IMG/VR virus record: IMGVR_UViG_3300007609_000005
Coordinates: 1 to 64,000 of that record
Origin: a virus
Length of the DNA stretch: 64,000 bases
Direction: 5' to 3' (one strand)
A model generated the notes under the pieces. It did no database searches, was not told where the DNA came from, and worked only from the letters and a program-made list of their open reading frames with translations. Below, in pieces: positions 1-64,000 of this stretch. Numbering within the stretch: position 1 is the stretch's first letter; the number at the start of each line of letters is the position of its first letter. Position numbers and translations under genes: made by a program.

Positions 1-83
1 TTATAGATGACTATGAATATGGTATTAAAAATACTGATGGAACATATACCGTCATATCAGAAAAAAATATCATCAAACAATAA
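1..83 (+). CDS. C-terminal end of an unidentified protein (partial)
   Basis: An open frame runs in from the left edge and stops with TAA at 81-83. It gives about 26 residues ending in ISEKNIIKQ, with an acidic and aromatic stretch DDYEYG. Nothing in the fragment identifies a family. A promoter-like element follows within 30 nt, so it appears to end the preceding transcription unit. Confidence 0.5.
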   Translation, partial: IDDYEYGIKNTDGTYTVISEKNIIKQ

Positions 84-110
84 ATATACAGGAAATTCAT
101 TTTTTATTAT

Positions 111-118
111 TACCTTTG
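111..118 (+). promoter_or_regulatory. Bacteroidota-type -7 promoter element TACCTTTG
   Basis: The octamer matches TAnnTTTG exactly and ends 5 nt before the ATG at 123. Transcription would start at or next to the start codon, giving a leaderless mRNA. Confidence 0.6.
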
Positions 119-122
119 TTAT

Positions 123-320
123 ATGGAAAATCCTAACAAAGACACATCCGACAAAACAGAAAAACTTTTAAATAGAGGTTTATATGAAATGAGAAGATTG
201 ATGAAAGTGACCAAGGATGCAGATAATGAATATGAACAAGGTGTGTATCTTGGTGCAAAAAGAGGCAGAGATACTATTAAAGAAATAATGGATGAACTTA
301 ATTTAGACTACCCCAAATAA
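123..320 (+). CDS. Small hypothetical protein, 65 aa
   Basis: A 65-residue, charged, probably helical protein with no motif I recognise. The start is fixed by the -7 element immediately upstream. It is followed by the GlnRS leader region, so it could be the first gene of that transcription unit if the terminator at 462-495 is read through. Confidence 0.6.
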   Translation: MENPNKDTSDKTEKLLNRGLYEMRRLMKVTKDADNEYEQGVYLGAKRGRDTIKEIMDELNLDYPK

Positions 321-376
321 TTTAATATTTACCACATTTGTATAAACAAATGATCATAATATCAATATATAAGAAT

Positions 377-436
377 ATGAGCCAGACCCAGACTCACATA
401 CAACAATTGCAACAACAATTCGACACGAAAGGTTGA
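377..436 (+). CDS. Leader peptide of the GlnRS operon, 19 aa with 7 Gln
   Basis: A short frame encodes MSQTQTHIQQLQQQFDTKG followed by TGA. Seven of 19 codons are Gln (2 CAG, 5 CAA), and five of them lie within codons 9-14. It sits just upstream of overlapping hairpins and an intrinsic terminator, and the operon behind it encodes glutaminyl-tRNA synthetase. That is the arrangement of trp/his/phe-type leader peptides, in which ribosome stalling at cognate codons reports low charged tRNA. Residue identity is read directly; the regulatory role is inferred. Confidence 0.8.
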   Translation: MSQTQTHIQQLQQQFDTKG

Positions 437-461
437 ATGAAATGGGTATTGTTGTATATCC

Positions 462-495
462 AACCCATTCGACCTAACAGTTGAATGGGTTTTTT
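462..495 (+). terminator. Intrinsic terminator of the GlnRS attenuator
   Basis: AACCCATTCGAC (462-473) pairs with GTTGAATGGGTT (480-491) around the loop CTAACA, followed by a T run at 490-495. It ends 16 nt before the ATG of the HAD gene, so it lies in that operon's leader. It could also serve as the end of the unit containing the gene at 123-320. Confidence 0.85.
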
Positions 496-511
496 AGTCT
501 CATGAAATATA

Positions 512-961
512 ATGAAAGTGAAAACAGTACTACTTGATTTTGATGGTGTTATGGTTAAAAACCAACCTTGGAAAGTTATCCAAAGAGAAAGTGATGGGTT
601 TTACAGTTTTGACAAGAGTGCATTAAAACACCTTAAGCAAATACTAAATGAAACCAGAGCAATGATAACACTGATAACAACACACAAAACCAAATATACT
701 GATGAACAATGGGAAGAGATATTTAGAAGACGAGGAATTCAATGTAGAATAAAAAAGGCAAAAGAATTCGATTCAAGAATCGATGAAGTCGAAAATTGGT
801 ATAAAACAAGACCAACCGATCAATTTGTGATATTGGATGATGATAAGTCATTGAATGACCTAAGAAGTGAAATAAAAGAAAGGTTTGTTCTGATTGAATC
901 AGGAATCGGATTAACAAAAGAAAAAACAGAATTAGCAATAAAAATATTAAACGAAAAATGA
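512..961 (+). CDS. HAD-superfamily phosphatase of the RNA-repair (SAK-like) type
   Basis: A 149-residue protein opening with VLLDFDGVM, the HAD motif I with nucleophile and acid/base aspartates near residues 9 and 11. A later FVILDDD supplies the acidic motif near residue 110. Its small size and simple cap resemble HAD domains found with Swiss-Army-knife RNA repair proteins, which remove phosphates from RNA ends, but the substrate is inferred. It is translationally coupled to GlnRS, whose ATG overlaps its stop (958-961). An ATG at 502 in another frame opens only an 11-codon frame and was not chosen. Confidence 0.7.
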   Translation: MKVKTVLLDFDGVMVKNQPWKVIQRESDGFYSFDKSALKHLKQILNETRAMITLITTHKTKYTDEQWEEIFRRRGIQCRIKKAKEFDSRIDEVENWYKTRPTDQFVILDDDKSLNDLRSEIKERFVLIESGIGLTKEKTELAIKILNEK

Positions 962-2526
962 ATTTTATAGAAGAAAAAATAATTAACAAAAACAGAACGG
1001 AAAATATGGTACTTCGTTTTCCACCCGAACCAAATGGACACCTACACTTGGGTCATGCAAAATCACTATGTCTAAACTTTGGACTTGCAGAGAAATATGG
1101 TGGAAAGTGCATTTTGAGGTTTGACGATACCAACCCTGCAAAAGAATCAAATGAATATGTAAATTCAATGATCGAGGATGTTGAGTGGTTGGGTTTCACG
1201 CCTGACAAGATATCATACACATCCGATTACTTTGATGAGATATACGAATGTGCCTTAACATTGATAAGTAAAGGATTAGCATATGTCGACCACTCAACTT
1301 CTGAAGAAATTGCTGAGATGAAGGGAACACCAACAACACCAGGTAAGAACTCACCATATCGTAACAATTCCATAGATGAAAACACATATCTTTTCAAAAA
1401 GATGAGAAATGGGGGATACGGTGATAAAAAAGTTGTTCTCCGTGCAAAAATTGATATGGAAAGTCCCAATATGATATTGAGAGACCCCATCCTATACCGA
1501 ATGATCAATAAACCACATCATCGAACAGGAAATTATTGGTGTATCTACCCAATGTATGATATGGCACATCCCTTATGTGATTATTTCGAAGGTATTACAG
1601 ATTCCCTTTGTACATTGGAATTTGAAGTACATAGACCATTATATAATTGGATATTGAACAATTCAGACCTCGTGGGTAACTTACCAGAGGAAACTGAGTT
1701 TTCCCGATTGAATGTCAATGGACATGTTATGAGCAAAAGGATATTCAATGGTCTGATCGATGAAAATAAAGTAGAAGGATGGAATGACCCAAGGTTATTA
1801 ACTATCAAGGGCTTGAAGAAAAGGGGATTCACACCTGAATCCATAAAGGATTTCTGTGATCGGGTGGGTGTTTCAAAACGTGAGGCATCCATTGATGTAG
1901 AATTATTGGAAGAGTGTCTTAGAATTGAATTAAACAAGTCCTCTGACCGTGTTATGGGTGTATTCGACCCGATCAAACTAACCATTTCCAATTGGGAAAG
2001 TGGTACTGAAATGGTAACCATCGAAAATAACCCCGGAGACGAAACAAAGGGTACAAGAGAAGTTCCATTCTCAGGAAATATATTCATTGAACGAGATGAT
2101 TTCAGAGAAGAAGCCAACCGAAAATACCACAGACTTAAACTTGGACACGAAGTTAGGTTAAAGGGTGCATACATAATTAAGGCAGAGTCTGTTATCAAAG
2201 ATAAAAATGGCGATGTCACTGAGGTCATATGCACATATGACCCAGAAACTCGTTCAGGGAACTGCGATAGAAAAATCAAGGGAACCATCCATTGGGTTTC
2301 AAGTGATGACTGTATAAAAATTCCTACATATTCATACGGAACCCCATTCATTGATAATGAATTCAATGAGGATTCCGAATTGATAAACAACAACTCAGTA
2401 TTTGAACCAAGAGTTCTTGAAATAGAAAATGGAGTAAGTGTTCAAATGATGAGGAAGGGTTATTATGTCAAAGATAATGATCGATTTATAAAGACTGTGG
2501 ATCTGAGATCATCATTCAAAATATAA
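958..2526 (+). CDS. glnS: Glutaminyl-tRNA synthetase
   Basis: A 522-residue class I synthetase that charges tRNA-Gln. The N-terminus has the GlnRS signature PPEPNGHLHLGHAKS (residues about 22-36), containing the HIGH-type ATP site. The KMSKS-equivalent VMSKR lies at about 257-261. It is slightly shorter than the E. coli enzyme (about 554 aa), but both catalytic signatures and the C-terminal anticodon-binding barrels appear present. Its ATG overlaps the HAD stop, and both lie behind the Gln-rich leader. The candidate RNase P RNA follows within 20 nt, placing charging and tRNA maturation side by side. Confidence 0.95.
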   Translation: MNFIEEKIINKNRTENMVLRFPPEPNGHLHLGHAKSLCLNFGLAEKYGGKCILRFDDTNPAKESNEYVNSMIEDVEWLGFTPDKISYTSDYFDEIYECALTLISKGLAYVDHSTSEEIAEMKGTPTTPGKNSPYRNNSIDENTYLFKKMRNGGYGDKKVVLRAKIDMESPNMILRDPILYRMINKPHHRTGNYWCIYPMYDMAHPLCDYFEGITDSLCTLEFEVHRPLYNWILNNSDLVGNLPEETEFSRLNVNGHVMSKRIFNGLIDENKVEGWNDPRLLTIKGLKKRGFTPESIKDFCDRVGVSKREASIDVELLEECLRIELNKSSDRVMGVFDPIKLTISNWESGTEMVTIENNPGDETKGTREVPFSGNIFIERDDFREEANRKYHRLKLGHEVRLKGAYIIKAESVIKDKNGDVTEVICTYDPETRSGNCDRKIKGTIHWVSSDDCIKIPTYSYGTPFIDNEFNEDSELINNNSVFEPRVLEIENGVSVQMMRKGYYVKDNDRFIKTVDLRSSFKI

Positions 2527-2530
2527 ATCG

Positions 2531-2538
2531 TATATTTG
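2531..2538 (+). promoter_or_regulatory. -7 promoter element TATATTTG for the RNase P RNA
   Basis: An exact TAnnTTTG match ends 2 nt before the first base of the long terminal helix of the RNA at 2541-2747. Transcription would therefore start at or very near the mature 5' end, so the RNA may need no 5' processing. Confidence 0.6.
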
Positions 2539-2540
2539 TG

Positions 2541-2747
2541 AATGAGAGGTGGAAGAGATGGTATCGCTGGCAACAGAGGAACTTCATGACTGCCAAACCT
2601 AACGTGGGAGATTTAACCAATCGTTTGTACCACGGAAGCAGCAACTAAAACAGACCTAGTGTGTCGGTTTCACTATGATGGTCAGGTATAGGCAAAGATA
2701 AATGATACCTTAAAACAGAATCATGGGTAAGCTCACCACCTCTCATT
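2541..2747 (+). ncRNA. rnpB: Candidate minimal bacterial-type RNase P RNA
   Basis: The ends form a perfect 12-bp helix (P1: 2541-2552 with 2736-2747). P2 is GGTATC (2560-2565) with GATACC (2704-2709). The conserved GAGGAA (2576-2581) leads into P4, in which ACTTCATGA (2581-2589) pairs with TCATGGGT (2721-2728) leaving one bulged U at 2583, like the invariant bulged U of P4. ACAGAA (2715-2720) stands directly before the P4 3' strand as in bacterial RNase P. GCAAAGATAAAT (2692-2703) resembles the conserved GCAAGGCCAAAUA segment, and GCAGCAAC..AAACAGACC (2638-2656) resembles the GUGCAACAGA..AAACCGCC segment. Inner hairpins are CGTGG/CCACG (2603-2634) and GACCTAGTG/CACTA..GGTC (2653-2683). At 207 nt it is far shorter than the usual 350-400 nt. 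No clear P3, P12 or P15-P18 is visible. A tmRNA was considered and rejected. Confidence 0.75.
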
Positions 2748-2857
2748 TAACTAAATATAAAATTAGGAAATATAAGCAAACCTATCACTCAGACACAATT
2801 AAGAAAGAAATTCTTAAAGAAATAAGGAAAATGAAACTAAACAACCTCCTAAACTAA
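2723..2857 (+). CDS. Possible 44-aa basic peptide overlapping the RNase P RNA 3' end
   Basis: An ATG inside the P4 3' strand opens a 44-codon frame ending at 2855-2857, just before the next promoter. The product is strongly basic (many Lys, Arg) and ends LKEIRKMKLNNLLN, which fits the C-terminal tail shared by many proteins of this phage. That tail is the main reason to take it seriously. No RnpA signature is visible. It may instead be non-coding. Confidence 0.35.
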   Translation: MGKLTTSHLTKYKIRKYKQTYHSDTIKKEILKEIRKMKLNNLLN

Positions 2858-2866
2858 ATAAAATAG

Positions 2867-2874
2867 TATATTTG
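2867..2874 (+). promoter_or_regulatory. -7 promoter element TATATTTG
   Basis: An exact TAnnTTTG match lies 4 nt before the ATG at 2879, predicting a leaderless transcript. Confidence 0.65.
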
Positions 2875-2878
2875 TATT

Positions 2879-3583
2879 ATGAAAATAGAAGAAATAGATC
2901 TATCATATATTTTTGATTATGTTTCATGGAGTAATGATTGCACTTGTGGTGATGATTATTGTCGGTGTCAAGAAATATTAGACCCAGAGATAACCAATTA
3001 TGAAAATTCTAAATTGGTCAATATCATCATATCAGATATATATAACCCAAATACACCACAAGGTCAAAGGAATAACAAATTATCAAAGATTCTGAACAAT
3101 CAAATAATAGTAGAGTATGCTATTCACCGAATTGTTAGTTTGGGAAATATTAAAAATGGGGATGATGATTGGGATTTTAATATTGAATGGGGGTATTATG
3201 GACAAGAAATGACATCAATTAATCTTTGTCCCAGTGTTGCTCGACCACTATCCGAAAAAATTGACAAAATATTATCACTGAAAACCACTAAAGAAATAAT
3301 AGATTATTCTATGGAACTCGAATATGGAAGTTTATCCAAAGATTCAATGAGATGCAAAGATTATAAGGTCATCAAAATATCACATAGTGAATTAGACAAT
3401 AAAAGTATCAACGAAAACCACCTCAATAAAATCGAAAGAGGACTTTATTCTGATTATCCAAAAAATCTACCAAGGGGTATTGTGAAAAAGAATTCACGTG
3501 GATATGTTATCGTAGATGGCTACCATAGAATATTCGATGTCCCTAGTAACAAAGAGTTTATGGTTTATTCAATGAAATTTTAA
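2879..3583 (+). CDS. Hypothetical protein with ParB-like C-terminal motif, 234 aa
   Basis: The N-terminal part contains a cysteine cluster CTCGDDYCRC (about residues 22-31) that could bind a metal. The C-terminus contains YVIVDGYHRI (about residues 209-218), resembling the GxHR core of ParB/sulfiredoxin-fold domains. No family is certain. The start is fixed by the leaderless promoter. Its stop overlaps the next start (TAATG), so the two are co-transcribed. Confidence 0.65.
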   Translation: MKIEEIDLSYIFDYVSWSNDCTCGDDYCRCQEILDPEITNYENSKLVNIIISDIYNPNTPQGQRNNKLSKILNNQIIVEYAIHRIVSLGNIKNGDDDWDFNIEWGYYGQEMTSINLCPSVARPLSEKIDKILSLKTTKEIIDYSMELEYGSLSKDSMRCKDYKVIKISHSELDNKSINENHLNKIERGLYSDYPKNLPRGIVKKNSRGYVIVDGYHRIFDVPSNKEFMVYSMKF

Positions 3584-3963
3584 TGGATATTATCTACATC
3601 ATATTTTTCATCTATATGGTAACTGAACTGTCATCGGTTTTCATATTAAACACAACATGGTACGAAAAATTTAAATTCATGGCACTGTGTAAAGAATTCC
3701 TAGATGAAAATTTGGATCAGGTATTCACATATAAACTCAATTTTCTTTTCGTTGAATCTAATGGCATATTTGGAACACATTATCAAAATGAACTGAGTAT
3801 TCACCTCAAAGGACATGAACCACTCTATATTACTATAGTTGTAGAAGATGGACAAGTAAATAATAAAAAAAAGATATTGGATTCCATAAAAGAACATTTC
3901 AACAAATCAAAAATAATTAAAGAGAATAGAAATATCACATTAAAAAACATATTAAATGATTGA
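3583..3963 (+). CDS. Small membrane-anchored hypothetical protein, 126 aa
   Basis: An N-terminal hydrophobic segment (about residues 2-22) is followed by a soluble region. The protein ends IKENRNITLKNILND, matching the recurrent C-terminal tail. It is coupled to its neighbours: the start overlaps the previous stop, and the next gene begins 8 nt before its own stop. Confidence 0.65.
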   Translation: MDIIYIIFFIYMVTELSSVFILNTTWYEKFKFMALCKEFLDENLDQVFTYKLNFLFVESNGIFGTHYQNELSIHLKGHEPLYITIVVEDGQVNNKKKILDSIKEHFNKSKIIKENRNITLKNILND

Positions 3964-4477
3964 AAAAAGAGAAAATGTATATGAAGGATTTCTTACCGTT
4001 GAAGCACTGGATGTGAAAACTGAATCAGGTGCAACGGTTAGGAGAGAAGTTATGAAAAGACCTGATGCAGTGGCGGCACTCGTATATGACAGAACCAAGG
4101 AGAAATTCATATTTGTTGAACAATTCAGACCTGGTGTGGGTGATAAAATCACAGAAATTGTTGCAGGGACACTCGATAAACCCAACGAAGACCCAAAAAA
4201 AGCCATCAATAGAGAAATTCTCGAAGAAATAGGATATGGAGAAGGTATTATCACTGAGATAGGCAATTATTATGTATCACCTGGTGCTAACACCGAACAA
4301 GTAAGGATATATTGCATTGAAGTTTCTGATAAAATAGAGGCAGGTGGTGGTCTTCCAGAAGAACACGAGGAAATCAATATAATTGAAATGGATACGTATG
4401 AAATGACCAATTATGAATTCAAAGATATGAAGACTGTAGTTGCCGTAGAGTGGTATATTCAAAACAAACTATTATAA
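3956..4477 (+). CDS. Nudix hydrolase, ADP-ribose pyrophosphatase-like
   Basis: A 173-residue protein with a complete Nudix box, G-x5-E-x7-REILEEIGY, at about residues 71-94, holding the Mg-binding glutamates. Upstream strands resemble NudF-type ADP-sugar pyrophosphatases. The likely reaction is hydrolysis of a nucleoside diphosphate-linked compound such as ADP-ribose, which would link it to NAD/ADP-ribose metabolism. The exact substrate cannot be read from sequence. Confidence 0.85.
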   Translation: MIEKRENVYEGFLTVEALDVKTESGATVRREVMKRPDAVAALVYDRTKEKFIFVEQFRPGVGDKITEIVAGTLDKPNEDPKKAINREILEEIGYGEGIITEIGNYYVSPGANTEQVRIYCIEVSDKIEAGGGLPEEHEEINIIEMDTYEMTNYEFKDMKTVVAVEWYIQNKLL

Positions 4478-4501
4478 ATCTCATATATAAAATAAAATTT
4501 G

Positions 4502-4509
4502 TAACTTTG
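4502..4509 (+). promoter_or_regulatory. -7 promoter element TAACTTTG
   Basis: An exact TAnnTTTG match lies 7 nt before the ATG at 4517. Confidence 0.6.
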
Positions 4510-4516
4510 TGGTATT

Positions 4517-5038
4517 ATGAACACACGAAGAATCATAAAATTATTGGAAGGTCTTGACAAACCTTGGGTAATGGTGTTGATCGGACCTCCATTAAGTGGG
4601 AAAACTACATTCATAAAAAATGTATTGACTGAACAAGAATTCACCCATGTATCATATGATAATATGATTATGGAATTGGACCCTATCCAAGATGGTGATT
4701 ATGAACGTGCATGGAAACAGACCAATTGGAAAATGGTCAACAAAGCATGTAAAAGCCTTATGAGAAAATGCAACGAGAACCGTGAAAATGCTGTTATTGA
4801 TTACACTAACATGAATTCTAAAAGACGACAGTCCAATCTTAGTTTTTTTGACAAAGAATATTATAAGATTGCAGTAAAGTTTCCTATTCTCGAAATGGAA
4901 GAATATAGAGAACGTAATAGAATTCGTATGAGAACCGAATCTAAGATAATATCAGATGATACTATCGAGTTTTTCCTAAAACAGTACAATCCCATCAACC
5001 CAAAGATGGAGAAGTTTGATAAAGTGATAGAACTTTAA
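4517..5038 (+). CDS. P-loop kinase, polynucleotide kinase-like, 173 aa
   Basis: Walker A GPPLSGKTT lies at about residues 23-31. A VIDYTNMN strand (about 94-101) and an arginine-rich lid region (ERNRIRMR, about 133-140) follow. This is the layout of the T4 PNK kinase domain and related RNA or nucleoside kinases. It lacks a fused phosphatase domain, which the separate HAD protein at 512-961 could supply. RNA 5'-kinase activity fits the phage's other RNA-repair genes, but a different small substrate is possible. Confidence 0.65.
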   Translation: MNTRRIIKLLEGLDKPWVMVLIGPPLSGKTTFIKNVLTEQEFTHVSYDNMIMELDPIQDGDYERAWKQTNWKMVNKACKSLMRKCNENRENAVIDYTNMNSKRRQSNLSFFDKEYYKIAVKFPILEMEEYRERNRIRMRTESKIISDDTIEFFLKQYNPINPKMEKFDKVIEL

Positions 5039-5049
5039 ATCACAAGAAA

Positions 5050-5373
5050 ATGACAAATAAATTAAGTAAGACACTATATATCTTCATAGATAAAAAAAGA
5101 GAAACGGTTGATAGGTTTGAAACCGACCAACCACTGAACATAAATGAGAATGGCTATATCTATATCGATATGGAAAGGATTCTTATTATCAATAAAGAAA
5201 GACCAAAAATATTTATATTCAAAAATATAAATACCATTGTATATGAATATGATGTTAGTGACATTCTTCAGCCGGGAGATATCGAAAAAATGAATCCCGA
5301 TATAACCAAAGAAGTAGATGACCTCATACGAGCAGATAAATTGGCTTCCATTCTACATGAAGAGATAGGTTGA
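5050..5373 (+). CDS. Hypothetical protein, 107 aa
   Basis: A small, beta-rich looking protein with no recognised motif. It starts 12 nt after the kinase gene and is probably in the same transcript. The C-terminus IRADKLASILHEEIG is a loose match to the shared C-terminal tail. Confidence 0.55.
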   Translation: MTNKLSKTLYIFIDKKRETVDRFETDQPLNINENGYIYIDMERILIINKERPKIFIFKNINTIVYEYDVSDILQPGDIEKMNPDITKEVDDLIRADKLASILHEEIG

Positions 5374-5389
5374 TTTAAAATATTTTTTG

Positions 5390-5397
5390 TAACTTTA
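5390..5397 (+). promoter_or_regulatory. Probable -7 element TAACTTTA
   Basis: It matches TAnnTTTG except for the last base and stands 4 nt before the ATG at 5402. Confidence 0.4.
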
Positions 5398-5401
5398 TAC
5401 T

Positions 5402-5665
5402 ATGGAAAACATATTCAACAAATTATGGAAAGTGGGATTGGTAATTATCGTATTGACAATTGCCTTCGGTGGAATAGTGTTGATCACAATTTCTACACTT
5501 TCAGCATTCATAGTCCTTGGAACATATGGTTATTCACTAATGACCAACCAAGATTATGAAATGGTGTGTCATCATTCGAATTTCATATGGAATATGAACC
5601 AGTGGGGTAAAGCAACATTACTAATATGTAGTGTGGTTCTCTTAATTGGTTTTGCCATAGTTTGA
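5402..5665 (+). CDS. Small membrane protein, 87 aa
   Basis: Two hydrophobic segments (about residues 11-40 and 69-87) flank a polar loop with a Cys-His pair. Such two-span phage proteins can be holins, superinfection-exclusion proteins or unknown; nothing decides. The next gene starts immediately after the stop. Confidence 0.6.
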   Translation: MENIFNKLWKVGLVIIVLTIAFGGIVLITISTLSAFIVLGTYGYSLMTNQDYEMVCHHSNFIWNMNQWGKATLLICSVVLLIGFAIV

Positions 5666-5666
5666 T

Positions 5667-6014
5667 ATGTTCAAAAAACCGAAAATAGAGGTTTATGGAT
5701 TTGAATATAATTGTGTTACAGACATTATCGATCCTCTATGTAGGAAAGATATATCCACATGCCGCCAAGCAATCCAAAGAAGACTCACCACACACAATGC
5801 ATATGCATTGATACTCAAAAGCAGAGTTATTGTTTGGGTAAAAACAAAATATATTCAACAACTATTCAACTCACCAGAAACGTTATACACCTACAATGAC
5901 CATTTTAATATGGATTCTGATGAAGAACACAAATTAATATGGAGTGCCATATGTAAAGGTCTTAGAAAAGAACACAGGTCAAATATAATATCTAAACTAT
6001 TGAACAATGAATAA
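5667..6014 (+). CDS. Hypothetical protein, 115 aa
   Basis: A soluble basic protein with no recognised fold. It ends RKEHRSNIISKLLNNE, a variant of the recurrent C-terminal tail. It overlaps the next gene by 8 nt. Confidence 0.6.
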   Translation: MFKKPKIEVYGFEYNCVTDIIDPLCRKDISTCRQAIQRRLTTHNAYALILKSRVIVWVKTKYIQQLFNSPETLYTYNDHFNMDSDEEHKLIWSAICKGLRKEHRSNIISKLLNNE

Positions 6015-6615
6015 TACCAAAGAACCACTACACTTTATAAAATACTTTATTATAGAGAATAAAGGCAGATTTATTATTGGAATCATCCTATCAATAATAT
6101 TCTGTGGTCTACTAAAATCAGAATTTAAAACACACCCACACGAACTCATCTATCAATATGAACACAATGATAAAAAAATGGTTCATTATTACGATGTGGT
6201 ATGGGAAACATACGAAACAGTAAAATACCCTAGCAAAACAATGGGTTGGGTGGATGAAGATAATAACACATTTCATTATTTCACACTAACCAAACCACAA
6301 TTTATATTCAGTATTATTGGGGTTTTTCTTCTCATATTTTGGGCAATGTCCTTATTCTTAGAAGACTGGGATATCAGAAAATGTCGTATTGATGCAGGTA
6401 TTAAACATGTTAAGACATTTGAAGAAGATGGTACTATCTATTACCGTTACAAAGGGAAATTATTACACACAACCAGTTACATTATGAACCCATATGAGGT
6501 GAGGGATTTAATAGGTAATTTCTATGATTCTTCACCAAATATGTACCCGGATTTCGAAATGCCTAAACGAAAATTGAGAAACCACCGACTTGGTGAGATA
6601 TTAGATGAAAAATGA
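6007..6615 (+). CDS. Two-span membrane protein, 202 aa
   Basis: Hydrophobic segments lie at about residues 15-33 and 97-117, with a soluble loop between them and a soluble C-terminal domain. The C-terminus KLRNHRLGEILDEK carries the shared tail. Function is unknown. Confidence 0.6.
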   Translation: MNNTKEPLHFIKYFIIENKGRFIIGIILSIIFCGLLKSEFKTHPHELIYQYEHNDKKMVHYYDVVWETYETVKYPSKTMGWVDEDNNTFHYFTLTKPQFIFSIIGVFLLIFWAMSLFLEDWDIRKCRIDAGIKHVKTFEEDGTIYYRYKGKLLHTTSYIMNPYEVRDLIGNFYDSSPNMYPDFEMPKRKLRNHRLGEILDEK

Positions 6616-6640
6616 CATATGATGTCTTAATATATAAACT

Positions 6641-8944
6641 ATGATACGTAATTATTCACAGTTTATAAAAGAGAGTCAATCTAAAAAAATAAGTAAATAT
6701 GTCGATTTTTCCACTTTTTTAAAGTGGTATAATGAAAACCGCAAAAAGATTGCAAACATATTGGAAGTTGATTCATCAGAACTGGCGACAGAAGATGAAA
6801 TCCTAAAACAATCATCTGACCTTATTGAGAAAATAATAAACAGACAAAGTTCTGGAAATTATGGAAGAGAGGGCACAAAAGGAGATTTGGATGGGTTCAA
6901 TGCATTCGAACCACTCACAAACCACATTGCCCACGACATCTTACACAACATCTATAATGTAACTAAGAAGAACTTTGATAATTACGATGAATATGACTTC
7001 AATGAAAGTGAAAATATCGAAGAAATAGAAGTCCTTGCAATTGAAGAATCTCTTATGAAGTATTTTAAGATGGATTATGTTAAATCCGACTTTGTACACC
7101 AAAACATAAATAGGCTTGTTGGATTCCTTATGATGACCATTATCCAAAATGATCCCCAAAGGATTTTAGACATACTAGATGGGAAAATAGAACCATATGT
7201 AGAAGTATATGATGAAAAATATCCAATAAAGGGAACTCCGTTTGAAAATCTTTATGAAATAATTCATCAAATACCAATTGATCCTGTAAGAAAACCAGAC
7301 ACAATTAAAAATGGCCAAGATTTCAAAGATTGGCTTGGGTATATGAAACTCTATAGTGATGCCATTGATTACGAAGAGAATTCTGATAGGGCAAACTTCC
7401 CATATTCAGACTTTTTGGGAGCAAAACAAATGCACGAATTGACAGATGAAGAATTTGAAGAATTTGTAGGCTATGATCATACCACATATGACGAAGATCA
7501 CTTCGAGGGTGCAGACTTTGGATATGACCTAGTTATCCGTGATATGGTAATATCAGAATGGCCTGATTTACCCGGGAGTATATCAGATGTTTTTGATTTA
7601 CAGAAAAAAGTTGAAACAGATGATATACCCAAAAAACTGAAAGATGAAATCGATGTTCTTAAAAATGATAGATACTCTAATTGGACCAGATTCGAATTTC
7701 AACAAGCATATAAAGTCGATGCAGATGATGATGATCATAATCTATTCTCGGACAATTCTGAGTGGTTATTGATATTCGAAGATTCAGACGACACTTTATA
7801 TAAAACATATGACGGTGATTTCAATGAATTAGATACAAAAGTAGGCATATATGACGATGTTACTATGACCGATCTCTGCATAACTGATATGTCATTAGAA
7901 GAAAGTTATTGGGAGGTTCAATGGGATTATATAAAGGATATCGAGGAAGAAATTGATTTTGACCATCACACCGATGATATTGAAACAAATACCGGAAGTA
8001 TGAAGTACACAGATACCTTACGTGCATTGACAAGAAGATATTTCAGATATAATGATGTCCTTGTAAACAATACCAAAATAAAACAAAAGGGTGGGAATTA
8101 CACATTCATCAAAGATTCTTTGTTTGATAATTATAAATCATTAAGTAAAAACCCACTTACAGAAAACGCCAAAAGGTTGATAAGAATTTTCAATGAATTC
8201 AGAGGTTGGACAATTAAAAACTTTGACATGTTGAAGAAAACCCACAAAAAAGTAAAATCTGTATTCAGTAAAGAAGACCTTGAATTAATCGCACAATACG
8301 AAACAAATATTAGAATTATAAAATTCAACATATACAACAACCTAGACAAAATAGAGAAATATACTAATGCTAAAGTTGAGGCAAAATTGAGTGAAGTTGC
8401 CAGCCTTTTCAGTAAAAGTTCAAATGTCAAGGGCACAATTGATACATTTAAAAAATACCAAAAATTATTCAATCAATTTGACAGTGAAATTATATTCAAT
8501 TATCTTAAGAGAGTTCCAAACTTAAATATAGAAAATGTCAAAAAAGATATACATAGATTTGATGATATGTTTGTCCAAAAATTCATCGAAGATTACGAAA
8601 AATGTTATGACAAGTTCATTAACATATCAGATATCGAAGAACACCGTGACGAACTTTTCAAAAAACTTATGGAATTCACAAAAGAGTTTGGTAACCAAAA
8701 TATTGGTCATATCCGTTTTTATACGAAACTCCGAGAGCTTAACATCAAAAAAGAAAATTTCAATGATTTAATAGATATGTATGAATCATTTATAAAAAAC
8801 AAATGTCCGAATTTGGATATTGAAATAGAACGAAGTAGAATAGAACCCATATACAAGGATGAAATACTAGAGGCTATAAATACGGGTGATAATGTATTTT
8901 ACAGTGTCGAATGCTACAAAAGTTTCATTTACATAATCAAATAA
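6641..8944 (+). CDS. Large hypothetical protein with capsid-targeting-like N-terminus, 767 aa
   Basis: It opens MIRNYSQFIKES, close in pattern to the T4 internal-protein targeting sequence (M-K-x-Y-x-x-F-I-x-E). The rest is acidic and mostly helical, with no motif I can assign. If the N-terminus is a targeting signal, this may be an abundant internal head protein injected with the DNA. It converges on AsnRS, ending 6 nt from the AsnRS stop. Confidence 0.6.
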   Translation: MIRNYSQFIKESQSKKISKYVDFSTFLKWYNENRKKIANILEVDSSELATEDEILKQSSDLIEKIINRQSSGNYGREGTKGDLDGFNAFEPLTNHIAHDILHNIYNVTKKNFDNYDEYDFNESENIEEIEVLAIEESLMKYFKMDYVKSDFVHQNINRLVGFLMMTIIQNDPQRILDILDGKIEPYVEVYDEKYPIKGTPFENLYEIIHQIPIDPVRKPDTIKNGQDFKDWLGYMKLYSDAIDYEENSDRANFPYSDFLGAKQMHELTDEEFEEFVGYDHTTYDEDHFEGADFGYDLVIRDMVISEWPDLPGSISDVFDLQKKVETDDIPKKLKDEIDVLKNDRYSNWTRFEFQQAYKVDADDDDHNLFSDNSEWLLIFEDSDDTLYKTYDGDFNELDTKVGIYDDVTMTDLCITDMSLEESYWEVQWDYIKDIEEEIDFDHHTDDIETNTGSMKYTDTLRALTRRYFRYNDVLVNNTKIKQKGGNYTFIKDSLFDNYKSLSKNPLTENAKRLIRIFNEFRGWTIKNFDMLKKTHKKVKSVFSKEDLELIAQYETNIRIIKFNIYNNLDKIEKYTNAKVEAKLSEVASLFSKSSNVKGTIDTFKKYQKLFNQFDSEIIFNYLKRVPNLNIENVKKDIHRFDDMFVQKFIEDYEKCYDKFINISDIEEHRDELFKKLMEFTKEFGNQNIGHIRFYTKLRELNIKKENFNDLIDMYESFIKNKCPNLDIEIERSRIEPIYKDEILEAINTGDNVFYSVECYKSFIYIIK

Positions 8945-8950
8945 AGAGAC

Positions 8951-10117
8951 TTAAAAACTAACCGGAAACGGAATAACATCATGAACTTTCGGTGCTTTTG
9001 TTATAAACATCAACAACCTCTCAAAGCCCAATCCGAATCCAGAATGCGGGACTGATCCCCATCTACGTGTTTCAGTGTACCATTTCATCTTATCCATGTC
9101 CATGCCTTCCATTGAATCTAATAACTTTTCATAATCTTCTTCTCTTTGCGAACCTCCAATCAACTCACCAACTTCCGGAAAGATAAGGTCAAAACAAAGA
9201 GCATACCTATCATCTTTCTTCATATAGAATGGTTTCAACTCTTTTGGATAATGAGTAATGAAAGTTGGTCCCCATTTTTCTGTTATTGATTTTTCAACTT
9301 CTGAGGATATATCCTCACCCCATTTGAAGCCGAACTCTTCTTGAATTTCATCATACTTTTTAATAACCCAAGGTTTTGATGTGTCAATAATATCATCGAG
9401 GTGTGAAGTGTCTTTTAATTCCTTCATAGAACCTCTTATAATAGACTTAACAAAGTCTTCAGCGAACCCAATTGTATCATCGAGGGCATACCAAGCAAAT
9501 TCCGGTTCAACCATCCAGAATTCAGATAAATGCTTTCTAGTGGCTGATTTTTCTGCTCTGAACGTTGGTCCAAATGTATAGATTTGCCCAAGTGCCATCA
9601 TCCCTACTTCACCATGTAATTGACCCGAAACAGTTAATTGTTCTTCCATCCAATCAGATGAAACTTTAAAAGTTTCACCAGCACCTTCGCAATCAGCATG
9701 TGTAATTATAGGTGTATGGTATTGATAAACACCCATTTCATCCATATATCGGTGAATTGCCTGTGTAAGATGGTGACGTGTTCTTAAAATTTCTTGAAAT
9801 TGTCTGGCTCTACCACGAAGATGTGGAATAGAACGGAAGAACTCATCTGAATGTTTTTTAGGTTGTAGTGGATATTCATCATCAGCATCACCAATGATTG
9901 TTACTTTGCTTGCAACAATTTCCGGAAATCCTCTTGGTGTAACTCCTTCTTCACCTTCAACTATTACAGATGCTCCTATTTTCAATTCCCCTTTAACATC
10001 ACAAAGCTCTTCTTTGATTGTTATTTGATGATCTTCTGTTCCATCTGTTACGGGAACGAACTTGATTGATTTTGATCTACGGATACTTTTTATCCATCCT
10101 TTTACTTCTCTTTTCAT
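8951..10117 (-). CDS. asnS: Asparaginyl-tRNA synthetase
   Basis: A 388-residue class II synthetase that charges tRNA-Asn. An N-terminal OB-fold anticodon-binding domain (about 1-75) is followed by the catalytic domain. Motif 2 is TFRAEKSATRKHLSEFWM (from about 185) and motif 3 is GFGLGFERLLMF near the C-terminus. EFWMVEPE is typical of AsnRS rather than AspRS. It is shorter than most bacterial AsnRS (about 460 aa), yet the motifs are intact. It is preceded by an Asn-rich leader peptide and an attenuator. Confidence 0.95.
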   Translation of the reverse strand: MKREVKGWIKSIRRSKSIKFVPVTDGTEDHQITIKEELCDVKGELKIGASVIVEGEEGVTPRGFPEIVASKVTIIGDADDEYPLQPKKHSDEFFRSIPHLRGRARQFQEILRTRHHLTQAIHRYMDEMGVYQYHTPIITHADCEGAGETFKVSSDWMEEQLTVSGQLHGEVGMMALGQIYTFGPTFRAEKSATRKHLSEFWMVEPEFAWYALDDTIGFAEDFVKSIIRGSMKELKDTSHLDDIIDTSKPWVIKKYDEIQEEFGFKWGEDISSEVEKSITEKWGPTFITHYPKELKPFYMKKDDRYALCFDLIFPEVGELIGGSQREEDYEKLLDSMEGMDMDKMKWYTETRRWGSVPHSGFGLGFERLLMFITKAPKVHDVIPFPVSF

Positions 10118-10144
10118 AATTTCTCTCTTTTAATTTTTGTTAAC

Positions 10145-10176
10145 AAAAAAACCCTGTCAGTTTCCTGACAGGGTTT
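10145..10176 (-). terminator. Intrinsic terminator of the AsnRS attenuator
   Basis: On the minus strand AAACCCTGTCAG pairs with CTGACAGGGTTT around a GAAA tetraloop in a perfect 12-bp stem, followed by seven T. It lies 28 nt before the AsnRS start. It could also end the transcript of the gene at 10276-10731. Confidence 0.9.
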
Positions 10177-10204
10177 GCTTAATTTTTAGGCAATAATAAT
10201 CCAG

Positions 10205-10252
10205 TCAGGGTTTCCTGTTATGATTATTATTATTTATTGATAATGATTTCAT
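10205..10252 (-). CDS. Leader peptide of AsnRS, 15 aa with 5 Asn
   Basis: The frame encodes MKSLSINNNNHNRKP then TGA. Four consecutive AAT codons and one AAC make five Asn of 15. The ATG is 4 nt after an exact -7 element, so the leader peptide mRNA would be leaderless. Together with the following overlapping hairpins and the downstream asparaginyl-tRNA synthetase, it reads as an attenuation leader peptide that senses charged tRNA-Asn. Confidence 0.85.
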   Translation of the reverse strand: MKSLSINNNNHNRKP

Positions 10253-10256
10253 TTTA

Positions 10257-10264
10257 CAAATATA
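10257..10264 (-). promoter_or_regulatory. -7 promoter element TATATTTG for the AsnRS leader
   Basis: An exact TAnnTTTG on the minus strand, just after the stop of the upstream gene and 4 nt before the leader-peptide ATG. Confidence 0.7.
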
Positions 10265-10275
10265 ATAAAAATTTA

Positions 10276-10731
10276 TTAAGTAAATAAGTCTTTAATTAAA
10301 TTAAGTGCTTCGATATTTTCTCTGATTCTCATCCTCTTCTTAACATCAAAGTTTTCACCCTTTTCCTTTAAATCTTTTTCAAATGATTGTATAGCACTGT
10401 TACAATCATCCTCAATATTACCATTATACATGTCGTTAAATAATGCTGACATATCACCATTATAGTTACGTTTTGCTTCATCGAAAAGTCTATCATGATT
10501 ATCATCATTTTCGAAAAGGCTTCTATTATCAATGAAAAAAGACACTATACGCTTATACTTACTGTGATTCTCATCTGAAATATTTTCCCAAGCACCTTTG
10601 AAATCTCCTTTAAGTATCTTTTTAGCAGCACCCCAAAGTTTTGACATATCAACAACACCTCTAAATAATGCTGATTTAGTTCCTTCATTTGTTATGTTTT
10701 GAAAGTTTTCAAATGATTTTAAATGTTCCAT
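10276..10731 (-). CDS. Hypothetical protein with N-terminal tag, 151 aa
   Basis: It opens MEHLKSFENFQNITNEG, a member of the recurrent N-terminal tag family (hydrophobic, Lys, aromatic, then N-E). The remainder is helical and charged with no recognised domain. It lies upstream of the AsnRS promoter on the same strand. Confidence 0.6.
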   Translation of the reverse strand: MEHLKSFENFQNITNEGTKSALFRGVVDMSKLWGAAKKILKGDFKGAWENISDENHSKYKRIVSFFIDNRSLFENDDNHDRLFDEAKRNYNGDMSALFNDMYNGNIEDDCNSAIQSFEKDLKEKGENFDVKKRMRIRENIEALNLIKDLFT

Positions 10732-10947
10732 AATAATAATAATATATATTTTATTATATATAAAATTTTCACAATGGTTAATTTATTTCAGTTCATCTTC
10801 TATCACCTTACTAATGAGCCTAAGTAATGCTTTTACTTATACCACTGCGAGTGATGGGTTTAATAATAAAAGCTGTTCAAAATACCCATAATCACCCAAC
10901 ACCCAAAGTTTATTCCCAACCACACTTTTAATATATATATTGGGTAA
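10732..10947. other. Divergent intergenic region
   Basis: This 216-nt spacer separates divergent genes. It has an AT-rich stretch near 10740-10770 and a small hairpin AAGTAA/TTACTT near 10820-10836. No exact TAnnTTTG was found on either strand, so the promoters of the flanking genes are not visible to me. Confidence 0.3.
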
Positions 10948-12615
10948 ATGAAATTTCTACACACATATAATAAATTCATAACATCTTTGAATGAGAATAA
11001 AAAACAAGCAATATCTATTCTCAAAAAGAAGAGTGTGTCACCAAAGAATAAAGATTTCAAGAAGTTGGTCAAGTTATTAGAAGACAAATTCAATAACCTA
11101 AACTTAATAGGGCTACTCACGAAATTCCGATTCCAACAAGATACATCAATAACTGAATTGGAAGACCTCGTTAAATGGCTACACGATAACAATGGTGCAA
11201 AATTATTGAAAAACCCCATACTACAATATAAAACATATGAAAGCCTAAAAGATGAGATAATACAGATCGACATATCAAGAAAAATAAGAATGGTAATGAA
11301 TGAACTACCAAATGAACAAAAACAATTGGTGAACGAGGCAGATATACCACATAAGAAGGAATTTGAGGGGTGGTGTGTGAAATTACACGATATAAAGTAT
11401 AAGAAACCCCTTTTCAAAAAGATATCAAGTTGCAAGACAATTGAGGAGTTATTGGAACGTGTATCCGACTTTGTTCGAACAAATTCTGATATCAAAAATT
11501 ACGATGATAAGTTAAGAGAGATCAAAGAAATGGAAAATGTAGAGATAACACTGGAAGACCCGGATAAGGGAGTTATCATTACAAGAATACTGAATTATAA
11601 CACATCAAATGCATTGGGATCAAGTGCATGGTGTATATCGACAAGTCAAGGTCAATGGATGCACTATGTTTATAAAAATATGGGATATCAGTATTTCATA
11701 TGGGATTACTCAAAATCTGTTGTCGACCCATTACACCAAATAGGAGTAACTATCGGACCACACGATAAGGTAACTCATTGCCATGATATGAATGACAAGG
11801 GAATTATGAATAATCTACCTGAAGTTGTAACAGACAACATAGGGAAAGCATTAAGGGGGATGGACACAGAAGAAGTTGAAAAATTCAAAGGGAACTATAG
11901 AGAAGAAAAAAGGGGAATGGCAAAGCAAATATATGAGAATGAGGATGGTCTGGAAAAACTAGCACAAGCACTCATTACATTCTTAAAAAACCAAGGGATT
12001 TGGTCAGATGAAATGGTATTATATGATATTTTACCACAAGATGATTATAACGGCCTACCCCTATTCGAAGTGAATATAATGGGAGATAAAGAAATTAGTT
12101 ATGCCATAGAAACTGAAGATGTAGTAGACGAAAAATATAAAGAACGTGAAGGAAGTTTAATTGATGATATTGGATATTTCGGATACAATGAATGGTTTTG
12201 GCAAGATTCTATTGATATGTATTCATTAGAAAAATGGGTCAGTGAATGGTTAGAAGAATCTGCACCACACTACATAGAAATGGAAGATGGTGAAACAGAA
12301 GAAGAACATCAACACAATATGGATACGTGGAAAGAAAATGAACTGGATGAATTCATAGATGATCCAATAGAATGGCTTTATCACAAAGACCTATTATACA
12401 AAAAAACACAATCAAATGGGTTTGTGGGTGATTACACAACATGGGAATACTCAAACGACTCTTTAATAGATGCAATGTTTGACAAAGATGACTTCATACA
12501 AAGATCAATAGATGTAAGTGGTAGATTGTCCTTTATAAATGACACCATAGATGAAACTGAACACGAACTTCACTACGATAATGAAAATTACCTAATATAC
12601 ATTTTATACGAATGA
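10948..12615 (+). CDS. Hypothetical protein with WCI-type phage domain and N-terminal tag, 555 aa
   Basis: It begins MKFLHTYNKFITSLNEN, another member of the N-terminal tag family. A central segment has SAWCISTSQGQWMHYV followed by YQYFIWDYS and THCHDMNDKG (residues about 225-285). I have seen similar WCI...YFIWD patterns in phage proteins of unknown role, but I cannot name a function. The C-terminal third is very acidic. Packaging into the head is inferred only from the N-terminus. Confidence 0.6.
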   Translation: MKFLHTYNKFITSLNENKKQAISILKKKSVSPKNKDFKKLVKLLEDKFNNLNLIGLLTKFRFQQDTSITELEDLVKWLHDNNGAKLLKNPILQYKTYESLKDEIIQIDISRKIRMVMNELPNEQKQLVNEADIPHKKEFEGWCVKLHDIKYKKPLFKKISSCKTIEELLERVSDFVRTNSDIKNYDDKLREIKEMENVEITLEDPDKGVIITRILNYNTSNALGSSAWCISTSQGQWMHYVYKNMGYQYFIWDYSKSVVDPLHQIGVTIGPHDKVTHCHDMNDKGIMNNLPEVVTDNIGKALRGMDTEEVEKFKGNYREEKRGMAKQIYENEDGLEKLAQALITFLKNQGIWSDEMVLYDILPQDDYNGLPLFEVNIMGDKEISYAIETEDVVDEKYKEREGSLIDDIGYFGYNEWFWQDSIDMYSLEKWVSEWLEESAPHYIEMEDGETEEEHQHNMDTWKENELDEFIDDPIEWLYHKDLLYKKTQSNGFVGDYTTWEYSNDSLIDAMFDKDDFIQRSIDVSGRLSFINDTIDETEHELHYDNENYLIYILYE

Positions 12616-12722
12616 AACACTTAAAATTATTTTTAGAATATAACGAATGGGGGAAAATTGACCAAAAATGATTTCGGAGAACATCAGAGAAGTTGATAGA
12701 AAACAAAAACAACAATAATTAA
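12612..12722 (+). pseudogene. Remnant of a short tagged gene interrupted by TGA
   Basis: An ATG overlapping the previous stop begins MKHLKLFLEYNEWGKIDQK and hits TGA after 19 residues. The same frame continues 16 more codons to TAA at 12720-12722, and another frame (12668-12718) is also briefly open. The N-terminus matches the recurrent tag, so this looks like a decayed member of that family. A functional mini-peptide cannot be excluded. Confidence 0.4.
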
Positions 12723-12734
12723 TATATACACATT

Positions 12735-13289
12735 ATGAGTATAAAGAAATTTACAAGTATGATAAATGAAATCCGTAAAAACGAGTACGGTTGTTCAATG
12801 GTATATTTTGATTTACCTTTTATTGATATGATACATGAATACATTGACGAAAAAGATATATACGAAGACCCAAATGATCCATCATATGGACTCGAAGATG
12901 AACCACACGTTACACTTCTTTTCGGATTACACGACAATGTTGATGATGAAGACGTATTCGACCTTTCAACACCCAAAGAAATAACACCAATAACATTAAA
13001 AAACATTGGGTGCTTTGAATCCCAAAATGGATATAATGTTCTTAAATTCGAAGCAGAAGCAGATTGGTTGGGGGAATGTAATGAGAAACTTACCGAACTG
13101 CCACACACATCAAATTTCCAGGATTACAAACCACATTGCACCATCTCATATATGATAAATGGAAAGTGTGATAAATATATCGATATCCTAAAGGGAGTTG
13201 AAATAAAAGTAGAACCCAAGGAATTGGTGTATTCAAAACCATCAGGTCAAAAAATCAAACGATCAATCAAGGATATCACCAAGGACTGA
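12735..13289 (+). CDS. 2H phosphoesterase (LigT/RNA ligase-like), 184 aa
   Basis: Two H-x-T motifs are spaced as in the 2H superfamily: PHVTLLFG (about residues 57-64) and PHCTISYM (about 134-141). Family members open 2',3'-cyclic phosphates or act on 2'-5' linkages in RNA, including tRNA ends. The N-terminus MSIKKFTSMINEIRKN resembles the recurrent N-terminal tag. It overlaps the convergent gene at its 3' end. Confidence 0.75.
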   Translation: MSIKKFTSMINEIRKNEYGCSMVYFDLPFIDMIHEYIDEKDIYEDPNDPSYGLEDEPHVTLLFGLHDNVDDEDVFDLSTPKEITPITLKNIGCFESQNGYNVLKFEAEADWLGECNEKLTELPHTSNFQDYKPHCTISYMINGKCDKYIDILKGVEIKVEPKELVYSKPSGQKIKRSIKDITKD

Positions 13290-13625
13290 TTTCCTCCTTA
13301 TTTTTTTCAGTGTAGGGATATGACCACCATACGTTTTGAATATAAAATCTTTAATATCTTCAATTTCAAGACTGAAATCCTCAAATTCCTGCTCAGTGGC
13401 ACGTGCCATAAGTGATGTCAAGTATGTCATGTATCTAATCTTAACATCTAACTCTTGTATTTCATGTTTGTAATCCGAATATTCATCAAAGAACTCAGAA
13501 ACCCGATCATGGGTGGTATTGGTTCGTTTAATTATCTCATAGGTATTTTTAATCGAATATACCATCGAAACCGAAAATATAATAATGACAACCGCAATTA
13601 CAGTAATAAATATGATATCAATCAT
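13263..13625 (-). CDS. Single-span membrane protein with coiled coil, about 120 aa
   Basis: The N-terminal segment MIDIIFITVIAVVIIIFSV is a clear membrane anchor, followed by a heptad-like helical region and a basic tail ending RRKSVLGDILD. Upstream in-frame ATGs at 13631 and 13649 would add 2 or 8 residues. I chose the one directly before the hydrophobic segment, which overlaps the upstream stop by 8 nt. Confidence 0.6.
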   Translation of the reverse strand: MIDIIFITVIAVVIIIFSVSMVYSIKNTYEIIKRTNTTHDRVSEFFDEYSDYKHEIQELDVKIRYMTYLTSLMARATEQEFEDFSLEIEDIKDFIFKTYGGHIPTLKKIRRKSVLGDILD

Positions 13626-14007
13626 CTCCATTTCCCAAAACTTTATCAATTGTTGTATTTCTCGTCTCCATCACCCCATCATATTCATCGAACATCTCAT
13701 CAAATTTTTTATTCTGAATTTTTTCAAATCTGACATCTAATGCACATTTTATTTTGTTCATAAACTTTCTATTAGAAGAATTATTATCTATCACAATGCC
13801 TTTATCATTTCGTCTAACAATCACCATATCTATATTACCATGCACCATAAACACATTCACAGTAATTCTAGTAGTATAACTCGATCTCTGAACTAATTTA
13901 TATTTCCTATCATTTTGCTTTCCCGACAAAGAAATAGAAAATCCCCCATTCTTTATAATAGAATGCACTAGGTTGAGTAGCCACCTTTTTCTGGATTCAT
14001 CTAACAT
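13618..14007 (-). CDS. Hypothetical protein, 129 aa
   Basis: The start MLDESRKRWLLNLV was chosen over an ATG 54 nt upstream because an exact TATATTTG lies 4 nt ahead of it. The protein is basic with alternating strands (VNVFMVHGNIDMVIV) and no recognised motif. It is co-transcribed with the following membrane protein. Confidence 0.6.
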   Translation of the reverse strand: MLDESRKRWLLNLVHSIIKNGGFSISLSGKQNDRKYKLVQRSSYTTRITVNVFMVHGNIDMVIVRRNDKGIVIDNNSSNRKFMNKIKCALDVRFEKIQNKKFDEMFDEYDGVMETRNTTIDKVLGNGDD

Positions 14008-14011
14008 ATTA

Positions 14012-14019
14012 CAAATATA
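14012..14019 (-). promoter_or_regulatory. -7 promoter element TATATTTG
   Basis: An exact minus-strand match 4 nt before the ATG at 14007. It lies inside the 5' part of the longer open frame, which is why the shorter start is preferred. Confidence 0.6.
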
Positions 14020-14032
14020 AGGAAAAATCGGA

Positions 14033-14365
14033 TCACTTACCGATTTTTTCCAAAATCCCATTTACTTCCTCCACCACATATTTATTCTGACGAACGGAAA
14101 CCCATTTACGACCAAAAGGTTGAAGGAATATACGATGTGATATCACACACTTGGCATTCTCACCATAAAATTTAACAGTTCTTTTATGATAAATATCTTC
14201 AAGAACATAATCTTTCATATGTGCCGACCACGATAATATTTTATACTCACCATCGACTTTTATAACTTTTTTGTACCGGTCTTTATAATGACCATCCATT
14301 CCTTTGAAGGTGTGGTTACTTACTTTATCTAAATAATCTTCTACTTGTTTTTGGTAATTTTTCAT
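14033..14365 (-). CDS. Hypothetical protein, 110 aa
   Basis: A basic, strand-rich protein with no recognised domain. It follows the zinc-ribbon-like gene by 5 nt on the same strand, so it probably belongs to the same operon running from about 17.3 kb. Confidence 0.55.
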   Translation of the reverse strand: MKNYQKQVEDYLDKVSNHTFKGMDGHYKDRYKKVIKVDGEYKILSWSAHMKDYVLEDIYHKRTVKFYGENAKCVISHRIFLQPFGRKWVSVRQNKYVVEEVNGILEKIGK

Positions 14366-14370
14366 AATTT

Positions 14371-14796
14371 TTATTTTTCATTTTTTATCAATTTATCGAT
14401 TTTCACTCTTCTCACTTCTGCATTTGGTAAATGGTAAATTGGTACTATACGATACTCACGATTCGGATTATCACCATACCTATTATACTGAACCATCGCC
14501 TCAACTGCAGTGGTCTGACTCATATAGATTTTATTCTTCCAATTATTCCACCAATTACTCCACTCACCACCCCTTTCCAAAACTCGTTGCTGTATAACCC
14601 AACCATAAGGTTCATAATCACTTTGTATCGATTGTCGGTCTATACTCATAACATTCTCACAGACTATATCATCACCCATTACGGTATTGACATCAAGATA
14701 TCCTTTCCTACACGTAGGACACTCAACTCTTTTTGGACACTCATCTATGATTTCTTGAATCTCCTTTTTAAATATTCTTCTTAATAATTCTTTCAT
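14371..14796 (-). CDS. Hypothetical protein with CxxC pairs, 141 aa
   Basis: An N-terminal CPKRVECPTCRKGYLD (about residues 20-35) plus a further cysteine near 47 suggests a zinc-binding knuckle. The protein ends AEVRRVKIDKLIKNEK, the shared C-terminal tail. It lies directly downstream of rho on the same strand. Confidence 0.6.
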   Translation of the reverse strand: MKELLRRIFKKEIQEIIDECPKRVECPTCRKGYLDVNTVMGDDIVCENVMSIDRQSIQSDYEPYGWVIQQRVLERGGEWSNWWNNWKNKIYMSQTTAVEAMVQYNRYGDNPNREYRIVPIYHLPNAEVRRVKIDKLIKNEK

Positions 14797-14807
14797 AATA
14801 TTAAAAT

Positions 14808-15683
14808 CTATTTATTCATCGTGGCCAAAAATTCACTATTATCCTTGGTATTGACCATCCTATCAAGGATAAATTCTATTGACTCAATTGGTGTCATATC
14901 ACATAAATGATTTCTTAAAATATTCAGTTTTGGTAACACCATATCACTATGTAATAGATCATCCCTACGTGTTCCTGAGGAAGAGATATCTATGGCAGGG
15001 AATATCCTCTTATTCGAAATTGACCTATCCAATTTAACTTCTTGATTACCGGTTCCCTTAAATTCTTCAAATATGACCTCATCCATCTTTGAACCGGTAT
15101 CAACAAGTGCAGTGGCAATTATTGTCAATGAACCACCACCTTCAATATTCCTTGCTGAACCAAAGAATTTTTTAGGCTTATGCAATGAACCCACACCTAT
15201 ACCACCCGAAAGAGTTCTTCCAGAACCAGGCTCTACCTCATTATATGCCCTTGCTAAGCGAGTTATAGAATCCATGAGAATAACTACATCCTCACCATCC
15301 TCTACCATCTTCCTTGATTTATTCAAGACATAATTAGCAGATTTTATATGATCATGTGCCCTTCTATCAAAAGTTGAATACACCACTTCTGCATCTGGAA
15401 CACTCCTTGTTATATCAGTTACCTCCTCAGGTCTCTCATCAATCAACAAGAATATCACTTTTACTCCTTTATGATTTTTTATTATTGACCGTGCCACTGA
15501 TTTGAGTATTGTAGTCTTACCTGTTTTTGGTTGAGCCACTATAAGTGATCTCTGACCCTTTCCTATTGGTGCAAACATATCAATAACACGACATGTCATA
15601 TCTTGATCCAAATTAAATTTCTCATCTGGGAATACTGGAGTTAATTTGTTAAATTTTTTACTTTTCATTTCGTTCTTTTTCAT
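14808..15683 (-). CDS. rho: Short Rho transcription termination factor (ATPase domain only)
   Basis: A 291-residue homolog of the Rho motor domain. Walker A is QPKTGKT (about 51-57) and Walker B is VVILMDS (about 133-139). The Q-loop region [14 protein letters not shown] (about 158-171) and R-loop [18 protein letters not shown] (about 196-213) are intact, so hexamer-coupled RNA translocation is plausible. Cellular Rho (about 420 aa) carries an N-terminal cold-shock-like RNA-binding domain; here only about 25 residues precede the motor domain, so the primary RNA site is missing. It could act with a loading partner, enter host Rho hexamers, or antagonise host Rho. It overlaps the HD gene by 26 nt. 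Confidence 0.92.
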
Positions 15684-16230
15684 TTCTTTCTTTTATTTTT
15701 TTGATTATTGCCTTACCCCTCTGTCGGATAGATTTATACTTTATCTTAAATGATGTACTTTCCATCCCACCGAACATTTCACTATTTGAATGTATTTCGG
15801 CAAGACCCGTTAATAACAAAGTCAAGGAGTATGGATTCTTACTGAACTCTTCCACACCATCTGCCTTCAACAGATGAATATCCATATCGTGTAAAATAAG
15901 TTGGGCTGCATTTGGATTATCGAATATCCTATTGAAGTATTCATAAGACACTTCTGCGTGATGGGCGAAGTGCCTTCTTCCATCATTATCTATTTCCAAA
16001 CAAAAAGGCTTACCAATATCGTGGTATGTGGTATATAGCCGTAGAGTTTCATCATTTGGTAATGATGATAAGAACAGTTCTTTATTCCCCATCAACCATT
16101 CCGGCAACTTCCATTCATATTTCAATGGAATACCATCACGTAAATGGTCAATAAGGTCGAACAAGTGATCTCTTACTGATTCACCGTGTTCAAGAACAGA
16201 CATTCCTTGAGTCTGCTCACATTCCTTCAT
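15658..16230 (-). CDS. HD-domain phosphohydrolase, 190 aa
   Basis: The protein has [14 protein letters not shown] near the N-terminus and YHDIGKP at about residues 68-74, the metal-binding H..HD arrangement, with later HHAEVS. HD domains hydrolyse nucleotide or cyclic phosphates, and similar domains accompany tRNA nucleotidyltransferases. The substrate is not evident. The frame is open upstream to the previous stop (16258), but only a non-ATG start would extend it. Confidence 0.7.
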
Positions 16231-16257
16231 TTTTTGAAGGATCTCTTCTTTTGTAAT

Positions 16258-16587
16258 CTATTTCATATCGGTTATTATTTTTTCTAATTTAACTTTACGG
16301 GTTTCTTTTTTCACATCGATAACCTCTTCCTCGATGATAGTTCTTCTCATTATGCGTCCATCCAACTTTACAACATATCCGTTCCCATACCACCTGAAGA
16401 ATTTATCCCATTTTTCACTGTAGTCATCTGATGGTCCAATAGTATTATTACCCAACAACTGTGTGGCAAACTTCTGAAATTCAATAAGGTCTTCAATGTT
16501 ATCACTCAAATACTCCTCTTTGGAGTGTCCTATGCCTTCATACCCATACCAACTGAACTTTGAAAAATATTCTATTCTTGTTTTCAT
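16258..16587 (-). CDS. Hypothetical protein, 109 aa
   Basis: A small charged protein with an aromatic N-terminal half and no recognised motif. It ends TRKVKLEKIITDMK, fitting the recurrent C-terminal tail. It lies in a tightly spaced minus-strand operon. Confidence 0.55.
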   Translation of the reverse strand: MKTRIEYFSKFSWYGYEGIGHSKEEYLSDNIEDLIEFQKFATQLLGNNTIGPSDDYSEKWDKFFRWYGNGYVVKLDGRIMRRTIIEEEVIDVKKETRKVKLEKIITDMK

Positions 16588-16600
16588 TCTCCTAATTCTT

Positions 16601-17005
16601 TTACTCAGTTAATATTTTATTCAATTTGTTTATCCGGTCATACTTTTTATAATCACATGTTGTATATTTTCCATCACCAGACACACTATCAATTACTTTC
16701 AAATATATTGGATCAGATATTTCTTGGTCTGCATCAACCGAATAACCGGTAAAATTTCCTTCTATCACTTGATACCCATAAATACCACCTTCAAAAAAAT
16801 CATAGGATTCTTTCAATTTTTTGGAATCTTTTACGGATTTCTTAACCAAAGTCAAAAGACCACATAATGTTTCAAAAAAGTATTCTTGATTCTCTAAACT
16901 ATCACCGTGTACTTTGGCATCTGTTTTATTAGAACTCATTGTCCAAAAAGTATCACACTTGTAATATCGCCTTCCATTTGTTTCTATAAAATATACTACT
17001 TTCAT
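16601..17005 (-). CDS. Hypothetical protein, 134 aa
   Basis: A soluble protein with a pattern of short strands and no recognised domain. The C-terminus YDRINKLNKILTE is a clear copy of the shared tail. It overlaps the upstream gene by 4 nt. Confidence 0.55.
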   Translation of the reverse strand: MKVVYFIETNGRRYYKCDTFWTMSSNKTDAKVHGDSLENQEYFFETLCGLLTLVKKSVKDSKKLKESYDFFEGGIYGYQVIEGNFTGYSVDADQEISDPIYLKVIDSVSGDGKYTTCDYKKYDRINKLNKILTE

Positions 17006-17322
17006 ACTACTGGCTCTTTTTTTGGTTTCAATAATGGTAAGTGTGAAAGTTTTCTACGAACTTCCGGAGTACCCAATAAACAAATAGAAGTACATTCATC
17101 AACATCTGGCTCAAAGAACTTGATGATAGGTGTTATTTCTGAAAATTTATTATATAGGTTCTCTAATTCTTGTTCTGACTTACACCCAAGACATATAACT
17201 GAGTTTGATGTCTTTTTCCAATGGTTGAATTCATTAGGGAATTCGTAAGCAAAGTCTGCCACAGAATGAACAGTCTGTGGAACTGTATACCCAAAGTTTT
17301 TAAAGTCATTTCGGGTAATCAT
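17002..17322 (-). CDS. Possible peptidyl-tRNA hydrolase 2-like protein, 106 aa
   Basis: The segment FFEPDVDECTSICLLG (about residues 69-84) and the following RRKLSHLPLL resemble the F-x-E-P-D...T-A-I signature and closing helix of PTH2-type domains. PTH2 releases peptides from tRNA, which would fit the tRNA-related genes here. The match is short and several family positions differ, so the call is tentative. Confidence 0.4.
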   Translation of the reverse strand: MITRNDFKNFGYTVPQTVHSVADFAYEFPNEFNHWKKTSNSVICLGCKSEQELENLYNKFSEITPIIKFFEPDVDECTSICLLGTPEVRRKLSHLPLLKPKKEPVV

Positions 17323-17410
17323 GACTAATTTAGTTTCGTTAAATTTTGAAGTAATCTATTTCATCTCTTTTCTTATTTTTATGGTTTATATATTAATTTA
17401 CTCTTCTCTG

Positions 17411-17497
17411 TGCGGGGAGGGGGACTCGAACCCCGTGACACCGGGTTAGAATCCGGTCAACGTCTGGCCAATAAAATCTTATTAAGTCTCAACCCGC
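17411..17497 (-). tRNA. Atypical tRNA-like element with 8-nt anticodon loop
   Basis: On the minus strand GGGGTTCGAGTCCCC forms a standard T arm. ACCGG/CCGGT forms a 5-bp anticodon stem around an 8-nt loop ATTCTAAC. The ends pair GCGGG with CCCGC for 5 bp, but acceptor positions 6-7 and the outer T-stem pair do not match. The D-arm region is enlarged (about 87 nt in total) and contains AATAA/TTATT. Read in the usual places, the anticodon is TCT (Arg), or CTA if shifted by one. No CCA is encoded. It may be an unusual tRNA, a frameshifting tRNA or a decayed one. Confidence 0.5.
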
Positions 17498-17549
17498 ATT
17501 TTTATTTATACCTTACAAAAGTAGTAAAGTTTTTCAACTCCACCAAATT

Positions 17550-18320
17550 TTATTTATTTTTATCGTAATTAACTACGATCTTATTCTTTCTTGTATGATG
17601 CTCTCTACTTTGAAGTACATATATAATGGCTTCTTTTTCCAAACAATCACCATTTATATTATTCCAATTTTTATTTTTTTGTTTAATAAGCCTTTCTGTT
17701 GACATCTTCTTATAACGAACAACATATTCCAAAAAAAATTTTCGATCTGTTGGATTTTTAGGAATTTCAATTTGTGGACGAACTTTACGTGGTTCTATAT
17801 CACTTCCAGAAACAAAACGATGTTCGGCATCATCTTGCATCTTAACAGTGTATTTAACCACACCCTCCTTGTTCTTACCCCCAACAAATGTAATTTTTCC
17901 CGGCATCTTACCAAACCAAACCGAATCACCTTTTTTGAAAGAATTCTGCTTATCCAATAGATATTGCTTCTCGGTTCTTAAATTATTTTCATATTCACGG
18001 TTTTTTCGCAATTTTTCCAACTTCTCCCTCTGCTCATCAGAGTAAATAAGATTCTCGACACTATCAGAGGCATCATCATCAAAAAGACTTTCAATGACAA
18101 CATTCCTATTTACTGTTCTGAAATCATCCTTATTGATACTATAATTTGTTGTGTGCTCAATATCTGAACTATCCTTATACACAAAATATCCGTGGATAGT
18201 ATCACCACTAACTATTGCCATATCTATACCCTTAATCATTTTGATATCAACACCCTTAATAGTGTTGTATAAGTATTTCTCTATCGCCTTGTTTAATTCT
18301 TCTTTATTTGTCTTAGCCAT
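17550..18320 (-). CDS. Hypothetical protein with SH3-like segment, 256 aa
   Basis: The central part FKKGDSVWFGKMPGKITFVG (about residues 128-147) followed by VVKYTVKMQDD looks like an SH3/KOW-type small barrel. A charged helical region precedes it. No function is evident. It lies between two tRNA-type genes on the same strand, and the tRNA at 18354-18430 is immediately upstream. Confidence 0.55.
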   Translation of the reverse strand: MAKTNKEELNKAIEKYLYNTIKGVDIKMIKGIDMAIVSGDTIHGYFVYKDSSDIEHTTNYSINKDDFRTVNRNVVIESLFDDDASDSVENLIYSDEQREKLEKLRKNREYENNLRTEKQYLLDKQNSFKKGDSVWFGKMPGKITFVGGKNKEGVVKYTVKMQDDAEHRFVSGSDIEPRKVRPQIEIPKNPTDRKFFLEYVVRYKKMSTERLIKQKNKNWNNINGDCLEKEAIIYVLQSREHHTRKNKIVVNYDKNK

Positions 18321-18353
18321 CTACTCTTTCTATTTTGAGATTTCCAATATGAT

Positions 18354-18430
18354 TGGTGGGCCCAGCAGGGTTCGAACCTGCGACCTACGCTTTATGAGAA
18401 CGGTGCTCTAACCAACTGAGCTATGGGCCC
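18354..18430 (-). tRNA. tRNA with CAT anticodon (Ile2 or Met), CCA encoded
   Basis: A complete cloverleaf. Acceptor GGGCCCA pairs with TGGGCCC. The D arm is GCTC..GAGC, the anticodon loop CTCATAA, and the T arm GCAGG-TTCGAAC-CCTGC. Discriminator A and an encoded CCA follow. The anticodon is CAT. The CTCATAA loop and GGTCGCAGG variable/T-arm region resemble tRNA-Ile2, whose C34 is converted to lysidine, but elongator Met cannot be excluded. The anticodon stem has one G-U and a weak outer pair. Confidence 0.95.
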
Positions 18431-18506
18431 AAAATTAACTTTTTTATCAATCTTGTTATACAAAGATAAACAAAAAGTTTAGAATAAAAAATAAATATAT
18501 AGAATA

Positions 18507-18983
18507 ATGAAATATATTAAAAAATATAACGAATCCACAGACAATTCAGATGAAGAATCTCTACTGAAGAGATTTGACGAACCCGTTAAAAAACTATATT
18601 ACAAACTATGTGAAGTTGATGAACTTAAGGATATTTTAACAGGTCGTGGATTGGTAAATATTCTCAGAGTGGTACAACATGAGATGGATGAGATGGATGG
18701 AGAACTACCAAAGGTCTATGGGACATGGTACGAAGAAACGCAAAGGAATTATATTGACCCAAATGAAACCCCAAATGATTACCCATATAGCGAACTTTAC
18801 GAAGCATTTGGACCAACACATGCACGTATATTATGGACACTACATTATGAACAAGATAGCATAATATTAGATACCGAAGAATACCACGTTCGAGAAGTTA
18901 ATGAAGAAGAACGCGCAAAATGGATAGAAGATTGTAAAAAAACATTGGAAATGATAAATAACCCACACGAATTGATATTATGA
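18507..18983 (+). CDS. Hypothetical protein with N-terminal tag, 158 aa
   Basis: It opens MKYIKKYNESTDNSDEES, one of the clearest copies of the recurrent N-terminal tag. The body is acidic and helical with no recognised motif. It ends 6 nt inside the convergent lysozyme gene. Confidence 0.6.
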   Translation: MKYIKKYNESTDNSDEESLLKRFDEPVKKLYYKLCEVDELKDILTGRGLVNILRVVQHEMDEMDGELPKVYGTWYEETQRNYIDPNETPNDYPYSELYEAFGPTHARILWTLHYEQDSIILDTEEYHVREVNEEERAKWIEDCKKTLEMINNPHELIL

Positions 18984-19904
18984 GAATTTCTTATACGATA
19001 AAAACTTTTCGCTTTCCAATTTTCTCCTTTTAACAAGTCCCGGGAACTTCTTTCGATTCTTCAATCTCCAATTTTCTATTTTACGCCCCGCTTTTTCAAG
19101 ATCACCATTCTTTATATGCCTAATCACACTTGATCGATTCAAAGCACCAACACCACTATTATATGCAAGAGAAACCAAAACATCAAATTGATCCTGTGAT
19201 AATTTCACATCAATCCCTTTATCTTCAAATCTTTTCAAAATACGCCTAACGCCATTCGCAGAAACAGTAAGGTCTTGCTTCAAATACTCATATGCTTGAT
19301 CATATGTTATCTTATCACCGACTTTAATATTTGATTTTTTTGTTTTTTCGGCATGTCCCCAACCAATGGTAACCATACCATCACCAATACTATATGCTGT
19401 CAATACTGGTTTCCCTTTCTGTTTTATTGATCCTTCCTCATATTTAATATAATCCCAACCCTTCTGTGATAGTCTCATATTCTTTGGGTTTTTTTGCAAT
19501 TCCCAGGGTCTATCACTATAATCTATGGGTATTTCTTTCTTTTTGGGAATCTCATCAACACCACTAAATTCTTCACCGGATTCAACGGAAGTAACATCTT
19601 TTGTTGGAATTTTTTCCAATTCTTTCTCAACCAATTCAGTTACATTTGCATCATATGCCAATTCCTTTAACTCAACATCATTTGCAAATAGTTCAGACAC
19701 TTCTGAAATACTCGCCATCGTTATCAATGATGCCAGTCCATAGACCAATATCTTTCTTCGATACTTATAACCTTTTCTTAGTACCAATTTCAATAATTTC
19801 AAAAACTTGTCCCTAAGTGTGGTCTTAGATTCCAATAATAGCATATCTACCTCTTTTATATAGGTTTCAATTATAAATTCATCATATTTAGTGGATAGAT
19901 GCAT
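18978..19904 (-). CDS. GH24-type lysozyme with N-terminal extension, 308 aa
   Basis: The C-terminal half carries the lysozyme core YIKYEEG (catalytic Glu), LTAYSIGDGMVTIGWGHAE and LVSLAYNSGVGAL, cleaving peptidoglycan. The Asp usually two residues after the AY is replaced, with GDG two positions later. The N-terminal 130 residues contain a hydrophobic stretch LVYGLASLITMASI (about 53-66) and a first segment KYDEFIIETYIKE resembling the N-terminal tag. This suggests a membrane-anchored endolysin or a virion-associated lysozyme rather than a plain soluble endolysin. Confidence 0.8.
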   Translation of the reverse strand: MHLSTKYDEFIIETYIKEVDMLLLESKTTLRDKFLKLLKLVLRKGYKYRRKILVYGLASLITMASISEVSELFANDVELKELAYDANVTELVEKELEKIPTKDVTSVESGEEFSGVDEIPKKKEIPIDYSDRPWELQKNPKNMRLSQKGWDYIKYEEGSIKQKGKPVLTAYSIGDGMVTIGWGHAEKTKKSNIKVGDKITYDQAYEYLKQDLTVSANGVRRILKRFEDKGIDVKLSQDQFDVLVSLAYNSGVGALNRSSVIRHIKNGDLEKAGRKIENWRLKNRKKFPGLVKRRKLESEKFLSYKKFS

Positions 19905-19932
19905 ACCCTATATATTAGGGACATGATCTTAT

Positions 19933-20400
19933 TTAGAATCCCTCCCAGAAGTCAGTACCCTCTTCATGGGGGATTATGTTAGAAGATTCATAATCCGAAT
20001 AACTCCCTTTGATGAATCTTTTGGTTTTCAAACTTATCGATTCAGCCTTATTAGCAGCATCTAAATTACCACCAAATTCAATAACTTCACCATCCTCATA
20101 AATAATATCTATCCTCCCATTTCGGAAAATGTCACGTGAGTTATCACCATCCTTCACGGATAATACCTCTTCCAATTTTCGATTTCGTACCATTGATTCA
20201 GAACCATATTCTTTCCAGAATTTATCTATATCAAGTATCTTACTAGGCAAACCAAGACGGGTCATTGCACCACCGAGACTCGAATATTTTTTAGCCTCTA
20301 ATGGAATGGTTGACCATTTATCTGATATTTTATCCTTATACCCACAATAATATGCCTCACCTCTCCATACTATGTACCAAAACTTTCTATTATTCTTCAT
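19933..20400 (-). CDS. Hypothetical protein, 155 aa
   Basis: It begins with an aromatic segment FWYIVWRGEAYYCGY and has no assignable domain. Its start overlaps the stop of the gene at 20390-20761, so the two are translationally coupled. Confidence 0.55.
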   Translation of the reverse strand: MKNNRKFWYIVWRGEAYYCGYKDKISDKWSTIPLEAKKYSSLGGAMTRLGLPSKILDIDKFWKEYGSESMVRNRKLEEVLSVKDGDNSRDIFRNGRIDIIYEDGEVIEFGGNLDAANKAESISLKTKRFIKGSYSDYESSNIIPHEEGTDFWEGF

Positions 20401-20761
20401 TTAATAAATTTTCAATTTTTAATTTACGTTGATATTGATCATTAACATTCTTAAACATTTTTGAGTTAACCTCAACAAAATACCGATTAAGAAAAGTAGG
20501 ACTTACCAATTTTTCATCACCATACATAATATAATGTAGTTGATGTTCTATTCCAAACCATTCAACTATTATAGATGCCATCCCAAAACAATCACCTTCA
20601 AAAACGTCATAATCCTCATAATTCTTCCCATTATCCGGGTCTTGTAATGGAATTGTAAAACGTCCACTAATACCCAAATCAACACATTTGAACCATACAT
20701 ATTTATGTGGATCAAATCTATCGTCTTTATGCAACAATTTGAAAAATTCCTCACCCATCAT
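20390..20761 (-). CDS. Hypothetical protein, 123 aa
   Basis: A small soluble protein, co-transcribed with RNA ligase (its start overlaps the ligase stop by 11 nt). It ends QYQRKLKIENLLNEE, a clear copy of the shared C-terminal tail. Confidence 0.55.
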   Translation of the reverse strand: MMGEEFFKLLHKDDRFDPHKYVWFKCVDLGISGRFTIPLQDPDNGKNYEDYDVFEGDCFGMASIIVEWFGIEHQLHYIMYGDEKLVSPTFLNRYFVEVNSKMFKNVNDQYQRKLKIENLLNEE

Positions 20762-21935
20762 ATTCCATTTTTGCTTGTTCTAACCACTTCTGTGCATCCA
20801 TAAGTCTACGGGTCTGCTTCTCATATAATACTTTTATCATATCTACGAGATCTTTATCATTTATAACACCGATTGCAAGAGAGAATAGTTTATGTTTTGA
20901 ATGTTTCAAAGAAAAATCTTTCTTATCACCATCATATTCACTATCAAGAAAATCCATAACTTCCTTATATAACTTCTTTATCTTGAAATTCAATAATTCA
21001 TTTATTTCATTTACTGTCATTTTAACATAAACAGAAGTTTCATCCTCACCCAGTAAAGCAAGTGCATCGTCTATGGTTTCCTCAAATATCATCTTGAATA
21101 TGAGATTTTCCCTATTCAATTCCTCAGTGAAAAGGCCGTGTAAGTCGATATACCATTTTGTTTTCAACTTCACCATTTTTCCGTTCTCGAATTGAATAAC
21201 CCATCCTTCTTTATCTTCAAGGATATCTTTCAATTCAATCAATTTATCCAAAGTGTTATCCTCTGTCACAACGACAGAAACACCATTCAATATGTCTTGA
21301 AAATCATCTATATCAAGATATTCCCCTGTTCGGTTATCTCTTAACTGAAGTAATATAAGGTCAGTGTTCGAATAAGGAACGACAATCTTATTATCAGGTG
21401 ATACATATTCAAATACCGGGACTATATTTTTGGAAAGGAAGTAATCAACAACCCTTCTTATATTATCGTCTGTATCATATACTCTTTGAGAACCAATTGC
21501 CTGATCACTTATGAATGATGCCTTACTCTTTGCCCGAACACTACCATCCGGTAATTTGACAAAAGATGCAATTGAACCATCTTCTTTATTGAATATTCGT
21601 TCGATCTTTAAATCTTTAATAACTGAGTATAATGAACAAGGTGTTTGGTCTATATTGAAGAACTTATTCAATAACAGATACCTATCGTATAGAGTTCCAT
21701 CGTTATTGAACACATATGTAAGTCCTCTTAATTCATAAGCCTTTACACCACTATCATCACCCAATGGGTTTTCAAAATCCTTCCACTGTGCTAATCGGTA
21801 ATTGAATATAGATACATCAAACCCATTGACCACATGTTTGGTTTCATTGAATATAAGGTTATCATTTGCATCACACATTGCCCTACACTCATCATAGGTC
21901 GGTAAATAATATGTATGTGTTTGTCGATTCTCCAT
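20751..21935 (-). CDS. rnlA: T4 Rnl1-type RNA ligase
   Basis: A 394-residue ATP-dependent RNA ligase, close to T4 Rnl1 (374 aa). The nucleotidyl-transferase motif I is KEDGS near residue 115, preceded by YELRGLTYVFNNDG, the region that precedes motif I in Rnl1. Downstream motifs include VFEYVSPDNKIVVPY, KEGWVIQF and VKLKTKWY (motif V lysines). Rnl1 with a kinase/phosphatase repairs tRNAs cut by host anticodon nucleases, which matches the phage's other RNA-repair genes. It is transcribed from a TATCTTTG promoter. Confidence 0.9.
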   Translation of the reverse strand: MENRQTHTYYLPTYDECRAMCDANDNLIFNETKHVVNGFDVSIFNYRLAQWKDFENPLGDDSGVKAYELRGLTYVFNNDGTLYDRYLLLNKFFNIDQTPCSLYSVIKDLKIERIFNKEDGSIASFVKLPDGSVRAKSKASFISDQAIGSQRVYDTDDNIRRVVDYFLSKNIVPVFEYVSPDNKIVVPYSNTDLILLQLRDNRTGEYLDIDDFQDILNGVSVVVTEDNTLDKLIELKDILEDKEGWVIQFENGKMVKLKTKWYIDLHGLFTEELNRENLIFKMIFEETIDDALALLGEDETSVYVKMTVNEINELLNFKIKKLYKEVMDFLDSEYDGDKKDFSLKHSKHKLFSLAIGVINDKDLVDMIKVLYEKQTRRLMDAQKWLEQAKMEYDG

Positions 21936-21946
21936 TTTAATATATA

Positions 21947-21954
21947 CAAAGATA
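21947..21954 (-). promoter_or_regulatory. -7 promoter element TATCTTTG for RNA ligase
   Basis: An exact minus-strand match 11 nt before the ligase ATG at 21935. Confidence 0.65.
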
Positions 21955-21971
21955 AGAAGTTTTTCTGAATT

Positions 21972-22223
21972 ATGAACACAACAGACATAAAATATAAGAT
22001 AAAATCACTTATTATATTAATAGGAATAACATACAATGAAATAGTCATTGATGTTCGAATAGGCAATTATCATTTCGACACCATAGAATGGGATAAAGAC
22101 GTAGATGATGTATTCTTACACACATTTGACGAAAACCTAAGTATCGAATTCACATTTGACCACTTAGAGGAAGACGTTAAAGAAGGTATATACAACCACC
22201 TAATGAAATTAGCAATATTATGA
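21972..22223 (+). CDS. Hypothetical protein, 83 aa
   Basis: A small acidic protein divergent from RNA ligase, with no motif. Its stop overlaps the next start (ATGATAG), so the two are coupled. Confidence 0.55.
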   Translation: MNTTDIKYKIKSLIILIGITYNEIVIDVRIGNYHFDTIEWDKDVDDVFLHTFDENLSIEFTFDHLEEDVKEGIYNHLMKLAIL

Positions 22224-22903
22224 TAGAACCAAGTAAAAAATTGAAAAAAAGAATAATCGAATTCATTGAAGAAAATGATCTGGATTACAAAGTTATTGAC
22301 AATAAAATAACAAGATTCCAATTGGAATCATATGACGGTATTACTTTTTATATACAAGACACTGATGATAAATGTTATCTGGTAAAAGATTTCGTTGATG
22401 ATAACAATAACCAAAAATTCGAGTATTATGAAATGGAAAGTGTTACAAAATTATTAGAAACGTTATCCAATTACGATAAATCATTACATAAAACATATTG
22501 GCAGATGATACCAAGTACAGGTGAATATGGTGTCAAAATTGAAAAATATATTGATGACTGGTATTCAGATATAATAAATGAAAAATCCAAAATAGGTGAA
22601 ATGGAAAATGGGTTCTCATGTGTTGTTTTCGAAGATGATAGTTATAAGCCGGTCATCCGATCACCATTCAATACACTACACGAAGTCAGTGAACTAAATA
22701 ATATTGAACACACAACAGTTGAAAAACTTTATTTTGAAATACACCCAGTCGATTGCATGAATGAAAAATACATACTTAAATTACTGATAAATAATGAAGA
22801 GGTATTCAAAGAATACAATAATTTTTACGTATTCAGCAAAAAAGGACTGAAATTATTAATTGAAACCATTTTCACTGAAATGGAACAGTTCAAATTATCA
22901 TAA
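22220..22903 (+). CDS. Hypothetical protein, 227 aa
   Basis: An acidic protein with mixed strands and helices and no recognised domain. It ends a few bases inside the convergent gene at 22898-23392. Confidence 0.55.
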   Translation: MIEPSKKLKKRIIEFIEENDLDYKVIDNKITRFQLESYDGITFYIQDTDDKCYLVKDFVDDNNNQKFEYYEMESVTKLLETLSNYDKSLHKTYWQMIPSTGEYGVKIEKYIDDWYSDIINEKSKIGEMENGFSCVVFEDDSYKPVIRSPFNTLHEVSELNNIEHTTVEKLYFEIHPVDCMNEKYILKLLINNEEVFKEYNNFYVFSKKGLKLLIETIFTEMEQFKLS

Positions 22904-23392
22904 TTGACCCCTCTTACTTTTCATATATGCCTCTAAATCATCATAGGTTATTTGACCCGGATTGCTGAATACCTTATTTGGATCACTGACCTTCTGTGCC
23001 TTTTCAATTCTTTCCTGTTCCGCCTTCTTTGCCTTTTTATCTAATTTTGTTTCAATTTCCTTCAATAAGTAGCCGAGGTAGAAATTAATCCCCTTCTCAT
23101 TTACCAAAGCCTCGTCAAAATCAAATATAAATTCTTCCGAATCTTTATAAAATGCAATTTGGTCTTTTCGGATATAATGATCAACATAGAACATTATGTT
23201 TCCAATATTACCTTGTCCATAAATGGTAGTTTTATATCTAGTATTATAAAAATACGAGAATTTATCCTTCTCATTATAAACACGGTTTCCATTCTTTTCA
23301 ACTGTATTGACCAATCCAAGATTTGTTTGGAAATTAGGACTCTTCTTAACATACCCAATAACCTTCATATTTGTAACTATATTATAACTCAT
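22898..23392 (-). CDS. Hypothetical protein, 164 aa
   Basis: A strand-rich N-terminal half (VIGYVKKSPNF, FSYFYNTRY) is followed by a Lys/Glu-rich helical C-terminal third ending with DDLEAYMKSKRGQL. No family is recognised. Confidence 0.55.
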   Translation of the reverse strand: MSYNIVTNMKVIGYVKKSPNFQTNLGLVNTVEKNGNRVYNEKDKFSYFYNTRYKTTIYGQGNIGNIMFYVDHYIRKDQIAFYKDSEEFIFDFDEALVNEKGINFYLGYLLKEIETKLDKKAKKAEQERIEKAQKVSDPNKVFSNPGQITYDDLEAYMKSKRGQL

Positions 23393-23423
23393 ATTTTATA
23401 TATGATGTAATACAATTCCCCTA

Positions 23424-24023
23424 TTATGTTTCAATCTCGAATTCTTCTTCACTTGAACCATACTCATCATCCAATTCTATCTTCAATTTAACTATGAGGT
23501 CTTCATCAATATCAGATATTTTAACGGTTCTTGGACCCAATTGACCAACTATTTGATCAACATCATTATACTTCTTGAACTTAATGGAACATTCCTTAAT
23601 ATCATCATCAGAGAAATCGGACTCACCATCCTCCGGTCTTGCAGATTTCAAAGGTATCGCAACGTATAAATTATACCAACTCTCCGGGTCAGAAAATTTA
23701 AAAGTAACATTATCCATAGTAGATGAATAATTACTCAGTTCAGATGATTCAAGTCTAAGTCCCATATCGGTTAAAGATATACTCGAATTTTTCTTTTCCT
23801 TCTCCTTCCCTTTTTCAATTGCTTGGTTCAATGTTAGAATATTATCTCCTTCTTCTCCTTCTTCTTCACCTTCTCCTTCTTCTGATTTTGAATATGGTTC
23901 TTCTACTTGCTCCTCAAATAAGGAATCCACACGTTTCTTTATCTTCATAAGAGCATTCTTAATATACTCCTCCGGTGTGTCCTGGTGATTTTCGTTAAAT
24001 TGACTATATTTTAAAATGTTCAT
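23424..24023 (-). CDS. Hypothetical acidic protein with N-terminal tag, 199 aa
   Basis: It opens MNILKYSQFNENHQDTP, a typical N-terminal tag of this phage. A Glu-rich stretch (about residues 45-62) acts as a linker before a strand-rich C-terminal domain. The tag and linker suggest a cleavable targeting peptide joined to a folded cargo, by analogy with T4 internal proteins. Confidence 0.6.
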   Translation of the reverse strand: MNILKYSQFNENHQDTPEEYIKNALMKIKKRVDSLFEEQVEEPYSKSEEGEGEEEGEEGDNILTLNQAIEKGKEKEKKNSSISLTDMGLRLESSELSNYSSTMDNVTFKFSDPESWYNLYVAIPLKSARPEDGESDFSDDDIKECSIKFKKYNDVDQIVGQLGPRTVKISDIDEDLIVKLKIELDDEYGSSEEEFEIET

Positions 24024-24057
24024 AAACTATATATTAAATACATTCAATGGAAATTAT

Positions 24058-24065
24058 TATATTTG
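24058..24065 (+). promoter_or_regulatory. -7 promoter element TATATTTG
   Basis: An exact match 4 nt before the ATG at 24070. It decides the start of the following gene. Confidence 0.65.
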
Positions 24066-24069
24066 TAAA

Positions 24070-24603
24070 ATGAGAAACCTTATATTACATTATATATCAA
24101 GTCTAATCTTTCTTTTCGGTAACCTATTTTGGATAATACCCAAATTGAATCCAGATGACATAATTACGTGGATATTAGCCGTTATAGTGTGGGTTCTTAC
24201 AACTCTTGTCACATCATTCTTAATGTTTTGCATAATATCATTTATCATTAGTGAAGAGTCCCTGCCGATAATATTCTCACCATTCATATATCTTTCTTTA
24301 AGATTTCCCAAAGTTAAACCACTCAATGGCAACACATTAAAAAATGTATATCTCTTCTACAGTGATAGAGAGTTGTGGGTATTTGAATTGAATCTATTCT
24401 ATATAATAGACATAAAATCACCCATTGAATATAATAAAGAGAGTAATATCCAAGAATTACTCAATGAAGAGTTAGAGGATTATATAAATAAACGTTTGGA
24501 TAAAATAGATCAAATGAAAAACGTTTCTGAATGGGATGGGTTTTTACTTGATAAGGACAGGCGTAACAACACAATTAAATCGATCATTGATAAAAAGAAG
24601 TGA
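24070..24603 (+). CDS. Membrane protein, 177 aa
   Basis: The start is set by the promoter; an in-frame ATG 54 nt upstream lies before the -7 element. About three membrane segments fill the first 80 residues, followed by a soluble helical C-terminus ending DRRNNTIKSIIDKKK, a loose copy of the shared tail. Function is unknown. Confidence 0.6.
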   Translation: MRNLILHYISSLIFLFGNLFWIIPKLNPDDIITWILAVIVWVLTTLVTSFLMFCIISFIISEESLPIIFSPFIYLSLRFPKVKPLNGNTLKNVYLFYSDRELWVFELNLFYIIDIKSPIEYNKESNIQELLNEELEDYINKRLDKIDQMKNVSEWDGFLLDKDRRNNTIKSIIDKKK

Positions 24604-24607
24604 CCAA

Positions 24608-25309
24608 TTATAACAACATCTCCTTTATAAATGCCCTTATCTTCATATAAATGGATTGATTCTTTGGGAATTTCATAGCCCTCATGGACATTATTGACTG
24701 CAAGTGTTTTAAATAAACACCACTTTCTGTTTTATTTATACCACTCACCAATTCCATCATATACTTTATACAAGCATCATCCCCCTTCTCTTCATATACA
24801 CCAACTATATCATCACAATCAATACTTGCCTTATCAAATATATCAATAGATGTCAATGATTCCTTCTGTGCCTCTGATTCTAACTCCTCAGGCGTTAATA
24901 TGGCTCTATTATAACCTTCCATCCTCAATCGATATCTTACTTTAACTCTATCAGAGATCTTACAAGGAGTACCCTCTTCGTTTATCTTAACAAACACAAC
25001 CTTTGTATCACAAACACAAAATTGATCACCATTCTCTACATTATGCTTCCTTGCTTCCAAATGTATAGTTATTGAAGTTTCTCCGAATTTAACAACTTCC
25101 CCATAAATCTTTATCAAATTACCAACCTTTACTGGCATATTGAATATTACCTCTTCGAATTTTACAGTCACTAACCTTGGGGAGTCTGTTAATTGGGCAG
25201 CATATGCTGCTCCTGCAAGGTCTAACCAACTTAACATAACTCCACCGAACAAATTATTACTGACACCCATATCAGATGCTAGTGCCGTTTTAGTTGTTAT
25301 TAATTCCAT
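24608..25309 (-). CDS. Hotdog-fold acyl-CoA thioesterase-like protein, 233 aa
   Basis: The first 120 residues match the YciA/acyl-CoA hydrolase pattern. NNLFGGVMLSWLDLAGAAYA (about residues 18-37) is the helix bearing the catalytic Asp, followed by FGETSITIHLEARK. The remaining 100 residues are a helical extension not typical of the family. It would hydrolyse acyl-CoA or a related thioester. Its benefit to a phage is unclear; lipid remodelling at lysis is one possibility. Confidence 0.75.
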   Translation of the reverse strand: MELITTKTALASDMGVSNNLFGGVMLSWLDLAGAAYAAQLTDSPRLVTVKFEEVIFNMPVKVGNLIKIYGEVVKFGETSITIHLEARKHNVENGDQFCVCDTKVVFVKINEEGTPCKISDRVKVRYRLRMEGYNRAILTPEELESEAQKESLTSIDIFDKASIDCDDIVGVYEEKGDDACIKYMMELVSGINKTESGVYLKHLQSIMSMRAMKFPKNQSIYMKIRAFIKEMLL

Positions 25310-25319
25310 TTCTCTATTT

Positions 25320-26078
25320 TCATTTTTTATATGTTATTGACCAATTCTTTGGTAAATGGCCACAACTATTGTTTTCTAAGAAGTGTTTTCGCCACATCTC
25401 AACGAACTCTTGATAGTCATCTATATTCTCACAAACAATCTCACCATGGTTCTTAATATTCTTTGTAATTAGTTGATTACTCAGATAAACCAACCTTCTA
25501 TTTGTGATACGTTCCCAACCAAAATTTTCCCTTAAAATATTTTTCATTTCTTCAATACGTTCTTTCGGTACTTTTTCTTGATATAAGAGACAATGTGCAA
25601 TTCTCTTCATTTTAGAAGCAGTCTTATCAAAATCTGTTATTCCGGAAATAGGTGCATCATACATATCACCCAATTCCTTCTTAACTATATCTGCCTTCCT
25701 CTCATATGATTCATGACATTCAGGACACATTACAAGCACATCGTGGAAATTATGACTCTTCAACTCAATAGGGAAATATTTACGATAACAATAAGGTATG
25801 ACATGATGCCGAGTCAAGAACTCATCCGACCCACAATTAACACACTTGTTCTCCATCTTAACAAGTCCCCATTCACTATTATGATATCCCTTCCCCTTTG
25901 GTTCAAAATTCAGTCTTATAACCATTGGGTCATCTGAAATAATATCAGCCAATCCCTTCTTCAAATACCAATTGGTCTTTCTTTCACCACAACGGAACAT
26001 AAGAGTCCCATCAGGAGATTGAACTTGACAATTTCCATATACCTTCCGGTCTTTATCAACTGTCTTTCTAAGACCCAT
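25320..26078 (-). CDS. HNH-type nuclease-like protein, 252 aa
   Basis: The central region CVNCGSDEFLTRHHVIPYC (about residues 79-97) and VLVMCPECHESYE form the paired CxxC plus HH arrangement of zinc-bound HNH nucleases. The flanking parts are unassigned. It starts directly after the nusG stop (shared base), so it is in the nusG operon. It could be a homing nuclease or a DNA-processing enzyme. Confidence 0.65.
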   Translation of the reverse strand: MGLRKTVDKDRKVYGNCQVQSPDGTLMFRCGERKTNWYLKKGLADIISDDPMVIRLNFEPKGKGYHNSEWGLVKMENKCVNCGSDEFLTRHHVIPYCYRKYFPIELKSHNFHDVLVMCPECHESYERKADIVKKELGDMYDAPISGITDFDKTASKMKRIAHCLLYQEKVPKERIEEMKNILRENFGWERITNRRLVYLSNQLITKNIKNHGEIVCENIDDYQEFVEMWRKHFLENNSCGHLPKNWSITYKK

Positions 26079-26620
26079 TAGATTTTCTCTACCTGTCCAA
26101 AGGTAAGTTCCATATCGGTAACTCTATTGAAAATAGATACTTGCATCTTCAATTTCTGACGATCATTATCAACATCAGTAATAGTTCCCTTGAAAGTTGC
26201 AAATGGACCATCAGTTACTTTAACCTCTTCACCTACAGCATAAAGATTACTAACATCAAGTTCTTGTTCTTCTTTATGATCACTGAACAGTTTATCAACT
26301 TCTCTTTGTCGCATAGGCGTTATTGAACCATCTCTTCCCTTTACAAAACCACCCGCACCATTTATATTTCTCAATATCTGATTTACCTCACCGGTTGCAG
26401 ATGTTTCTATGAAAATGTATCCAGGCATCATAACCTTCTCTTTGATAATTTTCTTACCATCTTTTATGGATAATGATTTTTCAATCGGAATTATAGAATC
26501 ACCTAATATATTACTCATTCCATCGGATTCTAATTCACTCTTAAGCCTTTCCATAACTTTCTTTTCTCTATTTGCCTGTGTTTTTACCACATACCACTTC
26601 ATATTCTTATTTTTTTCCAT
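26078..26620 (-). CDS. nusG: NusG transcription elongation factor
   Basis: A 180-residue protein with both NusG domains. The NGN domain starts [15 protein letters not shown] and contains [11 protein letters not shown]. The KOW domain contains [17 protein letters not shown] and ends LTFGQVEKI. NusG binds the RNA polymerase clamp and links it to Rho or to ribosomes through KOW. It is full length and, unlike many phage proteins, close to bacterial housekeeping NusG. Together with the phage Rho it implies control of host or phage transcription elongation and termination. Confidence 0.93.
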
Positions 26621-26657
26621 TTATTTAATTGTTTATTTATTTAGTTATTATATCTTG

Positions 26658-27011
26658 TTATCTTATTTGTTGTAGTAATGTTTCTAATTTATAATCTCTT
26701 GACCGCTTAATGAATGGCTGTGCCCTTGAACCAAAATATTCATCTTTCTCAACAAAATCATATATTTTAGATGACCTCAACACAGTACATAATTCATCTT
26801 TACCTTCTACATACATTCTAAATATACTTTCTCCAACATCAACATTACAAGCCTTTAAATCTTGAACCATTTCTATTGAAATGTTAGCTGACTTTAAAAA
26901 ACAACCGGTCTTCTCATCAAAAAGTACTAAGAAACAAATAAAATTTTCTGGTACGGTATACATACCAACACACGAAAGACCATTTATTATTTCTGTTGGG
27001 TACTTATACAT
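26658..27011 (-). CDS. Hypothetical protein, 117 aa
   Basis: A soluble protein with a strand-rich first half (ENFICFLVLFDEKTG). It ends SRDYKLETLLQQIR, matching the shared C-terminal tail. It overlaps the upstream gene and is probably in one operon with it and nusG. Confidence 0.55.
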   Translation of the reverse strand: MYKYPTEIINGLSCVGMYTVPENFICFLVLFDEKTGCFLKSANISIEMVQDLKACNVDVGESIFRMYVEGKDELCTVLRSSKIYDFVEKDEYFGSRAQPFIKRSRDYKLETLLQQIR

Positions 27012-27205
27012 CTTTCAATTTCTTCATTTATTTTAATACCATAATCATTCAGTTCGTCCAAATTATTACACGAACACACCATTAATTCATTACGAATTGA
27101 AACCAATTCAGTACTCTTGAATTTACCCAACCATTCAGTTATACTATCAACCAAATAATTCCTATATTCATATCTAAATACTAGGTGTGTGATTTCTTCA
27201 GCCAT
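26987..27205 (-). CDS. Hypothetical protein, 72 aa
   Basis: A small helical protein overlapping both neighbours by about 25 nt in other frames. Such overlaps suggest coupled translation. No motif is recognised. Confidence 0.5.
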   Translation of the reverse strand: MAEEITHLVFRYEYRNYLVDSITEWLGKFKSTELVSIRNELMVCSCNNLDELNDYGIKINEEIERCISTQQK

Positions 27206-27570
27206 TTCAATTCTTCTTTAACCATATTCGGATATTTTTTGAATAATATGTCCAAGTCTTCCATCTTATCCAATTGTAAATTTGTCATTAGAATCATTCT
27301 ATCATCCTTATGAATAATATCTTTGGGTTTACTTGACTTGGACCAAAAATCTTCTGGATATGACTTATCCGCCATAAAATAATACCATATATTCAACATA
27401 CTCACGGGATCTTGACCCTTCAGATTCAATAGGGCAGAATGATATGGAAACATCTTCGACAAAAACCTATTCATTATAAAGGCGTTCTTCTCCTTTTCCT
27501 CATCCGTAATCGTATGCCAATCACCTCTGTTTTTAAACATCGCATTAGAAACTTCCAACAAACTACTCAT
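27181..27570 (-). CDS. Hypothetical protein, 129 aa
   Basis: A helical protein with several tryptophans (DFWSKSSKPKD) and no recognised domain. It overlaps its neighbours by 8-25 nt in a compact operon led by RNase H. Confidence 0.55.
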   Translation of the reverse strand: MSSLLEVSNAMFKNRGDWHTITDEEKEKNAFIMNRFLSKMFPYHSALLNLKGQDPVSMLNIWYYFMADKSYPEDFWSKSSKPKDIIHKDDRMILMTNLQLDKMEDLDILFKKYPNMVKEELKWLKKSHT

Positions 27571-27928
27571 CCTTTAAAATTTTTCTAAGTGTCACATTAC
27601 GTACAATACTTGGATCATAATAATTCAAGTATTCTATTGGGAATATATCCAAAAGTTGTTCATATGTTATAAATGAATCCCAGTTAGTATTTTTGGTGTG
27701 TTCTAATAATTCACCATCCCAATCAATACCATCCTTCTTGATCTCATCAAACTTTTCATTTAGTTCCAATAATATTTCCTTTGAGGAATCATCTTCCCAA
27801 TTGATATAATCAGAACAAATTCTCATCAGTTCCACATTACTCATATCATAAGAACTTTCAAGTATGGAAGACCAATCCCATTGCCAATCAACATATTTTT
27901 TATTGTCATAATTCCCCACAAATCTCAT
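27563..27928 (-). CDS. Hypothetical protein, 121 aa
   Basis: The start MRFVGNYDNKKYVDWQWDW was preferred to one 144 nt upstream, which would overlap the RNase H gene extensively. This choice leaves a 23-nt overlap. The acidic body is unassigned. It ends IVRNVTLRKILKDE, a clear copy of the shared C-terminal tail. Confidence 0.55.
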   Translation of the reverse strand: MRFVGNYDNKKYVDWQWDWSSILESSYDMSNVELMRICSDYINWEDDSSKEILLELNEKFDEIKKDGIDWDGELLEHTKNTNWDSFITYEQLLDIFPIEYLNYYDPSIVRNVTLRKILKDE

Positions 27929-28889
27929 TCCATTTTTCTTCAAGAGATTTCTTGATATCAGTTGGGAAAAATTCAGTTTCCAATTGTACCATTTTCCTAT
28001 TCTCTTGTACCCTATTTGAAATTGACTCAATTTTATCCTTTCCCAATTTCTTCTTTTCACAGATGAGATCACCTATATTCTCTGCTAGGTCAGGATCATC
28101 AATATCCAAAGGTCCGAATTCCTTTATATAATTATTTAAAATGGTCTTTGCACCTTTAACCCCAATTCCTCTCAATTTACCGGTTGTTGTTCTACCCAAA
28201 TAAACAGACTTTATATTATCTGATGCATCACCGGAAATTATCTTAGATATTAAGGATTCTGTCCAATCTATCTCAGTGGTCTTATGACTTGTGGTCAATG
28301 TCTCACATAAGTTCAGAAATTCAGAATTATCATTCATATTGAAGATATCATCATTAGGTTTATCCCCTATCTTATTTAAGAACATCTTGTAATTCATTGG
28401 CATGAACACACTCTTGTTGTTATACATTTCATTGGAAATGAAATTTATCCATTCGTCTTCAAGATCCATCCTTACCAACTGTTTTATATCGTGGTCATTC
28501 GTTACTATAAGGTTGGATTCCCCAACACTATTTGTTTTTTCACATATAAGTGCAATCCAATCATCACCCTCAATACGTGGATATTCAAGTACTTTTATAA
28601 AACTTCTTCTTTCCTTAAATTCATTATATGTGTTATAAACAAAGTCCCAATCAATATCATTGTCCTTTTTTCTATTCGATTTGTATTTTTTACTCAATTC
28701 CTTTCTCCAAGAACGTTCCTTGGAATCACTCACCAAATAAATTGTGTGGAATGGGTATAATTTACGATAGTTGCTCAGTGTATTTTCCAATGCCTGGTCA
28801 AGTGCCCCATATAAAAGGTTATTTTTGTGTAATGTGAAAACTAATTTTGATAAAATATAATTTCCATCCAATATAAGATTAAGTAACAT
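27906..28889 (-). CDS. rnh: T4 RNase H-like 5'-3' exonuclease / flap nuclease
   Basis: A 327-residue protein (T4 RNase H is 305). It has the FEN-family acidic residues: LILDGNY at the N-terminus, RIEGDDW (about residues 105-111) and IVTNDHDIKQL (about 127-137). The helix-3-turn-helix region contains ISGDASDN and LRGIGVKGAKTIL. It removes RNA primers and short DNA from lagging-strand 5' ends during phage replication. An AT-rich inverted repeat lies directly upstream of its ATG. Confidence 0.88.
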   Translation of the reverse strand: MLLNLILDGNYILSKLVFTLHKNNLLYGALDQALENTLSNYRKLYPFHTIYLVSDSKERSWRKELSKKYKSNRKKDNDIDWDFVYNTYNEFKERRSFIKVLEYPRIEGDDWIALICEKTNSVGESNLIVTNDHDIKQLVRMDLEDEWINFISNEMYNNKSVFMPMNYKMFLNKIGDKPNDDIFNMNDNSEFLNLCETLTTSHKTTEIDWTESLISKIISGDASDNIKSVYLGRTTTGKLRGIGVKGAKTILNNYIKEFGPLDIDDPDLAENIGDLICEKKKLGKDKIESISNRVQENRKMVQLETEFFPTDIKKSLEEKWNEICGEL

Positions 28890-28920
28890 AATATGTTATG
28901 TTTTATTATTATAACATATT
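28885..28920. repeat. Overlapping inverted repeats at the RNase H start
   Basis: AATATGTTAT (28890-28899) is repeated inverted as ATAACATATT (28911-28920), a perfect 10-bp pair with an 11-nt spacer. TAACATA/TATGTTA (28885-28899) forms a second overlapping palindrome. The repeats abut the RNase H ATG, so they could be an operator or an mRNA hairpin sequestering the start. Confidence 0.5.
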
Positions 28921-28925
28921 GTAAA

Positions 28926-29840
28926 TCATTTGTTTAGAAGATGACCAATCTTTTTTACACGTTCTAATTTTGTTTCATCCATACAACACATATACTCAAC
29001 CAAGAAATCATAATCACTTATACTGGACCGAACATAATCCAACCATTTCTCAGATACATTCAAAACATCAATAGTATATGTATGTCTATTGAATATATAA
29101 TTATCAGACAGATATAAAGTATTGAAAAATGATTCCCTTCTAGGAGTTGAAAAAATAAAAACCTTTTCAGAAAAATTAGCAGGTACAAATGGTCCTCTTG
29201 GTATATGCATATCAAATAACCTTTTGAAATTATCATTGAATGCCACTTTGTCAAAAATAAGTACATCATGCCCACCTTTTCTACCAACATCAACACCGAA
29301 ACGAACACTGCACCCATTATCAAATATGATATGATCCTTCCCTAAATGTGAAACAACCGGTTGTAAAAAATATGGCAATGAACTTAACATATCCACTAAT
29401 ATTCTAAGTTGTTCTTCACAATCAGATTTATCCGGTAAAACAACCGTAACATTTCCACCTTTACTAATTGCCATCCACATACAAAACACACGTATCATCG
29501 TAGATATTCCAATCTGTCGAGAAACCCTGAAAATATCAAATCCTTTTGATTCATTCATCACAGTTAAAATGTTTTTCTGATAATCCCTAATACCTATCTG
29601 CATTTTATTAACAAAAATTCCTCTGTGTAAAAAATATTCAAAATCAGTCTTCATTCGAAGAGATTCATTTATCTCTCTTTCCGTATATTCAAAATCATTA
29701 ACTATCCTTAATTTGGTATCTTTATAATAAGGTCTTCCTTTTGGGTAACCATGATCACCCAGTATCTCGGAAATCATAATTGCACGTTTCTCCTTAATAT
29801 CACCATTCCATAGATCAATGAATTTAGATGTCCATTTCAT
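28926..29840 (-). CDS. Degenerate terminase large-subunit ATPase paralog, 304 aa
   Basis: The protein follows the T4 gp17 ATPase domain. IRDYQKNILTVM (about 84-95) resembles the gp17 segment before Walker A. SRQIGIST (107-114) sits where gp17 has SRQLGKTT. LPYFLQPVV, IIFDNGCSV and FSTPRRE follow in gp17 order. The Walker A lysine is replaced by Ile, and the Walker B LIFDKVAF has Lys in place of the catalytic Glu. The nuclease domain is absent. It should not hydrolyse ATP, so a structural or regulatory role in packaging is inferred. It ends VKKIGHLLNK, near the shared tail. Confidence 0.7.
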   Translation of the reverse strand: MKWTSKFIDLWNGDIKEKRAIMISEILGDHGYPKGRPYYKDTKLRIVNDFEYTEREINESLRMKTDFEYFLHRGIFVNKMQIGIRDYQKNILTVMNESKGFDIFRVSRQIGISTMIRVFCMWMAISKGGNVTVVLPDKSDCEEQLRILVDMLSSLPYFLQPVVSHLGKDHIIFDNGCSVRFGVDVGRKGGHDVLIFDKVAFNDNFKRLFDMHIPRGPFVPANFSEKVFIFSTPRRESFFNTLYLSDNYIFNRHTYTIDVLNVSEKWLDYVRSSISDYDFLVEYMCCMDETKLERVKKIGHLLNK

Positions 29841-30379
29841 GTCAATAATTGTGTTAATTTTATATCTCTTCTAAGAGAATTAAAAGCATCTCTTACCCTC
29901 TCTGGTGATTCATAATAAAATGATTTTGGTGTAACCCAATTATAACTTTTCTTATTAATTCTCACTAACAATTCTTCATACTCTTCATCAAATATCACCA
30001 TTGAATCCGTTTGGTTAATATATTTAACCAATAATTCAACAAAACTCAATTCATTACATTCGAAAAAATTAAAGAATGGCTCATAAATCCAATTATGTAA
30101 CATATTACGTATATTCTCTCGTATTATAATATCTTCACGATTACGTCTGTATTTTGGGTCAAAAAGTACAGGTGATATCAACATAATATCCAAATTCTGT
30201 TTGTTGAAATATTTTAATGTTCTCTTAATTTGGTTAACTGTTCTACGATCAAAAGATATATGTACCTGATCAGTGGAAAATTTAAACAAAGGCAATTCCA
30301 CCATACTTGTTTTAACATACACTATATCACCCTTTATAGTATATTGTTGTCCCCTTTCGTACCTCTCGATGCATATCAT
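29837..30379 (-). CDS. Hypothetical protein, 180 aa
   Basis: A basic protein of mixed strands and helices, with its stop overlapping the start of the terminase paralog (coupled). It ends NSLRRDIKLTQLLT, a clear copy of the shared C-terminal tail. Its pairing with the terminase-like protein may mean they act together. Confidence 0.55.
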   Translation of the reverse strand: MICIERYERGQQYTIKGDIVYVKTSMVELPLFKFSTDQVHISFDRRTVNQIKRTLKYFNKQNLDIMLISPVLFDPKYRRNREDIIIRENIRNMLHNWIYEPFFNFFECNELSFVELLVKYINQTDSMVIFDEEYEELLVRINKKSYNWVTPKSFYYESPERVRDAFNSLRRDIKLTQLLT

Positions 30380-30698
30380 ATATTTCGTCCTCTATAAATT
30401 TATCTACAAGCTTTTTATCACCTTCTCTTGTTTTAGTTGACAAACCATTCGAAGAAGGCTTCTTGGTTCTATATTTTCCAAATGAATTTGGACTGTATTT
30501 AGAAGCATAGATATTTCTATAACTCATAAATATATCCTTATCTCCTATCAAATATATCCATCTCGAAGTCCCAGCAGGAAATCCATTCACATCCAAGGTT
30601 GGCCAAAACCACCGAGACCTACTGATCCTCGCAATTTTATACTTACGTCTTTTATACTTTTCCTTTTGAAATCTACGCCATTCTCTCCCACGTTCCAT
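30327..30698 (-). CDS. Hypothetical basic protein, 123 aa
   Basis: Strongly basic at the N-terminus (EWRRFQKEKYKRRKYK) with a tryptophan-rich segment SRWFWPTLD. It may bind nucleic acid, but no domain is recognised. It overlaps the next gene by 53 nt. Confidence 0.55.
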   Translation of the reverse strand: MERGREWRRFQKEKYKRRKYKIARISRSRWFWPTLDVNGFPAGTSRWIYLIGDKDIFMSYRNIYASKYSPNSFGKYRTKKPSSNGLSTKTREGDKKLVDKFIEDEIYDMHREVRKGTTIYYKG

Positions 30699-30708
30699 AA
30701 AAATCTAT

Positions 30709-31161
30709 TTAAATAATACTACTTAATTTGTGATCCCTTATTAATTTAAACCTATCCAATTCACAATCCTTATCAATTAATTCAGTACTTAATATTCGAA
30801 ATGAGGTGTTGAAATAAACCAAGTCTTTACCATCACCGTAAAAATCCATATCAAAAGAATTGAATTCAACACTCATCACTTCTTTATGCAATACTTCACC
30901 ATCCTCATTATATACAGTAAATACACCAATAACAACTTCCTTAAAAATATCCATAATTGAACATTTATCTAAATAACGATCGGTAACAGAATACCTTAAT
31001 GATATAAAATCACCATCTTTATTCGATGATAACCGAACCCGATCAGGAAACAATAACCGAATCATTTCATCATCTTTCAAACTAATGGCTGTGAAATCAT
31101 ACGCATTCTCCTTTATAGGATGCACTATATTAAAATGTTTACCAAAATGTGGCAATGGCAT
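30709..31161 (-). CDS. Hypothetical protein, 150 aa
   Basis: Strand-rich with a central VIGVFTVYNEDGEVL hairpin. It shares with the next gene upstream the layout of a beta domain followed by a short basic tail (FKLIRDHKLSSII). It may be a small structural protein. The start and neighbouring stop share a base. Confidence 0.55.
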   Translation of the reverse strand: MPLPHFGKHFNIVHPIKENAYDFTAISLKDDEMIRLLFPDRVRLSSNKDGDFISLRYSVTDRYLDKCSIMDIFKEVVIGVFTVYNEDGEVLHKEVMSVEFNSFDMDFYGDGKDLVYFNTSFRILSTELIDKDCELDRFKLIRDHKLSSII

Positions 31162-31595
31162 TATTCAAGTATTTCTTTTAATTTTCTATCTCTCCTTAAT
31201 TTAAATCCAAATTGTTCAATTTCACTCTGACTGACCAATGATGTTCGAGATTCACATCCCAATATTCTTAACTTCAAATCTAATTTTGGAGGAGTTCCAA
31301 AATTATTAGCAGCCAACCACCTATCTATACTTAAAGAAATCAAATTTACCCTATATATATCTGCTGTTCCGGCAGTTTCACTGGTTGAATCAAGTGATAT
31401 ATTTTCGTTGTTAATAACAACGAACATTCCATCACGGTCATTTCCTCCTCGGAAATTATCTGATACACCATTTATACTCAGAATATCTTCATCTATAACA
31501 TAAGAGGCATATAAAATTTGATAAGTCACATCACAATTAACCACATGAATTTCTTGGGCGGAATACGAACTATTACCAAAATTCATTGAAATCAT
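31161..31595 (-). CDS. Hypothetical beta-rich protein, 144 aa
   Basis: Mostly strands (VVNCDVTYQILYASYVID), with the C-terminal tail FKLRRDRKLKEILE. It lies between the topoisomerase large subunit and the preceding hypothetical gene, with 1-4 nt overlaps. Function is unknown. Confidence 0.55.
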   Translation of the reverse strand: MISMNFGNSSYSAQEIHVVNCDVTYQILYASYVIDEDILSINGVSDNFRGGNDRDGMFVVINNENISLDSTSETAGTADIYRVNLISLSIDRWLAANNFGTPPKLDLKLRILGCESRTSLVSQSEIEQFGFKLRRDRKLKEILE

Positions 31596-33442
31596 TTCAT
31601 CATCTCTTTTTTTCTATGTGATGAATCTTTACCGAACCATACATCCAATGACTTTTTAGAAGAATTAGTTGCTTCAATTTTAACCAATTTTGGATTATTT
31701 ATGATTTCATTATATTCATCATCCACCAATGCAGCCAAACCCTTTTTATACTTTATTTCCCAATTACCAGGTTTTACCTTTTTCAACCAAGACTGATATT
31801 GTTCCTGAGTATAAAACAAAGTCTTATCCTTTCTCCCCTTTCGTTTTGCAACGACAATAGGTGTTTCTACTTTGTATACCATATTCATCTCAAATAGTTT
31901 AGGCCAATATCGATAGAAGAAATTTATCAGTTGGGCGGCAATGGAGTTACCATCCACATCTGCATCGACATATAATAATATCCTTCCATATCTAAGATCT
32001 TTTAAATTAGGTTCGTGACCCAATTTAAGACCAATAGCAGCCATAAGATTGACCACCTCCTTATTTGATACAAACTTATCATTTGATATATCAGTAACAT
32101 TCATAAATTTACCCTTCAATGGAAATGCACCCATTAATTCAGGTGTTCTGTATTTTCGGAAAGCACTAGTGGCTGAATCACCCTCAAATATTCCCAATTG
32201 ACACTTCCACCGGGTCTTTCCTTTGGCATCGATCAACTTATCAACTTTTTTACTCGATAAAGACTTATTCAATTTTCTTTTTTTCCTCATCTCATCGGCA
32301 AGTTCTTTCTGTTTTACCCAATCAAGTATAGAACTTACAATCTCAGACTTAAGTACTTGTTGAATGAATTTTTTAGATACTGTGTGAGTTGTTTTAAACT
32401 CCTTCTGTTCAGTTATCAATTTATCCTTTGTCTGTGATTGGAAAAATGGATTAATGACCGTACAGTTAAGGTAAAGTGCCATATGATTCTTTATATTGGA
32501 AGGTTTCACATCAACCTTGTGTTTTTTCTGAAAATATTCCCTCAATTCCTTCACAACTTGGTCTATTATGAAATCAACATGTGTTCCACCATCACTTGTT
32601 TCAGTAGTATTCACAAAACTTATATGTTCAAACCCATTTTCGGATGGTGATAATGCAATTGTCCAATCTTTTGATGACTCACTTATATAATCTGTTGTAA
32701 ACATCTCTATATAATCTTCAAATTTCTTGAAATCTATTTTCTTGCCATTGAAAGTAACATTCAATTTAGGATTACATGCTGCCACCTCATAACATCTCTT
32801 CTCAATCATTGCAAAATGGTTGAGATCTATTTTTCTCATACCAAATTGTTTAAAATCCGGTACGTATGATATCTCAGTATGCTTCCTTGTGAATTTTGTT
32901 ATTTTCGCCTTTGTTCTTTTCTTCATATTACTATTGAAAGTTTGAACAAATTTCTTTTTACCATCACTACTCGATACTTTGAATTCTGTTGAAAATATGT
33001 TAGTTAATTTTGCACCTAACCCATTCAATCCAGCAACATCCCTATCCTCTGCATCATCATAATTTGAACCAGAACGTAGAGAGCCGAATATCATCTCAGG
33101 TACATACTTCTTCTCAACCTTATGCATCACAATAGGTATCCCACCATTATCTTTAATGGTTATACGCCCAGTATCTCTATCTACCTTCACATCCAACTTA
33201 TTCAACCTCCCATTCCTCTTATGTTCATCTACCGAATTGGTTATTACCTCATCAAATATCTTTAAGAAAGATGGTATATAAGTAATATCCCTTTTGGACA
33301 TTTTATTGCCATTTTTAACCAACCATTTGGTTTCTGTATGTTTCTTGTTTGAACCCACATATGTCTGTGGCCTTTTCAATACGTGGTCGATCTCATCCAG
33401 TGATTGAAATTCTTCTTCGATTGTCTTCTTTCTCCTTGCCAT
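31592..33442 (-). CDS. Type II DNA topoisomerase large subunit (T4 gp39 / GyrB-like)
   Basis: A 616-residue protein with the GHKL ATPase domain (DEVITNSVDEH, KDNGGIPIV, GLNGLGAKL), transducer, and TOPRIM domain (FEGDSATSAF; YVDADVDGNSI). It binds ATP and supplies the TOPRIM metal site for DNA cleavage with the medium subunit at 33976. The start MARRKKTIEEEF was chosen; 16 further in-frame residues upstream are hydrophobic and unlike the family. T4 splits this subunit between genes 39 and 60; here it is one chain. Confidence 0.93.
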   Translation of the reverse strand: MARRKKTIEEEFQSLDEIDHVLKRPQTYVGSNKKHTETKWLVKNGNKMSKRDITYIPSFLKIFDEVITNSVDEHKRNGRLNKLDVKVDRDTGRITIKDNGGIPIVMHKVEKKYVPEMIFGSLRSGSNYDDAEDRDVAGLNGLGAKLTNIFSTEFKVSSSDGKKKFVQTFNSNMKKRTKAKITKFTRKHTEISYVPDFKQFGMRKIDLNHFAMIEKRCYEVAACNPKLNVTFNGKKIDFKKFEDYIEMFTTDYISESSKDWTIALSPSENGFEHISFVNTTETSDGGTHVDFIIDQVVKELREYFQKKHKVDVKPSNIKNHMALYLNCTVINPFFQSQTKDKLITEQKEFKTTHTVSKKFIQQVLKSEIVSSILDWVKQKELADEMRKKRKLNKSLSSKKVDKLIDAKGKTRWKCQLGIFEGDSATSAFRKYRTPELMGAFPLKGKFMNVTDISNDKFVSNKEVVNLMAAIGLKLGHEPNLKDLRYGRILLYVDADVDGNSIAAQLINFFYRYWPKLFEMNMVYKVETPIVVAKRKGRKDKTLFYTQEQYQSWLKKVKPGNWEIKYKKGLAALVDDEYNEIINNPKLVKIEATNSSKKSLDVWFGKDSSHRKKEMMK

Positions 33443-33521
33443 CCATATTAACTTGATTTGATTTATATATACAATCAATGAGTCTTTCACGAATTATTAG
33501 GAATTCAAAATCAATATAATA

Positions 33522-33892
33522 TCAATTGTACTTTTCTTTATACATTGATTTCAGTTTATCTAAACGGGCTTCAAGTCTTTTAAATTTCGGTTCTTCTGCA
33601 GCCTGCTCCATTTCATCATCAGAATCATCATATTTATATAACAGGTCTTCTAATTTTTTTCCAATCGTTCAATTTCACCCTTATCTTTGATCTGTTGTTC
33701 AGTCATCTTATTTGATGATGATATATTCTTTAGACTACTTTCTAATTTAGATATGTCAGTATATGTTCCAGTTTTTGTACTTGGTTTCATTTTATCCAAT
33801 AATGATTCAAGTAATGATTTCATCATATTATATGCCTCATTACCATCATACTTATTGTTCTCGTTAAATTCTATCCAATTATCAATAATATA
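33522..33892 (-). pseudogene. Frameshifted coiled-coil gene between the topoisomerase subunits
   Basis: The minus strand is open from about 33892 to a TAG just after a run of seven A (33654-33660). One base back, the frame reads on through KLEDLLYKYDDSDDEMEQ to TGA at 33522. Joined, they make about 120 residues ending RLEARLDKLKSMYKEKYN, a coherent coiled-coil protein. The zero-frame sequence is GAA AAA AAT TAG, where a -1 slip on A-AAA-AAT restores the frame, so programmed frameshifting is possible. No ATG opens the 5' end except an internal pair (NMMKSLLES), which favours a decayed gene. Confidence 0.55.
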
Positions 33893-33975
33893 CTATATAT
33901 TAATATAAATAAGATGCAAAGTACTATGTTATATATAACAAAAAACATAGATAATGTTTCACAATAGATAATATA

Positions 33976-35322
33976 ATGCATATGGAAAAGAAAAATATCG
34001 AAAACTTCCTCAATGAAGAATATAAAGAATTTGCAATGTATTCCCTGGAATCAAGGGCAATTGCATCAATGATCGATGGATTTAAACCGGTTCAAAGAAA
34101 AATCATCCACATATCATCCAATATATGGAAAACTGGAAATGAAAAAACACTTAGAGTGTTTCAATTGTCCGGTAAAGTTGCAAGTGATTCATTCTACCAC
34201 CATGGAGATAAATCACTGAATGATGCCATTATCAATATGGCACAAAGTTTTAAGAACAATGCACCATTATTGGACGAAGATGGACAATTTGGATCACTTA
34301 GATCCCCCGAATCAGGTGCACCACGATATATAGGGACTCGTTTAAATTCGAGTTTTAGAAAAATATACAAAGATTTCAACTTACTTGAAAATCAAATAGA
34401 AGAAGGAGAAATGATAGAACCTAAATTCCTTCTACCTATAATCCCAATGCTACTTATAAATGGTGGCGGTGGTATTGCAGTAGGATTCCGATCCGAAATA
34501 CTCAATAGAGATGTTAAAACAGTAGCAAGGGAATGTCTCAGATTCTTAAAATCCAATAGGGTCAATAAAATACCACCCCACTTAAATGGATTCAAAGGAA
34601 CTTATAGACAAGATGATGACAATCCCAATAAGTGGTGGGTAAAGGGTGTTTTCGAACGTGTTAATACGACAACAGTTAAAATAACAGAACTCCCACCATC
34701 TATAACATATCAGAATTATGAAGACCACCTCGAAAAATTGATTGAAAACGATGCAATAAAATCATATGAAGATAATTGCCGAGATGATGTTAATTATGTT
34801 ATCAAAATGAGTAGAAAAGACCTGAAAGAAATAACTGATGATAAATTGGTAAAGTTACTGAAGTTGGAAGAAACTCAATATGAATATCTAAATGTTTTGG
34901 ATGAAAATGGGAAACTGAAAACATTCACAGATGTTAAAGATATACTCAAATATTTTGTGAAATTCAGATTGAAATGGTATGATATCCGTAAGAAAACAAT
35001 CCTTGAAAATATGGAGAAAGACCTTAAGGTAATGACCAATAAGGCCAAATTCATATCCCTCATAATAAAAGGCGATATACTTATAAATAACATCAAAAAG
35101 ACAGACATTGAAAAATCAATTGCCAAATATAAATTAGATAAGGTATTGGGTTCTTACAATTACCTTTTTAAGATACCAATCCATAACCTCACCAAAGAAA
35201 ACTATGAAAAGATACAGAATGATATGAAAGCATCCAAGAAAGACATATCATATCTCAAAAAGGTGAAACCCAAGGATATGTATATCGATGAATTGGAAGA
35301 TTTTATAAAGAAATGGAAATAA
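33976..35322 (+). CDS. Type II DNA topoisomerase medium subunit (T4 gp52 / GyrA-like)
   Basis: A 448-residue protein, near T4 gp52 (442). It has the ParC/GyrA breakage-reunion pattern: MIDGFKPVQRKI, GQFGSLRSPESGAPRYIGTR with the catalytic tyrosine in PRYIG (about residue 118), and a C-terminal coiled-coil and gate region. It cuts and rejoins duplex DNA with the large subunit encoded divergently at 31592-33442. A second ATG two codons in is an alternative start. Confidence 0.93.
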   Translation: MHMEKKNIENFLNEEYKEFAMYSLESRAIASMIDGFKPVQRKIIHISSNIWKTGNEKTLRVFQLSGKVASDSFYHHGDKSLNDAIINMAQSFKNNAPLLDEDGQFGSLRSPESGAPRYIGTRLNSSFRKIYKDFNLLENQIEEGEMIEPKFLLPIIPMLLINGGGGIAVGFRSEILNRDVKTVARECLRFLKSNRVNKIPPHLNGFKGTYRQDDDNPNKWWVKGVFERVNTTTVKITELPPSITYQNYEDHLEKLIENDAIKSYEDNCRDDVNYVIKMSRKDLKEITDDKLVKLLKLEETQYEYLNVLDENGKLKTFTDVKDILKYFVKFRLKWYDIRKKTILENMEKDLKVMTNKAKFISLIIKGDILINNIKKTDIEKSIAKYKLDKVLGSYNYLFKIPIHNLTKENYEKIQNDMKASKKDISYLKKVKPKDMYIDELEDFIKKWK

Positions 35323-35337
35323 TACGAAAATAATTAT

Positions 35338-35345
35338 TACCTTTG
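35338..35345 (+). promoter_or_regulatory. -7 promoter element TACCTTTG
   Basis: An exact TAnnTTTG match 17 nt before the ATG of the rhomboid gene. Confidence 0.6.
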
Positions 35346-35362
35346 TTCAAAATACTATAAAT

Positions 35363-35938
35363 ATGTTCATAGGTACTTATTTTGTAAAACGACTATTCTA
35401 TTTTAATATATTCATATCACTCTTAACATTCTTCACACCACTTGGTGAATATTTGTTAATGGGGTTTGGATTAATTGACTTTTGGAACCCGATTCAATTG
35501 ATAGGATACCTATTTCTTCATGGAAATTTTAATCATCTATTTGGAAATATGATTGGATTAATTGTTTTTGGACCTATTGTAGAACAATATACAGGTGCTA
35601 AAAAATTCATTTTATATTACTTAATAATGGGAATAGTTGCCGGTATATCTCAATTGTTATTAGGTTCATCCAATGCTATGTTAATTGGTGCATCCGGTTC
35701 AATATTCGGATTGATAACATTTGCATTCTTATTGAACCCAAATATGAAATTCTTGTTTGGAATACCATTTAAATTGGTATTCTATGCAATTATTGGATTT
35801 GAAATATTTGCACTGTTCGGTCCACTCGATAATATCGGACACATCGCCCATTTATTCGGTGCATTGACCGGACTTCTTCTATTCATTTACGAATGTGGTT
35901 TCAATCCACAGAAATGGAAAAAATTATACTTGTTTTGA
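35363..35938 (+). CDS. Rhomboid-family intramembrane serine protease, 191 aa
   Basis: Six hydrophobic spans are visible. HGNFNHLFGNMIGLIVFG holds the conserved H/N of span 2, GASGSIFGL holds the catalytic serine (GxSG) of span 4, and GHIAHLFGALTGLLL holds the catalytic histidine of span 6. Rhomboids cut membrane-anchored substrates. A role against a host surface or signalling protein, or in processing phage membrane proteins, is inferred. Confidence 0.9.
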   Translation: MFIGTYFVKRLFYFNIFISLLTFFTPLGEYLLMGFGLIDFWNPIQLIGYLFLHGNFNHLFGNMIGLIVFGPIVEQYTGAKKFILYYLIMGIVAGISQLLLGSSNAMLIGASGSIFGLITFAFLLNPNMKFLFGIPFKLVFYAIIGFEIFALFGPLDNIGHIAHLFGALTGLLLFIYECGFNPQKWKKLYLF

Positions 35939-36387
35939 TAAAAGAAAAAATTTCAAATACATATAGGTACTTACTAATATGTTCCCCCTCTATGGGTGAA
36001 TATCATACGGTAGATTACATGGAAGAAAAATATAATTCCCTAATAGGAATCCATAATAAAGATCTATCAGAAAAGTATAAGCCTTTACTTCGCCTATCCG
36101 AAGAATTCTATAATTGGATGGATGTATTCCAAGTATCCGATGAAGAAGTTGAACGTATGGGGTATAATGTCTTATATTGGACATTGAAATTAAAACATTT
36201 TCCACCATTTAATGAACATATGAAAATTTTCAGAGAGATAATAGGTGACCCAAATGACATCAACCTAGATAATAATTGTTCAATACACCCACTCATTAAT
36301 GAAAGAATAGAAACTATAATACTCTCGCAGCCACAAATTAAAAGAAATATTAAAATATATGAGATATTAAATTATATTATATCATGA
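35914..36387 (+). CDS. Hypothetical protein, 157 aa
   Basis: The start MEKIILVLIKEKIS was chosen over one 21 nt upstream to reduce overlap with the rhomboid gene (25 nt remain). A helical, soluble protein ending IKRNIKIYEILNYIIS, a loose copy of the shared tail. It is coupled to the next gene by a 4-nt overlap. Confidence 0.55.
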   Translation: MEKIILVLIKEKISNTYRYLLICSPSMGEYHTVDYMEEKYNSLIGIHNKDLSEKYKPLLRLSEEFYNWMDVFQVSDEEVERMGYNVLYWTLKLKHFPPFNEHMKIFREIIGDPNDINLDNNCSIHPLINERIETIILSQPQIKRNIKIYEILNYIIS

Positions 36388-36752
36388 TGTTGCACAATTT
36401 TCACGAAAAAATAGATAACTTACTAGAAAACCATATTGAATATTACCGTAATTGGTGTATTGATGTCATACAAGACCTAGATGAAAAAATGACCCAGAGT
36501 GAATTAGCATTCTTTCTTTGTGTCTGTATATCTAAATATGGAACATATGATAAAATAAATGAAGTTACTCGCCTAAATTTCAAACACTATGCTGAACATT
36601 TGTCAAACATATTACACGATGATGAAGATTTAAAAAAACAATTTAATACATTTTTAACAGACCCAGACTTACATAAAAAAATCCCGGATACATATACGAA
36701 TCAAGAAATCCGTGAAATAAAATTAAAAAGATTATTGTCGGAAGAGAAATAA
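36384..36752 (+). CDS. Hypothetical helical protein, 122 aa
   Basis: All-helical in appearance, with a central LAFFLCVCISKYG. It ends NQEIREIKLKRLLSEEK, one of the best copies of the shared C-terminal tail. Confidence 0.55.
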   Translation: MMLHNFHEKIDNLLENHIEYYRNWCIDVIQDLDEKMTQSELAFFLCVCISKYGTYDKINEVTRLNFKHYAEHLSNILHDDEDLKKQFNTFLTDPDLHKKIPDTYTNQEIREIKLKRLLSEEK

Positions 36753-36756
36753 TTTG

Positions 36757-36764
36757 TACATTTG
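36757..36764 (+). promoter_or_regulatory. -7 promoter element TACATTTG
   Basis: An exact match 38 nt before the ATG at 36803. The 5' UTR is A-rich with almost no G and no Shine-Dalgarno sequence. Confidence 0.65.
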
Positions 36765-36802
36765 TAATTCCAAATACGAAACATTAATAAAAACAAAAAG
36801 AA

Positions 36803-38602
36803 ATGCCAGAGAAAATTCAACTAAACCAATCAGAAGAAAACGAGATGAAAGAACCTAAAATTGGTAAATTTCGTCCAAAGAAATTGATGAAAACATTCCT
36901 TATGGTAAAAGGTAGAGGAAGAGTTCATACAGAAACTGCATTCCTTTCAGGAAAGGCACTAAGTGGCATGTTAGAACACGTTACTTTTAAATTGACAATT
37001 TGTGACGAAGGCACGGTCGATTTCGAAGAAGTTGATACCAACGAATGTGATGAAAATATGATGAAACGCCTTCTTGATGATATTACAGAACGTAATGTTG
37101 TATTGTATGCCGAAAAAACGGTTATCCCATCATTGAAGTTCAGTGCCGGTGAAGAATTCCAAAACCAATTGGTCTATTTGGAAATCGAAGAAGAAGCCAA
37201 ACCATTCAACAAACTACAAGGAATTTTCAACGAAAAACCAGAAGTTTCGAATAAAGCCAATGATTTCCTTGGAGATTTACTTGGGATTGACCCATCTGAA
37301 TCAAATTCCGAATCAAATGAAGAAGAAACTGAGGAAGAACAGGAAGAAGAAGTAACAGACACCACAGAAAAGCCCGAAGTGGTCGAAGAAGAAACTTCTG
37401 AAGGCTCTATGTATAAAGAGATGATGAAAGAAGCACTGGCAGAAGCAAATGCTAAGAAGAAAGCAGAACTTCAAAAAAGAATTGACCAATGTTTGGATGA
37501 TAAAAAGAAGCAAACATTTGCTCTCCAAACTGCTGAACAGCAACTTGATAAAATTGAAGAAGATCTAAAGATCTTGAATACTCGAAAAGAGTCAATGCAA
37601 CCACAACTCGACCCCAATGGATATGTTTTCTATGTAGCACCCGGTGAGAATTCCGGTGTTGATCCAACTGATACAACAACCATCGAAGTAATTGAGAAAT
37701 TAGCACCGTTGATGAAGTTGAATGTTCCGGCAGTACTCGATGTACTCGGACAAACAACATATGAGATCAGAATTGATCGTAAAGGGGTGTATGAAGACAC
37801 TGAAATTGCAGAAGATGAAATTAATGAACTTGTTATGAACTTTGACATTTTGGGACAAACAACAATGACAAATAAAAATGTTTTCTCATACCAAGGTGAA
37901 TTGACATGGCACCAGATTGTTGATAAACTTTTGAAACTTGGTTTTGAACAAGATTCAGAGTATGACAAACTGTGTGGATCTCCTTCTTACCAAAGTACTA
38001 CTGATAATTATGACACATCAAGTGTTGATGCGGAATCAGATGAAAATCCTACACCGGAAACTCCTGTGGGCGAAAAAAGTGAAAACTTCAAATCAAGAAA
38101 ACTTCGTTCATTCAAAGAACAGACAATCGTTATTCTTGATGCAAACGGTAGTGATGTAGCACCTTCGGTAGATGTTGAAATTAATGATGACGAAGAATAC
38201 CTTGACCTATATGTTGATGGTGCGAAACTTGATGTGAATGTAAGAACACAAGGATTCGCCAACATTATGACCAAAGAACAATTTGATAGAGTAATGGAGG
38301 AAGACGGTGAATTATTAAGTAGTTGCGATGGGTGGTTCAATGGTGTAGTTATTCCTAACTTCACAGGTGATATTGAAATCACAGGACATGATTACTCAAC
38401 CGGTGAATTCAAAACTGATTTTGATGAATCAAGTTTCATTAACCACCAAGAAGGTTTTGAAACTATTAATGTTGGTCTTAACTTCCCAGTAGGAACAGAA
38501 GTATATGAATTAAACAAAGATTTTTCATATCCAATGAATGTTTTGAGAGATGCAATGAACACAGGCGTTCTTGATGAAGACTCTGACAATTCAGAGGATT
38601 AA
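36803..38602 (+). CDS. Large acidic hypothetical protein, 599 aa
   Basis: The N-terminal domain (about residues 1-130) is strand-rich. A Glu-rich linker (about 170-200) leads to a coiled-coil region (about 215-270), then two further globular parts separated by an acidic low-complexity stretch. I recognise no family. It has its own promoter with a longer UTR and a strong terminator, so it is a single-gene unit. Codons look biased to preferred forms, suggesting high expression. Confidence 0.6.
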   Translation: MPEKIQLNQSEENEMKEPKIGKFRPKKLMKTFLMVKGRGRVHTETAFLSGKALSGMLEHVTFKLTICDEGTVDFEEVDTNECDENMMKRLLDDITERNVVLYAEKTVIPSLKFSAGEEFQNQLVYLEIEEEAKPFNKLQGIFNEKPEVSNKANDFLGDLLGIDPSESNSESNEEETEEEQEEEVTDTTEKPEVVEEETSEGSMYKEMMKEALAEANAKKKAELQKRIDQCLDDKKKQTFALQTAEQQLDKIEEDLKILNTRKESMQPQLDPNGYVFYVAPGENSGVDPTDTTTIEVIEKLAPLMKLNVPAVLDVLGQTTYEIRIDRKGVYEDTEIAEDEINELVMNFDILGQTTMTNKNVFSYQGELTWHQIVDKLLKLGFEQDSEYDKLCGSPSYQSTTDNYDTSSVDAESDENPTPETPVGEKSENFKSRKLRSFKEQTIVILDANGSDVAPSVDVEINDDEEYLDLYVDGAKLDVNVRTQGFANIMTKEQFDRVMEEDGELLSSCDGWFNGVVIPNFTGDIEITGHDYSTGEFKTDFDESSFINHQEGFETINVGLNFPVGTEVYELNKDFSYPMNVLRDAMNTGVLDEDSDNSED

Positions 38603-38620
38603 GAATGAAATCATATAAAC

Positions 38621-38651
38621 AAAAAAGGGATTCTATTCGAATCCCTTTTTT
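38621..38651. terminator. Bidirectional intrinsic terminator
   Basis: GGGATTC (38627-38633) pairs with GAATCCC (38639-38645) around the loop TATTC. It is flanked by A6 on the left and T8 on the right, so it terminates both the plus-strand 599-aa gene and the minus-strand gene at 38666-39187. Confidence 0.85.
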
Positions 38652-38665
38652 TTATTCAATACATA

Positions 38666-39187
38666 TTATACTTTTGGTTCTTCACCATCAATATCACTCT
38701 TAGGTTCTTCAATAACCTCTTCTTCACCACTTGTAAGTTCAACCGGTTCATTATATACTTCATCAATATCTGAACGAGAATTATTTACCGTACTATCTTC
38801 TTTCATAGTTACTTCCATATCATCACCATATATCATTTCTTGGTCTGAATATTCCTTTTCTTGATAAGCACCATCATTGATAATCTCCTCTTTATATTCC
38901 ATATATGAACTATCATCCATATATTCTCCAGATGAGTATGTGCCATCTTCATAATCTTCTTCGTGTGTATCAGAAAGTGAATCACTTTCTTGACCATTAC
39001 AACAACCAGATGTACAACCACATGATACATTAGCACAGATTTCCTTTGCCCTTTTTGTTACCATCATATCAATTGCCTCACCAAATAAGTTTTTTTCCTC
39101 TTCGGTCATTGTACTGAAAAATGCACCTTCAGCAAATAACACAGATGTAATTTCATTAAGCCTTTGTTCGAAATAATTATCTTCCAT
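38666..39187 (-). CDS. Acidic hypothetical protein with cysteine cluster, 173 aa
   Basis: A helical N-terminal third is followed by CANVSCGCTSGCC (about residues 51-63), a cysteine cluster that may bind metal, and then a very acidic, probably disordered tail. It forms a single-gene unit ending at the bidirectional terminator. No family is recognised. Confidence 0.55.
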   Translation of the reverse strand: MEDNYFEQRLNEITSVLFAEGAFFSTMTEEEKNLFGEAIDMMVTKRAKEICANVSCGCTSGCCNGQESDSLSDTHEEDYEDGTYSSGEYMDDSSYMEYKEEIINDGAYQEKEYSDQEMIYGDDMEVTMKEDSTVNNSRSDIDEVYNEPVELTSGEEEVIEEPKSDIDGEEPKV

Positions 39188-39288
39188 AATTTTGTTTGTT
39201 TTTAATATATATCAAGAACAAATACAATGATATTTCACAGAGGATTCTCTTTATTTTTATCCATTATGAATGAATCGAATAAATAAAT

Positions 39289-40968
39289 CTATACACACAA
39301 ATTATATTTTAACTTACCACAATCCCATATACGTTCAATTTTATTACTTTGCATATATGATTTTTCAGATTCTTTTTCGGAAATACTCTCTAATTTATCC
39401 CTTTGAAAACTTCTTTTATTGACCCTACTACCATTAACAATATATTTATAGTCCGGACCACTACTTTTCACCCTCTCAAATCCAAGTTTTTCATATAGAT
39501 TGCCTTCACTCCAACACCTATCTGCATAACTGATTATACGGGTTGCATTATATTCCCTTATAAACCATTTCAACAATTTCCCGGCACCACCAATAACATT
39601 CGTGTTCAATTTGTTACAGAACCTCGAAAGATTCCATTCACCATCATCCATCTTCACCCTCCCCTCGAATTTATTGAATGTCATTACTGCCACAAGTTCA
39701 TCATTGTATAAAAGACCAATATAAACAGAACTTCTATCATTCCCTTGTATATGATTTTCCTTTAAAAACTCAGAACACCGTCTAGTACTTAATTTAACAA
39801 CTTCACATTTCCGTGCCCCTATTTTCGTATCACTTATAGATAATATACTTGATATCTGACTCTTTATGATTGAACCTCTTTCAACCCAATCATCTTCCCA
39901 TATATGTATGATACGTATACCTTTATCATTGAAATATGATGTTTTATCAATGTGGTAGTTTTTATACTTATATTTCTCAGAATGCCAATAAAGCCCATTG
40001 AATTCAAAGCCTATTTTCAACTCCGGTAAGTAAATATCAATTTCCAAACCATCTCGATAAGACCTCACCACTTCACCATTATATATTGAATTGATGTATT
40101 CATATAACTCACCCTCCTTAATAGAAGTGGAATCCGATATTGGATTACAAACAGTACATAGGTTTACATTTGATTTTTTCCGATTATAGTACATATATGA
40201 TGATATCTCAAAATTATGATCACAACCTTTATCACAATTGAATTCTGAAATATTGTCACCAACATATCCAATGTAATTTTCATCATTTGATAAATGGACA
40301 CTATGACCTCTTATAGATTCAGAAGAATATGGCGAAGTTGAACCATATCTATCTAACATTGTTTTCTTAATTTTTTCTCTAACACCTGGGTCAGATAAAC
40401 TGGACCAATATCCCGTCTTATCATAATATGTTTTGGATATCCTATCATATATTTCTGGAACCTTTGATGGGTGATCCACCCCATACTTCTCCAAAAATGA
40501 ATTTCTTATCATTTCTTTATCATGGAATGGATTTTTAAATCCAAACTTCTCCATATTGGTTTTGGACTTACGTTCTTTATATTCATCCGTTTTAGAATAA
40601 TGATCCACCCCATATCTATCTAAGTTGGTTTCCTTAACTCGGTCTTTATATTGATTGGTCTTCGAATAATGATCCACCCCATATTTTTGAGAATTAGTTA
40701 CTTTATTCTTAACACTAGAACATTTAACACAAGTGTAAATAGGCAGTTCCTCACAAGAATTCACATTCTTGTTATAAGACTGATATGTTATGATATTCTC
40801 AGAAAAACAAACATCACAAGACACTTTAACCTTTTTATTACTCTTTTTCTGAAGATGTATAATATCAATATCTATCACATCGCCACATTCTATACCAACA
40901 TAATATTCACTGAAATGATCAATATTCCTCTTACTTATCTTAACCTTTATTGATTTATCTACTAACAT
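39289..40968 (-). CDS. Homing-endonuclease-like protein with YGVD repeats and Vsr-type nuclease, 559 aa
   Basis: The N-terminal part has CDVC and CVKC knuckles. Repeats of the type K/R-YGVDHYSK (five or six between about residues 95 and 215) are DNA-binding modules common in phage homing nucleases. A second knuckle CTVCNP precedes a Vsr/PD-(D/E)XK-like segment (LEIDIYLPELKIGFEFNG, YWHSEKY, IRIIHIWEDDW). The C-terminal third resembles a GNAT-like domain (IGGAGKLLKWFIREY, YEKLGFERVKSSG). It is probably a mobile nuclease gene inserted between phage genes. Confidence 0.7.
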   Translation of the reverse strand: MLVDKSIKVKISKRNIDHFSEYYVGIECGDVIDIDIIHLQKKSNKKVKVSCDVCFSENIITYQSYNKNVNSCEELPIYTCVKCSSVKNKVTNSQKYGVDHYSKTNQYKDRVKETNLDRYGVDHYSKTDEYKERKSKTNMEKFGFKNPFHDKEMIRNSFLEKYGVDHPSKVPEIYDRISKTYYDKTGYWSSLSDPGVREKIKKTMLDRYGSTSPYSSESIRGHSVHLSNDENYIGYVGDNISEFNCDKGCDHNFEISSYMYYNRKKSNVNLCTVCNPISDSTSIKEGELYEYINSIYNGEVVRSYRDGLEIDIYLPELKIGFEFNGLYWHSEKYKYKNYHIDKTSYFNDKGIRIIHIWEDDWVERGSIIKSQISSILSISDTKIGARKCEVVKLSTRRCSEFLKENHIQGNDRSSVYIGLLYNDELVAVMTFNKFEGRVKMDDGEWNLSRFCNKLNTNVIGGAGKLLKWFIREYNATRIISYADRCWSEGNLYEKLGFERVKSSGPDYKYIVNGSRVNKRSFQRDKLESISEKESEKSYMQSNKIERIWDCGKLKYNLCV

Positions 40969-41036
40969 AACCTATATATTACAATTAAATTCTTCTTATT
41001 ATGGTAATTTTTTGTTGTTTGTTTAAAAAAAAGCAT

Positions 41037-41044
41037 TATCTTTG
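41037..41044 (+). promoter_or_regulatory. Promoter: -7 element TATCTTTG with -33 TTG
   Basis: TATCTTTG matches TAnnTTTG, and a TTG at 41015-41017 lies 19 nt upstream, the expected -33 spacing. The 33-nt UTR up to the ATG contains no G. Confidence 0.7.
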
Positions 41045-41077
41045 TAAAACAAATCTTAAACATATAATAAAATTAAC

Positions 41078-42652
41078 ATGATTATAAACAAGAACATACA
41101 CGAAAAACTCCTTACGTCAATCCAAGAAATGTTGATCGATACGAAAGTTAATCTACCATACTATGGTGAATTTAACTTATTGGTGAACTTTCACGAGTCC
41201 AATAACCTTCCAACATGTGGTGTAAATGTTACATCAAAGGGGATGAACTTCTACTACAATCCGAAGTTCCTACAACACATGTCCCAAAAAGAAGTGAACT
41301 TCGTAACACTACACGAAGATTTCCACTTACTTTTCAATCACCCACGTAGAACAATCACGGGTCAATATAATCACAAATTGTCGAATATTGCACAAGATAT
41401 GATTATCAACTACATCATTTGGGACGATATCTCTCACAATTTTGTAGAAATTCCAAAGGATGAGAATGGTAAGAATATGGCACTGTTCCCACCAAAGGAA
41501 TACAAAGGTAAATTGATCTATGAAGAAGTCTATACTTGGTTGAAAGACGAAAAAGAAAAGTGGGACGAAGAACAGAAGAAAAACTCCGGTGATGGTGATT
41601 GCCAAACATGTAACGGCTCTGGTCAAAAACAAGACCAAAATGATCAAGGTCAAAGTGATGGTCAAGGTCAAGACCAAGGCCAAGGTCAAGGTGATGGTCA
41701 AGGTGATGGTCAAGGTGATGGAGAAGGTCAAGACCAAGGTCAAGGTCAAGGTGATGGTCAAGGTGATGGAGAAGGTCAAGGTCAAGGTGATGGTCAAGGT
41801 GATGGACACAATCACGGTCAATCAGGCGAACCTTGCCCAGATTGTAATGGCACGGGTAACCAAAATGGTATGGATTCATCTGGTAAGCCATCTTATGGTC
41901 CATATGGACAAAACCCATCCGGAGATGGTTCTATTGATACATGGTCAAAAGAACAGATCTTTAAGGACATGGATCAGAATGATGGACAATATATGGATTC
42001 CCACATCACCGATGATGTTCCTGAGGACATGAGAGAAACAATGGTACGAGATGCCATGGAAAGATTGGCTGCACGAGGACTTGCATCAGGTAATATTGAA
42101 ACAACTCTGAATAAACTTCAGAAGAAACGAAAAGATTACTTGAAAGAAATCAAACGTTCAATCTCAAATGAGATCTTCGGTACTAAAAAACAAAAGACTA
42201 TTACTCGAATCAATCGTAGAGGTATCAAAGGTCTTAAAGGTAACCGAAAGACCAAGACAACAATCAACGTTATTCTTGATACATCCGGTTCTATGGGTGG
42301 TCAAGGGACATTTGAAAGAGTTCTGTCGTATGTTTATAGGAACGACATTGAAATAAACTTCATCCAAGGTGATACTGATGTGAAGTGGGTTGAGAAGTTC
42401 AAGAAGAAACGTCAATTGGAAACAATGAAAATCCGAGGTCTTGGTGGCACTGTGCTCCAACCTAGCGTGGATTACTGTGTCGAACACTATAATGAGTACA
42501 ATACTTGTATACTTACGGATGGTTACACAGATACTCTTGACCTCTCTAAGTTGAATGGACGAGTTCTAATGATTTCTGTTGGTGTTGAAGTACCAACTAG
42601 CCGACCACCAAAGAAAGGTGTGAAGCAAATCGTACTTGAAGAAACTCACTAA
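41078..42652 (+). CDS. CobT/VWA-like protein with metallopeptidase-type N-terminal domain, 524 aa
   Basis: The N-terminal domain contains LHEDFHLLFNH (about residues 76-86), an HExxH-type zinc site of DUF2201-like proteins. A linker of Gly-Gln-Asp repeats (about 188-248) separates two knuckles, CQTCNGSG (about 174-181) and CPDCNGTG (about 253-260), which together resemble DnaJ-type zinc pairs. The C-terminal VWA domain has the MIDAS motif DTSGSMGG (about 401-408). Such VWA proteins work with MoxR/CobS ATPases, and the phage has one at 53329-54498. Metal-chelatase or remodelling roles are known for the family; the target here is unknown. Confidence 0.75.
   Translation: MIINKNIHEKLLTSIQEMLIDTKVNLPYYGEFNLLVNFHESNNLPTCGVNVTSKGMNFYYNPKFLQHMSQKEVNFVTLHEDFHLLFNHPRRTITGQYNHKLSNIAQDMIINYIIWDDISHNFVEIPKDENGKNMALFPPKEYKGKLIYEEVYTWLKDEKEKWDEEQKKNSGDGDCQTCNGSGQKQDQNDQGQSDGQGQDQGQGQGDGQGDGQGDGEGQDQGQGQGDGQGDGEGQGQGDGQGDGHNHGQSGEPCPDCNGTGNQNGMDSSGKPSYGPYGQNPSGDGSIDTWSKEQIFKDMDQNDGQYMDSHITDDVPEDMRETMVRDAMERLAARGLASGNIETTLNKLQKKRKDYLKEIKRSISNEIFGTKKQKTITRINRRGIKGLKGNRKTKTTINVILDTSGSMGGQGTFERVLSYVYRNDIEINFIQGDTDVKWVEKFKKKRQLETMKIRGLGGTVLQPSVDYCVEHYNEYNTCILTDGYTDTLDLSKLNGRVLMISVGVEVPTSRPPKKGVKQIVLEETH
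41641..41824 (+). repeat. In-frame GGTCAAGGTGATGG-type repeat tract
   Basis: Short units of GGTCAAGGT, GATGGT and GACCAAGGT are repeated about 20 times. They encode a Gly-Gln-Asp linker inside the VWA protein and could expand or contract by slippage. Long open frames on other strands here are repeat artefacts. Confidence 0.85.
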
Positions 42653-42682
42653 GAGTTTAACAAGTTGTGTATGTTTGTTTGT

Positions 42683-42714
42683 GAGTGGGGTTGAATTTCA
42701 ACCCCACTCTTTTT
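42683..42714 (+). terminator. Intrinsic terminator after the VWA gene
   Basis: GAGTGGGGTTG (42683-42693) pairs with CAACCCCACTC (42699-42709), an 11-bp stem with a 5-nt loop followed by a T run. Confidence 0.9.
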
Positions 42715-42735
42715 AACTGAAAAAAGAAAAATAAC

Positions 42736-43875
42736 ATGAAAAGTATATTAACAGTAATATTTATCTTAATTTCCCAACTTTTATATGCTGGATGTGGTCC
42801 ATACGAAATTGTAGATGTTTATCCTGAGGTTGGGTCAATAGAAGTGCCAATAAATTTAACTTCAATAAAATTCATACCTGATAACCTACTATCATGTAGC
42901 ACTGCTGCAAAATTTAGAGATGGGTACTTACGAATATTTGAATCTACAACAAATCAGTTAGTTGATAGTATTGATGTAAATGATTATTACCCATATGGTT
43001 ATGAAGCACCATTTGGCGAAGAACTTATTTTTCCACTTAATACAACGTTACAATATTGTACTAATTATTATGTAACAATGGATATAGGTACTGTATATAA
43101 CCCGTGCTGTTCAAGTGGTGGGGATTTTGGGATGTATGGTCAAATTGATCCAAATACAGGGGATGGTTACTTTTGGGGAGAATGGGTAACAACACCTCAA
43201 CCACATTGGGAAGGATTTACTTGGGAATTTACAACAATAACACCGGAAATACAATTAGATGTCACCGATGCTTCTTGTTACAATTCCTGTGATGGTTCTA
43301 TCGAAATATATTCACCTTTAACCAATCAAGGACAAATTTATAATAATCATTGTCCAAATACATACTTCTTTGACCTGTCTGCAATAACATATGGATGTAT
43401 TGACAATTTTGAAGTTACTATAGATTCCCCAGATTCAATAGTTATTTATGAAACTGTTACGAATTCAAGTATTAATTTGTCTGTAAATGGAGGAATACCA
43501 CCATACCAATTTAATTGGACTGGACCAAATGGGTTTATATCAAATCAACCATATAACATAAACAATTTACAGGGCGGTATATACACATATACTATTACTG
43601 ATAATAATGGGTGTCAATCATCAAACGAAATATCTATTAGTATCATGTCCATTGAAGATATCACCCACATAAAAAATTCGGAACACATTTTATTTCCAAA
43701 TCCTTCGAAGATACAAATTAATATCAAACCAAATACTAATTATAGAATAATTGATATTTCTGGCAGAACAATATCAAAAAATTTTACAGAGAATGGGACA
43801 ATAAATGTATCACATTTGAATGGGGTGTATTATTTATTTGATAATAACCAAATTCATAAATTCATAGTTGAATAG
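42736..43875 (+). CDS. Secreted protein with T9SS C-terminal sorting domain, 379 aa
   Basis: It begins with a signal peptide (MKSILTVIFILISQLLYAG, cleavage about residue 19). An Ig-like Big_5-type domain follows (VDVYPEVGSIEVPIN), then a SprB/PKD-like repeat (GGIPPYQFNWTGPNG..LQGGIYTYTITDNNGC, about 250-288). The end is a type A T9SS sorting domain (ILFPNPSKIQINIKPN..YRIIDISGR..LNGVYYLF, about 315-379). T9SS exists only in Bacteroidota, where such tails direct proteins across the outer membrane. It lies behind a terminator and beside a homing-nuclease gene, so it is probably a host-derived cargo gene that could alter the infected cell's surface. Confidence 0.88.
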   Translation: MKSILTVIFILISQLLYAGCGPYEIVDVYPEVGSIEVPINLTSIKFIPDNLLSCSTAAKFRDGYLRIFESTTNQLVDSIDVNDYYPYGYEAPFGEELIFPLNTTLQYCTNYYVTMDIGTVYNPCCSSGGDFGMYGQIDPNTGDGYFWGEWVTTPQPHWEGFTWEFTTITPEIQLDVTDASCYNSCDGSIEIYSPLTNQGQIYNNHCPNTYFFDLSAITYGCIDNFEVTIDSPDSIVIYETVTNSSINLSVNGGIPPYQFNWTGPNGFISNQPYNINNLQGGIYTYTITDNNGCQSSNEISISIMSIEDITHIKNSEHILFPNPSKIQINIKPNTNYRIIDISGRTISKNFTENGTINVSHLNGVYYLFDNNQIHKFIVE

Positions 43876-44681
43876 CTTTCCTCAGTAAGAAAAGATTTAG
43901 ATGAATTGTGTCTCTTCTTTGTCATACATAAGTTTGACAGAGAAGAGATTTCTTCTTCAGATATATTGTTTTGAAACCCGTGAATAATACTCACTTTATG
44001 ATCCAACGTTGGATATTCTCTATCAGTGTGTTTGTATGAAAAGTTATTGGCAATATATTCACCATCATAATAATCATTACCATCCCAATTCTCCATCAAT
44101 ATCTTTCGGTTCCTTTCAGTGAGTTTCCTAACCCTTTTCCGGTAAATATCCCATTCAGTCAATTGTTCATCAGGAATTATTAAACCTCTTTCCATTTTGG
44201 TTATTAAACCTTTCTCAATTATCTTTGAATTAAATTCTTCTAATTTCATATAGTGACCACCATACCTTTCATTTAAAGTTCCCTTTAATTGTTCTTTGTG
44301 TTGATCAGAATCAACATAATATTCTGACCCATATTTCTCCAAGCAAGTTTTTTTCCTTTTCTCAACAACTTCTTCACACTTACTTGGATTATCAACACCA
44401 TATTTATCCAACATGGTCTTTTTGGCTGTGATGTTATTACACGATTTACAATTATAAGTCCCACTTCTATCTTTATTCTTTGAATACTTCAACATAGATA
44501 AATTTTTAGTGATAGAACCACAACTATCACATTGAGCATCAATCTTATACTTACAATACTTCATTAAATATTTGACCGGCATCATAACTTTCTTACCATA
44601 TTCAACTTCAATACCTTGTTCTCGGAAGTGCTTCATATTCTTAGGATTAAATGTTATCTCCACTTCTTTTGTCAGTATCAT
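43854..44681 (-). CDS. HNH homing-endonuclease-like protein, about 275 aa
   Basis: A CDSCGS/CKSCN zinc knuckle (about residues 50-88) precedes repeats of the MLDKYGVDNPSK type (three copies between about 90 and 150). A C-terminal HNH region LDHKVSIIHGF..LSNLCMTKKRHNSSKS follows. The start MILTKEVEITFNPKN parallels the N-terminus of the other YGVD-repeat protein at 39289-40968; an ATG 30 nt upstream is possible. It overlaps the 3' end of the T9SS gene by 22 nt. Confidence 0.7.
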   Translation of the reverse strand: MILTKEVEITFNPKNMKHFREQGIEVEYGKKVMMPVKYLMKYCKYKIDAQCDSCGSITKNLSMLKYSKNKDRSGTYNCKSCNNITAKKTMLDKYGVDNPSKCEEVVEKRKKTCLEKYGSEYYVDSDQHKEQLKGTLNERYGGHYMKLEEFNSKIIEKGLITKMERGLIIPDEQLTEWDIYRKRVRKLTERNRKILMENWDGNDYYDGEYIANNFSYKHTDREYPTLDHKVSIIHGFQNNISEEEISSLSNLCMTKKRHNSSKSFLTEESYSTMNL

Positions 44682-44832
44682 AAGTCTATATATTATCTTT
44701 ACAAAATCCAAAAACTCATCGTTTTTATCACATAATGCTACTACTTGAGAAAATTTACGAACATTTTCAATAAATTAATAATTACTAATAGAGATAGGTA
44801 CTAAAACCTAATAAAAATAGAATTGATAAATT

Positions 44833-44952
44833 ATGGAATTTTTAATGGAAATAATTAAAGAATTAATAATTGAAATTATCAAACGAATGTTGGATAAGTA
44901 TTGTGCAAAAAGTGAACTAATACCATACTTAAAGAAGTGTGATCATTCATAA
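44833..44952 (+). CDS. Possible small protein, 39 aa
   Basis: An ATG opens MEFLMEIIKELIIEIIKRML, an amphipathic helix, and ends KKCDHS with TAA. No promoter element is visible, and the rest of 44682-45092 shows nothing else I can support. It may be a small membrane-active or chance frame. Confidence 0.35.
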   Translation: MEFLMEIIKELIIEIIKRMLDKYCAKSELIPYLKKCDHS

Positions 44953-45092
44953 ACACCGATGGTGAATTGATTAAACTGTGTAGTGGCTTATATCATTGTG
45001 ATATGGATATATGATTGTGGTAAGATAAAGTTCGAAAAATTGATATAAATTACCGTTCTATTTTATATATAGAAGAAACAACCAAATCACCA

Positions 45093-45773
45093 ATGAGTAA
45101 ACTCATAACGAGTCTATCAGAATACATCAAAGAAGAAACCACCAATGGTATTTGGTATCACGGAACACCGGATAGTAGAGGAATCGAAAAAAATGGATTC
45201 GATAAAAGAACTAAGAGTATAACATATCTAAAAGATATTGAAAAATACAAGGAAGCCCAATCAAAATTGAAATCTGCACGAGAAAATGATGATATGGATT
45301 TATATCATAGGATATTGGATACGATATCTTATTTCAAGTCTGATATGACATATAATTCTCCTATATTCTTAACTGATAACTACTCGGTTGCTAGAACATA
45401 TGCTGACCCAATGAGGGCATTTGATTACCAAGGGGCGATTGAAAAAGTTTATAAGGTAAGGGTCAATAACTGTAATAGGGTAGTTCGGATAAATGCAACT
45501 GGTGATAGGTTTCGTTTCATATCAGTTGATAAGGTTAAAAGAGGATTTATGGCATTTGGTATAACCGAGGAGGAAATAACTGACCTTATAAACAAATTCA
45601 ATTTTTATGTTCAGAATAACAAAGGTGTGCAAACTGATGTTATTGCAGCCATTGGTAATTGTCTCAAAATAGATTGTATTGATGTAATTGGTGTATATGA
45701 TTCATATAATGGGGGCAAAATAAAATCCACCGTTAGAATGGTATTAGACCCATCAAACATAGAGATAGTATAG
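45093..45773 (+). CDS. ADP-ribosyltransferase-like protein with N-terminal tag, 226 aa
   Basis: The N-terminus MSKLITSLSEYIKEE matches the recurrent tag. GIWYHGTPDSRGIEKNGFD (about residues 19-37) is the H-G-T motif of ART/RNA 2'-phosphotransferase-type folds, followed by PIFLTDNYSVARTYAD (about 90-105), the second strand typical of these NAD-binding domains. T4 packages the ART Alt in its head by a similar N-terminal signal, so a packaged host-modifying enzyme is plausible. The third catalytic position is not clear. It ends with TAG. Confidence 0.6.
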   Translation: MSKLITSLSEYIKEETTNGIWYHGTPDSRGIEKNGFDKRTKSITYLKDIEKYKEAQSKLKSARENDDMDLYHRILDTISYFKSDMTYNSPIFLTDNYSVARTYADPMRAFDYQGAIEKVYKVRVNNCNRVVRINATGDRFRFISVDKVKRGFMAFGITEEEITDLINKFNFYVQNNKGVQTDVIAAIGNCLKIDCIDVIGVYDSYNGGKIKSTVRMVLDPSNIEIV

Positions 45774-45826
45774 TGATGAATTAAAACAAGTATCAACTAT
45801 TCACATTATTTTACATAGAATAATGT

Positions 45827-46291
45827 ATGAATAGACATATTAAGAAATTTCAAGATAAGAATAACAATGAAATAAAATCAACTATATTGTTATCTGCCTT
45901 TCCGGGTACAGGTAAATCACACCTCTTTAAGAATAACAAAAACCTTAAAATTTTGGATAGTGACAGTAGTACATTCGATAAAAAAGATTTTCCGGAAAAT
46001 TATATAAAACACATCAAAGAAAATATTGGTGTTGTAGATATCATATGCATAAGTAGTCATGAAGAGGTAAGGAAGGCATTAGTTGATAACGGACTCATGT
46101 TCTTACTTGTATATCCTAATATAGAACTCAAAGATGAGTATATTGAGAGATATGAAACCAGAGGGAACGACAAAGGATTCATCGAATTATTGACAGATAA
46201 ATGGGATGAATGGATAACAGATGTTTCTGAACAGAAAAATTGCATAAGAATTGAATTGGGTAAAAATGAATTCATAGGAGATAAATTATGA
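45827..46291 (+). CDS. P-loop NTPase, nucleoside/polynucleotide kinase-like, 154 aa
   Basis: Walker A is AFPGTGKSHLF (about residues 25-35), followed by ILDSDSSTFDK and a lid region EYIERYETRGND. The fold resembles small phage kinases and zeta-toxin-like P-loop proteins. The N-terminus MNRHIKKFQDKNN is a weak version of the N-terminal tag. It overlaps the next gene by 4 nt. Confidence 0.6.
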   Translation: MNRHIKKFQDKNNNEIKSTILLSAFPGTGKSHLFKNNKNLKILDSDSSTFDKKDFPENYIKHIKENIGVVDIICISSHEEVRKALVDNGLMFLLVYPNIELKDEYIERYETRGNDKGFIELLTDKWDEWITDVSEQKNCIRIELGKNEFIGDKL

Positions 46292-46482
46292 CAAGTATAT
46301 TACAAACAGGTCTAATACCAACCGTAGGATATTCATCAACACCGATCAAAACCATAATCGGTTATGAGGATGTTAAGGGACTAGGAACTATAGAACATTC
46401 TGTATTGAGTGGAAGGTCATTAACACTGGAAGAGATAAAGGAAGAAAAAGCCAAATTAAAGAAAAGATTAGATAAGGAATGA
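46288..46482 (+). CDS. Hypothetical protein, 64 aa
   Basis: A small protein with a helical C-terminus IKEEKAKLKKRLDKE, coupled by 4-nt overlaps to the kinase before it and the methyltransferase after it. It may be an accessory to the methyltransferase, but nothing shows this directly. Confidence 0.5.
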   Translation: MTSILQTGLIPTVGYSSTPIKTIIGYEDVKGLGTIEHSVLSGRSLTLEEIKEEKAKLKKRLDKE

Positions 46483-47426
46483 ACGTATTAAGTCTATTTG
46501 ATGGTATGAGTTGTGGTCAAATTGCCCTCAATCGTCAAGGAATAAAATATAAGAATTATTATGCAAGTGAGATTGATAAACATGCAATCCAAGTAACTGA
46601 GAAAAACTATCCAAAAACCATACAACTCGGTGACGTAAAGGATATTACCAAAGAAACATTCGGTGATGAGAAGATAGATCTTTTGATAGGTGGTTCGCCT
46701 TGTCAGGGATTCTCCAAGGCAGGGAAGGGATTGAACTTCGAAGACCCAAGGTCAAAGTTATTTTTCGAATATGTACGTTTACTGAAAGAACTCAAACCAA
46801 AATATTTTCTTTTGGAAAATGTTAAAATGAAGAAGGAACACGAGGAAATAATAACCGATTTTCTTGGGGTATATCCAATGAAAATAGATTCACTGCACCT
46901 TACACCACAAACACGTAAAAGGTTATATTGGACAAATATTCCCGGTGGGGTCAATGTTATTCAGAATGATAGAAAAGAACTCAGAGATATTATCGAAAAG
47001 AATCACCCAATAACAGATAAAGAAATAAAGTATCTCGAAAAGTTCCCACTATTGGAACGAGTTGGTGATAAATTAATACATCCTGAGGCAACTAAGAAAG
47101 GTTATGCAGAGGCAAGTATTTATGAAGGACTTGATCTATCATTCCCCAATTCCCAAACAAGAAGAGGTCGGTCAATGAAAGATTATTCCAATTGTTTAAC
47201 TGCATCAGGTCATGACCTTGGTATAGTGGTAAAACATAATGATAAATTGATTTGGAGAAGATTCACACCAGTGGAATGTGAAAGATTACAAACAGTTCCT
47301 GATAATTACACATCAGTAAAAGATGAAGAAGGGAATGAATTAATATCCGATACACAAAGGTATAAAATGTTGGGCAATGGATGGACAGTTGATATTATTG
47401 GAAATATTTTGAAAAATATGGAATGA
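46479..47426 (+). CDS. dcm: DNA (cytosine-5) methyltransferase
   Basis: A 315-residue enzyme with the C5-MTase motifs in order: LSLFDGMSCGQIAL (motif I, SAM binding), LLIGGSPCQGFSKAG (motif IV, catalytic Cys), YFLLENVKM (motif VI), QTRKRLYW (motif VIII) and the C-terminal RYKMLGNGWTVDII (motif X). It methylates cytosine in a target set by its short recognition domain (about residues 180-270). No cognate restriction enzyme is adjacent, so it probably protects phage DNA. Confidence 0.93.
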   Translation: MNVLSLFDGMSCGQIALNRQGIKYKNYYASEIDKHAIQVTEKNYPKTIQLGDVKDITKETFGDEKIDLLIGGSPCQGFSKAGKGLNFEDPRSKLFFEYVRLLKELKPKYFLLENVKMKKEHEEIITDFLGVYPMKIDSLHLTPQTRKRLYWTNIPGGVNVIQNDRKELRDIIEKNHPITDKEIKYLEKFPLLERVGDKLIHPEATKKGYAEASIYEGLDLSFPNSQTRRGRSMKDYSNCLTASGHDLGIVVKHNDKLIWRRFTPVECERLQTVPDNYTSVKDEEGNELISDTQRYKMLGNGWTVDIIGNILKNME

Positions 47427-47813
47427 TCATCTTTGGTAATTATTCTGTACTGCATATATGATTGACTTGAACCGGGTTTCAATTTCTTCATCTTGTGCCT
47501 TTTTTAATTCACCAAGATTTCTAACTATTCCTTTCAGAGCCTTTATATGTTCAAATTTTAAAAACATCAAATAAGGGAAGTATCTTATAGGCTTTTTGTC
47601 CTTATTCCATCGACCATACAATGCCGCCTTGAAATTTTTCTTAGTAATTTCCACTATATCATATTCATAATTAATGACATACATTTTAAGACCATATCCA
47701 AGCACAATATCATAATCATCTAACTTTAAAAGGCTTAGATCACTTATATGATAAAAATTCCTATCTTTAACATGTATCTCATATTCCTCATTGAATTTTT
47801 TAAGATGTTTCAT
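47427..47813 (-). CDS. Hypothetical protein with N-terminal tag, 128 aa
   Basis: It opens MKHLKKFNEEYEIHVKD, a model copy of the N-terminal tag. The remainder is strand-rich and unassigned. It begins a row of three minus-strand tagged genes of similar size (47427-48451), perhaps paralogous. Confidence 0.6.
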   Translation of the reverse strand: MKHLKKFNEEYEIHVKDRNFYHISDLSLLKLDDYDIVLGYGLKMYVINYEYDIVEITKKNFKAALYGRWNKDKKPIRYFPYLMFLKFEHIKALKGIVRNLGELKKAQDEEIETRFKSIIYAVQNNYQR

Positions 47814-48207
47814 TTATACCACCTCCCTTTCTAGCCAATACTTTGACATATTCAAACATAGTCTTCATTTTTTTGTTGTATATTTTTTCCACCTCTGATA
47901 ATTTATCCAATAACTCTTGTACATCATCAAGTTGTTCACCTTTCAAGAATAAAAAGTACTTAAAAACATCAGGTGTATCAAATGTACTTTTATTATAATA
48001 AGCAGTCTTGGTCTTTACCTCCCAAAATCTTTTAATTTTTTCTAATTTATAATCCTTATTTACGAAATAAACCTCTTTACCCATTTTATTTAATTTTTTG
48101 AAATCCTCTGAATTCAACATATCCATTTTTTCAATAGGGAAAATGGAACTTGATAATATACTATCTCCAACAGATTTCTTTTCATTATAATTTTTAATAT
48201 GCTGCAT
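47800..48207 (-). CDS. Hypothetical protein with N-terminal tag, 135 aa
   Basis: The start MQHIKNYNEKKSVGDS was chosen because it gives the phage's common N-terminal tag; the longer frame adds an unlikely hydrophobic leader. The body shares with the neighbour at 47427 the order of a YFVNKDYKLEKI-type strand pair, a FKYFLFLK strand and a C-terminal helix. Confidence 0.6.
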   Translation of the reverse strand: MQHIKNYNEKKSVGDSILSSSIFPIEKMDMLNSEDFKKLNKMGKEVYFVNKDYKLEKIKRFWEVKTKTAYYNKSTFDTPDVFKYFLFLKGEQLDDVQELLDKLSEVEKIYNKKMKTMFEYVKVLARKGGGINETS

Positions 48208-48211
48208 GATT

Positions 48212-48451
48212 TTAATATTCAATTTTATCAACACTGTGTAAATAAACCTCATGTTCCTCATTATCATATAAAACAGTAATAAGACCATCATTATCAATAC
48301 TTACAGGGACGAGAGATTTATCTGGATCTGCATCAGGAAAATCTTTAACGGTTGATGCATATAACCTTCCTTGATTCTTTATGGTTTCTACAACATCATC
48401 ATGTTCGATATTATTCACCTTAAACCCCTCATATGTTTTAATGTGTTTCAT
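48212..48451 (-). CDS. Small protein with N-terminal tag, 79 aa
   Basis: The start MKHIKTYEGFKVNNIEHDD gives the usual tag; seven residues upstream are not needed. The body contains two strands, GLITVLYDNEEHEVYL. Unassigned. Confidence 0.55.
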   Translation of the reverse strand: MKHIKTYEGFKVNNIEHDDVVETIKNQGRLYASTVKDFPDADPDKSLVPVSIDNDGLITVLYDNEEHEVYLHSVDKIEY

Positions 48452-48541
48452 TATAATATATATTAAAACCAATTCCTATCATTAATACAATTTTTAAAAC
48501 CACATGAGTCATTTAATATATAACAAAAACCAAGTATCAAT

Positions 48542-49360
48542 ATGTCATTTATAAAGAAGTATAACGAACTGAATAGTGATAAATATAAATTGGCAGGAGA
48601 AGAATTAACTAAACTAGGTCACTCTGGCCGCGGGAAAAAACTTATTGAATGGGGAGAACATAAACGATATTCGGAAATATCGGAAAAGGCAGAATATGCT
48701 AGAAATATTTATTCCAAATACGGAAAATTGCGAATTTATGTGGAGGGATTTCATGACACCAGGGATAAACAACTTTGGGGAGATTTAATTCCGGATGAGT
48801 TTGATTATTTTATACATTTTTCGAATGATGTTACAGTAGAAGAGTTTGGAACTGTTGATGATGGAAATGATTCGGAGATACTACACTTCAATCTTTATAT
48901 TATTCCAACCCAAGAAATGATAGACCGACTTTTCAACGCTGATCACAAAACAACTGACAAACAACTTATAACTTTTTACAAAGACGAACTTAGCATTGAT
49001 GATTTTTCATCTTACTTCTTTTTATGCACTTTTACAATCGAATTTAAGAAAGATCTCGAAAATCAAAAATTGAATTTATCAGATATAAGTATTTGCCCGG
49101 TTGAAATGGACTTTGGTAAAATAACATTAAAAACAAAAAGGGATGCAGCCAAATTCAGAGAGCTATTGTATTCAATATTCAATAAAGACATAGACTACCC
49201 AACATATCCGAATAATACACTTTCAAAAAAACCAATGTATGATGAAATTCAAGAAACATTGGTAGAACTTGATGTACTTACGAATTACGGACTTGAAATT
49301 GAAGATATTGCAGAACAGATAAAAATATTTTCAACAAATAAATTGTATAAAGAGATATGA
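48542..49360 (+). CDS. Tagged paralog pair, first member, 272 aa
   Basis: It opens MSFIKKYNELNSDKYKLAG. It aligns by eye with the next protein throughout: the LGHSGRGKKL segment, EHKRYSEI, IIPTQEMIDRLF, the KRDAAKFRELLYSIFNKDIDYP region and a C-terminal NKLYKEI. The function of the family is unknown. Confidence 0.65.
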   Translation: MSFIKKYNELNSDKYKLAGEELTKLGHSGRGKKLIEWGEHKRYSEISEKAEYARNIYSKYGKLRIYVEGFHDTRDKQLWGDLIPDEFDYFIHFSNDVTVEEFGTVDDGNDSEILHFNLYIIPTQEMIDRLFNADHKTTDKQLITFYKDELSIDDFSSYFFLCTFTIEFKKDLENQKLNLSDISICPVEMDFGKITLKTKRDAAKFRELLYSIFNKDIDYPTYPNNTLSKKPMYDEIQETLVELDVLTNYGLEIEDIAEQIKIFSTNKLYKEI

Positions 49361-50109
49361 AAAAACATTTAAGAAAGTATAACGAATTACACTCAAGTGT
49401 GTATAAGAAAGTCGGTAAAAAACTAACAGATATGGGACATATTAATCGTGGCGAAAAATTATCTGATTATGCAGAACACAAAAAACATTCAGAAATCCAT
49501 GAAAGAGCAACCGAAACAAGAGAACTTTATTCAAAATATCCCCAATTCAAACCAACAATAACATTTTACGATGGATGGGGTATGGAAGAACCCGAATACA
49601 CAACATTTATAACATTCAGCACACATGAGATATCGAATCTGTTTCATGGTATTGGAGACAATAAGAAATATTTAGAATTTGGACTATATATGGTACCATC
49701 TAAACAAATGATCGATTATATTTTTGAATTGCAAAAAGAAATGAAAATCTATAAATTCATATACACACCATACATTATATTAGGTTTGGTTAATATGGAG
49801 TTTCATGCAGATGCTGCAAAAATGACACTATCAAGATTATATTATGATGACGAACGATCCGATATATCCTCAGAATTTACAAGCCGCAGAGAAGCAGTTA
49901 GCCTGAAAAAACTAATATATGATATATTAAATAAAGAAACAGATTACCCAGTTGGTCCATGGAACGAAAACACAAAATCAAAACCACAATACCAAGAGTT
50001 CGAGGAAGCACTGTCTGAAGTTGATGTCCTTGGTGAATATGGACTTGATATGGAAGATATTGCAGAAATGGTCAAAAACCATACAGTAAATGAATTATAT
50101 AAGAATTAA
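49357..50109 (+). CDS. Tagged paralog pair, second member, 250 aa
   Basis: It opens MKKHLRKYNELHSSVYKK and shares with its neighbour GHINRGEKL, EHKKHSEIHE, MVPSKQMIDYIF and RREAVSLKKLIYDILNKETDYP. Its ATG overlaps the first member's stop. The arrangement indicates tandem duplication followed by divergence. Confidence 0.65.
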   Translation: MKKHLRKYNELHSSVYKKVGKKLTDMGHINRGEKLSDYAEHKKHSEIHERATETRELYSKYPQFKPTITFYDGWGMEEPEYTTFITFSTHEISNLFHGIGDNKKYLEFGLYMVPSKQMIDYIFELQKEMKIYKFIYTPYIILGLVNMEFHADAAKMTLSRLYYDDERSDISSEFTSRREAVSLKKLIYDILNKETDYPVGPWNENTKSKPQYQEFEEALSEVDVLGEYGLDMEDIAEMVKNHTVNELYKN

Positions 50110-51330
50110 ATGATACATAATTTTAAAAAATACAATGAAGCCCAAGAAGATACAGTTGGGAAACTTCCCTTGGAGGCAGAAGGTCTATATGATATGATGC
50201 CCGATTCCATAAAGGAGATATCCAAAGTATTCAGTGAATCAGGGAAAAGCCTTTACCTTGTGGGTGGTGCAATCAGAGATTATATCAAAGGTCAAGAACC
50301 AAAAGATTATGATGTTGCAACTGATGCAATGCCAGATGAAGTATTGGATATCCTTAAAGGGTATAAGACACAACTACAAGGAGAAGCTTTTGGAATCGTA
50401 GTGGTTTACACAGATGATCAACCAGAAGGAATGGAAATTGCCACCTTCCGCCAAGATATAAGCAAAGGCAGAAACCCAAAGGTAAAACTTGGTGTAACGA
50501 TTGAAGAAGATGTGGAAAGGCGTGACCTAACCTATAATGCAATGTTCTATCACATTGAGAAAAAGGAGATATATGACCTTGTTGGTGGTATGAAGGACTT
50601 AGAAGATGGCATAACACGAATGGTTGGAGATCCTTTCGAAAGAATAGAAGAAGATTCCCTTAGAATTTTGAGGGCTTTCCGGTTTGCATCCAGATACAAT
50701 CACATATTGGATGAACGTTCAATCGAGGCATTTGAAAAGAGAAATAATTTAGAGAACATCGATCCAGATACAGGGGAATTGAAAAGAATATCTTCCGAAC
50801 GTATTTATGAAGAAATGCAAAAGGCATGGAAACAATCACCTGACTATAACTATTATTTACAATTCTTCAATGAATTCAATATGTGGTCAGAGGTCTTTCC
50901 AGGTGCAAATATAAATGAGAATTTGATTGAAACCGATAGTTTCAGAGTATGCCTCGCCAATCTTTTCAGAAATGAGAATCCAAATGGATTGGCGAATAAA
51001 CTGATAAGTAAATATAAGATAGATGGTGGTACAGCCGACACCATCGAATTTTTAATTGAATTCAACAATATGACTGAAGAAAATGCCATTGAAGTTCAGA
51101 AAAAATTGAAAAAGAAAAATCTTGATGTGGAAAATATCAAGGAATCGGATATACTTGAATGGATACGAGTTGAAAATCTTGGTAACCTACATAAGAAATT
51201 TCTTCAATATAAACCAAAGAATTGGAGTGACGAATTGAAGAAACAAGGGTTTAAACCCGGTCCGGAATTCGGAAAAGAGATAAGAAAACGTAGTATAGAC
51301 GATTTTAAGACTTTCATTTCTAATAAATAA
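50110..51330 (+). CDS. cca: CCA-adding tRNA nucleotidyltransferase / poly(A) polymerase-type, 406 aa
   Basis: The class II nucleotidyltransferase core is LYLVGGAIRDYIKG (about residues 49-62), then PKDYDVATDAMPDE with the two metal-binding aspartates. RRDLTYNAMFY, DPFERIEEDSLRILRAFRFASR follows, the standard neck region of CCA-adding enzymes. It would repair or add the 3' CCA of tRNAs. The N-terminus MIHNFKKYNEAQED precedes the core and matches the phage tag, so the enzyme may be packaged in virions. The start directly follows the previous stop. Confidence 0.9.
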   Translation: MIHNFKKYNEAQEDTVGKLPLEAEGLYDMMPDSIKEISKVFSESGKSLYLVGGAIRDYIKGQEPKDYDVATDAMPDEVLDILKGYKTQLQGEAFGIVVVYTDDQPEGMEIATFRQDISKGRNPKVKLGVTIEEDVERRDLTYNAMFYHIEKKEIYDLVGGMKDLEDGITRMVGDPFERIEEDSLRILRAFRFASRYNHILDERSIEAFEKRNNLENIDPDTGELKRISSERIYEEMQKAWKQSPDYNYYLQFFNEFNMWSEVFPGANINENLIETDSFRVCLANLFRNENPNGLANKLISKYKIDGGTADTIEFLIEFNNMTEENAIEVQKKLKKKNLDVENIKESDILEWIRVENLGNLHKKFLQYKPKNWSDELKKQGFKPGPEFGKEIRKRSIDDFKTFISNK

Positions 51331-51334
51331 CTAT

Positions 51335-52084
51335 ATGATACACTATTTAACACACGTAAAAGATGTTATTGGACAGAACTATATTGGTATTAAGTTCAAT
51401 AAAACGCAATTGACACCATTCCTTGATCAATTAAAGGAACACCTTGGGGATGATTATGAGGAATATGTTAAAAATCAACAGAATCGTGATAGAGGAGGTC
51501 ATCATATGACCGTTATAAATGTCCGAGATTATAATAAACTCACAAAAGAAATCGGTATGGACGAATTTACAAAACAAGTAAGTGAGTTATTCAAATATCC
51601 AATAAATGACCTTAAACTCATGGGAGTTGGTACGGGGACAAATGGAACAAACACTACATACTTCGTTGTAGGTAAATCAGATAAATTAGATGCCATCCGA
51701 AAAAGATATGACCTCAAAGAACATGATTTCCACATAACCATCGGTTTTAAACACAAAGATGTTTTCGGTATTCGAAAAAATGAGGTTATGAAGAAGAAAA
51801 GCAAATTTGTTGATGTTTTCAGAGAAAAATTCATGGAAAGGGAGAATTTTCACTTTTTAAAACAAATAGATAATTGGAAGGAGAATCCCGATAAAGATAT
51901 AATACCTATATCAATATCAGACGAAGATCTAATTGTTAAGGTTGATGATACTGTATTGAGAATAAGTCTTGTTGATCTGGGAAAGGGTGATGTTCTATGG
52001 GTTACCAATCGTTATAAAGATGAAAAAAACCTAAAACGAATGCCACTTACAGATGTTATCGGTTTCCTGAAAGAAAAAAATTGA
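51335..52084 (+). CDS. 2H phosphoesterase-like RNA repair protein, 249 aa
   Basis: Two H-x-T-type motifs are present: GGHHMTVIN (about residues 54-62) and HDFHITIGFKHKD (about 131-143). These match the 2H domain of Swiss-Army-knife RNA repair proteins and 2'-5' ligases, which act on cyclic phosphate RNA ends. The C-terminal 80 residues form a separate strand-rich part. It directly follows the CCA-adding enzyme, which supports a tRNA-end repair role. Confidence 0.65.
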   Translation: MIHYLTHVKDVIGQNYIGIKFNKTQLTPFLDQLKEHLGDDYEEYVKNQQNRDRGGHHMTVINVRDYNKLTKEIGMDEFTKQVSELFKYPINDLKLMGVGTGTNGTNTTYFVVGKSDKLDAIRKRYDLKEHDFHITIGFKHKDVFGIRKNEVMKKKSKFVDVFREKFMERENFHFLKQIDNWKENPDKDIIPISISDEDLIVKVDDTVLRISLVDLGKGDVLWVTNRYKDEKNLKRMPLTDVIGFLKEKN

Positions 52085-52088
52085 TGAA

Positions 52089-52343
52089 ATGAAATTATAC
52101 CGATATTATTCATTTGTCGAATGTTCAGATGAAAGTGAAGTAACAGATTACCTTGAAGATCTAAGGTACGAGGGGAAAATACAATGGGAAATGATCGATC
52201 AATGGTCATTCCATATTGAGGATTCTGACCTATCAGAATTTGATGAAAGATTACTTATCGAATATTTAGATGAAAAGAATGTTTTACCATCATCAGATTT
52301 TGAAGATGGAGATGAAATGGGCGGATACTATTATGATTATTGA
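52089..52343 (+). CDS. Hypothetical acidic protein, 84 aa
   Basis: A small acidic protein with aromatic residues at both ends (LYRYYSF, GGYYYDY) and no motif. It starts 4 nt after the 2H gene and is co-transcribed with it. Confidence 0.5.
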   Translation: MKLYRYYSFVECSDESEVTDYLEDLRYEGKIQWEMIDQWSFHIEDSDLSEFDERLLIEYLDEKNVLPSSDFEDGDEMGGYYYDY

Positions 52344-52347
52344 TTCT

Positions 52348-52737
52348 TTACTTGAAATTTGAAAACTTTACAATATCAAAATTGTTATCAACACTATCCA
52401 TTATTTTATCCATCACCTTAGGTTTAGATAATGGTAATAAATTCTTCAATGCCTGTTGAATTCTATTCTTTTGGTCAAGTGCAAGTTCAACAACTTCACC
52501 ATCTTTCTTAACAACAAGGTCTTTGGCTTTAATAATTTCAATAGGGGCTTCTATATCAACCCGTCCAGATAAAACTTCAATGGTTATTTTCATGACATTT
52601 TCATCACGATAGACATCCGGTTTTACATCATGGAGCATTGAAGTTATTTCATTCACCAGATCCTTATTCTTATTGGCACTTCTTCCAATGCCGAACATTT
52701 CCTCATTTACTTGGTCGAAAGTTTTAATATTATTCAT
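52348..52737 (-). CDS. Hypothetical protein with N-terminal tag, 129 aa
   Basis: It opens MNNIKTFDQVNEEMFGIG, a copy of the N-terminal tag. The body has a basic linker and strands (VMKITIEVLSGRVDIEAPI). Unassigned. Confidence 0.6.
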   Translation of the reverse strand: MNNIKTFDQVNEEMFGIGRSANKNKDLVNEITSMLHDVKPDVYRDENVMKITIEVLSGRVDIEAPIEIIKAKDLVVKKDGEVVELALDQKNRIQQALKNLLPLSKPKVMDKIMDSVDNNFDIVKFSNFK

Positions 52738-52803
52738 ACACTATATATTATTATATGAATCCCTTTTTTCAAACTTACCAATCCATATTACATATATAAA
52801 TGT

Positions 52804-53190
52804 ATGTATAAAGTGAGATTCAATTTAGGAAGAGGTTCTAACTTTCGGAAATGGCAAGTACGGGATAAAGACAACAAACCAACCCACTTCGATCCAATGG
52901 AAGTAACATTGGTAATGTCTAAATGCCAACTCAAAAATAATAAAAATACAGCCAATAAGATATTCGAGGGCTCACATAAAACAGTTTGTGCATGGATAGA
53001 ATGCGAATCTGTTAATGTTATTCGAAAAAATCACCCAATGGATATGGAAACAATGGAATTGAAATATAACCCAAGAAAAAATCCATATTGGACAATTGGA
53101 GACAGTAACGAGGATATAGACAATGAAAAGTATGATCTTATATATTCTGGTAACACACATTTATACACTCCAAAATTATTTTTTGACTAA
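52804..53190 (+). CDS. Hypothetical protein, 128 aa
   Basis: A soluble protein with a strand-rich N-terminus YKVRFNLGRGSNFRKWQV. Similar single-domain phage proteins exist in my recollection, but I cannot name a family. It precedes the MoxR promoter. Confidence 0.55.
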   Translation: MYKVRFNLGRGSNFRKWQVRDKDNKPTHFDPMEVTLVMSKCQLKNNKNTANKIFEGSHKTVCAWIECESVNVIRKNHPMDMETMELKYNPRKNPYWTIGDSNEDIDNEKYDLIYSGNTHLYTPKLFFD

Positions 53191-53282
53191 ATAAATACCA
53201 CATTTGAACTTAAATTGGAATAAATTTCAAAAAATTTCAAAAAAAGTTCACACAATATTTGTTTGTATCAAAAAGAAATGCA

Positions 53283-53290
53283 TATCTTTG
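53283..53290 (+). promoter_or_regulatory. -7 promoter element TATCTTTG
   Basis: An exact match 38 nt before the ATG at 53329. It lies inside a longer in-frame open region, which is why the downstream start is chosen. The UTR is A-rich and G-poor. Confidence 0.65.
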
Positions 53291-53328
53291 TAATCGTAAA
53301 TCAATTATTAATCATAAACAACAGTAAA

Positions 53329-54498
53329 ATGTCAGAAGAAAAAGAAAAAAATGTGCAACGGATTAAAGACCGAGAGGCAAAATCCGAAAGTGGAATGATC
53401 TCTAACCAAGAGTTCTCTCCACGAATGAAAAACCTCACAAAGAAAGAGGAAGCCTACTTCCGTTCAATGTGGCCAAAGTATGGTGTTCTCTTCATCACAG
53501 CAAAACCAGGTGTTGCTAAATCAGCAATTGCCCGTTCCATTGCTGAGAAGATGGGATTCCGTTACATGGACCTTCGCCTTTCAATGGTTGATGAGACTGA
53601 TGTCGGTCTTTTCCCAAATGTGAGTGAAGTTGATGGTTCTAAAGTTCTTGATCACGTTGTTCCACGTTGGGCAGTTGAATCCAACAAGCAACCAACCATC
53701 ATCCACTTCGAGGAGTTGAACCGTGCAACCCAACAGGTTCGTAATGCAGCACTTCAAATCCTTCTTGAAAGAGAAATCGGTACGAATTTCAAATTCAATG
53801 ACAATGTATTGATGATGGCTTCAGGTAACCTTGGTGACGAAGATGGTACTGATGTCGAGGAATTTGACTCAGCATTGAACGGTCGTCTTATCCACGTTCA
53901 ACACACATTGAGTGTAGATGAGTGGATGGAAAACTTCGCAAAGGAGAATGTTCACCCAACAATCGTTGGATATCTGAACTCTCACCCGGAGAAACTTTAT
54001 GTTGATCCAAACCAGGATGACAAATTCAATGCATACGCATCACCACGTTCATGGACAATGATGAGTGAGTTTATTGTGAAGAACTACGGCATCAATGCAA
54101 CTGCGAAGGATTTCCTTCCTGCATTGAAACAACAAGCCGGTTCTTATATCGGTGCAACTGCGGTGAAGTACATCCAATACTGTGAGGATATGTTGCGTAT
54201 CAGCATCATGGATGTATTGAACAACTACAAGAAAGTTAAAAACGATCTTGAGCAGTACAACCGTGACAAGAAGTCTGAACTAATTCAATCTCTTAAAGAG
54301 ATGGAGGTAACAGAACTTACTGATAAGCAGATGAAAAACTGCGTAGCTTTCTTGAAGACTGTGGATGATGATGAATTGACTGCATACCTTCTTCACCTAG
54401 TAGATACCAATTACGAAGTGACAAGTGATAAACTGAAGAAATTTCTTTTGAATTTCAGAGATACACTTCAGACAATCCACAGTATTAACAACAAATAA
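53329..54498 (+). CDS. MoxR/CobS-type AAA+ ATPase, 389 aa
   Basis: Walker A is TAKPGVAKSAI (about residues 60-70), Walker B IIHFEELNRA (about 123-132), then QILLEREIG and sensor-1 MMASGNLGDED. The order matches MoxR and CobS-like AAA+ proteins, which remodel partners carrying VWA domains. The VWA protein at 41078-42652 is the obvious partner, although 11 kb away. Codons are unusually biased to CGT, CTT, AAC and TTC, suggesting high expression. It ends at a strong terminator, so it is a single-gene unit. Confidence 0.85.
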   Translation: MSEEKEKNVQRIKDREAKSESGMISNQEFSPRMKNLTKKEEAYFRSMWPKYGVLFITAKPGVAKSAIARSIAEKMGFRYMDLRLSMVDETDVGLFPNVSEVDGSKVLDHVVPRWAVESNKQPTIIHFEELNRATQQVRNAALQILLEREIGTNFKFNDNVLMMASGNLGDEDGTDVEEFDSALNGRLIHVQHTLSVDEWMENFAKENVHPTIVGYLNSHPEKLYVDPNQDDKFNAYASPRSWTMMSEFIVKNYGINATAKDFLPALKQQAGSYIGATAVKYIQYCEDMLRISIMDVLNNYKKVKNDLEQYNRDKKSELIQSLKEMEVTELTDKQMKNCVAFLKTVDDDELTAYLLHLVDTNYEVTSDKLKKFLLNFRDTLQTIHSINNK

Positions 54499-54537
54499 GT
54501 GTATGTTGTATAGACATATAATACTGTGATACTGTTG

Positions 54538-54572
54538 AGAGGGGCTTTGGTAAAACAAAGCCCCTCTTTTTT
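54538..54572 (+). terminator. Intrinsic terminator after the MoxR gene
   Basis: AGAGGGGCTTTG (54538-54549) pairs with CAAAGCCCCTCT (54556-54567) around a 6-nt loop, followed by a T run to 54572. Confidence 0.92.
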
Positions 54573-54584
54573 CGTATAAAGATA

Positions 54585-54797
54585 ATGAGAATCAGAATTC
54601 GTGTCATATCAGAACTTGGGGAATTCATAGGTGATACCTTAGAAGTAACACCCGATGAATATAAAGGACTTTGTGAAATATCTAAAGACTATTATAACCA
54701 AAATGGATTCGAAATGATAACGGAAGATGGTGGTTTGGTAATAATACCACCAAATATAATAACTGATTCCATATTAAAAATAGATGTTATGAAATGA
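54585..54797 (+). CDS. Hypothetical protein, 70 aa
   Basis: A small strand-rich protein (MRIRIRVISELGEFIGDTL) with no assigned function. Its stop overlaps the next start (ATGA), so it is co-translated with the RNase H-fold protein. Confidence 0.55.
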   Translation: MRIRIRVISELGEFIGDTLEVTPDEYKGLCEISKDYYNQNGFEMITEDGGLVIIPPNIITDSILKIDVMK

Positions 54798-55453
54798 GTA
54801 GGTTTAAAAATATGTTTAAGAAATTCGGAGGTGAAAAAATCCCGGACATTATAGAGTATTTAAGAGAACGGATAGATGAAAACCCCAATCTCACAATTAC
54901 TGTTGGATGTGATTCCATACAAAAACGTAGAAAAACCATTTACGCATGTACAATAATGTTCTATGATATGGATATCCGTAGAGGGGCACACGTTGTCTTT
55001 TTCCGTGAAAAGGTAGATAAGGTAAGGGATGACCTTGAAAGACTTTATAAGGAGTCTGTATATGCATATGAGATTGCAGAGTACTTGGATTCTGAGTTAT
55101 CATCTTTCTATGTTCGAAAAGACATAACAGATTATGAAAGAAAGAGATATAAATACCACCTACAGGAATGTGACGGTAACAATTCTTGGATAAAAGACCA
55201 CCATGTTGAGAAATACATCGATAACATGGTGCTTTCTGACCAAGAAAAATCTATGGAATATAAAATGGTTGATATACACTTGGATTATAACCCAAAGAAA
55301 TATACATTGAACCGAGGCAGGAAGCAAGTAAATATATCCAATGAATCTTTTTTAAGTTACGTTCCATGGTTGAAAGGACTTAATTACAGAGTGTTCTGTA
55401 AAAAGGATAGCCATGCTGCAACTTCTGCTGCTGACTTGTTATTGAAAGATTAA
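54794..55453 (+). CDS. RNase H-like fold protein of the YkuK/DUF458 type, 219 aa
   Basis: TITVGCDSIQKRRKTIYACTI (about residues 34-54) is the first hairpin with the key Asp of RNase H-like folds. VDIHLDYNP (about 158-166) and the closing KKDSHAATSAADLLLK match DUF458 proteins. A nuclease role is likely but not shown. The middle has an insertion relative to my memory of the family. Confidence 0.65.
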   Translation: MSRFKNMFKKFGGEKIPDIIEYLRERIDENPNLTITVGCDSIQKRRKTIYACTIMFYDMDIRRGAHVVFFREKVDKVRDDLERLYKESVYAYEIAEYLDSELSSFYVRKDITDYERKRYKYHLQECDGNNSWIKDHHVEKYIDNMVLSDQEKSMEYKMVDIHLDYNPKKYTLNRGRKQVNISNESFLSYVPWLKGLNYRVFCKKDSHAATSAADLLLKD

Positions 55454-55458
55454 ATCCT

Positions 55459-55466
55459 TATATTTG
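55459..55466 (+). promoter_or_regulatory. -7 promoter element TATATTTG
   Basis: An exact match 43 nt before the ATG at 55510, with an A-rich, G-poor UTR. Confidence 0.65.
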
Positions 55467-55509
55467 TAATCAATCATTAAACAAAATCATAAAATAAGAT
55501 ATAAGTAAT

Positions 55510-56076
55510 ATGAATAGAGAAGTAAGTGTACATGGATTACATTATTCACAAAGTCAAGTTGGTACATATGTATGCCTTTTATCAGAAGATATTGGCACAC
55601 GCAAATTACCCATCATTGTAAATTCTGCAGATGCACAAGTAATAGCATTGAAAGTTGAGAATATGAAATCTCCAAGACCTTTGATGGCAGATGTTGTCGA
55701 TAATGTTATTGATGCATTCGGTGGATTTTGTAGAGAAGTTGTGATATATAACATTCTTGAAGGTGTTTTTTATGCAAAAATCGTAGTTAGCAATCATGTT
55801 GATACATTTGATATTGAATGTACTGCCGGTGCTGCCATTACATTATCAAAGGTATTTAATTGCCCTCTTTTCGTTGATGAAAAGGTTCTTGATAGTACTG
55901 GGATTGAAATTGGGGATGATGGAGAACCGGTTGAAGAAGAACATCAACCAAGTGAAAGTGTTGTTCGGATTGAAGACCTTGAACGAATGTTAGAAGATGC
56001 ACTCGATTCCGAGGATTATATGTTGGCTGCTGAATTACGTGATAAGATCCAAGACCGAAAGGAACAAGAGCAGTAA
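55510..56076 (+). CDS. Bifunctional nuclease (BFN, DUF151) domain protein with UVR motif, 188 aa
   Basis: The N-terminal 125 residues match the BFN/DUF151 pattern (LLSEDIGTRKLPIIVNSADAQ, VENMKSPRPLMADVV, FYAKIVVSN). The C-terminal end (RIEDLERMLEDALDSEDYMLAAELRDKI) is a UvrB/UvrC-type UVR motif. The BFN-UVR fusion is typical of Bacteroidota cellular proteins. It may act in DNA repair or as a nuclease. It is a host-type gene captured by the phage. Confidence 0.85.
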   Translation: MNREVSVHGLHYSQSQVGTYVCLLSEDIGTRKLPIIVNSADAQVIALKVENMKSPRPLMADVVDNVIDAFGGFCREVVIYNILEGVFYAKIVVSNHVDTFDIECTAGAAITLSKVFNCPLFVDEKVLDSTGIEIGDDGEPVEEEHQPSESVVRIEDLERMLEDALDSEDYMLAAELRDKIQDRKEQEQ

Positions 56077-56147
56077 TAAAGGTTTATTCTGCCTTATTGC
56101 AATCACACGGTTCTTTCATCAGGTGAACACTTAAAGGATATATTTTA

Positions 56148-56504
56148 ATGCCAGAATACACCAATATAAGTAAAGAAGTAAGGGGAACATTGATGGATAC
56201 AACATCAACCGAATTAATCGCAAATTGGCTAAAGCCGTATTTCCCAGAAATAACATATGAAAATATAGATATATCAAAAACACCATTTAATAATTTAACG
56301 CTAAATTATAAAGATATCCCAATACTGTTTGAGAGGGATTTTGTTTTAACCATAAACCCTGTAAAAGATAAACATGGTAATTACCAAACTACCGAATTCA
56401 AACGATGGATAATTGAGGATCTTCCGGCATTAACAATTAAACACAAAAGGAGAAAACTTCTTGATACAATAATGAATGAGAAAAGGAGCACAAACATTCA
56501 ATGA
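56148..56504 (+). CDS. Hypothetical protein, 118 aa
   Basis: A soluble protein ending IKHKRRKLLDTIMNEKRS, an extended version of the C-terminal tail. It overlaps the next start by 4 nt. No domain is recognised. Confidence 0.55.
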   Translation: MPEYTNISKEVRGTLMDTTSTELIANWLKPYFPEITYENIDISKTPFNNLTLNYKDIPILFERDFVLTINPVKDKHGNYQTTEFKRWIIEDLPALTIKHKRRKLLDTIMNEKRSTNIQ

Positions 56505-56872
56505 AGATCAAACTCAAAAAAGCAAAAATACAACTCCGCCACAGGATAAAGATATTTAAACATTTTTACCTCAAAAGATATTTTATCATAAATGGTATTA
56601 TTCTAATTATTGCGATACACAACTATGTAATGCATGGTGACTTAACAGGATTCATTTGTTTTGGTTCAACATTGGCAATATTCCTATTACTTTTTTTATC
56701 AGTTGATATTCAGGCAAGATCAGATAATAATTTCAATCACCCAATCGATAAACTTCTCCAAAGAGAAATAGGTAATGACCAAGAATATAAATCAATACTC
56801 GAAGAAGAGAAATTTACAAAGAACAAAAAAGAACGTGAAAAGAAACTTAAGAAAATATTAAATGATAATTGA
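56501..56872 (+). CDS. Two-span membrane protein, 123 aa
   Basis: Two adjacent hydrophobic segments (about residues 28-42 and 50-69) flank a short loop. The basic N-terminus predicts an N-in topology. It ends KEREKKLKKILNDN, a clear copy of the shared C-terminal tail, here on the cytoplasmic side. Confidence 0.55.
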   Translation: MKIKLKKAKIQLRHRIKIFKHFYLKRYFIINGIILIIAIHNYVMHGDLTGFICFGSTLAIFLLLFLSVDIQARSDNNFNHPIDKLLQREIGNDQEYKSILEEEKFTKNKKEREKKLKKILNDN

Positions 56873-56906
56873 CATATGGAACACTTGCCATTCCATTTAA
56901 AATCTG

Positions 56907-56914
56907 TATATTTG
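56907..56914 (+). promoter_or_regulatory. -7 promoter element TATATTTG
   Basis: An exact match 4 nt before the ATG at 56919, predicting a leaderless transcript. Confidence 0.65.
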
Positions 56915-56918
56915 TATT

Positions 56919-57641
56919 ATGGATATTACAAAACCATTTTATATATTCGGGTCAGAAAACTCACAAGATTATGATGTGTTGGTCTCCGTTGATGAAATAC
57001 CACAGGAAATTGATAAAGCACATAAAATCTGTAAGTTTTGGAATCAAAGATTATCTCTTATTCTAACAGACAAACCATTAAACTGTAACATCGGTGTTTT
57101 TAATGATGGTGATCTGGTTTCTTGTTTTAAAGGAACTGTTGACGAATTATCAAATGTGTTGTATTATACATATGATAACCACACACAATATTTCCCCAAC
57201 CCCATTAAAAATCCAGTTGAACGGGACTTGGATGAAAAATTGGTAAGAGTTGCAAGATTCATCATTTCCTTTTATTCACGTACAGAACTCAGAAGTGATA
57301 TTAAGAAGGCACTACGTGGAAACATATCGGATAGAACCAATGTCATTAAAAAGATAGATTTTACCAAAATGACCGAATTCCCCGGTAAAAAAGAAAAGAA
57401 AGAAGACATATACAAAGTACTTGCTTTCCAATTTGGACAAGTATTCTCTATGGTGGATGATAAAGAATCTGAATCTTATACCAAAACCGAGATAATGAAA
57501 AACTATCCCGATCTGGGAAATATGTTAGTTAGGGGAGAAACCAAACAAACCGACCTGGAAACTCTCAATGAGTACCGTGATCGGTTTGTCGATTATGTGG
57601 AGAAAAACTTGGATAGTAAGTTAGTAGAGACTCTTATTTAA
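56919..57641 (+). CDS. Nucleotidyltransferase-like protein, 240 aa
   Basis: YIFGSENSQDYDVLV (about residues 8-22) has the G-S...D-x-D pattern of MNT-type nucleotidyltransferases. The remaining 200 residues are mostly helical. Such enzymes modify RNA, proteins or antibiotics with nucleotides; the substrate is unknown. It overlaps the convergent RHH gene by 8 nt. Confidence 0.5.
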   Translation: MDITKPFYIFGSENSQDYDVLVSVDEIPQEIDKAHKICKFWNQRLSLILTDKPLNCNIGVFNDGDLVSCFKGTVDELSNVLYYTYDNHTQYFPNPIKNPVERDLDEKLVRVARFIISFYSRTELRSDIKKALRGNISDRTNVIKKIDFTKMTEFPGKKEKKEDIYKVLAFQFGQVFSMVDDKESESYTKTEIMKNYPDLGNMLVRGETKQTDLETLNEYRDRFVDYVEKNLDSKLVETLI

Positions 57642-57798
57642 GAAGCCTCTCTGCCTTTATCTTTTTCCACTTCTCTATATCATTCTCCATAAGCTTTCGG
57701 ATTCTCTTAGACATAGTAAAACTATTTTCTTCACAGAAATCTTTATAATCTTTATGTAATTTCTTAGGGATTCGGATATTCATTAACTTATCGTGCAT
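57634..57798 (-). CDS. Small ribbon-helix-helix (Arc/CopG-like) protein, 54 aa
   Basis: An ATG at 57798 opens MHDKLMNIRIPKKLHKDYKD and the frame continues FCEENSFTMSKRIRKLMEND. That is one strand (LMNIRIP) and two helices, the size and pattern of Arc/CopG DNA-binding proteins that act as dimeric repressors. It fills what otherwise looks like a non-coding gap of over 200 nt. No promoter element is visible. Confidence 0.7.
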   Translation of the reverse strand: MHDKLMNIRIPKKLHKDYKDFCEENSFTMSKRIRKLMENDIEKWKKIKAERLLK

Positions 57799-57878
57799 AA
57801 TTCAGACTTTTATTTACTTGTATATATATGTATTTCTCCTCTCCCTAAACCATTTATTAAATTTATCATATAAAACAC

Positions 57879-58118
57879 ATGTGCAATTCACGAATATATG
57901 ACGAAAAGATATTTAAGGATAAAATTGAGAAACTTAGAACGGAGTATTACTATTGCCCTCACTGCTTTGCGAATAATTTAACATCCATAACAAGTGGTGG
58001 TGCTATATTAATACATGATTACCTATGCATCAATTGCAATGAAACATTCGATATTATTTTAGCATTGACCAAGACGGAAATTAGGGAATTGAAACTCAAT
58101 AAACTACTTTCTAATTGA
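57879..58118 (+). CDS. Zinc-ribbon protein, 79 aa
   Basis: YYYCPHCFANN and YLCINCNETFD (two CxxC pairs, about residues 26-29 and 50-53) form a zinc ribbon. The end KTEIRELKLNKLLSN is one of the clearest copies of the shared C-terminal tail. It could be a nucleic-acid or RNA-polymerase binding factor. Confidence 0.6.
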   Translation: MCNSRIYDEKIFKDKIEKLRTEYYYCPHCFANNLTSITSGGAILIHDYLCINCNETFDIILALTKTEIRELKLNKLLSN

Positions 58119-58472
58119 CTTTCTATGTTGAATTACCCTATGACAACGATAACCTACATATAATTGAACAAAACATGGATAAACATTCACAAATAGGTTA
58201 AATAACCACCACATTGGAGGTATGTGCCCAATTATAGATAAGGGTATAATTATATAAGTAAGAAAACCAATAATATGTATAGTGAATATTCGTACTGCAC
58301 TCGCCTTTCTAATTTTAACACTTTTTAAAGCCGATAACCCACTTGCAATAAAACGTATGATAGGGTTCTTTGATTGCCCATTTGTCACAAGTAACCAGTT
58401 CATATAGAATTTAGTACCGGTAACAATTGCTAACACCTCAACAACATCTCTGATCTTATCTGAATCATACAT
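58104..58472 (-). CDS. Membrane protein, 122 aa
   Basis: Two to three hydrophobic segments (about residues 63-82 and 85-105) with basic ends. A near-consensus TATATTTA lies upstream. No family is recognised. Confidence 0.55.
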   Translation of the reverse strand: MYDSDKIRDVVEVLAIVTGTKFYMNWLLVTNGQSKNPIIRFIASGLSALKSVKIRKASAVRIFTIHIIGFLTYIIIPLSIIGHIPPMWWLFNLFVNVYPCFVQLYVGYRCHRVIQHRKSIRK

Positions 58473-58511
58473 ATGATGTAAATATACAACAAAAAATTTA
58501 ATATATGTAAT

Positions 58512-58862
58512 ATGAAGTTAGATTTTCAATTACTTAGACACAACTATATCAAACGACTTGTTATATTTTCTCTATTTCTATATAAGAACCAAAGAAAAAA
58601 TGAAGTGACATATTCCAACTTAGTCCGTTCGTTCATTGACAAAAGACTTAATATAAACATAGAATTGGATATTGATGTTGGTCCAAAAATGCCAAAGGTC
58701 GATGTGAGAAATGTTCTATTAGATGACATACTTGGTGATTCAGATATGGATGTGGGAGTAATGAATCTTGTCATTGTTAATTTCAAAACAGGACACAAAG
58801 AGGAAACACTACAAATAAATTTGAACGATGAAGAAAAATACGAACTATTTTTAGAATCTTAG
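58512..58862 (+). CDS. Hypothetical protein, 116 aa
   Basis: A soluble acidic protein with a basic first 40 residues and no recognised motif. It ends with TAG, overlapping the convergent kinase gene by 4 nt. Confidence 0.5.
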   Translation: MKLDFQLLRHNYIKRLVIFSLFLYKNQRKNEVTYSNLVRSFIDKRLNINIELDIDVGPKMPKVDVRNVLLDDILGDSDMDVGVMNLVIVNFKTGHKEETLQINLNDEEKYELFLES

Positions 58863-59500
58863 TTCGAAACTGGAACATATTTATCAACTTTCCTTTTGTG
58901 CAGCCGGTTGCTGCGTAATTTAAAATATTTCCACTTACGTCTCATGTTCATTGCAACATAATATGCATCAGGTTTCAATAGATCATTGAATATTTTCATA
59001 TTATGAAATTGTCTTTTATAAACCATCTCAATGAATCCATCATCTACATTATGACCACCTTTTTCCGAACGTTCTTTATTTTGTTTTTTCGCAGTTTCGA
59101 GATCAACAATAATATGTACAAACATTAGTTTATATCCATATTTCTTAGATTCCTCCTTCACCCTCAAAAGTACTCTATCATTGGTTGCTGTTGTATCATA
59201 TACAAAGTTTTGTCCAGACTCCATAAAGGCAAATAATCTTTTAATATTCAATTCAGACGAACCCGAAACATATTCCTCACTCGAACCACCTAATAAAGTA
59301 CGTGAAACATCATCTGTTGAAAAAATTTTAACATTTTTCATCTTTCTCTTTATCTCATTCATAGCAAATGTTGATTTCCCAGCACCGGGTGCTCCGGTCA
59401 ATATTATTCCCAATTTAGAATTTTCTCTGAATTCTGGAATTGGGTCATTCTTGGAATACTCTTCATTTATATGTTCTTTATACTTTAAAATTTCCATCAC
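58859..59500 (-). CDS. P-loop kinase (zeta-toxin/AAA_33-like) with N-terminal tag, 213 aa
   Basis: Walker A is TGAPGAGKSTFAMNE (about residues 36-50), followed by STDDVSR (about 61-67) and FVYDTTATN (about 98-106). These match AAA_33/zeta-type kinases acting on RNA 5' ends, nucleosides or UDP-sugars. The N-terminus MMEILKYKEHINEEYSK is the recurrent tag, so the enzyme may be packaged. Its ATG overlaps the previous stop. Confidence 0.65.
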   Translation of the reverse strand: MMEILKYKEHINEEYSKNDPIPEFRENSKLGIILTGAPGAGKSTFAMNEIKRKMKNVKIFSTDDVSRTLLGGSSEEYVSGSSELNIKRLFAFMESGQNFVYDTTATNDRVLLRVKEESKKYGYKLMFVHIIVDLETAKKQNKERSEKGGHNVDDGFIEMVYKRQFHNMKIFNDLLKPDAYYVAMNMRRKWKYFKLRSNRLHKRKVDKYVPVSN

Positions 59501-60504
59501 CCATCATGCCTTATTGTTATATCCACACTATTATATGCTGAATTAGATATCCATATATCATATGGTACTTGGTAAGAAAAATCATTTGAAAATGTATAAC
59601 CATCCTTTATCTTGGTGAAATCATTTGAAAACATGTTACCAACATAGAATCCATCATTTGGTAGGTTACCATAAACACTTGGGTGAGCATATACGAAATA
59701 AGAACCAGTCCCAAAACTCATATGAGTCTCAAAATCAAACCCGTTCTGTAATGAACTTACCGTAAGACCCTTTATACGTGTATCTGTTATATATGCTCTT
59801 GTAGTAGTAACTGATGATGGAAGACTTGGTGTATATCCCCCAATAGGTGTGAGGTCAATCGGACCATAATAAACCTTGTGTTTATAAATAGCAGAGGATG
59901 TTGCACTAAAAGTCATACCATCACCAGTAACAACACTCATTGTAAATATATTCAATTCTGTAACTGCTGGAGTTGATGAGAATGTAGGCGAAATACCACT
60001 TTGAGTACCTACTTCCGGGTAACTACCGGTCGGTACCACTGTACCTAACAATCCGGTAGGACCATTGAATGATATGGAAAATAATGGAGAGTACCCGGGT
60101 GTTATCTGATATGATAAAGATTGTATAGGTGCTAATTGACCAAATTGATACTCATCAATAACAGCATCAAACCCATCTATCAATGGTTCTCTGTATGATT
60201 CTAACATTTGACCAAACAGTTGATATGGTGTCAAATCGGATAATGTTATTCCCCTTGGAACACCACCAACCTCATACGTTGTCCTTCTCAATGAAGAAAA
60301 AGTTACACCACTTGCAGTTGCAACAGACTGTGATCCTATTTCAAGAACACGGTTATGTAATGTCCATGCCATATCACGAACATCTTTTGCATCAATTAAA
60401 TTACCGGTGTTATCTTGTAACCTTTGTAATAACTGAGTAAAATCGTCCTCATATTCCGAGTACCAATTCGATCCTGTTCCAGTTGATGGTGTTCCTAATG
60501 ACAT
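59497..60504 (-). CDS. Probable virion structural (tail or fiber-type) protein, 335 aa
   Basis: A helical N-terminal 90 residues is followed by a Gly/Ser/Thr/Tyr-rich, strand-dominated region (VVPTGSYPEVGTQSG, FSATSSAIYKHKVYYG, VTTTRAYITDTRIKGL) with few charged residues. That composition is typical of phage fibers and tail appendages and unlike the rest of this window. No specific family is identified. Confidence 0.5.
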   Translation of the reverse strand: MSLGTPSTGTGSNWYSEYEDDFTQLLQRLQDNTGNLIDAKDVRDMAWTLHNRVLEIGSQSVATASGVTFSSLRRTTYEVGGVPRGITLSDLTPYQLFGQMLESYREPLIDGFDAVIDEYQFGQLAPIQSLSYQITPGYSPLFSISFNGPTGLLGTVVPTGSYPEVGTQSGISPTFSSTPAVTELNIFTMSVVTGDGMTFSATSSAIYKHKVYYGPIDLTPIGGYTPSLPSSVTTTRAYITDTRIKGLTVSSLQNGFDFETHMSFGTGSYFVYAHPSVYGNLPNDGFYVGNMFSNDFTKIKDGYTFSNDFSYQVPYDIWISNSAYNSVDITIRHDG

Positions 60505-60569
60505 TCAATGAAATTCTTTTATCTATATATTATTTTGAAAAAGCCTATTGTTAATCCAAAAGTTATATG

Positions 60570-60577
60570 TATCTTTG
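60570..60577 (+). promoter_or_regulatory. -7 promoter element TATCTTTG
   Basis: An exact match 27 nt before the TTG start at 60605. It lies inside the longer open frame that begins at 60548. The UTR contains no G. Confidence 0.65.
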
Positions 60578-60604
60578 TACAACAAATCAAAAACACACAC
60601 AAAA

Positions 60605-61492
60605 TTGAGTTATTACAGAAGAACACCAAATTTCCAACCTTACAACAAACAAAATCTTCTTGATCGAATCAACAAGATTGAAATTATCCGTGAGGAAAAC
60701 CAAGTCATTACTAAATATGACGGAAGAGTAACTGCAATTTCAGATGTTTCCAATAAGTATGAGGTCTTTGATATCAAGAAGTATATCCAAGAAAAACTTG
60801 ACCTTATTGAGAAAAACTTTGAAATCAAAGAGTTTTATTTTAGTGTAACAAAAGGAATCCAACAATTGAAACTGATCAGTGATACTATCGAGATCAATGG
60901 TATGGAATTCCACAAAACGTTTTTCATCATCAACTCATCTGATCGTTCAAGAAGACTTCAATTCAATTCAGGACTTTACTCAAAAGGAAGTAACTTCTAC
61001 ATGGTGAGTACAACACAAAACCTCGGACTCTCCAAAAAGCATTACCGAGGAATCACAGATGCAGCCGAGGAAGCAACAAAAGACATCAATGTTGAAACAT
61101 TTGACGAGCAGATTGAAGCAATTCAGAAATTAGTGGGACACAAGGTTGCATTCTCAAAACTACGTAAGGTCATGGTCGGTGATGGTAGTGTAAAAACAAA
61201 TCACCTTAAATTTGATAAACTCAAAGAACATCTTCTGTGGGCACTCCGAGAGGATAAATCTGTAACAATGACCGGTGAAAATTATTCACTCCTCAGAAAA
61301 CGGTCACAATATGCAGGAGATGTCGACCCAAATAAAGATTTCTATATGGATGCATTCATGGTATTCCAAGTTTATATGAAATTGTATTCACACTTGGACT
61401 CACACATTGTTAAAACAGAAACAGAAAGAATTCTTGGAATTACACAGTGGGCTGTGAGAAATGAATTATTGGGTGATCTTTTAGCAGTATAA
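60605..61492 (+). CDS. DUF932-like protein with TTG start, 295 aa
   Basis: The promoter excludes the ATG at 60548, and no other ATG is near. A TTG at 60605 reading (M)SYYRRTPNFQP is the best start. The layout, with GMEFHKTFFIINSSDRSRRLQFNSG-type strands and a C-terminal helical part, resembles phage/plasmid DUF932 proteins, whose role is unknown. Codons are biased like the MoxR gene, suggesting high expression. Confidence 0.6.
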   Translation: MSYYRRTPNFQPYNKQNLLDRINKIEIIREENQVITKYDGRVTAISDVSNKYEVFDIKKYIQEKLDLIEKNFEIKEFYFSVTKGIQQLKLISDTIEINGMEFHKTFFIINSSDRSRRLQFNSGLYSKGSNFYMVSTTQNLGLSKKHYRGITDAAEEATKDINVETFDEQIEAIQKLVGHKVAFSKLRKVMVGDGSVKTNHLKFDKLKEHLLWALREDKSVTMTGENYSLLRKRSQYAGDVDPNKDFYMDAFMVFQVYMKLYSHLDSHIVKTETERILGITQWAVRNELLGDLLAV

Positions 61493-61497
61493 GTATT

Positions 61498-61713
61498 GTG
61501 GAAATAATACACCAAATAATAGCAGAAAGTGTCAGTGGCGGGGTTTTCAACTTCATTGGATATTGGTTAATGATAACGATATTCATTGGAGTTCCCGCCA
61601 AATTAATAGGATTTATAATAAATAGGATTCTAAGACACTGGACAATCAGAAAACATGGATACCCACCACCACATTGTGATGCAGATGGGGATTTTAAAGA
61701 AAAGGATAATTGA
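61498..61713 (+). CDS. Small membrane protein with GTG start, 71 aa
   Basis: A GTG 6 nt after the previous stop opens (M)EIIHQIIAESVSGG followed by a hydrophobic segment (about residues 17-40) and a tail with HGYPPPHCDADGD, which may bind metal. Unassigned; a holin-like role is possible from size alone. Confidence 0.5.
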   Translation: MEIIHQIIAESVSGGVFNFIGYWLMITIFIGVPAKLIGFIINRILRHWTIRKHGYPPPHCDADGDFKEKDN

Positions 61714-61728
61714 CATGATAGTTTGCAA

Positions 61729-62403
61729 TTAATCTCCCATAGCATCCCAATATCCCCAAAGGTATTTCTTAAATCGTTTCATTTGTTTGGCATTAAGAAC
61801 TTTCTTATAAACATCCCAAACCCAAGATTTTATATCCTTGGGATTATTCAATAACTGTAAAATATCATCCTTACTTTTACCTTGCTCAACTAACTGATCA
61901 ATCAATGATTGTGCATAGGCCATCAATTCCTTTTTATCATTCCAATATTTTTTAGGATTATGCGTTGGTGATGAATCTAACAAATATAAATCTGAATTAC
62001 CCATTCTACTAACTTGTTGTAGATGTATAGATTCATGTCTAAGAACCTCATTTAAAAAGGTGCATATATTTCTAACCATTTCTTTATCAGATAATGATTT
62101 TATGAACTTGTCTTCAATAACAACAATCATTATCATATCTTTATACTTATTATAAAGTGCGAATTTTATTCCAGCAAACAATTCTAACTCACGTGGTGCC
62201 ATTTCTTTCTCAATTTCAGTACCAAGGGAATCATGAAACGTGTCAAAATCAGCAAATTCTACTTTATACTCCCTTGACATTTTATTTAACGAAGAAATGC
62301 CATCAAACTTCTCATTTTTCAAACTCTGTAAAAGTTTATCGAAATTAAGTGGTTTTATTACACCTTCACTGAACGATATATAATTATCAAGATATTTCAT
62401 CAC
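61729..62403 (-). CDS. Zincin-like metallopeptidase with N-terminal tag, 224 aa
   Basis: LRHESIHLQQ (about residues 140-149) is an HExxH zinc site, with a later KKELMAYAQ that could give the third ligand (Glu). The N-terminus MMKYLDNYISFSEG resembles the recurrent tag. A protease packaged in the head, by analogy with injected T4 internal proteins, is one inference. It overlaps the next gene's stop (ATGA). Confidence 0.6.
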   Translation of the reverse strand: MMKYLDNYISFSEGVIKPLNFDKLLQSLKNEKFDGISSLNKMSREYKVEFADFDTFHDSLGTEIEKEMAPRELELFAGIKFALYNKYKDMIMIVVIEDKFIKSLSDKEMVRNICTFLNEVLRHESIHLQQVSRMGNSDLYLLDSSPTHNPKKYWNDKKELMAYAQSLIDQLVEQGKSKDDILQLLNNPKDIKSWVWDVYKKVLNAKQMKRFKKYLWGYWDAMGD

Positions 62404-62708
62404 ATACCCAATGCACTATTATCTTTATCCTCATAATATTCTTGTTCAGCCTTAACCTCATCAATAACTGATTGATCAACATTATTTGCTTCAAGTATAT
62501 TAACCACATTCTGATAAACATCCCTTTGTGCAGTTTTGCATATTGTAGTTGCATCACTCCGTTCTATAAACTTTTTCTTACGGAAATCTTCACCATATAA
62601 CTCTTCCCAATACCTTCCACTTCCTAACTGTTTCTTGAAAATATGTTCCCACATTTCACTTCTTATTTTGTCATCAGATGACTCATTGAATTTCTTTAAA
62701 TGTTTCAT
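62400..62708 (-). CDS. Hypothetical protein with N-terminal tag, 102 aa
   Basis: The start MKHLKKFNESSDDKIRS was chosen because it gives the usual tag; 8 residues upstream are dispensable. The body is acidic and helical. It precedes and is coupled to the zincin-like gene. Confidence 0.55.
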   Translation of the reverse strand: MKHLKKFNESSDDKIRSEMWEHIFKKQLGSGRYWEELYGEDFRKKKFIERSDATTICKTAQRDVYQNVVNILEANNVDQSVIDEVKAEQEYYEDKDNSALGM

Positions 62709-62753
62709 ATGGTTATATATTAAACATTCCACCTGAAAAAATGTATAAAAATT

Positions 62754-63494
62754 ATGAACATTGACGAAGTAAAAAAGAAATTAGAGGTATTCAATGACCC
62801 ACAATTCACATTTAATGAGGAGAAACATATGTATCACTACAAAGGTGAGAGGTATATATCAGCAACTCAATTCCTTGAAAAATTCCATAAACCATTCGAT
62901 CAAAATTATTGGTCGAAAAGGAAAGCAGATGAACGTGGTGTTGAGCAACAAGTAGTACTTGATGAATGGCAAGAACTGAATGACTATGCAAATATAGTAG
63001 GATCTGCTACACATGAATGGATAGAGAATTACTTTAACCGAGTATATCAAGAACTACCAACCAATTTAGATATAATCGACCGAATCAACAAATTCAATAA
63101 GATATACCCAACACACCTTTCCAAATTAGAACCGATAAAAATGGAAACCCGGGTATTTTCCAAGAAATACCCAATTGCAGGAACTATTGATTCACTGTTT
63201 CTCTACAAGGGGAAAATTGTCATTGTTGATTATAAGACCAATAAAAAATTTACAACGGATGAAGATAATAGATGGAATATGTTGTTACCTCCATTTGATG
63301 ATCACTATGAGAATCATCACAATGAATATTCCATACAAGTATCATTATATGCATACATTTTGAAAGAGTGGGGATTTGATGTTGCTGGCGGCTATCTACT
63401 ATACATTGGACCTAATGATGATGCAAAATTTTACAAATCACACAACTTTATTGATAGACTTGGTGAATATTTACCACAACATAAGTTTGAATAA
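62754..63494 (+). CDS. PD-(D/E)XK nuclease, RecB/Cas4-like, 246 aa
   Basis: YPIAGTIDSLFLYKGKIVIV (about residues 139-158), continuing DYKTNKK, gives the PD-(D/E)XK core (D...DYK). Flanking segments are ISATQFLEKFHKPFD and HEWIENYFNR upstream and YSIQVSLYAYIL (the QxxxY motif) downstream. It is a DNA nuclease domain of the exonuclease type used in phage replication or recombination. Confidence 0.85.
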   Translation: MNIDEVKKKLEVFNDPQFTFNEEKHMYHYKGERYISATQFLEKFHKPFDQNYWSKRKADERGVEQQVVLDEWQELNDYANIVGSATHEWIENYFNRVYQELPTNLDIIDRINKFNKIYPTHLSKLEPIKMETRVFSKKYPIAGTIDSLFLYKGKIVIVDYKTNKKFTTDEDNRWNMLLPPFDDHYENHHNEYSIQVSLYAYILKEWGFDVAGGYLLYIGPNDDAKFYKSHNFIDRLGEYLPQHKFE

Positions 63495-63527
63495 TTAGTA
63501 TAACAATTATAAAAAAGATATAAAATT

Positions 63528-63983
63528 ATGGATTTTAGAATAGTAAACACCGAAACACTTCTTAAAAACTTCAAACCATATCACGAGTCTATGGATTTGA
63601 TCAATGAGGAGAAAAAGAAATTCACTGATAGAGTTGATAGTATCAGAAATGAAATGGAAGGACTTGTCAAATCATCACAATTGATATTAGACGACAAGAG
63701 TACTCAGTCAAAAAAGGAAAGATTCAATGAATTGCAAACAGAGGCAGTTGAACTAGAAAACGAATTCAGACAGATGATATCTAAAATGCAAAACGAAGAG
63801 TTGGATAAGAACTTCAAAGATATTACTGACATCACACAAGAATGGGCAGTTAATAATGATGTAAAACACGTATTCAATGCACTTCAAATGGCATATACTG
63901 ATGGTACTGCAGATTGTACAGATGAAATCATTGAACTTATCAAAGAAAGAAACTTATATAAAGAATTTACTGAGGAAACCTAA
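63528..63983 (+). CDS. Coiled-coil hypothetical protein, 151 aa
   Basis: A heptad-rich helix spans about residues 20-105 (EEKKKFTDRVDSIRNEMEGL), followed by a short globular end. It starts 33 nt after the nuclease gene and may be an accessory to it. The start lies after an A-rich G-poor spacer. Confidence 0.6.
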   Translation: MDFRIVNTETLLKNFKPYHESMDLINEEKKKFTDRVDSIRNEMEGLVKSSQLILDDKSTQSKKERFNELQTEAVELENEFRQMISKMQNEELDKNFKDITDITQEWAVNNDVKHVFNALQMAYTDGTADCTDEIIELIKERNLYKEFTEET

Positions 63984-64000
63984 AACCAATGATTGATTAT

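What the first reader, a model, noticed from the sequence alone, without database searches (positions are those of the whole stretch)
10145..10264. Second attenuator: Asn-rich leader peptide in front of phage AsnRS
On the minus strand a TATATTTG promoter is followed after 4 nt by a 15-codon frame, MKSLSINNNNHNRKP, with five Asn codons. The Asn codons themselves pair with 10201-10192. The segment after them (10208-10198) can pair with 10175-10165 as antiterminator, and that segment alternatively forms a 12-bp GAAA-capped terminator. The downstream gene is asparaginyl-tRNA synthetase. Leader amino acid and gene product match, as in the independent GlnRS leader, which makes chance very unlikely.
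Basis: partly seen in the sequence, partly recalled or inferred. Interest (0 to 1): 0.95.

Follow-up and report, generated by a model that had tools for sequence, protein, structure and literature searches.

The report
Asparagine-sensing attenuator before phage AsnRS
A phage carries a tiny asparagine-rich leader gene and an RNA switch that should let its own asparagine-charging enzyme be made only when the cell runs short of charged asparagine tRNA, and related giant phages have a matching switch in front of nearly every one of their tRNA clusters and many of their tRNA-charging enzymes.

Summary
On the minus strand, in order: a TATATTTG promoter (10264-10257), leader MKSLSINNNNHNRKP* (10252-10205), an alternative antiterminator (10209-10201 with 10172-10164), a 12-bp GAAA-capped terminator (10176-10149), and a bona fide AsnRS (10117-8951). 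No promoter lies between terminator and gene. A 634-kb Bacteroidetes phage (LR745206.1) keeps promoter, Asn leader and all three helices in front of its AsnRS although the stem sequences differ. The element belongs to a larger system. In five phages, leaders spell the amino acids of the tRNAs or synthetase that follow: Gln, Ile, Val, Leu, Phe, Asp, HFHFHF, SSRSRSS, and a mixed Asn/Leu/Thr/Val/Ile/Met/Arg leader. The true leader-to-target assignment beats permutations (0 of 100,000 in LR745206.1). Each leader pairs with its own terminator (0 of 20,000). Across 46 leaders, target codons sit where a stalled ribosome frees the antiterminator (306 of 359 against 236±7 expected). Rfam has no matching family; cellular Bacteroidota controls lack such leaders; the papers searched do not mention them. 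Mechanism is classical ribosome-mediated attenuation; phage-encoded, multi-amino-acid control of tRNA arrays appears new. No expression data exist.

The parts
10257..10264 (-). Bacteroidota-type -7 promoter element TATATTTG; predicted transcript start about 4 nt on, i.e. an almost leaderless leader mRNA
   Evidence: Sequence. In LR745206.1 the homologous site is a full TTG-N20-TATATTTG. The element is enriched upstream of the 46 leaders: 29/46 against 13% in random 170-nt stretches; with the -33 element 18/46 against 2.5%.
10205..10252 (-). Leader ORF MKSLSINNNNHNRKP*; the TGA stop (10207-10205) lies inside the antiterminator 5' arm
   Evidence: homologous leader MKTMTINNRNRLTDII* in LR745206.1
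10217..10234 (-). Regulatory codons: AAT x4 (10234-10223) and AAC (10219-10217)
   Evidence: At footprints of A-site +9 to +15 nt all five Asn codons lie where a stalled ribosome leaves the antiterminator free; at +17 the first four do
10191..10232 (-). Protector (1:2) hairpin, 10232-10222 with 10201-10191; pairs the Asn codons and encloses the antiterminator 5' arm
   Evidence: Minimum-energy fold with no ribosome
10201..10209 (-). Antiterminator 5' arm CCTGACTGG
   Evidence: Pairs with its own terminator 5' arm at -13.9 kcal/mol; mean -7.5 against other families' terminators; 0/300 shuffles as low
10164..10172 (-). Antiterminator 3' arm, overlapping the terminator 5' arm and loop
10145..10176 (-). 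Intrinsic terminator: 12-bp stem (10176-10165 / 10160-10149), GAAA loop, T7
8951..10117 (-). Asparaginyl-tRNA synthetase, the controlled gene
   Evidence: PF00152 203.8 bits; TIGR00457 asnS above cut-off
377..436 (+). Companion Gln leader MSQTQTHIQQLQQQFDTKG*
   Evidence: antiterminator with its own terminator -16.6 kcal/mol, 0/36 other-family terminators as good
462..491 (+). Terminator of the Gln attenuator
958..2526 (+). Glutaminyl-tRNA synthetase, downstream of the Gln attenuator (a 149-aa ORF, 512-961, lies between)
   Evidence: TIGR00440 glnS 612 bits against cut-off 425.8

Best explanation
This is a phage-encoded, ribosome-mediated transcription attenuator that couples AsnRS synthesis to charged tRNA-Asn. 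Transcription starts at or just before the leader ATG. If Asn-tRNA is plentiful the ribosome runs through the Asn codons to the stop codon, covers the antiterminator 5' arm, the terminator forms, and AsnRS is not made. If Asn-tRNA is scarce the ribosome stalls on the AAT run, opens the protector hairpin, and frees CCTGACTGG to pair with the terminator's 5' arm as it emerges, so RNA polymerase reads into AsnRS. If the leader is not translated, the protector hairpin forms and termination follows. The same design stands before GlnRS and IleRS in this phage and before nearly all tRNA clusters and many synthetases in related huge Bacteroidetes phages, with each leader spelling the amino acids of its own targets. 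Shown: anatomy, conservation, specificity and pairing statistics. Inferred: promoter activity, leader translation, termination and read-through.
For: Anatomy. Conservation with changed stem sequences in LR745206.1. Every AsnRS of this phage group that could be followed (LR745206.1, IMG/VR records G008, G003, G010 and this one) lies downstream of an Asn-containing leader; the homologous AsnRS in L021 sits near a contig end and could not be judged. Genome-wide specificity: 26 of 27 terminators directly before tRNAs are preceded by a leader ORF. The true leader-to-target assignment is never reached in 100,000 permutations for LR745206.1, is the best of all seen for LR756502.1 and G008, and is best of 720 for G003 and of 6 for this phage. 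Leader-terminator pairing: 0/20,000 permutations. Target codons sit at antiterminator-permissive positions: 306 against 236±7, 0/20,000, robust to footprint. With a ribosome at the stop codon the antiterminator is possible in only 2 of 46 leaders. Bacteroidota promoters upstream. Not in cellular Bacteroidota: 80 AsnRS loci, and GlnRS and IleRS loci from 27 genomes.
Against: There is no transcript, ribosome-profiling or infection data. The window promoter has the -7 box but no TTG at -33. The antiterminator is 8 bp with one mismatch and weaker than the terminator, so it must win kinetically, as in known attenuators. Only one close homologue of the Asn leader exists; the Ace Lake phage version (L023) has an Asn-rich leader and terminator, but its antiterminator is not specific (21 of 43 other terminators as good). 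Some aaRS genes in these phages have no visible leader. Leaders from the related phages are not fully independent.
Confidence: 0.9

Rival explanations
1. The hairpin is only the terminator of the upstream 151-aa gene (10731-10276), and the Asn-rich ORF is an AT-rich accident.
For: The upstream gene ends at the promoter, and Asn codons are common in this AT-rich genome; the terminator may well also stop read-through from that gene.
Against: No promoter between terminator and AsnRS. The leader and all three helices are kept in LR745206.1, where the upstream neighbour is a tRNA-Arg gene. Matched leaders precede GlnRS, IleRS, ValRS, LeuRS and tRNA clusters. 29 of 30 shuffles give no such ORF.
Confidence: 0.04
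2. The leader peptide is a sequence-specific arrest peptide, or a functional micro-protein, rather than a codon-charging sensor.
For: Some leaders share short motifs (IIII...PW before IleRS; LHTYK before a HisRS-like gene), and a few have little repetition.
Against: Leader sequences differ completely between targets and follow the target amino acid. The HFHFHF leader precedes a HisRS-like plus PheS-like pair, and the mixed leaders follow mixed tRNA arrays.
Confidence: 0.04
3. The control is by direct tRNA binding (T-box-like) or by the synthetase binding its own leader, and the leader ORF is incidental.
For: T-boxes control synthetases in Firmicutes by similar terminator/antiterminator logic (general knowledge; papers listed).
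Against: No T-box or other Rfam leader family at gathering threshold. The permissive window tracks ribosome position codon by codon.
Confidence: 0.02

Closest known systems
Ribosome-mediated transcription attenuation of amino-acid and synthetase operons (trp, his, pheST leaders of Proteobacteria; classic attenuation)
   Same: Leader ORF with regulatory codons, protector, antiterminator and terminator helices that exclude one another, and stop codon placed so that a terminating ribosome covers the antiterminator arm.
   Different: Phage-encoded; Bacteroidota promoters; nearly leaderless leader mRNA for the Asn case; controls AsnRS, GlnRS and many other synthetases and tRNA gene clusters; some leaders carry up to seven different regulatory amino acids; does not match any Rfam leader model at threshold.
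T-box riboswitch
   Same: Senses tRNA charging to control synthetase genes by antitermination.
   Different: Direct tRNA binding without a leader peptide; no match to it here.
tRNA arrays and synthetases of huge phages (Mahaphage clade; Al-Shayeb et al. 2020, PMC7162821)
   Same: Same phages: LR745206.1 matches their 634-kb and LR756502.1 their 642-kb complete genomes by length; up to 15 synthetases and 67 tRNAs per genome; Bacteroidetes hosts predicted.
   Different: That paper does not mention leader peptides or attenuation; how these genes are controlled was not addressed.

Membership tests
Ribosome-mediated (classic) attenuator | Short leader ORF with several codons for the amino acid of the controlled gene | tested here: met
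   5 Asn of 15 before AsnRS; permutation tests across phages
Ribosome-mediated (classic) attenuator | Intrinsic terminator between leader and gene, with no promoter after it | tested here: met
   12-bp stem plus T7; no TAnnTTTG after it
Ribosome-mediated (classic) attenuator | Antiterminator that shares the terminator's 5' arm | tested here: met
   -13.9 kcal/mol, own terminator preferred; kept with different sequence in LR745206.1
Ribosome-mediated (classic) attenuator | Antiterminator forms with ribosome on the regulatory codons and not with ribosome at the stop codon | tested here: met
   Masked folding of the pre-terminator transcript
Ribosome-mediated (classic) attenuator | Leader is translated and read-through rises on amino-acid or charging limitation | not testable with these tools
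   Needs infection or reporter experiments
T-box riboswitch | Match to the Rfam T-box model (stem I specifier loop and T-box sequence) | tested here: not met
   No T-box at gathering score in the window, nor at E up to 5 around the leader
Rfam leader-peptide families (His, Phe, Trp and others) | Match at gathering score | tested here: not met
   His_leader 22.7 bits against 49 and Phe_leader 17.7 against 55; only tRNA and one DUF805b RNA in the 140 kb of relative phages scanned

The most novel reading that the evidence does not exclude
Huge Bacteroidetes phages run a genome-wide network that senses tRNA charging: almost every phage tRNA cluster and many phage synthetases have their own ribosome-mediated attenuator, and the leader peptide spells the amino acids of the genes it controls. 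Leaders range from single-amino-acid (Asn, Gln, Ile, Val, Leu) to bispecific (HFHFHF) to leaders that monitor a whole mixed array at once. The phage thereby makes a given tRNA or synthetase only when its own translation is short of that charged tRNA.
Probability: 0.85. Interest if true: 0.92.

Novelty: new variant of a known kind. Interest (0 to 1): 0.88.

Why it matters
It gives a concrete, testable answer to why huge phages carry dozens of tRNAs and synthetases: they appear to be made on demand, amino acid by amino acid, as charged tRNA runs out during infection. It would be ribosome-mediated attenuation encoded by viruses, applied to tRNA gene arrays, with leaders that sense several amino acids at once; no report of this was found in the papers searched. 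It also implies that transcription and translation are coupled tightly enough in Bacteroidota hosts for leader ribosomes to steer RNA polymerase. The leaders name the amino acids that limit each phage, so they can be read from sequence alone.

Tried and rejected
A DNA-pattern scan for the Asn leader in IMG/VR gave one chance hit in an unrelated phage (L019). An antiterminator test confined to 14 nt either side of the stop codon failed for the long multi-amino-acid leaders (17,623 of 20,000 permutations reached it), because their antiterminator arm lies inside the ORF just after the target codons; searching the whole leader resolved it. The Ace Lake Asn leader (L023) has no specific antiterminator, so I do not count it as a full copy. 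A run of Ile codons upstream of a cellular IleRS (L233) is out of frame inside a gene that reads as thymidylate synthase and is chance. MAFFT alignment of the Gln leaders is too gapped at the stems for per-column covariation, so own-versus-other terminator permutations were used instead. Rfam sub-threshold matches to PyrR, trpB and His_leader are below gathering and probably driven by the terminator hairpin.

Full report
WHAT IS THERE. The window is bases 1-64000 of a 132,459-base IMG/VR virus record. On its minus strand the sequence reads, in order: TATATTTG (10264-10257), four bases, a 15-codon ORF MKSLSINNNNHNRKP* (10252-10205), a 28-base linker, a 12-bp GAAA-capped hairpin (10176-10149) running into T7, and after 31 bases an ORF of 388 aa (10117-8951) that is asparaginyl-tRNA synthetase (PF00152; TIGR00457 asnS 392.6 bits against a 342.6 cut-off). 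The leader RNA folds far better than shuffles (z -6.7, 0 of 200). In the minimum-energy fold the Asn codons pair with the segment after the stop codon (10232-10222 with 10201-10191) and the terminator stands alone.

DOES A STALLED RIBOSOME SWITCH IT? I folded the transcript cut just before the terminator's 3' arm, masking the 5' part as a ribosome would. With nothing or little masked, the protector hairpin forms (-14.9 kcal/mol). With the mask ending anywhere from 10226 to 10211, the antiterminator is the minimum-energy fold (-11.9). With the mask beyond 10208 it weakens and is then lost. A ribosome with one of the first four Asn codons in its A site masks to about 10221-10212, inside that window; a ribosome at the stop codon lies beyond it. 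At footprints of A-site +9 to +15 nt all five Asn codons are permissive, and at no footprint tested is the stop codon.

A DIVERGED HOMOLOGUE. The phage record LR745206.1 (634,780 bases) has an AsnRS 59% identical and, directly before it, TTG-N20-TATATTTG, then MKTMTINNRNRLTDII* and a terminator. The stem sequences differ (CCCATCAGAT/ATCTGATGGG against CCCTGTCAG/CTGACAGGG), yet protector, antiterminator and terminator are all present, the TGA stop codon again lies within the antiterminator arm, and the masked-fold switch occurs at a corresponding place. The predicted transcript start is 0-1 nt before the leader ATG in both. A more distant AsnRS in Ace Lake phages (L023) has a leader with 8 Asn codons and a terminator, but no specific antiterminator.

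IT IS PART OF A SYSTEM. The window's GlnRS (958-2526) is preceded by MSQTQTHIQQLQQQFDTKG* and a terminator. IMG/VR relatives carry leaders such as MRTTTQYQQQQQINPTD* and MKNLTLQQQQQMIKLD*, then a terminator, then tRNA-Gln genes, then GlnRS. The same phage has an IleRS (record 97271-95058, outside the window) behind MRSTCIIIIHRLTPWIFQW*. I then read LR745206.1 whole and large parts of LR756502.1 and IMG/VR records G008 and G003. In these and the window's own record, of 27 terminators standing directly before tRNA genes, 26 are preceded by a leader ORF. The leaders follow their targets: His/Lys/Phe/Trp; Ser/Arg; Glu/Tyr; Ile/Gly; Pro/Asp; Gln; and a mixed Asn/Leu/Met/Thr/Val/Ile/Arg leader before the mixed array. 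Synthetase leaders are LLLPL before LeuRS, VVVNV and VVVV before ValRS, IIII before IleRS, FNFFF before a PheS-like ligase, Asp-containing leaders before non-discriminating AspRS, and HFHFHF before a HisRS-like plus PheS-like pair.

STATISTICS. Permuting targets among leaders within each phage: LR745206.1 0 of 100,000; LR756502.1 3 of 200,000 and G008 1 of 200,000 samples, in each case only as good as the true assignment, never better; G003 1 of 720; this phage 1 of 6. Pairing of each leader with its own terminator's 5' arm averages -12.8 kcal/mol against -8.2 for permuted terminators (best -9.7), 0 of 20,000. Of 359 target codons in 46 leaders, 306 lie where a stalled ribosome leaves the antiterminator as the minimum-energy fold; 236±7 is expected by shuffling codons within leaders (0 of 20,000). 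With the ribosome at the stop codon the antiterminator is available in 2 of 46. The result holds for footprints from +9 to +17. Caveats: the phages are related, and the target sets were assembled by me from tRNA and synthetase lists.

PROMOTERS AND HOST. TTG-N18-22-TAnnTTTG, the Bacteroidota promoter (consensus from general knowledge), lies within 170 nt upstream of 18 of 46 leaders against 2.5% of random stretches; the -7 box alone 29 of 46 against 13%. The closest cellular AsnRS kept by the search are all Bacteroidota, and phages over 634 kb were predicted to infect Bacteroidetes (PMC7162821). Cellular controls show no matched leaders before 80 AsnRS genes or the GlnRS and IleRS genes of 27 Bacteroidota genomes, so the device was not found in the likely hosts' own copies of these genes.

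WHAT IS KNOWN. Ribosome-mediated attenuation of amino-acid and synthetase operons is classical in bacteria (PMC4833913 cites comparative surveys by Lyubetsky and by Lopatovskaya and colleagues). Full-text searches for phage-encoded leader-peptide attenuation found nothing, and neither the huge-phage paper nor the jumbo-phage review mentions attenuation. Rfam has no family matching these elements at threshold. I therefore file it as a new variant of a known kind: the mechanism is known; its encoding by a virus, its use on tRNA arrays, its multi-amino-acid leaders and its genome-wide scope appear new. The literature library is open-access only, so a subscription paper could have been missed.

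WHAT IS SHOWN AND WHAT IS INFERRED. Shown by sequence: anatomy, conservation, target matching, pairing specificity and ribosome-position logic. Inferred: that the promoter fires, that the leader is translated, that termination and read-through occur, and that the physiological signal is loss of charged tRNA during infection. ARAGORN finds only a tRNA-Met in the window and one tRNA in the whole record, so this AsnRS presumably charges the host's tRNA-Asn.

Noticed in passing
window 2551-2737 (+): A ~190-nt structured RNA behind a TATATTTG box, closed by an inverted repeat, resembles RNase P RNA (Rfam RNaseP_arch 26.7 bits, E 4e-6, below gathering; keeps AGAGGAA and ACAGAA-type conserved blocks). 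It is 83% identical in L006 5037-5219 and 79% in LR745206.1 502157-502272. It may be a phage-encoded RNase P RNA.
   Followed up: partly
L016 15428-15369 and 15338-15312 (record about 97,427-97,311, minus strand): Ile-rich leader MRSTCIIIIHRLTPWIFQW* and terminator before the phage's IleRS, outside the window; a related leader (MNFNTIIIIRYSIPWSIPIG) precedes IleRS in LR745206.1.
   Followed up: yes
LR745206.1 ~345,100 and LR756502.1 ~377,700: Conserved leaders MRALHTYKITIDLG / MKTLHTYKNVIDWM with a strong antiterminator (-18.7 and -14.2) but no codon run, upstream of a 211-aa HisRS-like fragment; the signal is unclear.
   Followed up: partly
upstream of many leaders, e.g. L013 ~1533-1545: A recurrent TTTAATATATAA motif 10-20 nt before leader start codons, separate from TAnnTTTG; it could be a phage promoter class or an A/T-rich ribosome-binding feature.
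   Followed up: no
L032 765-897: A Gln6 leader and terminator upstream of four tRNA-Gln genes in a phage whose AsnRS is only 38% identical, so the device may extend beyond the close group.
   Followed up: partly
G008 415861-416958; LR745206.1 614897-613821: Phage genes matching NCBIfam 'PheS-related mystery ligase SrmL' behind Phe-rich leaders; the leader suggests a function tied to phenylalanine.
   Followed up: no
window 512-961 (+): A 149-aa ORF sits between the Gln attenuator and GlnRS and would be under the same control; its function was not examined.
   Followed up: no
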